DNA from: a virus
IMG/VR virus record: IMGVR_UViG_3300030106_002269
Location: 1-30,403 of that record
Reading direction: 5' to 3' (one strand)
Length of the DNA stretch: 30,403 nt
Shown: in pieces, positions 1-30,403 of the stretch
Layout: each line of letters starts with the position of its first letter
How positions within the stretch are numbered: position 1 is the stretch's first letter
Translations under genes and position numbers: made by a program
Notes under the pieces: model-generated
The model's input: only the letters and a program-made list of their open reading frames with translations
Told to the model about the DNA's origin: nothing
Databases searched by the model: none

Positions 1-2
1 AT

Positions 3-2075
3 ACGCCTACTACTTCTGACATTGAAGCCTATGAGATAGCGCAGAATGTAACAGACAAAAGATTATTTGGTAGGGATGGAAGTAATAATATCTTTGAGTT
101 TGGTATTAATCCTACCTCTATATCAACGGGTGCTATTACGGCTACAGGTACAGTAACCGCTAATTCACAACTAGCTTCCTCAAATGCAGTATTAACAGGC
201 GGTTCAGTTAATAACATGGTCATAGGAGCCTCTACTGCTGCGGCTATCACTGGTACTTTGATTACTGCTAATACTAATTTTGCTGGAAATATCACTGGAA
301 ATGTGACCGGAAATGTAACGGGAAATATTACCGGAAATACAACCGGAGATTTAACGGGTAATGTCACTGCGGGTTCTGGTACAAGTACATTCAACAACCT
401 AGTTATTAACGGGACAGTAGACTTTAATACGGCTGTTCTGACTGACCTTGGAAGCCCAAGCAACTCAACAGACGCAGCCACTAAGGGGTATGTGGACACA
501 GAAATAACTAACCTAATAGGTGGCGCACCTGGAGCATTAGATACGCTTAATGAATTAGCTGCGGCCCTGAATGATGATGCTTCTTTTAACTCAACGATTA
601 CAACATCTATAGCAACTAAACTCCCTTTGGCTGGCGGTACTATGTCTGGTGCTATAGCGATGGGTAGCAACAAAGTCACAGGGCTAGACTCTGGCACTGC
701 ATCTGGTGATGCTGTCAACAAGGGTCAATTAGACACTATGCTACCTTTGGCTGGTGGGACAATGACAGGCAATATAGCTATAGGCTCGAATGTTATTACG
801 TCCAGTGCTAACCCTACAGACGATACGCATTTAGCTCGTAAGGCTTATGTTGATTCTCAATTAGGAAATGCTACAGCGGCAGCTTCTAGTGCTTCTGCTG
901 CTGCTACTTCAGCTACCAATGCAGCATCTTCGGCTACTGCGGCAGCTTCTAGCGCGACTTCAGCCGCTTCAAGTGCGACTTCTGCGGCTTCAAGCTTTGA
1001 TTCTTTTGATGATAGATACTTGGGGGCTAAGTCTTCTAATCCATCTACGGATAATGATGGAGATTCTTTATTAACTGGAGCGATCTACTGGAATACGTCA
1101 TCAAATGAGTTAAAAATTTATAATGGTTCAGCGTGGGTACAGGCTGCATTTACAAGTAGCGGTATATCAGATGTTGTTGCAGATACTACGCCACAATTAG
1201 GCGGTAGTCTTGATGTTAATGGGCAGGACATTGTTTCTGTATCAAATGGCAACATAACACTTACGCCTAATGGTACTGGTTTAGTTAGAATTGATAGCAA
1301 TGTTGATTTGCAGTCTGGAGAGATAGTTCTTAAAAACTCAGGCTCAGTATCAAATATCAAGTTTTATTGTGAATCAAGTAATGCACACTACACTCAGCTT
1401 CAATCTTCTGCACATAGCGAATACGCTGGTAATGTTACGTTAACACTTCCGGCTGCAACTGATACTTTAGTTGGAAAAGCAACAACAGATACTTTAACAA
1501 ACAAAACACTTACATCTCCTAAAATTAATGAAGATGTTGCTGTAACCTCCACTGCTACTGAAATTAATGTTTTGGATGGAATACCAGCAGGTTTGACGGC
1601 AACAGAATTAGGTTATGTTGATGGTGTAACTTCAGCTATACAAACTCAATTAGATGCTAAAGCAGCTTTAAGCAATCCTACATTGGCAGGACTTACTTTA
1701 TCTGCTGAACTAGCAGGTGCTGATAACACAGTAAGCAGGGTAAATCTAAAAGACTATGGTGAAGTAACAAATGCTTTAGGTAGCGTATCGGGCAGTACAA
1801 CCATTGATTTAACGGCTGGTAATTCTGTTACTGCGACTACTGGCGGTGCAATTACTTGGACGTTTAGTAACCCTACCGCTTCAGATGAATTGTGTGGATT
1901 TGTACTTAAATTAGTAAACGGAGGTAGTGCAACTCAGACATGGCCCGCAAGTGTAGATTGGCCTAGTGCAACTGCACCTACATTAACGACAAGCGGAACA
2001 GACGTATTGGTATTTATCACCTGTGATGGTGGTACGACTTATTACGGATTTACTGCTGGATTGGCTCTAGCATGA
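3..2075 (+). CDS. Tail fibre protein, 5' truncated by the window edge
   Basis: The reading frame is open to the first base, so the gene begins outside the window; the ATG at 216 is only an internal codon. The product is a fibrous virion protein expected to trimerise at the tail tip and contact the host surface. It starts with a tandem four-residue repeat of the form G-N-x-T (seven copies, 285-368). Next come two phage tail repeats of the LPLAGGTM(S/T)G type with DAATKGYVD and VNKGQLD linkers (about 470-850), then an Ala/Ser-rich stalk (about 874-1000). Further on are a YWNTSSNELKIYNGSAWV segment and a DTLTNKTLTSPKIN element, both common in phage fibres. The C-terminal 80 residues form a beta-rich tip ending in GFTAGLALA. 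Its stop overlaps the next start (ATGA). Fibre identity is secure; receptor and fold are unknown. Confidence 0.9.
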   Translation, partial: TPTTSDIEAYEIAQNVTDKRLFGRDGSNNIFEFGINPTSISTGAITATGTVTANSQLASSNAVLTGGSVNNMVIGASTAAAITGTLITANTNFAGNITGNVTGNVTGNITGNTTGDLTGNVTAGSGTSTFNNLVINGTVDFNTAVLTDLGSPSNSTDAATKGYVDTEITNLIGGAPGALDTLNELAAALNDDASFNSTITTSIATKLPLAGGTMSGAIAMGSNKVTGLDSGTASGDAVNKGQLDTMLPLAGGTMTGNIAIGSNVITSSANPTDDTHLARKAYVDSQLGNATAAASSASAAATSATNAASSATAAASSATSAASSATSAASSFDSFDDRYLGAKSSNPSTDNDGDSLLTGAIYWNTSSNELKIYNGSAWVQAAFTSSGISDVVADTTPQLGGSLDVNGQDIVSVSNGNITLTPNGTGLVRIDSNVDLQSGEIVLKNSGSVSNIKFYCESSNAHYTQLQSSAHSEYAGNVTLTLPAATDTLVGKATTDTLTNKTLTSPKINEDVAVTSTATEINVLDGIPAGLTATELGYVDGVTSAIQTQLDAKAALSNPTLAGLTLSAELAGADNTVSRVNLKDYGEVTNALGSVSGSTTIDLTAGNSVTATTGGAITWTFSNPTASDELCGFVLKLVNGGSATQTWPASVDWPSATAPTLTTSGTDVLVFITCDGGTTYYGFTAGLALA
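285..368 (+). repeat. Seven in-frame 12-base repeats encoding G-N-x-T
   Basis: Seven contiguous 12-base units of the pattern GGAAATNNNACN are visible. They encode GNIT, GNVT, GNVT, GNIT, GNTT, GDLT and GNVT. The third codon of each unit varies most. Copy-number change here would lengthen or shorten the fibre shaft without shifting the frame. Confidence 0.9.
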
Positions 2076-4027
2076 CCAATATAAGAAACGCTCTTATGCA
2101 AGCTGCGGGAACTGCTGCTAGTGGTGACCCAGTTTATGTGGAAGATGTGTTTGCTACCCATTTAAGGGTTGGTACAGGTAGCACTACAAGTAATATAGAT
2201 GTTGGTATTGATTTATCTGATAAAGGCGGTTTGGTTTGGACTAAAGATAGAAATTGGGGTAATGGTCAGCACGTATTGTCGGATACTGTAAGAGGTATAA
2301 ATGATAAAGGTTTAAATAGTGCTAGTGATGCAGCAGAAACCAGCGTCGAACATTTAAATAGTGTTTCATCTACAGGTTACGCTTTAAAAGCAGGATTCTA
2401 CACCAATCATTATTCAGGATATGAATTTGTAGATTGGGTATTTGCCAAACAAAAAGGATTTTTTGATGTTGTTACTTATACAGGGAATGGAAGTGGCGAT
2501 CAAACTATATCTCATAATTTAGGCAGCACACCTGGTTTTATTGCAGTTAAAGCTACCAACGCTGCTAGTTCTTGGCGTGTTTTTCATACGGGAACAGGTA
2601 ATACTAAATTTGGTTATTTAAATTCTAATAGTGATATAAGTGCTATGGCAGATTTAAATTGGAATGCAACTAGCACAACTTTTGTTGCTGATAGTCAGAT
2701 ATCTCTCAATACTAATGGTAGAACTTATGTAGCATATCTTTGGGCAAGTGGCACTGATTCAGCCTCTCAAATCTTTGGTGAAGATGGTGATGAAGCGATT
2801 ATAAAGTGTGGCAGTTATACGGCAGATTCTTCTAATGCTTATGCTGTTAATCTGGGATTTGAACCACAATGGTTGATGATAAAGAGAAGTAGCGGAACTG
2901 GAGATTGGGAAATCCTAGATAATATGCGCGGTGTTACATATCAACCAGCAGACGGACAGTTTTTAGAAGCTAATAATTCTAACGCTGAATTTAATGATTA
3001 TGGAGCATATATTACTTCAACAGGTTTTGTTGGCTCAAATCAGTCTGGGGCAAATGGAGCTAGTTATGTCTACATAGCAATACGCCGTGGTCCAATGAAA
3101 GAACCTTCAGCGGGTACGGATGTTTTTCAATCTCAAACGTACACAGGTGATGGTTCAACAAGAGTGTTTGATCTTAATATTACACCTGATTGGGTCATAA
3201 ACACTCCAAGAAATATTTCAGGAGATGCAAGGGCTTCAAATGCTAGGATCACAGGTAGCGGTCAAGAAATTTATACAAACGGTGACCAAGGAATTTATAG
3301 TGCGGGTTCTGCCGGAATGCAGTTTGATTATAACAAACAAATTGAAGTTCAATCCTACAGAGATACTAATACTGAGCCTTATGTAAATTGGCTTTTTCAG
3401 AGATTTCCAAAAGTATTCGATGTGGTTGTCTATGAAGGAAATGGTAATAACTCCCCATTTAGACAAATTACTCACAATTTAGGGGTAGCTCCTGAATTAG
3501 TAATTATAAAAAATCTAGATACTAATACACACTGGGGAGTTGGCATGAATACTGGCAACTCTGATGTTGACGGCAGAGTAGTTTATTTACATCTTAATGG
3601 AGCATACAACGGAGATGGACTAACGACTTCTGCAACAACTGTTACCCTTGAGGGATTTGGGGGAACAAGCCAAATCAATACTAATGGTGAGGCACACATT
3701 ATGTTGATGTTTGCTTCATTAACAGGAATATCAAAAGTCGGAGCTTATGTTGGTACAGGTAATGATTTAAATGTCACAGATTTAGGTGCTGCTGCTAGAT
3801 TTGTATTAATCAAAAGAACTGATGCTAGTGGTGATTGGTATACTTATGATTCTACAAGAGGAATTGTAGCAGGGAATGACCCTTATTTATTTTTAAATGA
3901 TAATGCTGTTGAAGTTACCAATACTGATTACATAGACTCACATTCATCTGGTTTCACAATAACTTCTTCTGCTCCTGCTGGTTTAAATGCAAGCGGTGGA
4001 AAATATTTATATTTAGCTTTTGCGTAG
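2072..4027 (+). CDS. Large beta-rich virion protein, probable fibre or receptor-binding protein
   Basis: This 651-residue protein follows the fibre gene with a 4-base ATGA overlap. An N-terminal region (about 1-125) contains GLVWTKDRN and YEFVDWVFAKQKGFFDVV. After it come about five degenerate copies of an 80-110 residue unit with the pattern aromatic-V-x-Y-x-G-x-G ... I-x-H-N-L-G-x-x-P-x-(F/L)-(I/V)-x-(I/V)-K. Examples are TYTGNGSGDQTISHNLGSTP, VYEGNGNNSPFRQITHNLG and AYVGTGNDLNVTDLG. This resembles a domain widespread in marine phage structural proteins (DUF7483 type, from memory). The repeats suggest a string of beta-sandwich modules on the tail. No enzymatic motif is seen. A virion role is likely; receptor binding is an inference from position. 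Confidence 0.75.
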   Translation: MTNIRNALMQAAGTAASGDPVYVEDVFATHLRVGTGSTTSNIDVGIDLSDKGGLVWTKDRNWGNGQHVLSDTVRGINDKGLNSASDAAETSVEHLNSVSSTGYALKAGFYTNHYSGYEFVDWVFAKQKGFFDVVTYTGNGSGDQTISHNLGSTPGFIAVKATNAASSWRVFHTGTGNTKFGYLNSNSDISAMADLNWNATSTTFVADSQISLNTNGRTYVAYLWASGTDSASQIFGEDGDEAIIKCGSYTADSSNAYAVNLGFEPQWLMIKRSSGTGDWEILDNMRGVTYQPADGQFLEANNSNAEFNDYGAYITSTGFVGSNQSGANGASYVYIAIRRGPMKEPSAGTDVFQSQTYTGDGSTRVFDLNITPDWVINTPRNISGDARASNARITGSGQEIYTNGDQGIYSAGSAGMQFDYNKQIEVQSYRDTNTEPYVNWLFQRFPKVFDVVVYEGNGNNSPFRQITHNLGVAPELVIIKNLDTNTHWGVGMNTGNSDVDGRVVYLHLNGAYNGDGLTTSATTVTLEGFGGTSQINTNGEAHIMLMFASLTGISKVGAYVGTGNDLNVTDLGAAARFVLIKRTDASGDWYTYDSTRGIVAGNDPYLFLNDNAVEVTNTDYIDSHSSGFTITSSAPAGLNASGGKYLYLAFA

Positions 4028-4036
4028 GATAAAACA

Positions 4037-4540
4037 ATGAGCGAATACAGACTTAAATCAGACGGAAGCGTAAAAACTAAAAGTCAAGTTGTTGCGCTAT
4101 TCCCTAATACTTCTATTCCTAAGATATGGACTGACCAGGTTTGTGAGGATTTAGGCATAGACGTGGTTTTTGAGACTCCAAAGCCTACAAGCTCTGAGGC
4201 TTACAAGCATTATGTCAGAAATGGTATTGAGCAAAACGACAATAACCAGTGGGTACAGGCTTGGGTCGAACAAGATATGTTTGCTGATACAACTATTGAT
4301 GGTGTAACTACGACTAAGGCAGAACATGAAGCAGCGTATCAGGCTGGGTTAGATGCTAAAGCTGCTGCGGCAGTAAGGTATCAACGTGATGGCTTATTAG
4401 CTGAAACAGACTTCTATGCCTTGTCTGATGTTACTATGTCAGAAGATATGACTACTTACAGGCAAGCATTAAGGGATATTACTGCACACAGTAATTTTCC
4501 CCATAATTTAACTGATGATGATTGGCCCGAAAAGCCATGA
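4037..4540 (+). CDS. Phage tail-assembly-chaperone-like protein
   Basis: The protein has 167 residues. The last third (RYQRDGLLAETDFYALSDVT, then MTTYRQALRDITAHSNFPHN and a DDWPEKP end) fits the Phage_tail_APC family (PF16778), whose signature is R-x-x-R-D-x-L-L-x-x-T-D followed by YRQ-x-LRD-(I/L) and a WP-x-x-P tail. In many podoviruses and siphoviruses this small domain follows fibre genes and is thought to assist fibre assembly. The N-terminal 110 residues (YRLKSDGSVKTKSQVVALFP onward) are a variable front domain. A weak AGGAT precedes the ATG. Confidence 0.75.
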   Translation: MSEYRLKSDGSVKTKSQVVALFPNTSIPKIWTDQVCEDLGIDVVFETPKPTSSEAYKHYVRNGIEQNDNNQWVQAWVEQDMFADTTIDGVTTTKAEHEAAYQAGLDAKAAAAVRYQRDGLLAETDFYALSDVTMSEDMTTYRQALRDITAHSNFPHNLTDDDWPEKP

Positions 4541-4543
4541 GTT

Positions 4544-4738
4544 ATGGTTTTATTTATATTAATAGTGAGTATAGGAGGACAAGACGTTTCACGATCATGT
4601 GAGCAAGCCTTGTGTTTTAAGGACATTGATCGGTGTTTATATTTTGCTGAACGAATAAACCAACAGCCTAACGCTCCTGAAATGAAAGCGTATTGTAGGC
4701 ATATAAACGCAGATGAAGAGTCTAGGTGGTATAAATGA
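4544..4738 (+). CDS. Small Cys-containing hypothetical protein
   Basis: This 64-residue protein starts three bases after the preceding stop and overlaps the next gene by ATGA. Residues 1-10 are hydrophobic (MVLFILIVSI) and could be a short export or membrane signal. The rest carries four cysteines (C19, C24, C31 and one near residue 50) that could form disulfides if exported. I do not recognise a family. Its placement near lipase, lipoprotein and holin genes is compatible with an envelope role, but that is only inference. Confidence 0.6.
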   Translation: MVLFILIVSIGGQDVSRSCEQALCFKDIDRCLYFAERINQQPNAPEMKAYCRHINADEESRWYK

Positions 4739-5235
4739 TTGGTGAAGCATTATTAGCAATAAAGGCGTTAGATAGCGCGTTTGTGGTTGTTAAAACAGCT
4801 ATTGCTAAAAAGAAAGAAGTAGAAGATATGGCAAGTGAGGTCGGTAAATTCTTCACAGCCAAAAAGAAAGTAGAAGAACATATTAGAAAAGCTAGGGATG
4901 CTGGTAGTGATGATTTGTTAGCAGGTTCGGCTTTGGAAGAAGCTATTACAATAGACCAGCAAGAAGAACGTATAGAAAAAATGATGGAAAAAATACGCGA
5001 TCATTATATGCGTAAAGGACAAACCCACAGATGGGGTAAGATTAAGGCTGAAGCGGCTAAGATTGAAAAGAAGCGTGAGATAAAGCGCAAAGCAAATGCA
5101 GCCGCTAGGGTGGCAGCCAAGAAAGAAGAACAGATTTTAATAGAACAACTAGCAAAGTTGGTATTGGGATTGGTTGTAACTGTAATAATAATAGCTGGCG
5201 TAACGTTTTTAATTGTTGGAATGGGAGTTGAATAG
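4735..5235 (+). CDS. Coiled-coil protein with C-terminal membrane helix
   Basis: The 166-residue protein is Lys/Glu/Ala-rich and predicted helical from about 15 to 140, with charged heptad-like stretches. It ends in one strong transmembrane segment (LVLGLVVTVIIIAGVTFLIV, about 143-162). Such C-tail-anchored helical proteins are frequent in the lysis or tail-adjacent region of podovirus genomes. I cannot assign a family. The gene is coupled to both neighbours: ATGA overlap upstream and a TAGTG overlap with the GTG start of the lipase. Confidence 0.7.
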   Translation: MIGEALLAIKALDSAFVVVKTAIAKKKEVEDMASEVGKFFTAKKKVEEHIRKARDAGSDDLLAGSALEEAITIDQQEERIEKMMEKIRDHYMRKGQTHRWGKIKAEAAKIEKKREIKRKANAAARVAAKKEEQILIEQLAKLVLGLVVTVIIIAGVTFLIVGMGVE

Positions 5236-5972
5236 TGAAGTTAGACCCTGTTTTGCTAAATATGGCTTGCTCTTGGAGCATGAAAGCTTACAGAGAGTTT
5301 GTAGAAGATACTACAAAGATAGAGTCTAAATGGACTTCAACTACTGTTTTTATTGCAAAGCGTAAGACTATAGACGTAATAGCCTTCAGAGGCACTGAGC
5401 AGAAGCTAGATTGGCTTACAGACGCACTGGTAGTACCAGTACCCTATGCAGGAAGAATGTGTCATGGCGGCTTTACACTGGCTCACAAGTCTATATGGAA
5501 GAAGGTTCTCAAATATATAGATTTTGATAAGCGTACATTGATTTGCGGTCATTCTTTAGGTGGCGCATTGGCTGAATTGTCTGCTGCAAAGCTATGGAAG
5601 AAACACAACAATTTGAATGTAATTACTTTTGGCAAGCCAAATACGTTTTTTAAAGGGTTTAAACGGCCTATGACTACATTGGATAACCAGATATCCTGCG
5701 TACAAGGGTCTGATTTGGTGGCTAGAATACCTAAGTTTTGCTATGGACCGTCTAAGTCACAGACAATGTTGTACTTTGCCAACAATGGTGTGGACTTTGT
5801 AAACCCTGACAAACTTACCAGGGATGAGGATAGACGTATATCAGACGCTATATCAGATCATTTTATGGAAGGGTATAAGGATAGATTAGAAAAGTTTTTG
5901 AAAAGCCAAAAGCCTAGTAAAGAAGATATTGATGAACTTAATGAAATCGCTGACGAGGTGGAAAATGCTTAG
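5235..5972 (+). CDS. Class 3 lipase-like alpha/beta hydrolase
   Basis: This is a 245-residue member of the Lipase_3 (PF01764) family. The nucleophile elbow GHSLGGALAELSAAKLW places catalytic Ser107. Asp160 in QGSDLVARIP and His209 in ISDHFMEGY complete a plausible triad in the normal order. The oxyanion-side motif VIAFRGTEQKLDW with DWLTDA at 59-63 is also typical. No signal peptide is seen. It starts with GTG overlapping the upstream stop (TAGTG). Its neighbours (tail proteins, lipoprotein, holin) suggest action on the host envelope at lysis or at infection. The substrate (phospholipid or glycerolipid) cannot be told from sequence. Confidence 0.87.
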   Translation: MKLDPVLLNMACSWSMKAYREFVEDTTKIESKWTSTTVFIAKRKTIDVIAFRGTEQKLDWLTDALVVPVPYAGRMCHGGFTLAHKSIWKKVLKYIDFDKRTLICGHSLGGALAELSAAKLWKKHNNLNVITFGKPNTFFKGFKRPMTTLDNQISCVQGSDLVARIPKFCYGPSKSQTMLYFANNGVDFVNPDKLTRDEDRRISDAISDHFMEGYKDRLEKFLKSQKPSKEDIDELNEIADEVENA

Positions 5973-6174
5973 AATTGCTGCGCTGTGTGTGCTAATGACC
6001 GGATGTACTGTTTCGGAAGAAATGATAGCCAACAAAGAACTGTATTGTTCTGGGGTGTACAAAGGCATTAGGTCTGTAGGGCGCGTAGCTACTGAGGTTA
6101 CTACAGGTGTAGCGATACCGGACGTCTGCGATACGATAGATAAAATCGTGGAGGAAGACGCTGAGGGAAAGTAA
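5965..6174 (+). CDS. Small lipoprotein
   Basis: The start is set at the ATG at 5965, 4 bases after GAGGTG, giving 69 residues (MLRIAALCVLMTGCTVSEEM). Earlier in-frame ATGs would extend it inside the lipase gene and spoil the signal peptide. A short hydrophobic core ends in the lipobox LMTGC, so Cys14 should be lipidated after signal peptidase II cleavage. The mature part has two more cysteines. It overlaps the end of the lipase gene by 8 bases and precedes the holin. It could be an outer-membrane lysis accessory protein (o-spanin-like), but it lacks the Pro-rich composition of Rz1, so that remains speculative. Confidence 0.72.
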   Translation: MLRIAALCVLMTGCTVSEEMIANKELYCSGVYKGIRSVGRVATEVTTGVAIPDVCDTIDKIVEEDAEGK

Positions 6175-6217
6175 TTAGGAATGTTGAGGCACTGATAAAG
6201 GTGTATTTGCTGACAAG

Positions 6218-6691
6218 ATGAAATTAGGCGGGTTATTAAAATCGTTAGCCCCAACCATAGCTAGTGCTGCGGGTGGGCCAATGGCAGGAATGGCGGTCAA
6301 GATGGCTGCCAAGAAGTTAGGACTTCCTGATACAGCAACGGCTAATGAGATAGAAGACCTTATTGAGCGTGAACCTGATAAGGCGGTAATGGTAAGGGAA
6401 GCGGATAAAGATTTTAAGAATCGTATTCGTGAAATGGAAATAGACTTAGAAAGTTTTAAGACTGAAGTAGAAGACAGAAAGGATGCTAGGGAAAACTTTG
6501 CAACTGATTGGACTCCAAAGGTTTTTTCAGTTTTAACCCTTTTATTGTATGGTGCGTTTGTAATGATTGTTACGTTAATGCCACATGACCAGAATGATGA
6601 AACCATAATTAGCTTGGTGTTAGGTCAGCTATCGGGGATTCTTGGTACGGCTGCGGCATTTTTCTATGGTAGTTCAAGTGGGAAGAAATAA
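6218..6691 (+). CDS. Holin, three-TM GTA-holin family
   Basis: The 157-residue protein begins with a Gly/Ala-rich amphipathic or membrane-prone segment (5-33) and continues with a charged helix (45-97). It ends with two clear transmembrane helices: about 101-121 (KVFSVLTLLLYGAFVMIVTL) and 130-150 (ending GTAAAFFYGSS). The layout DRKDARENFATDWTPKVF plus a terminal FFYGSS-GKK tail fits the GTA_holin_3TM family (PF11351). A holin permeabilises the inner membrane to time release of the endolysin, here encoded far away at 25740. There is a 43-base gap after the lipoprotein gene, and the stop overlaps the next ATG by one base. Confidence 0.82.
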   Translation: MKLGGLLKSLAPTIASAAGGPMAGMAVKMAAKKLGLPDTATANEIEDLIEREPDKAVMVREADKDFKNRIREMEIDLESFKTEVEDRKDARENFATDWTPKVFSVLTLLLYGAFVMIVTLMPHDQNDETIISLVLGQLSGILGTAAAFFYGSSSGKK

Positions 6692-7848
6692 TGGCTGATC
6701 CAGTTACAGCATCAATAGCGCAAGCCGCACTAAGTGGAGTTGGCAATTTTATAAAAAATGATTTAATTGATCGTATTTTTGGATCAATTTTTGGCGGTGG
6801 AGGTTCAGACCTGCCGCCTTTAACGCCTGAACAACAAGCTGCTTTAGAGGTTGGTAATGCTTTAAATATGGCTCAAGGTGATTTGTATGGTGATGGTCAA
6901 AATGAAGGATTTTTAGAAATAGTTGGGCCAACTTTTGAAGAGGCAGTTAGAAAGGTCCAAGCCCTTGATGACTCAGAAGAAAAAACAGACTTATTAAGTG
7001 TATTAGCAAATAACGCACCTTATGATTTTACTGATTTAACGCCAGCAAGTATCACTAATTTAGAAGAAGATGATTTATCTAATCCTTTACTTGGTCCAAA
7101 TCCTTTACTTGTTGAACAAGCAGCTAATACAGGGCCAAAACCTCTTGATGAGTTAAGCCCTGAAGAAATAATGGAAGTTTATAAAGATAAAAAAATAGAT
7201 GATTTAATCAAAGATTTTCCAACAGATGAAGGTGGGCAATATCCTTTTGAGTTTGTGCGATCTATCTTGATTAACTCAGCAAATGAAGGTGATAAAAACG
7301 CTGCACAAATTTTAATGAATAGCGGTGTCCCTATAGCTGGCCCTGAAGGTGCATTTGATGGTGATGGCCCTGCTGCGGGTACTGGTGATCCTGCTGCTAG
7401 TGGTGCAGAAGGTACTGGCACACCTACTGGTGGTACACCTCAAGGTCAAACAGGTACACCTCAAGGAGAAACGAACACACCTCAAGGTAGTGCACCTATA
7501 CCTCAAGGCGGTACACCTCAAGGTGGCACTACACCCACTACACCCACTAATCCACCTGTAGATCCACCTGTAGATCCACCTGTAGATCCACCTGTAGTTC
7601 CGCCAGTTGTTCCGCCTGTAGATACAGGTGATGTAACTATAGACGATCAACCTCCAGGATTATTAAACATTCCTACTACTGTACCCCAGCAGCCTGAAAA
7701 GAAAGCAGGGATGATAATGCAAATATCTCAGTCTGCTCCTATCGTTGAGACTGTTTTTGATGACATATTGTTTGAACCAAAATTTACAAGATTAGATAAC
7801 ATTCCAGATTTTAATTTGCCTAGCGGATTATTGAGGACATTAGTATGA
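6691..7848 (+). CDS. Low-complexity Pro/Gly/Thr-rich hypothetical protein
   Basis: This 385-residue protein has three parts. The N-terminal half (1-215) is acidic and probably helical, with a Gly-rich segment (FGSIFGGGGSD) and SPEEIMEVYKDKK. A middle linker (about 216-315) is built of T-P-Q-G repeats followed by six PPV(D/V) repeats. A short conserved-looking C-terminus (AGMIMQISQSAPIV onward) closes it. The long flexible linker suggests a virion or tail-associated protein, as does its position between holin and adaptor. No family is recognised. It overlaps the adaptor gene by ATGA. Confidence 0.65.
   Translation: MADPVTASIAQAALSGVGNFIKNDLIDRIFGSIFGGGGSDLPPLTPEQQAALEVGNALNMAQGDLYGDGQNEGFLEIVGPTFEEAVRKVQALDDSEEKTDLLSVLANNAPYDFTDLTPASITNLEEDDLSNPLLGPNPLLVEQAANTGPKPLDELSPEEIMEVYKDKKIDDLIKDFPTDEGGQYPFEFVRSILINSANEGDKNAAQILMNSGVPIAGPEGAFDGDGPAAGTGDPAASGAEGTGTPTGGTPQGQTGTPQGETNTPQGSAPIPQGGTPQGGTTPTTPTNPPVDPPVDPPVDPPVVPPVVPPVDTGDVTIDDQPPGLLNIPTTVPQQPEKKAGMIMQISQSAPIVETVFDDILFEPKFTRLDNIPDFNLPSGLLRTLV
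7552..7623 (+). repeat. Six tandem 12-base repeats encoding P-P-V-(D/V)
   Basis: Units of CCACCTGTAGAT and its variants are repeated head to tail six times in frame: four near-identical copies (7552-7599), then two diverged ones with CCG codons. About 25-125 bases upstream, five dispersed copies of a CCTCAAGG core encode P-Q-G. Both tracts lie in the linker of the surrounding gene and are candidate slippage sites. Confidence 0.9.
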
Positions 7849-8492
7849 CGTATATAGATTTGATAAATAATGTTCTGCGAAGGTTGCGAGAAGACACTGT
7901 AGATACTGCAAATGGTACAGATTATTCTGCTTTGATAGGCGATTTAGTTAATGACGCTAAAAAAATAGTAGAAAATTCATTTGATTGGACGGCTTTGCGG
8001 GACTCAATAACACTAACAACAACTAGCGGAACAAGTGAATATTCACTAACAGGTAGCGGAGATCAGGCAGTCGTTAAGGACGTAATGAATACGACAGGCC
8101 AGAAGTTTATGTACCTGCGTAGTAAGTCCTACTTCAACAATGTTTACTACAATACGGCTGTAGTCGCTGGAAGCCCTGATTACTATACGTTTATAGGCAA
8201 AGACACTAGCGGTGACCTGAAGGTTAAACTATACCCACAGCCTAACGATAGTTATAACTTACGCTTTGACGTAGTAGTTCCACAGGCTGATTTGTCTTCT
8301 GACAGTACAGCTTTGTCAGTACCCTCTAACCCTGTCATACAGTTAGCGTTTGCTATGGCATTAAGGGAAAGGGGTGAAACTGGCGGTCAGTCGGCTGCTG
8401 AACAGTTTGCGGTTGCTTCAACTGCCCTGTCTGATGCAGTAGCTTTTGACGCTAACAAGTATCCTTCTGAGATAACATTTATGGTGAACTAA
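7845..8492 (+). CDS. Head-tail adaptor (SU10-adaptor / tail-tube A-like)
   Basis: This 215-residue protein starts MTYIDLINNVLRRLREDTVD. It has LVNDAKKIVENSFDWTALRD near 33-52 and a predicted beta region, and ends with a helical tail containing QLAFAMALRERGETGGQSAA. The short acidic N-terminal helix, the V-x-(D/N)-A-x-x-x-V-(E/L)-x-x-x-x-W motif and the ALRERGE segment fit the podovirus adaptor family (phage SU10 adaptor, analogous to P22 gp4 and T7 gp11). Its job is to form the ring under the portal that holds the tail. The nozzle gene follows with a one-base overlap, the usual order. Confidence 0.75.
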   Translation: MTYIDLINNVLRRLREDTVDTANGTDYSALIGDLVNDAKKIVENSFDWTALRDSITLTTTSGTSEYSLTGSGDQAVVKDVMNTTGQKFMYLRSKSYFNNVYYNTAVVAGSPDYYTFIGKDTSGDLKVKLYPQPNDSYNLRFDVVVPQADLSSDSTALSVPSNPVIQLAFAMALRERGETGGQSAAEQFAVASTALSDAVAFDANKYPSEITFMVN

Positions 8493-10021
8493 TGGCTCAG
8501 AGACTACAAAGCATAACAATTACGGCTCCAGGGTTTGCGGGTATTAACACGCAGGATGCCCCTTTAGCTCAAGACCCTACGTTTGCTTCTGTTGCAGATA
8601 ACTGCATTATTGACAAAGAAGGCAGGGTAGCCGCTAGGAAAGGCTACGAAATGGTTAGTAGTAATGGTTCGTCAGTTCTTGGGTCATCTGCTGGCATCGA
8701 AATGGTGCATCAGTACAGAGATAGTGCAGGAAACACAGCCATAATATCAGCAGGTAATAACAAACTATTTAAGGGAACATCTACATTAGCTGACAATACT
8801 CCAGGTTCTTATACAGTAAGTGCTAACAACTGGAAGGCTGTAAACTTCAATGACCATGCTTTCTTCTTTCAACAGGCGCATGAGCCGTTAGTCTATACTA
8901 ACAGTGTTGGTAATTTGGAAAAGATGTCAGCCCATGCGGGTGCAGCAGGTACACCGCCACAAGGAAATGAGGTCTTGGCAGCGTTTGGTAGGTTGTTTGT
9001 TGCTGACTTTGCTTCAGACAAATCAACTATTAAGTGGTCTGATACTTTAGATGGCACTACATGGACAGGAGGAGCCACAGGTTCAATAGATATTACAAAC
9101 GTATGGCCTACAGGCTATGACGAAATCGTTGCTCTAGCGGCTCATAACGGCTTCCTAATCATATTCGGTAAAGACTCGATTGTTATTTACTCAGGCGCAA
9201 GCGCACCTGCTTCTATGACTTTGGAGGACACCATTGCAAATATTGGTTGTGTATCGCGAGATGCGGTTGTTTCTACAGGTAAAGACTTAATATTCCTAGA
9301 CCGATCTGGTGTTAGAAGTTTAGCTAGGACAATACAGGAAAAATCTTCACCTATTGGCGATATATCCAAGAATGTAAACAATGACGTAAAAAACTTAGTA
9401 TCCAGTGAAACTGGCAATATTAAGATGCACTACTCACCTAATGAATCATTTATTTTACTTAACTTGCCTAATCTACAGCAGGTTTTTGTATTTGATACAC
9501 GTTTTCCTTTGCAAGATGGATCGTTTAGGGCAACAACATGGACTAGTCTATCACCTTTATGTTTCACCAATTTGGCTGACGAGACTTTATATATTGGTGT
9601 TGCTACAGGAATAGCGGAATACAAAGGATATGATGATAATGATAACTCGTATCAGATAAGTTACTTTAGTCACCCGTTAGCTTTTGGTGACAGTAGTGTT
9701 TTAAAGTTTTTAAAGAAGGTTAATCTGACTACATTTGATGGGGCAGAATCTACTGTCGTGTTAAACTGGGCTTTTGATTATACAAATGCCTATAAAAAAC
9801 AGGCATATACGCTACCTGCTAATAATGCAGCGCAGTATAATATTAGCGAATACAATACAACTGCTGAATATGCGTCTTCACTCAGTCTGATTAATCGGCA
9901 GAAGGTCAATGCTTCTGGTTCTGGTTCTGTAGTATCTATCGGTGTAGAGTCTACAGTTAATGGTAAGTCAATAGCGATACAACAACTTAACGTACACGCT
10001 TTGTTAGGAAGGGTAGTCTAA
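8492..10021 (+). CDS. Tail nozzle / tail-tube B-like protein
   Basis: The 509-residue protein is beta-rich throughout. It opens with ITAPGFAGINTQDAPLAQDP and NCIIDKEGRVAARKGYEMV. These are hallmark segments of the podovirus tail nozzle or hub (P22 gp10 and T7 gp12 analogues, SU10 nozzle), where a beta-propeller follows the GRVAARKG-x motif. Later segments such as HNGFLIIFGKDSIVIYSG and NIGCVSRDAVVSTGKDLIFL repeat propeller-blade-like sequence. It lies directly between the adaptor and the short fibre-like gene. It would form the distal tube of the short tail through which DNA leaves. Confidence 0.82.
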   Translation: MAQRLQSITITAPGFAGINTQDAPLAQDPTFASVADNCIIDKEGRVAARKGYEMVSSNGSSVLGSSAGIEMVHQYRDSAGNTAIISAGNNKLFKGTSTLADNTPGSYTVSANNWKAVNFNDHAFFFQQAHEPLVYTNSVGNLEKMSAHAGAAGTPPQGNEVLAAFGRLFVADFASDKSTIKWSDTLDGTTWTGGATGSIDITNVWPTGYDEIVALAAHNGFLIIFGKDSIVIYSGASAPASMTLEDTIANIGCVSRDAVVSTGKDLIFLDRSGVRSLARTIQEKSSPIGDISKNVNNDVKNLVSSETGNIKMHYSPNESFILLNLPNLQQVFVFDTRFPLQDGSFRATTWTSLSPLCFTNLADETLYIGVATGIAEYKGYDDNDNSYQISYFSHPLAFGDSSVLKFLKKVNLTTFDGAESTVVLNWAFDYTNAYKKQAYTLPANNAAQYNISEYNTTAEYASSLSLINRQKVNASGSGSVVSIGVESTVNGKSIAIQQLNVHALLGRVV

Positions 10022-10251
10022 TGTCCAACTATACGAAAACCACAAACTTTGCTGCAAAGGACTCCTTGGTATCCGGCAATGTTGCCAAGCTGGTTAAAGG
10101 CACAGAAGTCAATACAGAATTTGACAATATCGCCACAGCAGTAGCAACGAAAGCAAACACGTCTGGGCCAACGCTCACTGGGACTACAACGGCTGCGGCC
10201 CTCACAGTGTCAGGCACGTTTACTGGGACACTAGATGGAGGGACTTACTAA
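10021..10251 (+). CDS. Short fibre-like protein (isolated fibre N-terminal domain)
   Basis: This 76-residue protein matches the usual N-terminal attachment domain of podovirus fibres: YTKTTNFAAKDSLVSGNVAK followed by LVKGTEVNTEFDNIATAVATK, then a Thr/Gly-rich repeat start (TLTGTTTAAALTVSGTFTG). In many phages this domain is fused to a full-length fibre. Here the gene stops after about two repeat turns (LDGGTY). It may be a genuine short collar protein or a remnant split from the fibre. It overlaps the nozzle stop by one base and the next ATG by one base. Confidence 0.7.
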   Translation: MSNYTKTTNFAAKDSLVSGNVAKLVKGTEVNTEFDNIATAVATKANTSGPTLTGTTTAAALTVSGTFTGTLDGGTY

Positions 10252-11363
10252 TGGAAGAGTACTTAAAAAAATTATTTGGTTTAGATGATGATGGTGATGG
10301 TTTTTTTGGAAGCACTGGCGCGGGCCTTTTAGGGGCTATTGGCAAGGCTGCATTGGGTCAAGAAGGTATTAAGAATTTAACAGAAGCTAGACGAGACTAT
10401 CAAACAGATTTAAGAGGCAATATGCCTTTTAGTGAGATGGAAGGCGGTATTCTTGGGGAGCTTGGAAGGCAAACTGCGTTTAAGCCTTTTACTGTGAAAG
10501 CAACTAATGTTTTTGGGCAACCTGCTGCTGCGTCTTTTACTCAGGCTGGAGCAGAGTTAGCTTTAAGTCCTGAAGAAGCCAATTTACAACGGACTTTAAC
10601 AGGCTTTGGTCAGGATATGTTTAGTTTTCTTTCTGACCCTACTAAGCGAGGAGAAGATCAAACTAATGTAATTAATATGCTTACCCAAACCCCTGAAGCT
10701 AGGGCTACTAGGGAGCAACAGCTATTTGACAGATTAGAAGCAATACAAGCTCCTGAACGTGAAAGGGCTAGGTTAAATTTAGAGCAAAGGTTAGTTAATC
10801 AGGGCCGTAGTGGCGTTAGATCAGCTATGTTTGGCGGTACACCTGAAGAACTGGCACTAGCGAAAGCTGTTGAAGAACAAAGAAGCCGAAACGTCTTGGG
10901 TGCTATGGATCAAGCGAGGGCAGAACAGGCATTAAGTTCTCAACAAACCTTACAGGGCTTGCAGGAATTTAGAAATAGAATGGCAACAGGTGGAGAATTA
11001 GGACTACGAGCTATACCTGCTGCTTATACACCACAAGCAGGACTGTTATCGGCCTTGAATCCTATGTTGCAACTGAATAGAAATCAGGTAGCCCTCGATT
11101 TAGGTAGGGGTGAACTATTTGGCGGCCTAGCAGAATCAGGCTTAGAAGCTGATATACAGGCTAGGGCATTGGAAAATGCGTTAAGACAGCAACAGTACAA
11201 AGGCTTGTTTGATTTGTTGGCTGCTGAAAGGGCAGGTCAAAGCCGTGATTCGGGAACAATTACAATAGGTAGTGGTGGTTTTCAGCCTGGAGGAATTTTA
11301 GGCAATATTGGACAAACAATAAATGACGCACAAAAATTAATTGATTTAACAAATCCAAATTAG
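10251..11363 (+). CDS. Probable internal/structural virion protein
   Basis: The 370-residue protein has an acidic N-terminus (GLDDDGDGFFG), a Gly/Ala-rich possible membrane-active segment (STGAGLLGAIGKAALGQ), and a long Gln/Ala/Arg-rich helical middle (about 100-310; RERARLNLEQRLVNQGRSGV). Its C-terminus is Gly-rich (ITIGSGGFQPGGILGNIGQT). This composition and its place directly after the tail-tube genes match the first of the three internal or ejection proteins of marine podoviruses. I do not recognise a named domain. The role in DNA ejection is inference from position. Confidence 0.65.
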   Translation: MEEYLKKLFGLDDDGDGFFGSTGAGLLGAIGKAALGQEGIKNLTEARRDYQTDLRGNMPFSEMEGGILGELGRQTAFKPFTVKATNVFGQPAAASFTQAGAELALSPEEANLQRTLTGFGQDMFSFLSDPTKRGEDQTNVINMLTQTPEARATREQQLFDRLEAIQAPERERARLNLEQRLVNQGRSGVRSAMFGGTPEELALAKAVEEQRSRNVLGAMDQARAEQALSSQQTLQGLQEFRNRMATGGELGLRAIPAAYTPQAGLLSALNPMLQLNRNQVALDLGRGELFGGLAESGLEADIQARALENALRQQQYKGLFDLLAAERAGQSRDSGTITIGSGGFQPGGILGNIGQTINDAQKLIDLTNPN

Positions 11364-11372
11364 GAGACAATA

Positions 11373-12686
11373 ATGGCTATAAATATACCTTCATTGTTTA
11401 GAGATGTTATTGAAACTCCTGAACAAAGACAAAGACGAAAGTTGGCAGAACAAGCGGCTTTGATTCCTCAAGCAAGGGGAGGATTTGGTGATTTGGTTGC
11501 TCCCTTAGTACAAGCTACTTCTCTTAATATACAGCAAGGCTCAGAAGATCTAGGAAGAAGCGTAGGCGGTATGTTAGGTCTTGATATGCGTGATACAAGC
11601 CAAAAAGTACAAGATATATTACGGGAAGGAAATCTAACGACTCCAGAAGGACTTAGGAGTTTAGCTCTTAATCTAAGAGATGTAGCCCCTGCACAAGCAG
11701 TGTCGTTGGTTCAAGCCGCAGACGAGCGAGAGCTAACTGATTTACAACTACAAGAAGCGAAAGACAAGGTTAAGGCTCAACAATTACAGGTCACTGCTAA
11801 CAGCAGATATAGATCATTAGTGGCTGATCTTGTAAAAGATACAAGATTTACAGAATTTGAAAATGGCATCCGTAATGGTGTCGTGCCAATGGAAAGAATT
11901 AAAAAAATTATGGATGATCTAGGAGTAGAGCCGCCTGAAAAGAGTTATACCACTATGACAATGACGGTGGATGGAGACACTTTTGACGTTAAGTGGGATG
12001 GGCAAGACGGATGGTTTAGACTTGACGGAACGCAAGTTCCTGTCGAGTCTTTGCGGAAGGCTAGAATTGTAAACACACCAGATATCACTGCGAGCGCGGA
12101 AGATGTTTTCGGCTCCACAGAGCAGCAAGAGTATGTAAGAGATTTAAATCTATCAAACCAAAAGTTTATAGACACAGCTAACCTTGCAATCGAGTATTTT
12201 AAAGAAAACCCATTTGCAAACACAACAATAGCATCAGCTTCTCGCGTTTTCGGTGATGTAACGGCTAATATTGAGGCGTTGGCAAATCTAAAATCTCAAG
12301 ATGGTACGCCATTGTGGGCAGACAATTCAGTACTGAACGTAGACACATATGAAACCTCTGAAGACCCAAATTTACCCTCTTTTCGTTCTTTGGGTATTAC
12401 GCAGGCAGCAGCCAAGCCAATCATTCTATCTCTAGCATTGCAGTATGCTGCGGCCTCTGGTCTGGGGGAAGGCAGGGCGTTGACGGACGCAGATGTTAGG
12501 TTGGCGATGGGTGCTGTGGGAGCGCAGAATCAAAATAGCGAAGCTATCATAGAGACTCTTAATACCGCAAAACAACTCATCACAACGCAATACAATCGCG
12601 CTATCGGACTGTTGCCAGAAGAGAAACGTAAGCCTCTCGAAGATCGACTGCAACCTTTTGATGTAAATTCGCTGATTACTGAATAG
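11373..12686 (+). CDS. Probable internal virion / ejection protein
   Basis: This 437-residue protein is preceded by a good ribosome binding site (GGAGACAATA then ATG). It is largely helical. Its front half is rich in Gln, Arg and Ala, with many amphipathic stretches (PEQRQRRKLAEQAALIPQAR; QLQEAKDKVKAQQLQVTANS). Around 195-220 there is a short Asp/Trp-rich beta segment (VKWDGQDGWFRLDGTQVP). No catalytic motif is visible. The trio 10251-15016 probably corresponds to the internal core or ejection proteins (functional analogues of T7 gp14-16), on synteny and composition only. Confidence 0.62.
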   Translation: MAINIPSLFRDVIETPEQRQRRKLAEQAALIPQARGGFGDLVAPLVQATSLNIQQGSEDLGRSVGGMLGLDMRDTSQKVQDILREGNLTTPEGLRSLALNLRDVAPAQAVSLVQAADERELTDLQLQEAKDKVKAQQLQVTANSRYRSLVADLVKDTRFTEFENGIRNGVVPMERIKKIMDDLGVEPPEKSYTTMTMTVDGDTFDVKWDGQDGWFRLDGTQVPVESLRKARIVNTPDITASAEDVFGSTEQQEYVRDLNLSNQKFIDTANLAIEYFKENPFANTTIASASRVFGDVTANIEALANLKSQDGTPLWADNSVLNVDTYETSEDPNLPSFRSLGITQAAAKPIILSLALQYAAASGLGEGRALTDADVRLAMGAVGAQNQNSEAIIETLNTAKQLITTQYNRAIGLLPEEKRKPLEDRLQPFDVNSLITE

Positions 12687-12694
12687 GTAGAAAA

Positions 12695-15016
12695 ATGACG
12701 CAGCCCACTGGATCGAAAAAGTTTGAAGATTTAGACCCCCAACAAAGGCGCAAAGCTATAGAAGAATTGCATCTCAAACTTATAGATGATGATACTCTAG
12801 ATGTAAGCAATATTAATGATCCTACTGCTCAGGCTGAGTACCGAATATTTCAAAGTGAACTAGCTCAAAAAGGACTTAGTGACCCAGATGATTATCGGAG
12901 GTCTTTGCTGCCGCCAGATCCAAATATCTTTATTAGGACAGCAAAAGCAGCAAGGGATAAAATGGGATTGAGTCCGTCTATAACTTCCCCAAGCGGCAAA
13001 GAAATACCGAATCCGTATGCGGGACAGTCGTTATTTGACGTTGTACCTGGCGCAGTGGAAACGGCGTTGAGTTTCACTGGAGGCGGTATCGGAGTGGCAG
13101 CTTCGGCGTTAAATTATGGTAAAGAGGGATTAGTTGCAGCGTTTACTGATAAAACATTTTATGACGCAATGTTTGACGCAACAGAGGATGCAGAAAAAAT
13201 AATAGGAACATTGACGTATCAGCCAAGAACGCCAGCGGGGAAGGATATGACTGCTGTGGTTAGCGCACCGTTTTTAGCTTACGACCAAGCTACTACAGCA
13301 GCACAAAATCTTGTGACTAATAAACTGGGTGGTCCAACCACAGGTGGCGTTGACCCAGTTATCAGTGGCAGCTTCTCTGCGCTTGTTGACGAGATACAGG
13401 GGTTCCGAGACAGAGGTGAAACAGTTCCACAAGACTTATTACAACGAGCGAATATGTTTCGTAGCATGATTGCAGGTGCGCCAGATGTAGAAATAAACAA
13501 TCCTGCGATTTTTGCCGGAATAACAACAAAAGCGTTTCTGGATATGGCTCCAGACATTGCAGGTGCAGGTCGATCTCAAGTAGTGAAAATACAAGCAAGA
13601 AGAAACTTTAAAAAGATGGCGCAGGACTACAACATTGATTTGAGTCAGTTAACTGAAAAACAGATTGATGATCTGGCAGAATCGGCACAAACCCTAGTTG
13701 GGCAAAAAACAGTTGGTGGCAGCATTATGGCTGACGGCCCTGCGGGTGTTAATGTGCCTGAAGCCTTGAAACATCAACGCCAAATTATGTACAACATATC
13801 GCAGCAGTTGTTTGAAGAGGCTAAGAATACAGACGCTTACTTTCCAGATGTACAATTAAAAGCATTAGATGGAGCAATGGCTCATGTGATGCAGGATTAT
13901 CGGGCAGAATTTGCTAACTTGCGCGTGGCTCCACGAAGACTCAAAGAATTTTCAGACATGGTTAGGGAATTTGAATTTGAGGTTTTGCCAAAAGATGGCG
14001 GTGCGCCATTGGGTTTTGTCCCGATAAATAAACTACACGCCTATCGGCAAAGACTTAATTCAGATATACGAAGATTGCAGAGAAGCACTAAAGACTATGA
14101 TACAAACCTAGAACTAGATACCCTGCAAGCAATGAGAACCACTGTAGATGATTTCCTTGATTCGCAGTTGATTGCTGATCTTAGTTCGAATAATGCAGAG
14201 GCAATCAGCAAATGGAAAAATGCCAACGAGTGGTACAAAAACTTTAAGAATACCTTTGAAAAAACAGGCAAAGGAGAGTTTGCAGGTAACGCCATTGCAA
14301 AAATGCTTAATCACGATATGACAGCCGAGCAAGTTAGAAAAGTAATTATCGGCACAAATGTTGTTTCAAAACCAGAGGCAGGTCTGATAGTTGACAGGCT
14401 GAATACTATTTTTGGTAACGACAGCGCACAAATGGAAGCGTTACGAAAGGAGGTGTTATTTCAAATGTTGCCGCCGCTTTTACAAGATACACCGGATCTA
14501 GGTCGCTTTATAAAAAATTATGAAGAATTTCGTAGAGGAAATGACTCGTTAGTGCGATCACTGTTTCAGGGCGAGTCGCTTAAAAACTTTGAAGATTTGG
14601 TTCGTTTTGCAAGAGCAGACAAGAGGGTTGCGGAAAGACAGCAGAGTGGGTTTACAGCTAGAACTCCAGGTTTAGACCGTCTAATAGCCGCAAACACGGT
14701 GGGGAGTGATTTGGCTCAACAGTCAACGCGAGTGGGTTTGGTGACATCCGTTATAAATAAATTGTCCTCAACCGCAAGAAAATATGGGTTTGCTCTTAGT
14801 AATCCTAGCGATTCGACATTAATAATGAATGAGTTTTATGGTACGAACATTGGGCAGCTACCTTTTGGACAAATACAAGACTTCCCAACAAAAGCAGCCG
14901 TTTTGGAGTCAACTCGGCAAGTAGAGGAGTCACAAAACCGAGATACGTTGGGACGGTTGCAGTCCATCTCACAGAGACTTCAGCAAGAGACAGCGAGAAG
15001 AACTAATACTCAATAA
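12695..15016 (+). CDS. Large probable internal virion / ejection protein
   Basis: At 773 residues this is the largest gene in the window. Hydrophobic Gly/Ala-rich patches near 110-160 (ETALSFTGGGIGVAASALNY) could be membrane-active. The remainder is predominantly helical, with charged repeats and a Gln/Arg-rich C-terminus (SISQRLQQETARRTNTQ). No lytic transglycosylase or peptidase motif stands out. The gene is the last of the plus-strand late block. Its stop lies 11 bases past the stop of the convergent NinG-like gene, giving a 14-base tail-to-tail overlap with no visible terminator. Confidence 0.65.
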   Translation: MTQPTGSKKFEDLDPQQRRKAIEELHLKLIDDDTLDVSNINDPTAQAEYRIFQSELAQKGLSDPDDYRRSLLPPDPNIFIRTAKAARDKMGLSPSITSPSGKEIPNPYAGQSLFDVVPGAVETALSFTGGGIGVAASALNYGKEGLVAAFTDKTFYDAMFDATEDAEKIIGTLTYQPRTPAGKDMTAVVSAPFLAYDQATTAAQNLVTNKLGGPTTGGVDPVISGSFSALVDEIQGFRDRGETVPQDLLQRANMFRSMIAGAPDVEINNPAIFAGITTKAFLDMAPDIAGAGRSQVVKIQARRNFKKMAQDYNIDLSQLTEKQIDDLAESAQTLVGQKTVGGSIMADGPAGVNVPEALKHQRQIMYNISQQLFEEAKNTDAYFPDVQLKALDGAMAHVMQDYRAEFANLRVAPRRLKEFSDMVREFEFEVLPKDGGAPLGFVPINKLHAYRQRLNSDIRRLQRSTKDYDTNLELDTLQAMRTTVDDFLDSQLIADLSSNNAEAISKWKNANEWYKNFKNTFEKTGKGEFAGNAIAKMLNHDMTAEQVRKVIIGTNVVSKPEAGLIVDRLNTIFGNDSAQMEALRKEVLFQMLPPLLQDTPDLGRFIKNYEEFRRGNDSLVRSLFQGESLKNFEDLVRFARADKRVAERQQSGFTARTPGLDRLIAANTVGSDLAQQSTRVGLVTSVINKLSSTARKYGFALSNPSDSTLIMNEFYGTNIGQLPFGQIQDFPTKAAVLESTRQVEESQNRDTLGRLQSISQRLQQETARRTNTQ

Positions 15017-15425
15017 TATCTAGCGGCCCTTTCTCCCCTGCCATTCTAAGGCTTTTCAGGCGTTCATATTCGGCCTTGTAATGCTTGGCTACATCTTTCA
15101 GGTTCTTCTTAATAGACTTGGCTAACCCAATATCCTCACGCTTCTGGCGTAATATATCTATCATGCCTTCGCCTACCTTGTTTACCATCCATTGTCTATG
15201 GTCATCAGGGTTACTACCTAGTCTCTGGTGACAGCCCCAACAATGGCTTGAGGCGTTATCAGGGCAGTATCTAAGGGCATTGGCCCGTCTACCAAAATAG
15301 TGTGAACAGTGGAGTCCTGAAGTGCCTTCTTCGTATTGCTTGCCACAACACTCACACCGCCATTCGGCTGCTTCTCTTATGCACTTGGAAAACCATTTGT
15401 CTGCGGGGTTTATCTTAACTGCCAT
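15003..15425 (-). CDS. ninG: NinG/Rap-like recombination nuclease
   Basis: This 140-residue protein has a zinc-binding, HNH-like core: C24-x-C26-C27 (RCECCGKQYEEG), then LHCSHYFGRR (C40, H42), RYCPDNASSHC (N57, C62) and WGCHQRLG (C65). This is the pattern of the lambda NinG/Rap family (PF05766), Holliday-junction or branched-DNA endonucleases that promote phage recombination. The C-terminal half is a basic helix. It is the most distal gene of the minus-strand early block, and a NinB-like gene lies about 1.4 kb upstream, as in lambdoid nin regions. The family assignment is good; activity is inferred. Confidence 0.78.
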   Translation of the reverse strand: MAVKINPADKWFSKCIREAAEWRCECCGKQYEEGTSGLHCSHYFGRRANALRYCPDNASSHCWGCHQRLGSNPDDHRQWMVNKVGEGMIDILRQKREDIGLAKSIKKNLKDVAKHYKAEYERLKSLRMAGEKGPLDIIEY

Positions 15426-15428
15426 GTG

Positions 15429-16274
15429 TTATCCGTCTTTTAATTTTAGGTTGCGTTCAGCTAGGGCATCTTTAATTTCTGTCAAACATCCCTTTCCTAA
15501 GTTTGGTATCTTTAACAGTTCGCGTTCCGATAGTTTTATTAGATCACCGATTGTTTCTATGTCATCTGCTCTAAGACTGTTCTGTGATCTAGCTGTCATT
15601 TCGAGGTCGTAAACTGGTTGCTGAAGTAATGGATTCTCTGGGGGTTTCTCGGCAGATTTTTTAGTCTTTGGTTTCTGGTTTTCTTTTAGGCTTTCGTACA
15701 TTCCTCGAAAGTAAGAACATTCATCTCTTTTTTGCTTCAAGTGTTGTTCGATAGATTGAATGTAATCCCTTTTTTTGTCTATGGTTTTTTCCCATTCTTT
15801 TTGTTCTGCAATAGCCTTTTCTGCTTTTTCTTTGGCTTCTCGCCACTTGCCGTCTATCTCTTTCAACTTCCTGATGGCTTCTTTGTTATTTGTTTGCATC
15901 TCTACTTTCTTGCTTCGCAACTCACCTAATTCGGCATTTGTTCTGTCTTCGGCTGCCTTGATCCACGCAATCTTTTCCTCTTCAATCTCCCGCTTCTTTG
16001 CCTCAAACTCATCCTTGTATTTATCATAATTTTTAATCAGATATTCATATATCTGCTTGTCTTCTAAGGTAATTGAATGGTCTTTAAAAAACGATTTCCT
16101 AAAATTTTCCAAAGAAAAACGTGTTTGTTCCATATTATCTAACTTAGTTTTGCCTTGAACGCTTGTATTTAGTTTGCTTTGCATTTTGTCCTCTTTTGAT
16201 TTCTTAATCATTAAAATAATAATCGTTAAACCTATGAATATAAGGCTGTATCCTATTATCGTGTAAGTATTCAC
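15429..16274 (-). CDS. Membrane-anchored coiled coil with RNA polymerase alpha-CTD
   Basis: The 281-residue protein has three parts. An N-terminal transmembrane helix (about 4-23, ending in a Lys stop) is followed by a long charged coiled coil (about 85-205). The C-terminal domain (221-281) is unmistakably bacterial RNA polymerase alpha-[42 protein letters not shown] and [18 protein letters not shown]229, N232 and G260 match E. coli alpha R265, N268 and G296; the positions of K298 and S299 are Gly and Cys. The listed start is a GTG overlapping the nuclease stop (GTGA). A second in-frame start at ATG 16184 has a better ribosome binding site (GAGGAC) and would drop the membrane helix. The domain binds AT-rich DNA and transcription factors in its normal context. 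Here it may redirect or titrate host transcription functions (inference). Confidence 0.85.
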
Positions 16275-16660
16275 AGTTTAAGTAGTTTGCGGTTATCTAA
16301 ATGTGCTTGTTTAATTAATGCCTTGCTTTGACCTAAGTAATGAACAGCGTGTCTATGCTTGATTAACTCCGCACACAGCCACTTGTCGTACACCTTTAAG
16401 TCCCCCAGGTATCTACCATACTTACCCTTTTCCTTAGTTTTCAGGGTGGCAAAACCTTGTTTAAGGAACTTTTCGACAAATGCCTTTGCTGCCAATCCGT
16501 ATTTCTTCTCTTCCAAATCTCTAGTGCGAGATTCGGGAGTATCAATTCCGTACAAACGAATACGCTGCCTATGAAGCCAACAATCAAAACCAAGATCAAT
16601 GTCAACATCTATCGTATCTCCATCAATTATTCTGGTAATTACACAGTGGTATTCATGCAC
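16271..16660 (-). CDS. Staphylococcal-nuclease-like (thermonuclease) protein
   Basis: This 129-residue protein is a single SNase domain (PF00565). The signatures are [18 protein letters not shown] (metal-binding Asp residues), [11 protein letters not shown] with R35, D40 and E43, and [11 protein letters not shown] with R83, corresponding to the Arg/Asp/Glu/Arg active-site set of staphylococcal nuclease. No signal peptide is seen, so it should act in the cytoplasm on DNA or RNA. It starts with GTG, eight bases inside the end of the small upstream gene and 8 bases after AGGA. It could salvage host DNA or process recombination intermediates; which is not known. Confidence 0.85.
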
Positions 16661-16814
16661 TATCTTTGTCCTCTTTTGCTTTATCCAACTGGTCAGAAAC
16701 CTCTAACACTCGGTCGGTTAGTTCCTCTAATATTTCCTGCAATGAAGCTATTTTTTTGAGCATATCCTTTAGCTCTTCGGCTTCTTCTTCGTTAAATTCC
16801 ACAGTAAGTCTCAT
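16653..16814 (-). CDS. 53-residue acidic coiled-coil protein
   Basis: An ORF overlapping both neighbours encodes MRLTVEFNEEEAEELKDMLK, then a leucine/isoleucine heptad-like helix (KIASLQEILEELTDRVLEVS) and [13 protein letters not shown]. Its ATG overlaps the NinB-like stop (ATGA), and its stop lies inside the start region of the nuclease gene. That tight coupling, typical of the operon, is the main evidence that it is real. It looks like a small dimerising helix. No family is recognised. Confidence 0.6.
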   Translation of the reverse strand: MRLTVEFNEEEAEELKDMLKKIASLQEILEELTDRVLEVSDQLDKAKEDKDSA

Positions 16815-17281
16815 TTGTTTTGCGATTCCGTTAGCTCCACAAATTCACCTTTAGCCTCTAAGACTAAGCCCTGCTCCCCAAAGAATCTCTGCATCCAGTC
16901 AAGCACAAAGGTCATCTCGCCTTTAAGCCATTTGGTAGTAGAGGTGAAGTCAATCTTGGATTGATGGTTCTCTGGGTTGAGAAGCCTATGTATGAGGAAT
17001 TTCTGTTTGGTCTCTGTGTAGCACTTCTGCTTAATATAACGCTTCATGCTCTCCAGTTCTATATCGGTTGGTTCTTTTTTAAAGGTATATTCTGCCGCCT
17101 CTCTGACCCATATGTGGAACAAAGAGTTCTGGGGTAGACCCCTTAATACAAAGTCCTCACACTTCATACCCTGGGAAGAGAAGGCTACAGAACACATACC
17201 CTCCCTCTTGACTATCTTGCTGATAGAATCGCTACAACTCTTGAGGCTCTTCTCGTCTGTCACTATTGTGGTTGTTACCAT
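16811..17281 (-). CDS. NinB-like recombination protein
   Basis: The 156-residue protein has the arrangement expected of NinB (PF05772, lambda Orf family). These are an N-terminal basic region, a PQNSLFHIWVREAAEY helix resembling the Q-N-x-x-(L/M)-H/W-x-x-x-x-(D/E) motif, a Lys-rich K-R-Y-I-K-Q-K middle, and a C-terminal STTKWLKGEMTFVLDWMQRF segment followed by FGEQGLVLE. The lambda protein is a recombination mediator that interacts with SSB. Here ssb and a NinG-like gene are in the same operon, which supports the call. Sequence similarity is moderate, so this is a family-level inference. Confidence 0.55.
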   Translation of the reverse strand: MVTTTIVTDEKSLKSCSDSISKIVKREGMCSVAFSSQGMKCEDFVLRGLPQNSLFHIWVREAAEYTFKKEPTDIELESMKRYIKQKCYTETKQKFLIHRLLNPENHQSKIDFTSTTKWLKGEMTFVLDWMQRFFGEQGLVLEAKGEFVELTESQNK

Positions 17282-17504
17282 AACTTAACAATTCTCCTAT
17301 GGTCAGCCCCAAGCCGTTACAAATTTCCATGACTGTTTTAATCTTGGGGTTATCATTATCTATTATCTGGCTATAAGACTGGGGAGACATCTCCTCCCCT
17401 TTAGTGTTGCGGATAGCCTTACAAACCTCTCTGTGTTTCTTGCCAGTGGCTGTATGAGCCATCCTAATGCACTGTCCTATGTTGACATTAGAAGGGTATG
17501 TCAT
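17232..17504 (-). CDS. XRE-type helix-turn-helix protein
   Basis: The protein has 90 residues. The start is set at ATG 17504, 8 bases after GAGGA, rather than the TTG five codons earlier. The pattern is IGQCIRMAHTATGKKHREVC ... SPQSYSQIIDNDNPKIKTVM, then EICNGLGLTIGELLSYG. It fits the HTH_3/XRE fold: helix 2 near KHREVCKAI, recognition helix near SPQSYSQIID, and the closing IGELL. It overlaps the end of ssb and the start of the NinB-like gene, so it is expressed within the early operon. It may be a transcriptional regulator; its target is unknown. Confidence 0.7.
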   Translation of the reverse strand: MTYPSNVNIGQCIRMAHTATGKKHREVCKAIRNTKGEEMSPQSYSQIIDNDNPKIKTVMEICNGLGLTIGELLSYGNNHNSDRREEPQEL

Positions 17505-17895
17505 CGTCAAAGTCCTCAAAAGTTGATGGTTGTTCCTTTTCCTGCGGTTGCTGTTTAACTGGGGAATCTTGTCTCTTTCCCCCCAAATCCTGTAAATCTC
17601 TAATAACTATCTGGGTAGAATACTTCTTAACACCAGTGGTTTTGTCTGTATAACTTGATGTTTGCAGACTACCTTCAATGTAAACTGGCGCACCCTTCTT
17701 CAAGTAGGGTTTAATAAAGTTATCCACTAAGTCCCCAAATGCCACGCACTTATGGTACTCGGAGACTTTCTCTCCCTTCTTAACATCGTTGGTGGCTACA
17801 GTTATGTTGGCTACTGGCAGTTCTTTTGCCGTGTATCTAATCTCTGGGTCTTGGCAGACGTTACCGATAAGCAATACTTTATTTACACCTTTCAT
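17488..17895 (-). CDS. ssb: Single-stranded DNA-binding protein
   Basis: A 135-residue bacterial-type SSB. The OB fold (1-105) shows NKVLLIGNVCQDPEIRYTAK, VANITVATNDV, EYHKCVAFGDLVDNFIKPYL, KGAPVYIEGSLQTSSYTDK and the closing STQIVIRDLQ. A short Gln/Pro linker leads to the acidic tip FDDDIPF, the docking peptide for partner proteins. It coats ssDNA during replication and recombination. GGAGAATTAA precedes the ATG. It directly follows the probable annealing protein with no gap, the common phage pairing of an annealing protein with its SSB. Confidence 0.95.
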   Translation of the reverse strand: MKGVNKVLLIGNVCQDPEIRYTAKELPVANITVATNDVKKGEKVSEYHKCVAFGDLVDNFIKPYLKKGAPVYIEGSLQTSSYTDKTTGVKKYSTQIVIRDLQDLGGKRQDSPVKQQPQEKEQPSTFEDFDDDIPF

Positions 17896-18501
17896 TTAAT
17901 TCTCCTTAGATTCTCTAAATTCTGAAGTCTTCATTATTCTCAGTTCTTCTGTTTCAAATATCCCACCCTTAGAAGGAGCTAACCATAAAGCTCTCTGGTC
18001 TACCTCTTCTAAAGAATACCAAGCCCTTGCTGCATCTCCCATGCTGTACGTATCAACAGCAACATTAAGCCCTGACTTGATTGCAACAACATCATCAAAC
18101 AGCCTTCTAGCTGCCTCTGAGCAAGCCAAGACTTTAGCTATAGCTTCATTAGCCTTCTGGTTAATAATTGCGTCAGACACTTCCTCTGCGCTTGCTATGG
18201 ACCCATCTATCCCTATGCCATAGTTACCCAAGCATCTGCCAATAGCTGATGTCTCACAGTTCTCTATGTGGCTAGTAGAATTTACCATTGAGGATGCGTC
18301 TGACTTATCCTCTTGAGCATGACCTGACGATAGGATACTGCCATCCTTGTCAGACAATGTGGCTTTCATAATCACTAGTGACTGGTCATCACTAATGCTT
18401 TGTATACTGGTGTCAATGTAGTATTCGTCATCAGCATCTCGAATAGACTTTACCCGTTCATTGACCATCACATAAGATTTACCTTTGATATTAACTGGCA
18501 T
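17896..18501 (-). CDS. Probable single-strand annealing (Erf/Sak-like) protein
   Basis: The start is placed at ATG 18501, seven bases after AAAGGAG, giving 201 residues. Notable segments are VMVNERVKSIRDADDEYYID, SLVIMKATLSDKDGSILSSG, and SMVNSTSHIENCETSAIGRC followed by LGNYGIGIDGSIASAEEVSD. An ETSAIGR-(A/C)-L motif followed by G-x-G and S-I-A-S-(A/R)-E-E-V is characteristic of a phage group related to Erf/Rad52-type annealing proteins. The position immediately before ssb supports a recombination role. I am confident of the conserved motif, less of the biochemical activity. Confidence 0.5.
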   Translation of the reverse strand: MPVNIKGKSYVMVNERVKSIRDADDEYYIDTSIQSISDDQSLVIMKATLSDKDGSILSSGHAQEDKSDASSMVNSTSHIENCETSAIGRCLGNYGIGIDGSIASAEEVSDAIINQKANEAIAKVLACSEAARRLFDDVVAIKSGLNVAVDTYSMGDAARAWYSLEEVDQRALWLAPSKGGIFETEELRIMKTSEFRESKEN

Positions 18502-18835
18502 TTGATTCTCCTTTAGTTCCAAATCTTTCTTCGTAAGTTTCCATTACCATCTTGGTAAAGATGTCACTTTGCAACAAGCTATTCCTAGCATACTTCTCTG
18601 CTTCAAATTCGTTCATGCCTTTGTCTAGCCCCTCCTGAAACTTGTTCTCCAGATAGGCTTCTGTTTCGTGATTGCTCATTCGCTTCTCCTTTAGTTCTCT
18701 TAATATAAAATTGGTTAGACCCCGCTTAACGCAGGTGCTACATAATTTGCTAGTAGCTAATGGTTCTCGCTCATCATAGAGCAGGTCGCAATTGATACAT
18801 CCTTCTTCGTTTAGTGAAGCTTTTACCTTTCCCAT
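18491..18835 (-). CDS. Small zinc-ribbon protein with an internal start
   Basis: The 114-residue frame has a CINCDLLYDEREPLATSKLC plus STC segment: two C-x2-C knuckles (C13, C16, C32, C35) suggesting a zinc ribbon. The remainder (53-114) is a helical acidic region. GAGGAGAATCAA precedes the first ATG. A second, even stronger ribosome binding site (AAAGGAG, 686-692 in the 18-kb region) precedes the in-frame ATG at 18679, so a separate 62-residue product (MSNHETEAYLENKFQEGLDK onward) is probably also made. It overlaps the annealing gene by 11 bases. Function unknown. Confidence 0.65.
   Translation of the reverse strand: MGKVKASLNEEGCINCDLLYDEREPLATSKLCSTCVKRGLTNFILRELKEKRMSNHETEAYLENKFQEGLDKGMNEFEAEKYARNSLLQSDIFTKMVMETYEERFGTKGESNAS
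18677..18692 (-). promoter_or_regulatory. Internal ribosome binding site and start
   Basis: On the minus strand CTAAAGGAGAAGCGAATG lies inside the zinc-ribbon gene. It is almost the same as the start cassette of the next gene (CTAAAGGAGAATCAAATG at 18499). This strongly suggests true initiation at ATG 18679, yielding the C-terminal 62 residues as a separate protein. Confidence 0.6.
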
Positions 18836-18890
18836 TTGATTCTCCTCGGTTTAATTTATAAAGATAATTATACATAAATAAATAAAAAAG

Positions 18891-19313
18891 TTAAAGGGAT
18901 AATTCTTCTCGTAAGTTTGCCAGTAAGCCTTTCAGCTTTTCTTTCGGCATCACCCTTTTGTCATCTGGCTTATCACTCAACAACAAGTGTTTGGGCCGAT
19001 TCTCAAAGCACATCTCTTTGAATTTGCCGAGTGTCAATTTTCCGACAAACCCTGTAGCCCTCTTGCTTCCTTCCATTAGAGCCTGATTGGACAAACCTCT
19101 GCATGAGTGCCGCCAAAATTCTGACGTTTGGCTACTAACACCATCATGCACTAGCTTTGATAGTTCCAGGGAAGCCCATACCTTTACCCATAGGGTCTTG
19201 GGTATCTCTCCAGTCGGTGCGTTAGTGTTCCAAGTATTGTCGGTACTCGTCAGCTCTTGAGACATCCCGTGCTTTGCTTGTATTTGTGTTACTAACTGCT
19301 TGCTCGATTTCAT
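18891..19313 (-). CDS. Replication protein P-like (probable helicase loader)
   Basis: The start is placed at ATG 19313, eight bases after GAGAGG, giving 140 residues. The ATG five codons earlier has no such site. The segment KTLWVKVWASLELSKLVHDG ... HSCRGLSNQALMEGSKRATG, FVGKLTLGKFKEMCFENRPK resembles lambda P-type proteins: a conserved W-x-x-x-(W/L) helix, then x-G-L, then LT-x-x-(K/E)-F-x-x-(L/M)-C. It overlaps the O-like gene by 92 bases, like the O-P pair of lambdoid phages. Similarity is only at motif level. A 55-base AT-rich gap follows it, with no clear terminator. Confidence 0.42.
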   Translation of the reverse strand: MKSSKQLVTQIQAKHGMSQELTSTDNTWNTNAPTGEIPKTLWVKVWASLELSKLVHDGVSSQTSEFWRHSCRGLSNQALMEGSKRATGFVGKLTLGKFKEMCFENRPKHLLLSDKPDDKRVMPKEKLKGLLANLREELSL

Positions 19314-19569
19314 CGTCAAACCTCTCATCTCTTATGTATCTGTTTAAATGTGGGAAGGGGGCAAAGAATTGTCCCGCCTGTTGAAGCCCTCGTTTAGCCT
19401 CTGCTTGGCTCTGATAGGCTCTTATAATTTCTTCGGCATCTTCTGTGTTTTCTATCATCTTGATCCACTCCGCGTAGGCATCCTTCTTGCTACCCTTCGC
19501 CCCCAGTTTAGCGTCAGCCATAGACCAGAATGTCTCAAAGTCTTGGCTGTATAGTGTTTTTCTTTTCAA
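19222..19569 (-). CDS. Replication protein O-like (initiator-type) small protein
   Basis: This 115-residue protein starts with TTG, supported by a textbook AAAGGAGAATACA spacing. It has the pattern YSQDFETFWSMADAKLGAKG-S-KKDAYAEW, then a helix, then FAPFPHLNRYIRDERFDDEI. The F-x-x-F-W ... K-x-x-A-x-x-x-(W/Y) and F-P-h-x-x-x-(Y/W)-(L/I)-R-x-x-R-(F/W) motifs are typical of phage replication proteins in the lambda O or DnaT-like region. It is the first gene after the guide-RNA array. The terminal array repeat runs straight into its ribosome binding site, so the two are almost certainly on one transcript. Confidence 0.45.
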   Translation of the reverse strand: MKRKTLYSQDFETFWSMADAKLGAKGSKKDAYAEWIKMIENTEDAEEIIRAYQSQAEAKRGLQQAGQFFAPFPHLNRYIRDERFDDEIEQAVSNTNTSKARDVSRADEYRQYLEH

Positions 19570-19580
19570 TGTATTCTCCT

Positions 19581-19913
19581 TTAATCGTTAGACCAAGTTG
19601 GTTGTCTTGCCTTAAATGACTCGCTTTCGCTTGTTGGTTGTCTGCTATTTTTTGACTCGTTCCTTACTAATGGTTGTCTCCGCAAGAATGACTCGTTTTC
19701 TAAGTTTGGTTGTCTAAATTCCAATGACTCGCTAGGGTAGCTTGGTTGTCTTATTTCGTATGACTCGTTACAATCCGATGGTTGTCTTCTTTCAGTTGAC
19801 TCATTACAATTGAATGGTTGTCTCCCGCCCTCTGACTCGTTTCTTGGTCATGGTTGTCTCCACACGAATGACTCGTTTTTGTATTTTGGTTGTCTAGTGA
19901 GCAATGACCCAAT
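19581..19913 (-). repeat. TIGR array: alternating 9-base repeats with 9-base spacers
   Basis: Read on the minus strand, the unit is AACGAGTCA-N9-AGACAACCA-N9, period exactly 36. There are nine identical copies of AGACAACCA. There are ten phase-keeping copies of the second repeat: five AACGAGTCA, two AGCGAGTCA, one AATGAGTCA, and degenerate ends ATTGGGTCA (19905) and AACGATTAA (19581). The 18 spacers are all 9 bases and different, e.g. TTGCTCACT, AAATACAAA, TTCGTGTGG, TGACCAAGA, GAGGGCGGG. Repeat cores GTC and GAC can pair. The dual-repeat, dual-spacer 36-base unit next to a Nop-domain protein is the reported plan of TIGR arrays, processed to 36-nt guide RNAs. The array begins three bases after the tas stop and ends at the ribosome binding site of the next gene. 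Transcription strand is inferred from the operon. Confidence 0.92.
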
Positions 19914-19916
19914 TAC

Positions 19917-20783
19917 TTAGGCAGCTTTGCCATGCACCTTGCCTAGCTTTGCCTCGCTATAGGTTGGAGCAACAGGCAAGCCCTCTATCCTGCGCCACTC
20001 GTTATAGAGGTCTATCAGGAATATCTTAATCATGTAACGCACCGCCATGTTGTGTCTGTGTCCTTTAGACTTCTCTTTATGAGCGTCCATGTTCTCAATA
20101 CGGTGCTTGTAATCGTCATAAACTTGGCGGTACTTACACTTATCAGCAGGTTGTTTAATAAAACTACTACCCAAAACACCTACTAATTTGGTCTTCAAAA
20201 ACGGATTAAAAGTAATACCCTTCTTGGTTTTAATCTCTCCATCAGCATCCGTATATTGTGAATCCTCTAGATGTTCCTTCCTTCTGCTACGCCCCTGACC
20301 ATCACTTGCTACATCTAGCCCTGCATACTTGTGTAGACTAGAAGGATACTCGGCTTGAGTAATATCAATCTCACTAATAATTACCCCTGCCATCGCAGGG
20401 CCGACACCCCTAATCCCTGCAAGAAATTCATTATAAATCGGGTAGTCCTTGAGGATGTTCCCCAGTCTACGGAAGTGAGAGTTCTCTTGCTGCTCTAGCT
20501 CCAGGTAGTTATCCACCAAGCATAGCTCTGTGTAGTCGCTAATAACCTCGTCACCTTCAAATGTGGCTTGTCTTGGGAATGTGGCTACACCCTCTGTTAA
20601 CAGCTTGTGAGACCTTCTGAGGTTCTCTAGGAGCTTCTGCCCATCCTTATCAATGGTATCCTCCTTCTCACTAGGAGCTTGCCCTAGCTTGGCTTTGAAG
20701 TTGCCTACCAGTCGGTTGCCAGTTTGGATACGATTCTTTTGAATGTCATATGCTCCACGCACGATTGTTTTTAAATTGCTCAT
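19917..20783 (-). CDS. tasA: TasA-like Nop-domain guide-RNA-binding protein
   Basis: This 288-residue protein resembles the C-terminal part of IS110 transposases (Transposase_20) and the Nop domain of box C/D RNPs. A helical N-terminal region (1-115) contains a Tyr/Glu-rich coiled segment (84-106). A helix-hairpin-helix-like FLAGIRGVGPAMAGVIISEI (120-139) follows, then LHKYAGLDV (150-158), FNPFLKTKLVGVLGSSFIK (192-210) and HRHNMAVRYMIKIFLIDLY (242-260) plus NEWRR. The DEDD RuvC domain of IS110 and TasR is absent, and no HNH motif is seen, so it belongs with nuclease-less TasA. It would bind guide RNAs from the adjacent array and direct sequence-specific DNA binding rather than cutting. Its ATG overlaps the preceding stop. 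Annotation pipelines would probably call it an IS110 transposase. Confidence 0.85.
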   Translation of the reverse strand: MSNLKTIVRGAYDIQKNRIQTGNRLVGNFKAKLGQAPSEKEDTIDKDGQKLLENLRRSHKLLTEGVATFPRQATFEGDEVISDYTELCLVDNYLELEQQENSHFRRLGNILKDYPIYNEFLAGIRGVGPAMAGVIISEIDITQAEYPSSLHKYAGLDVASDGQGRSRRKEHLEDSQYTDADGEIKTKKGITFNPFLKTKLVGVLGSSFIKQPADKCKYRQVYDDYKHRIENMDAHKEKSKGHRHNMAVRYMIKIFLIDLYNEWRRIEGLPVAPTYSEAKLGKVHGKAA

Positions 20784-21079
20784 TTGCTTTCCCCCTTCTT
20801 AGCTTTTGGCTTTAACTGGGGGTCACTGTGTAGTAATAAATCAGCGTAATACCCACTATCTTTGGGCTTATCAAAGCCCATCAGGTAGGTAATTGCACAC
20901 AATAAATCCTGCAATGCGTCAAGATGTTCGACTCTTGGACCGTGAAATATTTCTTGTCCAATATCACTTAAATAATCATTGAGCATATTGACTTGACGCA
21001 ATATCATTTCTGGGCGTTGACGCTGCACGTTGTGTTCAATCAAAAGTTTGTGCGTATTTTCTATATCTCTTATGTTCAT
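20780..21079 (-). CDS. 99-residue protein coupled to tasA
   Basis: The ATG at 21079 follows AAGGAG by six bases. The protein appears all-helical: an N-terminal NIRDIENTHKLLIEHNVQRQ stretch, a central MLNDYLSDIGQEIF, a second helix DALQDLLCAITYLMGF, and a basic tail (KPKAKKGESK). I recognise no family. Its stop overlaps the tasA start (ATGA), so it is translationally coupled to tasA and could be a partner or simply a neighbour. Confidence 0.65.
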   Translation of the reverse strand: MNIRDIENTHKLLIEHNVQRQRPEMILRQVNMLNDYLSDIGQEIFHGPRVEHLDALQDLLCAITYLMGFDKPKDSGYYADLLLHSDPQLKPKAKKGESK

Positions 21080-21089
21080 ATCATTCTCC

Positions 21090-21317
21090 TTAAATATTTT
21101 TATTAACTTTATCTATTTCAAAATCGTACCACTGCCAGATTTCCTCTTTGTTTTTCTCCCAGTCGTTAGGAAACATTCCCTCCATCCTTTGATTAGCTCC
21201 TTCATGCCCGTGCTCCCTTACAAACAAAAGATAGTTGGACTTCATGTTTGCCAATATCATATCGTCAAGTAATTTTCTCGCCGGACGTAAATCGAATACT
21301 TCTTTTGGTATCATCAT
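21090..21317 (-). CDS. 75-residue hypothetical, first gene of the tas operon
   Basis: The start ATG 21317 follows AAAGGAG by seven bases. The protein is acidic and Trp-rich at its end (NDWEKNKEEIWQWYDFEIDK). It has an Arg/Asp helix early (FDLRPARKLLDDMILANMKS) and a His/Gly-containing REHGHEGANQRMEGMFP. No family is recognised. It heads the transcription unit that leads into tasA and the array, behind a candidate promoter and a hairpin at the ribosome binding site. Confidence 0.62.
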   Translation of the reverse strand: MMIPKEVFDLRPARKLLDDMILANMKSNYLLFVREHGHEGANQRMEGMFPNDWEKNKEEIWQWYDFEIDKVNKNI

Positions 21318-21328
21318 TTCATTCTCCT

Positions 21329-21355
21329 TTGGTTGTGCACATCCTTGTGCGCCAA
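21329..21355 (-). promoter_or_regulatory. Hairpin abutting the first ribosome binding site of the tas operon
   Basis: GCACA (21337-21341) and TGTGC (21346-21350) pair around a 4-base loop. TTGG (21329-21332) and CCAA (21352-21355) can extend the stem across an asymmetric internal loop. On the minus-strand mRNA the stem ends directly at the AAAGGAG of the 75-residue gene, so it could control ribosome access or be a protein-binding site. Confidence 0.35.
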
Positions 21356-21405
21356 ACTCCTCTCTAATTGTGTAATTGAAGTCTAATTAATTAATTAAAA
21401 TATAT

Positions 21406-21434
21406 ATATTACAATACTAATATTAATAAGTAAA
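21406..21434 (-). promoter_or_regulatory. Candidate sigma-70 promoter for the tas operon
   Basis: On the minus strand, TTTACT (21434-21429) is separated by 17 bases from TAATAT (21411-21406). Each box matches the consensus at 4 of 6 positions, in a very AT-rich gap between two genes. Transcription would start near 21399 and run through the 75-residue gene, the 99-residue gene, tasA, the array and the replication genes. Confidence 0.35.
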
Positions 21435-21458
21435 ACTGTTTATTTATACAGTGGTTTA
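21431..21458 (-). terminator. Weak terminator-like hairpin
   Basis: ACTGT (21435-21439) pairs with ACAGT (21448-21452) around an 8-base loop. Flanking TAAA and TTTA extend it with a two-base bulge. On the minus strand it overlaps the stop of the winged-helix gene and is followed by TTTTACTTATT. It may partly separate the upstream genes from the tas unit. Confidence 0.28.
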
Positions 21459-21848
21459 GATTATGGTTAGTTGAACATCAACATTTTTATTACTTCTTTT
21501 GTCTATTACTTCATCTCCGTAAAGTTCAAGTTTTCCTTCCCATTCTTTAGTTCTCATGACTCTACTTCTGTCCCTCTTATCTCCCAGGTAAAAGATTAAT
21601 CCCTCTGTCTCTAGGTCTTTTGGTCTGCCAGATATCGTTCCTCCAGTAACTCTCTTGCCAGTCATGCGTTCATATTTAACTTCTGCTTCCTTCGGTGTAA
21701 TGCCATTCCTCCCAGCCTCCTTAACCATCTCATAAACTATCTTTTTTAACTGGGCAGTATTTACAATGTGCGCTCCTATTGCTGAGGTCACTGGGTCACT
21801 GCTTCTGTATAATTTAAATGTATCTGTATCATCAAAATCATCTGACAT
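21456..21848 (-). CDS. Winged-helix DNA-binding protein
   Basis: The start is placed at ATG 21848, six bases after AGGAG, giving 130 residues; the frame is open further upstream but without a start signal. The core DPVTSAIGAHIVNTAQLKKI, VYEMVKEAGRNGITPKEAE, TISGRPKDLETEGLIFYLGD and KRDRSRVMRTKEW has the arrangement of a phage winged-helix domain. SDP-x-T-S near the start, a G-(I/L)-T-x-x-E helix, a recognition helix with S-x-R, and a wing before G-x-K-R are typical. Such proteins act in replication initiation or repression. A perfect 12-base palindrome lies just upstream and may be its operator. Confidence 0.6.
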   Translation of the reverse strand: MSDDFDDTDTFKLYRSSDPVTSAIGAHIVNTAQLKKIVYEMVKEAGRNGITPKEAEVKYERMTGKRVTGGTISGRPKDLETEGLIFYLGDKRDRSRVMRTKEWEGKLELYGDEVIDKRSNKNVDVQLTII

Positions 21849-21870
21849 AATTTTCTCCTGTAGTTTCAGT

Positions 21871-21882
21871 AAGTTATAACTT
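21871..21882. promoter_or_regulatory. Perfect 12-base palindrome, candidate operator
   Basis: AAGTTATAACTT is fully self-complementary and lies 23 bases before the winged-helix start codon, in a non-coding leader. Such sites commonly bind dimeric regulators. Autoregulation by the adjacent winged-helix protein is an inference. Confidence 0.35.
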
Positions 21883-22029
21883 CCCCTTTTTCCCCCTTGA
21901 AGATAATCCTTTTCTCCAAGTCTGTTTTCACAGTAATACACACAAAATGTGCATTAGGTACTCAATATTCCCCCGCCTTGCGGCCACTCTCCAGAGCGAA
22001 TCGATCCTGAATACATCAGGCTTCAAGGG

Positions 22030-22069
22030 CCAAGTTGACAAGGGTCAGTCAGAGCTTGGATTTTTTATT
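22030..22069 (+). terminator. Terminator-like hairpin with T-run
   Basis: CCAAG and CTTGG enclose a nested TGAC/GTCA hairpin and are followed by ATTTTTTATT on the plus strand. It would stop plus-strand transcription, although no plus-strand gene lies upstream of it here. Confidence 0.4.
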
Positions 22070-22143
22070 CGTTTAACGTCACATGGACTGGGTTTTGAGT
22101 TGTGATAGTCAAGCCCAATTAACACTATATGTAGTGGTAAGTC

Positions 22144-22174
22144 TTGACCAAGTGGGATAGAGGTAGGATATAAT
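22144..22174 (+). promoter_or_regulatory. Plus-strand promoter for the candidate small RNA
   Basis: TTGACC (22144-22149) and a consensus TATAAT (22169-22174) are separated by 19 bases, two longer than ideal. The predicted start, about 22181, falls at the 5' arm of the AAGTCGG/CCGACTT stem. Confidence 0.4.
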
Positions 22175-22180
22175 TCGGAT

Positions 22181-22318
22181 CAAGTCGGGTTGACTGATCT
22201 TTTCCCACTATTCTATCGGCTCACTTGGCGTTTGGTAGACGCACCGACTTATTCATGTAAGATAATTCTTTCTCTCGGAATTATCAACCCCTGACTAGGC
22301 CCAACGGATGGGCCTTTG
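22181..22318 (+). ncRNA. Candidate structured small RNA, about 135 bases
   Basis: It is bounded by the promoter at 22144-22174 and the terminator at 22297-22315. The RNA would start with AAGTCGG (22182-22188) pairing to CCGACTT (22244-22250). It encloses GCG-TTTGGTAGA-CGC, which looks like the D-arm of tRNA-Leu, and continues with the 8-bp hairpin at 22261-22285 and the terminator stem. It lies antisense to the surrounding early operon and ends before the next minus-strand gene. No T-arm (GGTTCGA type) is present, so it is not an intact tRNA. I do not recognise a known RNA family. Confidence 0.4.
22297..22318 (+). terminator. Rho-independent-type terminator
   Basis: AGGCCCA (22297-22303) pairs perfectly with TGGGCCT (22309-22315) around the loop ACGGA, followed by TTGTCATT. 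The stem is strong and GC-rich in an AT-rich setting; the T-tract is short. It would end a plus-strand RNA just before the convergent gene at 22319. Confidence 0.5.
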
Positions 22319-22531
22319 TCATTCATGGAGTTTGGAAATTTCATCACTTATTAAATCGTGTACGACTTCATCGGTTACAAACTTTCCGTTTTCATCCGAG
22401 GTTATCCACCATATTTCCACAATAGGTTTAAAGAATCCCACATCCGGCTCCGGTCTACCGACTGTATAACTGGCCGTAAACGATAATTGTTTATCTCCTA
22501 AAGTAATGTCGAAACTGTTTGTGCTGTTCAT
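22319..22531 (-). CDS. 70-residue hypothetical protein
   Basis: ATG 22531 is preceded by GGAGG at seven bases. The sequence looks beta-rich (SFDITLGDKQLSFTASYTV, VEIWWITSDENGKFVTDEVV), with a C-terminal helix (HDLISDEISKLHE). No family is recognised. It overlaps the stop of the small membrane protein gene (ATGA-type), so it is part of the early operon. The structured non-coding region lies immediately downstream. Confidence 0.6.
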   Translation of the reverse strand: MNSTNSFDITLGDKQLSFTASYTVGRPEPDVGFFKPIVEIWWITSDENGKFVTDEVVHDLISDEISKLHE

Positions 22532-22674
22532 AGCATCGCCTCCGCCATTCCTACAGGGTCAATGAACGCCATACCTGTTAAAACTCCAAGTACTATACAT
22601 ATCAACAGGACTCCAACCTTTGCAAAAGCCTCTGCTATATCTTCCTGCCTTCTGATTTTCTCTCTCTCGTTCAT
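22528..22674 (-). CDS. 48-residue single-TM membrane protein
   Basis: An ORF encodes MNEREKIRRQEDIAEAFAKV, then a membrane helix (GVLLICIVLGVLTGMAFI), then DPVGMAEAML. AAAGGAGAGTAAACCA precedes the ATG, matching the pattern of neighbouring early genes, and its stop overlaps the next start. The charged cytoplasmic N-terminus and single helix suggest a small inner-membrane phage protein. Function unknown. Confidence 0.65.
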   Translation of the reverse strand: MNEREKIRRQEDIAEAFAKVGVLLICIVLGVLTGMAFIDPVGMAEAML

Positions 22675-22678
22675 TGGT

Positions 22679-23080
22679 TTACTCTCCTTTAATAATTAAA
22701 ATCAATTCGCCCGATTCATTTTTAGCCCACATCAGAGACAATGTGTCGCCTTCTCCCGCAAATTCTTTTATCTTTTGGATAGAGATTCGCCTATCACCTC
22801 GCACTGTCTTATAAAAGGATACAGTGCTCTCTACCCCTAGCGATTCGCAGACATAAGGAATCCTAACGCCATTAAAAACAATCTTATTTCCGTCCTTACT
22901 ATTTGGCTTCATCTCTTGATAATCTACCCCAAAAAGTCTAGCCAATTGTCTGATAGATTGATTTGCGTCTATAGTAGATTTGTTGAGCATAGTCTTTGTA
23001 AGTTTAAGTACTCCGATTTGCTCGGATTTAAATTCTAAAATCTCACTTGGTATTGTGTTTAATTTTTCTGCCGTGTTCAT
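22679..23080 (-). CDS. 133-residue hypothetical protein
   Basis: The start is supported by AAAGGAGAATAGACCA before ATG 23080. The N-terminal half is helical (LNKSTIDANQSIRQLARLFG, followed by VDYQEMKP, possibly DNA-binding-like). The C-terminal half appears as beta strands ending in TLSLMWAKNESGELILIIKG. RGDRRISIQKIKEFAGEGD is notable. I cannot place it in a family. Confidence 0.6.
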   Translation of the reverse strand: MNTAEKLNTIPSEILEFKSEQIGVLKLTKTMLNKSTIDANQSIRQLARLFGVDYQEMKPNSKDGNKIVFNGVRIPYVCESLGVESTVSFYKTVRGDRRISIQKIKEFAGEGDTLSLMWAKNESGELILIIKGE

Positions 23081-23084
23081 TGGT

Positions 23085-23237
23085 CTATTCTCCTTTCAAA
23101 ATTAATTTAGCGGCTGCTAGTCTTCTTTTATCGTTTTCATCATTTAGCCACGAGCACATAGTTAAAGCTTTTACCATGTTTTTTAATGCCCATTCAGGCT
23201 GATTACCTACTATCTTTTTAGCTTCTATAATTGACAT
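23085..23237 (-). CDS. 50-residue conserved-looking small phage protein
   Basis: The ORF encodes [40 protein letters not shown] and [10 protein letters not shown]. The pattern A-(K/R)-x-x-V-G-N-Q-P-x-W-A-L-(K/R)-N-M-V-(K/R)-A-L is one I associate with a small conserved phage protein family of unknown role. AGGA lies 11 bases upstream of the ATG. It stops four bases from the next gene's start. Confidence 0.6.
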
Positions 23238-23297
23238 AAGCTTATGATTCCTATATATTTTAGGTTTATTTATAGTCGTTCTTTATACAACTAGGCG

Positions 23298-23495
23298 TTA
23301 CAAAATAGCTTGTCCATTCATACGGACAGTTATGCTATCTTTCTCTAGTTCTAGCTCTTTCTCTAATCTAACTTTAATAAGTGCTAGTTCTGGAGTGCTA
23401 GGCATATATGGTTTAACTTTCATATTTTGGCAAAGTTTAGACCATTTAATATGGCCGACTAGTTTATTGTCTTTTGTGATAGCAAAATCAATCAT
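23298..23495 (-). CDS. 65-residue hypothetical protein
   Basis: ATG 23495 follows AGGAG by eight bases. The sequence begins MIDFAITKDNKLVGHIKWSK and ends in a helical, charged segment (LALIKVRLEKELELEKDSIT) plus VRMNGQAIL. No known domain is recognised. A 60-base non-coding gap separates it from the next gene downstream. Confidence 0.55.
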   Translation of the reverse strand: MIDFAITKDNKLVGHIKWSKLCQNMKVKPYMPSTPELALIKVRLEKELELEKDSITVRMNGQAIL

Positions 23496-23520
23496 TGGTT
23501 ATACTCCTCTCGTATTACTT

Positions 23521-23547
23521 AGCGCATATACAAAAGCGCACTAGCGC
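23521..23547. promoter_or_regulatory. Cluster of three AGCGC boxes
   Basis: AGCGC occurs at 23521, 23535 and 23543 between two minus-strand genes. The last two form GCGC-ACTA-GCGC, and ACTAGT follows. The GC-rich boxes stand out in an AT-rich gap just upstream of the 65-residue gene. They may be a regulator binding site; no promoter boxes are clear. Confidence 0.22.
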
Positions 23548-23574
23548 GAACTAGTACGCTTTAATCTATACACT

Positions 23575-23862
23575 TTAAAATGCGTTCCGTAGTTCCGATA
23601 TATCAGAATCATAATAATCGGTGGCAATCTGTAGTAATTCGGTTAAAACCTCATTACGAATTGAAATTAATGCTTCTGGGGTTTCTCCGTAAACTTCACA
23701 AATAGCGCTTAAATGAATCATTATTTTTACGCTTTTTTTATTCTGTAAAACTTCGGCCAATACAAAAACGGCATCATTGTGATTGTTCGCTTCGACTAGT
23801 TCTTTAATTTCTTTGAGTGTCGATTCTGGAAAGAAAATTGGTGATTTTAGATTTAATCGCAT
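23575..23862 (-). CDS. 95-residue helical hypothetical protein
   Basis: ATG 23862 follows AAGGAG by eight bases and lies about 26 bases after a good promoter. The protein appears all-helical: FPESTLKEIKELVEANNHND, AVFVLAEVLQNKKSVKIMIH, ICEVYGETPEALISIRNEVL, and an acidic end (DYYDSDISELRNAF). No family is recognised. As the first gene after its own promoter it may be an early-expressed host-takeover protein (inference). Confidence 0.6.
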   Translation of the reverse strand: MRLNLKSPIFFPESTLKEIKELVEANNHNDAVFVLAEVLQNKKSVKIMIHLSAICEVYGETPEALISIRNEVLTELLQIATDYYDSDISELRNAF

Positions 23863-23894
23863 TAGCTTATCTCCTTATTTAATTAATGTATTTA

Positions 23895-23923
23895 ATTCTA
23901 AAGCATTGTATTAAGTTATGCAA
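23895..23923 (-). promoter_or_regulatory. Sigma-70-type promoter
   Basis: On the minus strand, TTGCAT (23923-23918), a 17-base spacer, and TAGAAT (23900-23895) are present; these match the consensus at 4 and 5 of 6 positions. The start would be near 23888, 26 bases before the ATG at 23862. The element GCAATG occurs twice in direct orientation and once inverted around the -35 box, which may be an operator. Confidence 0.5.
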
Positions 23924-23926
23924 TGT

Positions 23927-24763
23927 TTAATGCACTGCAATGATGATATCTACATTTTTAAATCGTGCTGATCCACAAGCATGGCCGGACTTCGTACAAC
24001 TCCCACAGAGACCGGGACAAGTAAAAGCTTTTTTGCCGTAGGTTTGCCGTAATTGTTTCTGGTGCTCTCTGTTGCCATGATCGGTAGATTTAACTTTTTT
24101 GCCAGTAGATACCGCTACAAATTCACCGCGTACATAGTCGAATTGTTTTAACTTATCGCGTATATCAGCACCATAGCGGGAACCGCTAGACAGATTTAAC
24201 TGGTAGTTGTTAGGAACAATTCCAGTGTAATCTAGAAAAGACTGCCATGATTTACTGTAGCCATATGTTCGCAACCATTGGCGATTGCGTAAGATATCCA
24301 TCCAATAGGCTATATCAGAAACTCCAGTAAAATCTCCGTCTACATATAGCCTAAAGTCTATTTGTCCTTCCTTAGGTTTAAACTTGTCAATTGCAGTAGA
24401 TATAGCAAGCTTGCCTGATTCACTTTGCAGTAATATTGCGTTTTGGCATTGTCTACAAAATGCGGCAGGATATCGCCACGCCCTAAAGCTATAGCAGAAT
24501 TTGAGACAGTCTCCCGCACCAATACAGAATCCTTTTCCAGGTAATGAACTAAACGCGAGAAAAGGAAGCTTCCCATTGCCATCCTTGGCAAATATAGAAA
24601 ATCTAGGGACTCCATCTAGAATAAACTCCCTAAGCTTTGTTAGATCGCGTATCCAATGGATTTTTTTGGTAGTTGATAACTCAGTATCTATTATGTTGAT
24701 TGCTTTGTTGTAATCTTTCCTAGCAATCGCACTAGCAAGCAATAGGCATTTATTCCGATTCAT
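23927..24763 (-). CDS. GP88-like Cys-rich protein
   Basis: The protein has 278 residues. A first cysteine cluster (C80, C86, C90, C103, C106) lies in FLAFSSLPGKGFCIGAGDCL and KFCYSFRAWRYPAAFCRQCQ. A central part follows with FRLYVDGDF, TYGYSKSWQSFLDY and NLSSGSRYGAD. A second cluster (C249, C253, C256, C263) is in CPGLCGSCTKSGHACG. This order matches the phage/plasmid GP88 family (PF17338, from memory), possibly a metal- or Fe-S-binding protein whose biochemical role is unknown. It is the second gene after the main early promoter. Confidence 0.65.
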   Translation of the reverse strand: MNRNKCLLLASAIARKDYNKAINIIDTELSTTKKIHWIRDLTKLREFILDGVPRFSIFAKDGNGKLPFLAFSSLPGKGFCIGAGDCLKFCYSFRAWRYPAAFCRQCQNAILLQSESGKLAISTAIDKFKPKEGQIDFRLYVDGDFTGVSDIAYWMDILRNRQWLRTYGYSKSWQSFLDYTGIVPNNYQLNLSSGSRYGADIRDKLKQFDYVRGEFVAVSTGKKVKSTDHGNREHQKQLRQTYGKKAFTCPGLCGSCTKSGHACGSARFKNVDIIIAVH

Positions 24764-24764
24764 A

Positions 24765-25004
24765 TTAATTCTCTTTCTTATCTAATTTTTTAAATATCGA
24801 TTCACATTCATAACAAATATGAGGCCGTGCGCCCCATCCGCTAACTTTATCAGCCGCGCATCGAGCACGTTCTTCAGCATGGTATTGCTTTTGTTGATCG
24901 ATGGTATCCCAACCAGTAATTGCGGATTCAACCGTTAAATGAAATAGTTCCCTCTTTTTGAGGTGCTTAACTTCGCTCCATTTAAATTCTCTCGTTTCTC
25001 TCAT
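24765..25004 (-). CDS. 79-residue hypothetical, first early gene
   Basis: ATG 25004 has AAGG ten bases upstream and a sigma-70-like promoter ending about 27 bases before it. The protein has a charged N-terminus (EFKWSEVKHLKKRELFHLTV), an acidic/His-containing middle (QQKQYHAEERARCAADK) and a C-terminal C-Y-E-C pair that could bind a metal with C49. No family is recognised. It is immediately followed by the GP88-like gene. Confidence 0.6.
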   Translation of the reverse strand: MRETREFKWSEVKHLKKRELFHLTVESAITGWDTIDQQKQYHAEERARCAADKVSGWGARPHICYECESIFKKLDKKEN

Positions 25005-25037
25005 AATTGAATTACCTTAATAGTTATTAATGTAAAC

Positions 25038-25066
25038 ACTCTAAACGAATATAACGACAGTGTAAA
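25038..25066 (-). promoter_or_regulatory. Early promoter, minus strand
   Basis: TTTACA (25066-25061), a 17-base spacer and TAGAGT (25043-25038) read on the minus strand. The predicted start is near 25031, giving a 27-base leader before the first early gene. An inverted repeat ACACT/AGTGT overlaps both boxes. Confidence 0.45.
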
Positions 25067-25240
25067 GTAATTCTTTAATTATTTAATTATTCTATTTATA
25101 TCCTAGTTATTTATATGGGTTATTGGTTGGTATCTATTCTCTCTCACTTATCAATATTCATTCTTCCTATCAATCAATTATTAGTTATTCAGATTCAATA
25201 TAGCGAGCGTTCGTTCTATTTCTGGGTGGGGCTTTATTGT

Positions 25241-25290
25241 TTAGGGGGGAGGGGCTGACGCTGCGCTGTTATTATTATAGTAGCCCCCCA
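25241..25290. other. G-run/C-run hairpin, possible packaging or control site
   Basis: A run of six G (25244-25249) and GGGGCT (25251-25256) can each pair with AGCCCCCC (25282-25289), giving mutually exclusive stems around a CTGCGCTG-containing loop. It sits just upstream of the small terminase gene, where cos/pac sites or terminase-binding sites are often found in other phages. No T-run follows, so it is not a standard terminator. Confidence 0.35.
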
Positions 25291-25293
25291 ATC

Positions 25294-25321
25294 TTGCAAA
25301 AGAATAAAACTCCAATACAAT
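25294..25321 (+). promoter_or_regulatory. Promoter giving a probably leaderless terS mRNA
   Basis: TTGCAA (25294-25299), a 16-base spacer and TACAAT (25316-25321) are present. The -10 box ends six bases before the ATG at 25328, and no ribosome binding site lies between them. Transcription would start at or next to the A of the start codon. Confidence 0.45.
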
Positions 25322-25327
25322 ACGCTT

Positions 25328-25771
25328 ATGTCTAATTTACCTGTTAAAGAAAAACCAAAGAATCTTGGTGGAAGGCCGAGAACTGTTCTGACTGATGAGC
25401 AGAAAGAGAAGCTGGTATGGATGGCTCCTTATCTGACAGTGGATATGATGGCTGATTCTTTACAGATTCCCCGTAGTACGTTTATGGAGATATTGAACCG
25501 AGATGAAGAGGTTTCTGGACTGTATCACAAGCATAAGAGTGATAAGGTAGCAGAAGTAGCTTCCTGCCTCGTCAACAAGGCTAGGGAGGGCGATACCCGC
25601 GCAGCCATGTTTTACCTAAGGACTCAGGGAAGATGGCGTGAAGAGGGTCACACGGCTTCTGAGAGGCCACAGATACAAATTAATGTTTCGGGTATTAACG
25701 ATATTAAAACTGAAAAGGTGATTGAGGGCGAGGTGTTAGATGAGCCAACGGCTGTTAGACCTACTGATTAA
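25328..25771 (+). CDS. terS: Terminase small subunit
   Basis: The 147-residue protein has a basic, flexible start (EKPKNLGGRPRTVLTDEQKE), a helix-turn-helix region (LTVDMMADSLQIPRSTFMEI with LNRDEEV), an oligomerisation helix pair (YHKHKSDKVAEVASCLVNKA; GDTRAAMFYLRTQGRWREEG) and an acidic C-terminus. GRP-x-x-x-LT-(D/E)-E-Q and A-x-x-G-D-x-x-A-x-(F/I)-(Y/F)-x-L-K/R-T are typical of phage small terminases. It recognises the packaging site and delivers DNA to the large subunit at 26963. Its end overlaps the lysozyme gene by 32 bases. Confidence 0.82.
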   Translation: MSNLPVKEKPKNLGGRPRTVLTDEQKEKLVWMAPYLTVDMMADSLQIPRSTFMEILNRDEEVSGLYHKHKSDKVAEVASCLVNKAREGDTRAAMFYLRTQGRWREEGHTASERPQIQINVSGINDIKTEKVIEGEVLDEPTAVRPTD

Positions 25772-26165
25772 ACACGAAGGTTTTAAATCCCATGCGTATC
25801 GGGATACTGGTGGTATCTTGCATATTGGTATTGGCAGGAACATTGGTGAAGGGGGTATGGGTATCTCTCAGGATGAAGCCTATCATATGTTACGTAATGA
25901 TGTGGTCAGGGTACAGGATGAGTTGTCAGAAGCCTTTGATTTCTATAAGAATTTAGACCCTGTACGCCAAGATGCCTTATGTAACCTGTGTTTTAATCTT
26001 GGTCTTCCCCGTCTAATGCAGTTTAAATTGGCCTTGGGTCATCTGGGAAATGGGAACTTTGAAGAAAGTGCGGATGAGTTTTTGAACAGTTTATGGGCTA
26101 CGCAGGTGGGTCAAAGGGCTGTTGAGGTGGCTAATATGATTAGAACAGGGGATTATCCGGCATGA
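25740..26165 (+). CDS. Endolysin, T4-type lysozyme (GH24)
   Basis: The 141-residue muramidase has catalytic Glu13 in LLIKHEGF and Asp22 in YRDTGGILHIGIGRN, matching T4 lysozyme Glu11 and Asp20. The third catalytic position, Thr26 in T4, is His28 here. Further family segments are EAYHMLRNDVVRVQDEL, RQDALCNLCFNLGLPRLMQF and SLWATQVGQRAVEVANMIRTG. It cuts the glycan strand of peptidoglycan. No signal-arrest helix is seen, so the holin at 6218 would release it. GAGG precedes the start, inside the terS gene. Endolysin between the terminase subunits is an unusual but known arrangement. Confidence 0.88.
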   Translation: MSQRLLDLLIKHEGFKSHAYRDTGGILHIGIGRNIGEGGMGISQDEAYHMLRNDVVRVQDELSEAFDFYKNLDPVRQDALCNLCFNLGLPRLMQFKLALGHLGNGNFEESADEFLNSLWATQVGQRAVEVANMIRTGDYPA

Positions 26166-26338
26166 AGGGCGTTAAACATTACAAGAAGGATGGGACTATT
26201 TATACGGCGGGAACACACAAGATGCCTAATGGTCAGCTTCATTCGGGGACTAAACATACTAAGTCCAGTGTGAGGCTTTATCATTACGGTGAGTTATCCA
26301 AAACGGCTAAAGAAAAAGCCAGAACTTATTGGGGGTAG
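26162..26338 (+). CDS. 58-residue small basic phage protein
   Basis: The ORF begins with an ATGA overlap with the lysozyme stop and encodes MKGVKHYKKDGTIYTAGTHK, MPNGQLHSGTKHTKSSVRLY and HYGELSKTAKEKARTYWG. Short proteins of this type (MKGV-x-HY, then G-T-H-K-M-P-(N/D)-G, then H-T-K-S-S) recur next to terminase genes in marine podoviruses as I recall. They are His/Lys-rich, and no function is known. Confidence 0.68.
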   Translation: MKGVKHYKKDGTIYTAGTHKMPNGQLHSGTKHTKSSVRLYHYGELSKTAKEKARTYWG

Positions 26339-26340
26339 TT

Positions 26341-26406
26341 ATGCCTGGATATATGTATAAACCTAAAAAGAAAAAGAAAAAGGCTAAAAAGCCAAAAAGA
26401 AAGTAA
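26341..26406 (+). CDS. 21-residue Lys-rich peptide
   Basis: A tiny ORF encodes a peptide beginning MPGYMYKP, with the remainder almost all Lys (plus Ala, Pro, Arg). It begins two bases after the preceding stop, and its stop overlaps the next start (TAATG). A GGGGG run precedes the ATG by several bases. The tight packing supports translation. Similar MP-x-Y-x-x-(K)n peptides occur in this position in related phages, from memory. Confidence 0.5.
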   Translation: MPGYMYKPKKKKKKAKKPKRK

Positions 26407-26615
26407 TGCGTAAGTTTGCTAAAGTGCCAAAAACCAAGCGGGGTACGCCTGTTAAGTACGTCCGTGGCTCTAGAAACAAGAAGAAAACTGAAGATGAGAT
26501 TAAATCTACCGCTAAGAAGTACAAGGCGGGAACTTTAACCAAAGCTGAAATGGATCGGATTGTTAAGAAGAGGGTAGCCAGTGGCAAGAAAAAAAGCCGC
26601 AAAAAAAGGAAGTAG
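26406..26615 (+). CDS. 69-residue highly basic protein
   Basis: Lys and Arg make up a large part of the sequence (FAKVPKTKRGTPVKYVRGSR; KKYKAGTLTKAEMDRIVKKR; SGKKKSRKKRK). It starts in a TAATG overlap. The composition suggests nucleic-acid binding or internal virion location. No family is assigned. It is likely part of the small-gene cluster translated together with the DUF5824-like gene. Confidence 0.6.
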   Translation: MRKFAKVPKTKRGTPVKYVRGSRNKKKTEDEIKSTAKKYKAGTLTKAEMDRIVKKRVASGKKKSRKKRK

Positions 26616-26850
26616 TTCTGAGACTGCTTTGAAAAACCTGTCCAAAAAGCACAATGTCCCCCTAGGCATATTGCGTCAGGTTATGAAGCGTGGTCAGGGT
26701 GCTTACTTCTCCTCAGGGTCACGCCCTGGACAGACTCCTACTTCATGGGGGGTTGCTAGGGCGCGATCTTTTGCTTCCGGTTCCGGTGGTGCGCGTAAAG
26801 CTGATGCGGATTTATGGAAAAAGGTAAAGGCGAGAAGGGCGAAAGCCTAG
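26581..26850 (+). CDS. DUF5824-like small protein
   Basis: It starts with GTG at 26581, after GAGGG, inside the end of the preceding gene; there is no ATG nearby in frame. The 89-residue product has NLSKKHNVPLGILRQVMKRG, GAYFSSGSRPGQTPTSWGVA and RARSFASGSGGARKADADLW. This matches the DUF5824 pattern: a short helix, then R-x-G-x-x-A-(Y/W) with SG-S-RP, then W-(G/A)-x-AR-(V/A)-x-SF. The role is unknown. These occur near packaging or structural genes in many phages. Confidence 0.7.
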   Translation: MARKKAAKKGSSSETALKNLSKKHNVPLGILRQVMKRGQGAYFSSGSRPGQTPTSWGVARARSFASGSGGARKADADLWKKVKARRAKA

Positions 26851-26966
26851 AACGGGACAGGCTTGAACAGGCCATAAAACGCTATGTGGATAGTGGTAAA
26901 GCGGTTGCCAAAAAGAAATCGGTCAAGATTGTCAAAACCAAACACACTTACGACATTAAGAAATGA
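26814..26966 (+). CDS. 50-residue basic protein coupled to terL
   Basis: The ORF starts at ATG 26814 inside the DUF5824-like gene and overlaps the large terminase start by ATGA. It encodes MEKGKGEKGESLERDRLEQA, IKRYVDSGKAVAKKKSVKIV and KTKHTYDIKK: an amphipathic helix and a Lys-rich tail. The overlaps at both ends support reality. Function unknown; it may assist terminase expression by coupling. Confidence 0.55.
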   Translation: MEKGKGEKGESLERDRLEQAIKRYVDSGKAVAKKKSVKIVKTKHTYDIKK

Positions 26967-28207
26967 ATTTAGACATTAATCTACTTGATTGGCAGCAAGA
27001 AGTCTGGAATGACGAAACTCGTTTCAAAGTTGTGGCTGCGGGTAGAAGGACAGGCAAATCAAGGCTTGCGGCCTATTTACTCCTAGTCAACGGATTACAG
27101 GCTGAAAAAGGCCATGTGTTTTATGTAGCCCCTACTCAAGGTCAGGCTAGGGACATTATGTGGAATCTCCTGCTCGATCTGGGTAAGGACGTTATTAAAC
27201 ACTCCCATGTTAATAATATGCAGATTACCCTGCTTAATGATGTCATTATTTCCCTAAAAGGTGCTGACAGGCCAGAGACTATGCGGGGTGTGAGCCTTGC
27301 CTACTTGGTCATGGATGAGTATGCCGATATGAAGCCTGATGTGTGGGAACTGATATTAAGACCTGCTTTGGCTGACTATAGCTCTCCTGCGCTGTTTATT
27401 GGTACGCCTATGGGCCGTAATCACTTCTATGACCTGTACAGGGATGCTGAGATAGGGGATGACCCTGATTTCAAGTCTTGGCATTTTACCAGTTACGATA
27501 ATGACTTACTCAATGCTGAAGAGATAGACAGGGCTAAACGCTCCATGTCCTCTTATGCTTTCCGTCAGGAGTTCATGGCCTCCTTTGAAGCCCGTGGTTC
27601 TGAGATGTTTAAGGAAGATTGGGTGTCCTTTGACGAACGGGAACCTGAAGGGGATTACTATATCGCGGTGGACTTGGCGGGTTTTGAGATTGAAGGGAAA
27701 AAGTCGAAGACTAAGAACCTAGATAATACGGCTATTTCAGTGGTTAAGGTTAATCCTGATGGCTGGTGGGTCGCTGATATAATCTGTGGTCGCTGGACGC
27801 TAGATAGAACGGCAGTCAAGATATTTGATGCGGTGCATAAGTACAGACCTGTATCTGTGGGTATTGAGAAAGGTATTGCTAGACAGGCGGTTATGTCCCC
27901 GTTATCTGATTTAATGGCTAAATACAGCCGTTTTTTCAGGGTAGAAGAACTCACTCATGGTAATAAGAAAAAGACAGACCGTATTATGTGGGCTTTGCAG
28001 GGCAGGTTTGAGAATGGCCTGATTACCTTGAATAAGGGCGAATGGAACTATCAATTTATGGATGAACTCTTCCAGTTTCCTGACGTATTAACCCATGATG
28101 ATATGGTGGATAGTCTTGCTTACATAGACCAATTAGCAAATGTAGCGTATTCTTACGCCTTTGAAGTCGATAACTTTGAAGTATTTGATACTGTGGCAGG
28201 GTATTAA
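26963..28207 (+). CDS. terL: Terminase large subunit
   Basis: The 414-residue packaging motor has an N-terminal ATPase with Walker A AGRRTGKS (26-33) and Walker B LAYLVMDE (D118, E119), plus the coupling motif FIGTPMGRN. Its C-terminal RNase H-like nuclease has D237 in IAVDLAG, E302 in GIEKG, and D379/D380/D383 in THDDMVDSLAYI. It translocates DNA into the prohead and cuts the concatemer. At 414 residues it is a compact member of the family (Terminase_6 type). Coupled by ATGA to the preceding small gene; the portal follows one base after its stop. Confidence 0.95.
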   Translation: MNLDINLLDWQQEVWNDETRFKVVAAGRRTGKSRLAAYLLLVNGLQAEKGHVFYVAPTQGQARDIMWNLLLDLGKDVIKHSHVNNMQITLLNDVIISLKGADRPETMRGVSLAYLVMDEYADMKPDVWELILRPALADYSSPALFIGTPMGRNHFYDLYRDAEIGDDPDFKSWHFTSYDNDLLNAEEIDRAKRSMSSYAFRQEFMASFEARGSEMFKEDWVSFDEREPEGDYYIAVDLAGFEIEGKKSKTKNLDNTAISVVKVNPDGWWVADIICGRWTLDRTAVKIFDAVHKYRPVSVGIEKGIARQAVMSPLSDLMAKYSRFFRVEELTHGNKKKTDRIMWALQGRFENGLITLNKGEWNYQFMDELFQFPDVLTHDDMVDSLAYIDQLANVAYSYAFEVDNFEVFDTVAGY

Positions 28208-28208
28208 T

Positions 28209-30170
28209 ATGCTAGATAAAGAAGAATATTCCAACGAACAGACTGTAGAATCGTGGGTTATGGAGAAATGTAATCACTGGCGTGACCATTTCACTAATAA
28301 CTATGAAGAAAAGTTTGATGAGTACAATCGTCTTTGGCGTGGTCACTTTTCCGAAGAAGATAAAACCCGAAACTCAGAACGCTCCAAAATTATCTCCCCT
28401 GCCCTACAACAAGCGGTTGAATCGGCTGTTGCTGAGATTGAAGAAGCTACTTTTGGTCGTGGAACATTCTTTGATATTCGTGACGATATGCGTGACGAAC
28501 AACCTCAAGACGTAATTTTCCTTAGAAATCAACTACATAAAGACTTTAAGAAGACAAAGGTTAGAAAGTCGGTAGCTGAATGTCTTTTGAATAGTGCTAT
28601 TTATGGTACGGGTATTGCTGAAATCGTCATTGAAGAAGAAAAAGAAATGCGTCCTGCGACTCAGCCTATCATGGAAGGTCAAATGCAAGCGGTTGGTGTC
28701 AACATTGTGGACAGAACAGTGTGTAAACTACGCCCTGTACAGCCTAGAAACTTCTTAATTGACCCTGTGGCTACCTCTGTAGAAGACGCTATTGGCGTGG
28801 CTATAGACGAATTTGTCCCTTATCACCAAGTAGAACAGCTACAGGAGTCAGGAGTTTACCGAGAAGCGGATTTACGCTTTGATTACTACGACAATGACCT
28901 TAATGCTGACCCTGAACTGACTGACCAACCTGACGAAAAGATCAGATTGACCAAGTATTACGGGCTTATTCCTAAGTTCTTGATGGAAAAAGAAGAAGAT
29001 TTTGAAGCGGATGAGGATGATGGACACTACATTGAGTCTATTGTAGTTGTGGCTAACGGTGGAATCCTGCTAAAAGCTGAACGAAATGCTTTTATGATGA
29101 ATGACCGCCCTGTTGTAGCCTTCCCTTGGGATATAGTTCCAGGCCGTTTCTTTGGTAGGGGTATTTGTGAAAAGGGTTATAACTCTCAAAAAGCCCTTGA
29201 TGCGGAGCTTAGAGCCAGAATAGATGCCTTGGCATTGACTGTTCACCCCATGATGGCTATGGATGCTACCCGATTACCTAGAGGTTCTAATAATGAGATT
29301 AGACCTGGAAAAGTATTACTAACTAATGGTGATCCTAGAGAAGTGCTACAGCCCTTTAATTTTGGGCAGGTGGGACAGATTACCTTTGCTCAAGCAGATG
29401 CCCTTCAGAAGATGGTACAGACCGCTACAGGGGCGATAGATTCAGCAGGTATTCCAGGTTCTATCAATGGAGAAGCTACCGCTGCGGGTATCTCAATGTC
29501 TTTAGGGGCTATTATAAAGCGTCATAAACGCACATTGATTAACTTCCAAGAATCATTTCTTATTCCTTTTGTTCAGAAGATAGCCTATCGGTATATGCAG
29601 TTTGAGGCTGAAACTTATCCGGTAAGTGATTATGAATTTGAAGTCACCTCGTCACTAGGCATTATCGCTAGGGAATACGAAGTTACTCAGTTAGTACAAC
29701 TACTACAGACTATGGGTTCTGACTCTCCACTATATCCGGTGTTGATACAGTCTATTATCGACAATATGAACATATCTAACCGTGAGCAACTGCAACAGAT
29801 TATTGCTCAGGCTAGTCAGCCTAATCCACAGGCACAGGAAGCTCAACAAGCCGAACTACAGGCTAGGCTACAGTTTCAAGCCTCTCAGACTAATGCGCTC
29901 AATGGACAGGCTCTGGAGTCACAAGCAAGGGCTGAGAAGATTACTCAGGAGACTAAAGCGATTCCTGTTGAGCTTGAGATTGACCAAATTAACGCTGCAA
30001 CCAAAAACCTGAAGGCGGGTGACGCTGATGACAAGGAGTTTGAACGCAGAATGAAGGTAACGGAGAAGTTACTTCAGGAAAGAAAACTTAACCTAGACGC
30101 TGCTATTAGGGCAGATCAGGCAGATACTAACCGAGCAAGACAACAGCCTACGGAGAACCTTCCTAACTAA
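28209..30170 (+). CDS. Portal protein
   Basis: The start is set at ATG 28209, immediately after the large terminase stop and 6 bases after an AGGG, giving 653 residues. An upstream in-frame ATG lies inside terL. Recognisable segments are RSKIISPALQQAVESAVAEI near the start, RPVQPRNFLIDPVATSVEDA, WDIVPGRFFGRGICEKGYNS, GAIDSAGIPGSINGEATAAG and a Gln/Ala-rich helical C-terminus. This is the podovirus/SU10-type portal (order: terL, portal), forming the dodecameric ring through which DNA passes. The long Gln-rich tail is probably the barrel or a flexible end. Confidence 0.88.
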   Translation: MLDKEEYSNEQTVESWVMEKCNHWRDHFTNNYEEKFDEYNRLWRGHFSEEDKTRNSERSKIISPALQQAVESAVAEIEEATFGRGTFFDIRDDMRDEQPQDVIFLRNQLHKDFKKTKVRKSVAECLLNSAIYGTGIAEIVIEEEKEMRPATQPIMEGQMQAVGVNIVDRTVCKLRPVQPRNFLIDPVATSVEDAIGVAIDEFVPYHQVEQLQESGVYREADLRFDYYDNDLNADPELTDQPDEKIRLTKYYGLIPKFLMEKEEDFEADEDDGHYIESIVVVANGGILLKAERNAFMMNDRPVVAFPWDIVPGRFFGRGICEKGYNSQKALDAELRARIDALALTVHPMMAMDATRLPRGSNNEIRPGKVLLTNGDPREVLQPFNFGQVGQITFAQADALQKMVQTATGAIDSAGIPGSINGEATAAGISMSLGAIIKRHKRTLINFQESFLIPFVQKIAYRYMQFEAETYPVSDYEFEVTSSLGIIAREYEVTQLVQLLQTMGSDSPLYPVLIQSIIDNMNISNREQLQQIIAQASQPNPQAQEAQQAELQARLQFQASQTNALNGQALESQARAEKITQETKAIPVELEIDQINAATKNLKAGDADDKEFERRMKVTEKLLQERKLNLDAAIRADQADTNRARQQPTENLPN

Positions 30171-30403
30171 TGAGTGTTGAATCAATAGGAAAGCAACTTG
30201 AAGAGTATGAGTCGGATAGAGATTCGGCTTATGCAGAAATGTTTAGCACACAAGGCTGGAAGTATTTGATGGAATATTTGACTCAGCAAGCAACAAGGGC
30301 TGATTCAATAGAGAACATTGATAGCATGGAAGAGCTACATTTAAATCGAGGGAAATTAAAAATTATTGCGCTGTTGTTGAATTTAGAAGCAACAACGGAG
30401 CAT
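30170..30403 (+). CDS. Hypothetical protein downstream of portal, 3' truncated
   Basis: Only the first 78 codons are in the window: MSVESIGKQLEEYESDRDSA, a helical Tyr/Glu-rich part (WKYLMEYLTQQATRADSIEN), and MEELHLNRGKLKIIALLLNL at the edge. Its start overlaps the portal stop (TAATG). A small helical protein in this position commonly precedes the scaffold and capsid genes; which family it is cannot be told from the fragment. Confidence 0.65.
   Translation, partial: MSVESIGKQLEEYESDRDSAYAEMFSTQGWKYLMEYLTQQATRADSIENIDSMEELHLNRGKLKIIALLLNLEATTEH

What the first reader, a model, noticed from the sequence alone, without database searches (positions are those of the whole stretch)
19581..20783. 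A TIGR-Tas RNA-guided system inside a phage early operon
The sequence shows two alternating, different 9-base repeats and 9-base spacers with an exact 36-base period over 333 bases, directly next to a Nop/Transposase_20-like protein. In published TIGR-Tas systems a tandem interspaced guide RNA array is processed to 36-nt guides with two spacers each and bound by a Nop-domain Tas protein. The match in unit length, dual repeats, dual spacers and partner gene is complete. Routine annotation would report only an IS110 transposase and would miss the array because repeats and spacers are too short for CRISPR finders.
Basis: partly seen in the sequence, partly recalled or inferred. Interest (0 to 1): 0.97.

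Follow-up and report, generated by a model that had tools for sequence, protein, structure and literature searches.

The report
TIGR-TasA guide-RNA locus in marine phage
An uncultured, probably marine phage carries a TIGR-TasA locus, a recently described RNA-guided DNA-binding system with nine two-part guides; the system is already known, but about 390 guides from its relatives give comparative evidence that a nuclease-free version reads the two strands of one continuous DNA target.

Summary
On the minus strand, a 288-aa gene (20783-19917) is followed directly by a 333-base array (19913-19581) of nine 36-base units: edge repeat AACGAGTCA, 9-nt spacer A, loop repeat AGACAACCA, 9-nt spacer B. 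The protein passes NCBIfam's curated TIGR-Tas model, and its predicted fold matches solved TasH and TasR best. It has no nuclease domain, so it is a TasA: a new member of a system published in 2025, not a new kind.

Thirty-nine IMG/VR relatives (54-95% identical) carry such arrays, with conserved repeats and almost entirely different spacers. New evidence from them: (1) box C/D pairs covary between successive edge repeats, not within one, marking out the 36-nt guide and its RNA strand; (2) purine content of spacers A and B is anticorrelated across the loop (r = -0.235, p = 5e-5) but not across the edge (r = 0.01), as expected if a guide matches opposite strands of one contiguous DNA; (3) tas plus array moves between unrelated phages; (4) guides do not match the phage's own genome. 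Natural targets remain unproven: one shared guide's variant matches a T4-type DNA polymerase gene, only suggestive.

The parts
19917..20783 (-). tasA: 288-aa Nop-domain TIGR-associated protein without a nuclease domain; ATG overlaps the stop of the upstream ORF
   Evidence: NF052498 117.8 bits, above cut-off; TasR 4e-12 and TasH 2.6e-7 by sequence; AlphaFold2 model pLDDT 75.8, best folds TasH/TasR; all-helical N-terminus, no RuvC or HNH hit
19581..19913 (-). [quoted passage not shown]
   Evidence: same arrays beside all 39 IMG/VR relatives
19905..19913 (-). leading edge repeat, degraded at its 5' end (ATTGGGTCA): keeps the 3' half that enters tigRNA 1
19887..19895 (-). first of nine identical loop repeats AGACAACCA (others start at 19851, 19815, 19779, 19743, 19707, 19671, 19635, 19599)
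19590..19616 (-). spacers and loop of tigRNA 9 (TTTAAGGCA / ACTTGGTCT): the one guide shared with other arrays (identical in L004-L007, one base different in L002)
19581..19589 (-). trailing edge repeat, degraded at its 3' end (AACGATTAA): keeps the 5' half needed to close tigRNA 9; runs into the ribosome-binding site of the next gene
20780..21079 (-). 99-aa ORF upstream, overlapping the tasA start; found near tas only in L002, not in the other relatives
19222..19569 (-). 115-aa ORF right after the array (weak similarity to replication-initiation proteins); found only in L002 among relatives

Best explanation
This is a TIGR-TasA locus. The array is transcribed with tasA on the minus strand and cut in the middle of each edge repeat into nine 36-nt tigRNAs. 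Each tigRNA binds a TasA dimer through two box C/D-like ends. Spacer A pairs with one strand and spacer B with the other strand of one contiguous 18-bp DNA target (read A then reverse complement of B, gap 0 to 2). Without a nuclease, TasA most likely binds and bends the target and blocks its transcription or replication. The hypervariable guides, lack of self-match and exchange between phages fit use against other mobile elements such as competing phages. Shown here by sequence: protein family and fold, array anatomy, edge-to-edge box pairing, opposite-strand signature of the guides, cassette transfer, no self-target. Inferred from published TasR/TasH work: transcription, cutting, DNA binding, bending. 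Inferred with low certainty: blocking as the effect, competing phages as targets.
For: Family. Array anatomy; rules from PMC12045711. Box C/D pairing: loop 2-7 is G-C, edge 2-7 is A-U, G-U or G-C, edge 3-6 is C-G, U-G or U-A. The pairing runs from the left edge (base 7) to the next edge (base 2): in arrays with mixed edges Fisher p = 4e-7 across, p = 0.59 within one edge, within-locus permutation p = 2e-4; U-G (55) outnumbers C-A (11), which fixes the RNA strand as the tas strand. Opposite-strand signature: purine content of A and B, r = -0.235, p = 5e-5, n = 349; deduplicated r = -0.238, p = 1e-4; spacers on either side of an edge r = 0.01; natural 18-mers give -0.148 under the same geometry; same-strand geometries gain nothing. 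Spacers turn over while repeats stay. No self-match. Cassette moves between unrelated phages.
Against: No RNA or binding data for this locus; processing and targeting are taken from TasR/TasH (the paper also found 36-nt RNA bound to a TasA). No natural target was found for any of this window's own guides: an exact-match scan of IMG/VR for three of the nine gave nothing convincing. In the published test TasR did not stop phage or conjugation in E. coli. Unlike most published arrays there is no terminator after this one.
Confidence: 0.75

Rival explanations
1. Same RNA-guided DNA binder, but used as a programmable regulator (repressor, replication or integration aid) of the phage's own or its host's DNA rather than against competitors.
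For: TasA lacks a nuclease; the cassette sits among replication and recombination genes of the window's phage and of the L006 group; the discovery paper proposes regulation or integrase assistance.
Against: Own guides match the own genome no better than shuffled pairs (3-5 mismatches at best), and no enrichment in 494 kb of related loci. Spacers are almost fully replaced between phages with 88-95% identical TasA, unlike a fixed regulatory programme. Host targets could not be tested because the host is unknown.
Confidence: 0.2
2. TasA serves as a targeting subunit for a separate nuclease or other effector encoded by phage or host, so targets are in the end cut.
For: A staphylococcal-nuclease-like gene (window 16271-16660) recurs 1-4 kb from tas in 11 loci of phages that otherwise share few genes with the window.
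Against: That gene is only 44-60% identical and not adjacent, whereas tas is 86-90% identical in most of these loci, so they did not travel together; no adjacent gene is conserved.
Confidence: 0.08
3. An IS110-type transposase remnant beside unrelated short tandem repeats, or a structural DNA element.
For: Weak Transposase_20 hit (21.6 bits, cut-off 21.3) and IS110 hit far below its cut-off (26 against 140).
Against: TIGR-Tas model passed; fold ranks Tas before IS110; no DEDD domain hit; repeats and box pairs conserved beside every relative with variable spacers.
Confidence: 0.01

Closest known systems
TIGR-TasA dual-repeat systems (e.g. Flavonifractor plautii FpTIGR; Faure et al. 2025, PMC12045711)
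   Same: Solo Nop-domain protein; dual 9-nt repeats, dual 9-nt spacers, 36-nt period; array next to tas; degraded edge repeats at both ends; box C/D pairing.
   Different: Box D reads AA/AG instead of the UG reported for TasR arrays; no terminator after this array, which lies inside an operon. RNA processing and DNA binding not tested here.
TIGR-TasH of Salicola phage CGphi29
   Same: Phage-borne, homologous Nop domain (28% identity), same array logic.
   Different: TasH has an N-terminal HNH nuclease and 16 nt of spacer per guide; the window protein has no nuclease domain.
TIGR-TasR (PDB 9mty)
   Same: Nop domain, C-terminal HxH...R...K..FL motif, edge/loop repeats with CCA-type box C.
   Different: TasR carries RuvC and cuts DNA.
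IS110/IS621 bridge-RNA transposases
   Same: Related C-terminal RNA-binding (Transposase_20/Nop) domain.
   Different: No DEDD domain hit; an array is present instead of transposon ends and a bridge RNA (the latter were not searched for in detail).
Box C/D snoRNPs (Nop5)
   Same: Nop domain and box C/D-like guide ends (literature).
   Different: Published snoRNPs need L7Ae and fibrillarin and act on RNA; neither was found among the window genes that were searched.

Membership tests
TIGR-Tas | Nop-domain Tas protein of the TIGR-Tas family | tested here: met
   NF052498 117.8 bits over cut-off 100; 9mty 4e-12, TasH 2.6e-7; ten best PDB folds are TasH/TasR
TIGR-Tas | Adjacent array of two alternating 8-12-nt repeats with about 9-nt spacers, 36-nt period | tested here: met
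   nine exact 9/9/9/9 units
TIGR-Tas | Edge repeats truncated at both array ends | tested here: met
   ATTGGGTCA and AACGATTAA
TIGR-Tas | Box C/D pairs, covarying, formed between neighbouring edge repeats | tested here: met
TIGR-Tas | Variable spacers with conserved repeats in relatives | tested here: met
TIGR-Tas | Terminator after the array (typical, not universal) | tested here: not met
   array runs into the ribosome-binding site of the next gene; hairpins present after arrays in L003, L006, L018
TIGR-Tas | Processing to 36-nt tigRNA bound by Tas | not testable with these tools
   needs small-RNA sequencing; edge-to-edge covariation agrees
TIGR-Tas | Spacers A and B pair with opposite strands of one DNA target | tested here: inconclusive
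   statistical signature present; no confirmed target
TasA subtype | Nop domain alone, no RuvC or HNH | tested here: met
IS110 transposase | N-terminal DEDD domain and full-length IS110 match | tested here: not met
   26 bits against cut-off 140, no DEDD family hit
CRISPR-Cas | cas genes and repeats of about 25-36 nt | tested here: not met
   repeats are 9 nt; no PADLOC hit for tas or the three neighbouring ORFs scanned

The most novel reading that the evidence does not exclude
A nuclease-free, guide-swapping TasA cassette circulates among unrelated marine phages as an inter-phage weapon: its guides match contiguous dsDNA in essential genes of competitors (a candidate is a conserved site in the family-B DNA polymerase gene of T4-superfamily phages) and silence them by binding.
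Probability: 0.3. Interest if true: 0.85.

Novelty: new member of a known kind. Interest (0 to 1): 0.5.

Why it matters
What TIGR systems are for, and above all what the common nuclease-free TasA form does, is stated to be open in the discovery paper. This locus and its relatives give about 390 distinct natural guides from one TasA family. They show statistically that TasA guides carry the opposite-strand, contiguous-target signature that the paper demonstrated for TasR and TasH in vitro, that the pairing unit is the 36-nt guide, and that the cassette moves between unrelated phages while its guides turn over. That points to DNA targets outside the carrier phage and makes the question directly testable with a defined guide set.

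Tried and rejected
Self-targeting: scan of 349 guides against 494 kb of own and related loci, all strand orders and gaps -4 to 8, against shuffled pairs: no excess; own guides against own window: none. IMG/VR exact-match scans with gap 0-3: guide 9 and its L002 variant gave 9 hits, 7 of them at gap 0 in one site of a T4-superfamily DNA polymerase gene, all with the L002 variant and none with the window's own; 22 of 87 related loci carry it, but no other guide was enriched in that 1.1 Mb. Other guides gave scattered or no hits. So the polymerase match is a lead only: one event, several other guide families scanned without a comparable one, and the window's own guide has one mismatch. Codon-phase test of variant guide families: inconclusive; variant families themselves exceed chance (41 pairs with at most 3 differences against 0-2). 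Gap estimate from codon models: weak, gaps -1 to 2 all similar. Rfam: no match. Conserved partner gene next to tas: none. IS110 reading: rejected.

Full report
OBSERVATION. The window is bases 1-30403 of a 33,467-base virus record. On the minus strand, ORF 20783-19917 (288 aa) is followed directly by a strictly periodic array, 19913-19581: nine units of edge repeat (AACGAGTCA; variants AGCGAGTCA twice, AATGAGTCA once), 9-nt spacer A, invariant loop repeat AGACAACCA, 9-nt spacer B. The first edge has lost its 5' half and the last its 3' half, so exactly the halves that would enter the first and last processed guide remain. The rest of the 33-kb record has no other array of this type.

PROTEIN. 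NCBIfam's curated TIGR-Tas model is passed (117.8 bits, cut-off 100); the IS110 model is not (26 against 140). phmmer against the PDB gives TasR 9mty at 4e-12 and TasH at 2.6e-7, with a shared C-terminal HxH...R...K..FL motif. An AlphaFold2 model from 25 aligned relatives (pLDDT 75.8, pTM 0.72) has TasH and TasR as its ten best PDB matches (E 4.5e-8 to 1.3e-4, probability 1.00); IS621 follows at E about 1e-2. The N-terminus is helical and no RuvC or HNH family is found, so it is a TasA. NCBIfam's product name ('endonuclease') and PHROG 4285's ('transposase') both misdescribe it.

RELATIVES. IMG/VR gave 39 relatives at 54-95% identity; each has such an array next to tas. Fourteen more distant relatives (27-65%) in bacterial and archaeal MAG contigs mostly have 36-base arrays with similar repeats. 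Among isolated phages only Salicola phage CGphi29 and Microcystis phage Mvi-JY20 match. The 393 distinct units have conserved repeats and almost wholly different spacers, even between arrays whose TasA is 88-95% identical. Units are reshuffled, inserted and lost without clear polarity. One guide (unit 9 of the window) is shared with L004-L007, which belong to a phage group that shares almost no other genes with the window's phage.

PAIRING WITHIN THE GUIDE. The published structure has box C/D base pairs which, for the edge repeat, form between two successive edges of a processed tigRNA. The loop shows G2-C7; the edges show A2-U7, G2-U7 and G2-C7, and C3-G6, U3-G6 and U3-A6. Using arrays with mixed edges, I tested which copies pair. 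When base 7 of the left edge is C, base 2 of the next edge is G in 16 of 25 units; when it is U, in 53 of 333 (Fisher 4e-7). Within the same edge there is no association (p = 0.59), and a within-locus permutation gives p = 2e-4. Wobble U-G (55) far outnumbers C-A (11), so the RNA is read from the tas strand. This is comparative support for mid-edge processing, independent of RNA sequencing.

OPPOSITE-STRAND SIGNATURE. In natural DNA, neighbouring 9-mers on one strand share purine bias, so if A and B pair with opposite strands of one site their purine contents should be anticorrelated. They are: r = -0.235 (n = 349, p = 5e-5), and r = -0.238 (p = 1e-4) for 293 guides without near-duplicates. 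Spacers on either side of an edge repeat, which belong to different guides, give r = 0.01. Natural 18-mers read in this geometry give -0.148. Codon and pairwise models gain only under opposite-strand geometries; same-strand geometries gain nothing. The exact gap is not resolved. Guides are also richer in purines than natural DNA (36% against 12% with at least 12 of 18), which is unexplained.

TARGETS. Neither the window's guides nor the family's match their own or related phages beyond chance. Exact scans of IMG/VR gave one notable case: the L002 variant of guide 9 (TTGAAGGCA + AGACCAAGT, gap 0) lies in a conserved site of a family-B DNA polymerase gene of T4-superfamily phages in 7 contigs, and in 22 of 87 related loci. 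The closest isolates are very large myophages, at most 50% identical. No other guide was enriched there, and the more widespread guide variant, including the window's, has one mismatch. I treat this as a lead, not a result.

CONTEXT. The minus-strand block holds SSB, NinB- and NinG-like recombination genes, a staphylococcal-nuclease-like protein and a replication-initiator-like protein; the plus strand holds virion, lysis, terminase and portal genes. So 'early operon' is a fair inference, though no expression data exist. The L003-L020 group has a family-A polymerase and helicase replication module and shares 0-3 of about 60 non-tas ORFs with the window, while TasA is 86-90% identical. DNA similarity to most of these begins at or within about 20 bases of the tas start codon and ends in the array. 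The cassette tas plus array therefore moves between unrelated phages. No partner gene is conserved beside it. That the habitat is marine is an inference from the contig collections of the relatives, not a test.

MECHANISM. Shown by sequence: family, anatomy, pairing, opposite-strand signature, mobility, no self-target. Taken from TasR/TasH work (PMC12045711): transcription, cutting of the array, dimeric binding of two strands, DNA bending. My inference: with no nuclease, TasA blocks transcription or replication of foreign DNA. Rivals are regulation of own or host DNA, and recruitment of a separate nuclease.

VERDICT. TIGR-TasA, a new member of a known kind. The value lies in the comparative guide set, which makes the open question of what TasA targets testable.

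Noticed in passing
window 15429-16274 (-): 281-aa protein with an RNA polymerase alpha C-terminal domain (Pfam 1.1e-20) behind a hydrophobic segment and a coiled-coil-like N-terminus; unusual for a phage, possibly acts on host transcription.
   Followed up: partly
L003, L004, L006, L013, L016, L018, L019 and others; window 16271-16660: A staphylococcal-nuclease-like gene recurs 1-4 kb from tas in phages that otherwise share few genes with the window.
   Followed up: partly
349 guides of all loci: Both spacers are purine-rich (5.4 and 5.3 of 9) and the last base of each spacer is rarely C (5-6%).
   Followed up: no
L045 and L051: TasA relatives with TIGR-type arrays in contigs binned as Micrarchaeum and Thermoplasmatota archaea.
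   Followed up: no
window 285-367 and 7432-7623 (+): Short tandem repeats (periods 9, 12, 21 and 36 bases) inside plus-strand ORFs of the virion gene block.
   Followed up: no
PHROG 4285; NCBIfam NF052498: PHROG 4285 is labelled transposase and NF052498 endonuclease, although this nuclease-free TasA protein matches both; the names may mislead annotators.
   Followed up: no

What the first reader, a model, noticed from the sequence alone, without database searches (positions are those of the whole stretch)
21942..22318. Structured non-coding element, possibly a phage small RNA
In this 377-base gap at least seven perfect inverted repeats occur, including a 13-bp two-part long stem (22148-22161 with 22212-22228) and an alternative 7-bp stem that excludes it (22182-22188 with 22244-22250). 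A plus-strand promoter, a GC-rich terminator, and a second terminator-like hairpin with six T residues point to plus-strand transcription, opposite to all genes for 10 kb. Mutually exclusive stems are typical of switches or of RNAs that refold. It could instead be a replication origin.
Basis: partly seen in the sequence, partly recalled or inferred. Interest (0 to 1): 0.72.

Follow-up and report, generated by a model that had tools for sequence, protein, structure and literature searches.

The report
New structured RNA in marine phages
The gap holds an unannotated, roughly 400-base folded RNA shared by this virus, four uncultured marine virus genomes and eight cultured Vibrio and Pseudoalteromonas phages; it is read in the same direction as the genes, matches no catalogued RNA family, and probably acts as a control leader at the head of a phage operon.

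Summary
The gap is a real structured RNA, but on the minus strand (the gene strand), not the plus strand. It is larger than reported, about 22250 to 21870, and runs into the mis-started ORF 21456-21941 (true start probably ATG 21848). Homologues lie in four uncultured viral genomes and in intergenic gaps of eight cultured Vibrio and Pseudoalteromonas phages. A covariance model built only from four of those phages finds the window at 21882-22060 minus (52.9 bits, E 9e-13). In the aligned core, 15 of 30 pairs show changes on both sides. GNRA loops and G-U pairs fix the strand. Rfam has no match.

A truly exclusive pair exists in the 3' core: one strand (21902-21894) can pair with 22029-22021 or with 21920-21914.

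Best reading: the cis-acting leader RNA of a phage operon. It is always on the strand of the next gene, and its invariant GGAAAAAGGG motif ends 31-38 nt before an unrelated start codon in 9 of 12 members. A trans-acting GOLLD-like RNA and a replication primer RNA remain possible. No expression data were available. Separately, the window carries a TIGR-TasA guide-RNA system.

The parts
21870..22256 (-). structured non-coding RNA, whole element as compared (5' end about 22256-22250, 3' end about 21870; ends not mapped)
   Evidence: homologous alignments A1, A3, A8; fold z -3.0; R1 match
22259..22287 (-). promoter-like TTGATA-N17-TATCTT upstream of the RNA
   Evidence: same element in L001 4656-4684. 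Consensus match only
22297..22315 (+). terminator-like hairpin on the plus strand just outside the RNA 5' end; positional counterparts in L001, L027 and (by eye) L028
22244..22250 (-). P1 5' arm AAGUCGG (pairs with 22188-22182)
   Evidence: kept as GAGUCGG/CCGACUC in L027 and L028
22182..22188 (-). P1 3' arm CCGACUU
22228..22242 (-). P2 hairpin GCGU..ACGC
   Evidence: GCGU/ACGC, GGGU/GCCC, GGGA/UCCC
22212..22228 (-). P3 5' arm (CCAAGUG + GAUAGA); crosses P1, pseudoknot
   Evidence: kept with changes on both sides: GAUAGA/UCUAUC, GAUGAG/CUUAUC, GACGAGA/UCUCGUC; CCAAGUG/CACUUGG, CUGAG/CUCAG
22148..22161 (-). P3 3' arm (UCUAUC + CACUUGG)
22030..22059 (-). PA stem-loop CCAAG..UGAC-loop-GUCA..CUUGG
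   Evidence: 5 of 9 pairs with changes on both sides in A9
22021..22029 (-). strand a, CCCUUGAAG (long-range stem PB with strand c)
   Evidence: 5 of 8 PB pairs with changes on both sides; own-partner pairing 0.98 against 0.87 for swapped partners
22006..22020 (-). H1 hairpin CCUGA-UGUAU-UCAGG
   Evidence: UACCC-UUCG-GGGUA in L027, CACCC-UUUG-GGGUG in L028
21985..21998 (-). H2 hairpin CGCUC-UGGA-GAGUG with G-U to A-U exchange
21975..21984 (-). H3 hairpin with GNRA loop (GCAA here; GUAA, GAAA elsewhere)
   Evidence: A4, A6, A7; 3 of 4 pairs with changes on both sides
21957..21974 (-). conserved single-stranded motif GGGGGAAUAUUGAGUACC
21914..21920 (-). strand b, CUUGGAG, alternative partner of strand c
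   Evidence: b:c pairing of at least 5 bp, or broken by an internal loop, in all types compared
21894..21902 (-). strand c, CUUCAAGGG, pairs with a or b, not both
21883..21896 (-). invariant purine motif GGGGGAAAAAGGGG next to strand c
   Evidence: GGAAAAAGGG kept in all 13 members
21456..21848 (-). downstream gene (predicted winged-helix-like protein, by eye), likely start ATG 21848 with AGGAGA
   Evidence: L001 carries a stop in the longer frame; spacing 35 nt from the purine motif to ATG

Best explanation
The element is a roughly 400-nt structured RNA of an undescribed family, transcribed on the minus strand and, most likely, the 5' leader of the phage operon that follows. It has two parts: a variable 5' pseudoknot domain and a conserved 3' core. 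The core has a stem-loop (PA), a multibranch domain closed by long-range helix a:c with a GNRA-capped hairpin, and two conserved single-stranded motifs. Strand c can leave a to pair with nearby b, so the core is bistable; the invariant GGAAAAAGGG follows c and ends 31-38 nt before the next start codon in most members. I infer that the leader controls expression of whatever operon it heads: folding of the 5' domain (followed in the Vibrio and Pseudoalteromonas phages by a stem plus U6-7 tract that looks like an intrinsic terminator) and the a:c/b:c choice set read-through, processing or translation, probably by recruiting a general host factor, since the downstream genes differ. Shown by sequence comparison: the family, the strand, the helices, the gene-independent and nearly fixed junction. 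Inferred: transcription, the switch, the control function.
For: R1, built from four cultured phages without the window, finds the window minus strand at 52.9 bits, E 9e-13, and all other members. In A9, 15 of 30 pairs have changes on both sides, 96.5% of cells are paired against 79.6% in shuffles, and every slid version has 49% or less. The 5' kissing stem differs between phages yet always pairs: only 2 of 40320 partner permutations reach the observed sum. GNRA loops and the UUCG loop are on the gene strand. TATAAT promoters stand just upstream in the eight cultured phages, followed 110-143 nt later by T6-7. The RNA is on the strand of the next gene in all members; the 31-38 nt spacing holds in 9 of 12 despite different genes (HTH-like, 124-aa ORF, replication-initiator-like p115, phosphoesterase, HNH nuclease).
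Against: No expression data. Fixed spacing may only reflect compact phage genomes; three members have about 120 nt. The U-tract terminator is missing in the window group. A cis-regulator usually tracks one kind of gene, which this does not. A tRNA sits between the 5' domain and the core in Vibrio phage 242E40-1, which suggests separable parts. A9 was fitted to its structure, and there are only about ten independent sequences.
Confidence: 0.45

Rival explanations
1. A trans-acting phage non-coding RNA in the style of GOLLD and ROOL: a folded RNA made from its own promoter, with a variable 5' domain and a conserved 3' region, working as an RNP or RNA assembly during infection and not tied to the next gene.
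For: Downstream genes are unrelated; own promoters; 3' core far better kept than the 5' part; a tRNA in the linker of 242E40-1, as reported for the GOLLD linker (PMC12286853); location in accessory gene clusters of the cultured phages.
Against: No terminator at the 3' end; junction to the next start codon is nearly fixed; about half the size of GOLLD; no Rfam match.
Confidence: 0.3
2. A transcript that primes replication, working like ColE1 RNA II: the G5A5G4 purine tract forms an R-loop, strand c chooses between a and b as RNA II's beta does between alpha and gamma, and a plus-strand antisense RNA ends at the terminator outside the 5' end.
For: Invariant GGAAAAAGGG at the 3' end; bistable a/b/c strands; plus-strand terminators at the 5' border in the window, L001, L027 and L028; the downstream operon of the window group holds a replication-initiator-like protein (PHROG 270, E 2.9e-9).
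Against: GC-skew extremes are not at the RNA in the window, 1.178.O or H105/1; in cultured phages it lies among head and accessory genes, away from the helicase gene; no conserved antisense promoter. The RNA II comparison is from general knowledge.
Confidence: 0.1
3. Plus-strand small RNA.
For: Plus-strand terminator at 22297-22315 with counterparts in relatives.
Against: GNRA and UUCG loops, G-U pairs (A-C on the other strand), promoters and the next-gene junction all lie on the minus strand; a gene-strand covariance model matches the minus strand only.
Confidence: 0.05
4. The conserved stretch is a small coding gene (frame TTG 22026, MKPDVFRIDSLWRVAARRGNIEYLMHILCVLL).
For: Frame open and similar in the window, L003 and L001.
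Against: The frame is broken in L027 (AAG TAC CCT TCG GGG TAG); no family match; a degenerate protein pattern finds only the same contigs; helices are kept through indels.
Confidence: 0.02

Closest known systems
[quoted passage not shown]
   Same: phage-borne, elaborate fold with long-range pairing, conserved 3' region and less conserved 5' region, tRNA sometimes in the linker (PMC12286853)
   Different: about 400 nt instead of often more than 800; no sequence or covariance-model match; mostly next to accessory or replication genes, not tRNA islands; nanocage formation untested
ROOL RNA
   Same: phage and prophage RNA with pseudoknots and unknown function
   Different: no covariance-model match, smaller, other hosts
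Cis-acting phage leader RNAs for antitermination (HK022 put type; general knowledge)
   Same: promoter-proximal, gene-independent position at the head of phage operons
   Different: put RNA is about 70 nt with two simple hairpins; here about 400 nt with pseudoknot and long-range bistable core; antitermination untested
ColE1 RNA II primer (general knowledge)
   Same: long folded RNA with exchangeable helices ahead of a G/A-rich tract; possible antisense transcript
   Different: no evidence of priming; no skew switch

Membership tests
Any Rfam 15 family (GOLLD, ROOL, OLE, riboswitches, leaders, group I/II introns) | covariance-model match at the gathering score | tested here: not met
   no match in the window, nor up to E 10 for 21700-22500, nor in L001, L003, L027, L028; in L047-L051 only a tRNA within the element's linker in L050 and a sub-threshold match elsewhere
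GOLLD RNA | conserved 3' region plus variable 5' region in a phage RNA | tested here: met
   likeness of layout only
GOLLD RNA | sequence and structure of the GOLLD 3' region | tested here: not met
   no Rfam hit
GOLLD RNA | self-assembly into an RNA nanocage | not testable with these tools
   needs cryo-EM or mass photometry
The new phage RNA family itself | match to a model built without the window | tested here: met
   52.9 bits, E 9e-13, minus strand 22060-21882
The new phage RNA family itself | helices kept through changes on both sides | tested here: met
   15 of 30 pairs; controls
Riboswitch or gene-specific leader | constant association with one gene family or pathway | tested here: not met
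   next genes differ
Cis-acting antitermination leader (put-like) | suppression of downstream terminators in cis | not testable with these tools
   needs reporter assays
ColE1 RNA II-like primer | replication starts at the 3' end of the RNA | tested here: inconclusive
   GC-skew extremes lie elsewhere; no direct test possible
TIGR-TasA (neighbouring system, not the finding) | Nop-domain protein without nuclease next to an array of 36-nt units with two spacers | tested here: met
   definition in PMC12045711

The most novel reading that the evidence does not exclude
The founding set of a new class of large phage RNA that acts in trans as an RNA or RNP machine, like GOLLD and ROOL, with a conserved two-state core, carried as a module by unrelated marine phages.
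Probability: 0.28. Interest if true: 0.85.

Novelty: new variant of a known kind. Interest (0 to 1): 0.7.

Why it matters
Large structured RNAs of phages are rare and their functions are open questions. This family is in cultured Vibrio and Pseudoalteromonas phages, so transcription, structure and deletion effects can be tested directly. Its gene-independent position, conserved pseudoknot, bistable core and invariant purine motif suggest a general control device. It also shows that long gaps in annotated phage genomes still hide conserved RNAs that Rfam lacks.

Tried and rejected
Rfam, gathering and E-value modes: no family. Direct DNA search of phages with the window: nothing convincing; only the bridge through L028 reached cultured phages. 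Small ORF 'DSLWRVA..RRGNIEYL': rejected because L027 breaks the frame and no family matches. Replication origin by GC skew: extremes elsewhere. Prophage search: 398 genomes of the phylum gave one hit at E 0.003, expected by chance at that number; 18 genome-contig pattern hits are not members by the model. Plasmids and E. coli genomes: none convincing. L003 1748-1916 minus (E 0.56) is taken as chance but was left in A9, where it slightly lowers the counts. A bridge RNA for the IS110-like protein was considered and dropped: that protein is TasA-like and has its own array. CsrA binding through GGA loops was considered (two loops keep GGA in the window group) but not tested. Per-sequence shuffling of the kissing stem alone was weak; the partner-swap test was decisive.

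Full report
Observation. The window is 30403 of 33467 bases of an uncultured virus record. The gap 21942-22318 holds 8 perfect inverted repeats of at least 7 bp, against 2.3 expected (0 of 300 shuffles). The plus-strand terminator at 22297-22315 is there; the plus-strand promoter is not found by scan. Folding alone already leans to the minus strand in the window (z -3.0 against -1.2).

Homologues. A protein search with the two flanking genes gave L001/L002 and L003; alignment showed about 85% DNA identity over 262 nt of the gap in L001, more than in the neighbouring genes. A DNA pattern on the motif GGGGGAAnAUUGAGUACC gave L027 and L028, with different sequence but the same hairpins. L028 led to five cultured phages, and Pseudoalteromonas phage Pq0 led to H105/1, 1.167.O and 1.029.O. 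In total there are 13 members: the window, L001, L003, L027, L028, Vibrio phages 1.054.O, 1.178.O, 1.276.O, 242E40-1, 1.167.O and 1.029.O, and Pseudoalteromonas phages Pq0 and H105/1. In the cultured phages the element fills large intergenic gaps (about 460-810 nt), on the strand of the next gene; some records place small ORFs in it.

Proof of family and strand. Model R1 was built from Pq0, H105/1, 1.167.O and 1.029.O only. It matches the window at 22060-21882 on the minus strand with 52.9 bits (E 9e-13) and every other member outside its training set at 51 to 65 bits; 18 contigs found by a loose DNA pattern do not match. On the resulting alignment 96.5% of cells form standard pairs, 15 of 30 pairs have changes on both sides, and the covariation score is 0.303 against 0.104 in shuffles and at most 0.050 when partners are slid. 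The alignment was fitted to the structure, so this leans towards it; plain MAFFT alignments show the same exchanges. Hairpin H3 ends in GCAA, GUAA or GAAA on the gene strand in every member that has it, H1 of L027 has a UUCG loop, and several pairs alternate G-U with A-U on the gene strand.

Structure, window coordinates, minus strand. P2 is a hairpin in the first linker. Then PA (22059-22030), the long-range helix a:c (22029-22021 with 21902-21894), hairpins H1, H2, H3 inside it, the motif GGGGGAAUAUUGAGUACC, and further variable hairpins. Strand b (21920-21914) can replace a. The window and L003 have CUUG where others have CAUG in both a and b, and CAAG where others have CAUG in c, so both pairings survive; this is a single evolutionary event. 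After c comes the invariant GGAAAAAGGG.

The Vibrio and Pseudoalteromonas versions have a 5' domain of the same topology: a TATAAT promoter, a short hairpin whose loop pairs with a site inside a long stem, and that stem ends in U6-7, 110-143 nt after the promoter. The loop-site pairing is different in nearly every phage and always complementary: 2 of 40320 partner permutations reach the observed sum (two phages share one loop sequence). In 242E40-1 a tRNA sits just after this U tract.

Function. The next gene differs between members: a predicted winged-helix-like protein in the window, a 124-aa ORF, a replication-initiator-like protein, a phosphoesterase, an HNH nuclease and others. Yet the distance from the purine motif to the start codon is 31-38 nt in 9 of 12 members, about 120 nt in the other three (for Pq0 by the annotated start). 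I take this as a leader at the head of an operon. How it acts, by read-through, processing or translation, is inferred. A trans-acting RNA like GOLLD (layout and tRNA in the linker as reported in PMC12286853) is the main rival. A primer RNA is possible in the window group because the operon holds a replication-initiator-like protein, but skew does not support it. Positional plus-strand terminators at the 5' border keep a short antisense RNA possible.

Novelty. No Rfam 15 family matches, and paper searches found no description; subscription journals are mostly not held, so absence from the literature is not proven. I file it as a new RNA family within the known broad kind of structured phage RNAs.

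Limits. About ten independent sequences; no expression data; ends not mapped; the switch rests on pairing potential; R1's E-values are rough (short calibration).

Noticed in passing
19635-19908 and 19917-20783 (-): A TIGR-TasA system: array of seven 36-nt units AGACAACCA-N9-AACGAGTCA-N9 directly downstream of a 288-aa Nop/Transposase_20 protein; best PDB matches are 9mty and TasH (PMC12045711).
   Followed up: partly
19222-19569 (-) and 18891-19328 (-): Overlapping genes; the first matches only the C-terminal part of phage replication initiation proteins (PHROG 270, E 2.9e-9). The second looks like a lambda P-type loader by eye only.
   Followed up: partly
21456-21941 (-): The ORF is over-extended at its 5' end; likely start is ATG 21848 after AGGAGA.
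   Followed up: yes
L050 1817-1919 (Vibrio phage 242E40-1): A tRNA with an enlarged middle part lies inside the RNA element, between the U tract and the 3' core; Rfam finds it, ARAGORN does not.
   Followed up: partly
L027 2616-2635 (+), L001 4649-4621 (-), window 22297-22315 (+): Terminators directed against the genes' strand at the 5' border of the RNA, although no genes run that way nearby; a hint of antisense transcription.
   Followed up: partly
L048, L051, L050, L047 upstream of the RNA: Inverted repeat CCCACT..AGTGGG overlaps the -35 region and spacer of the TATAAT promoter, a possible operator.
   Followed up: no
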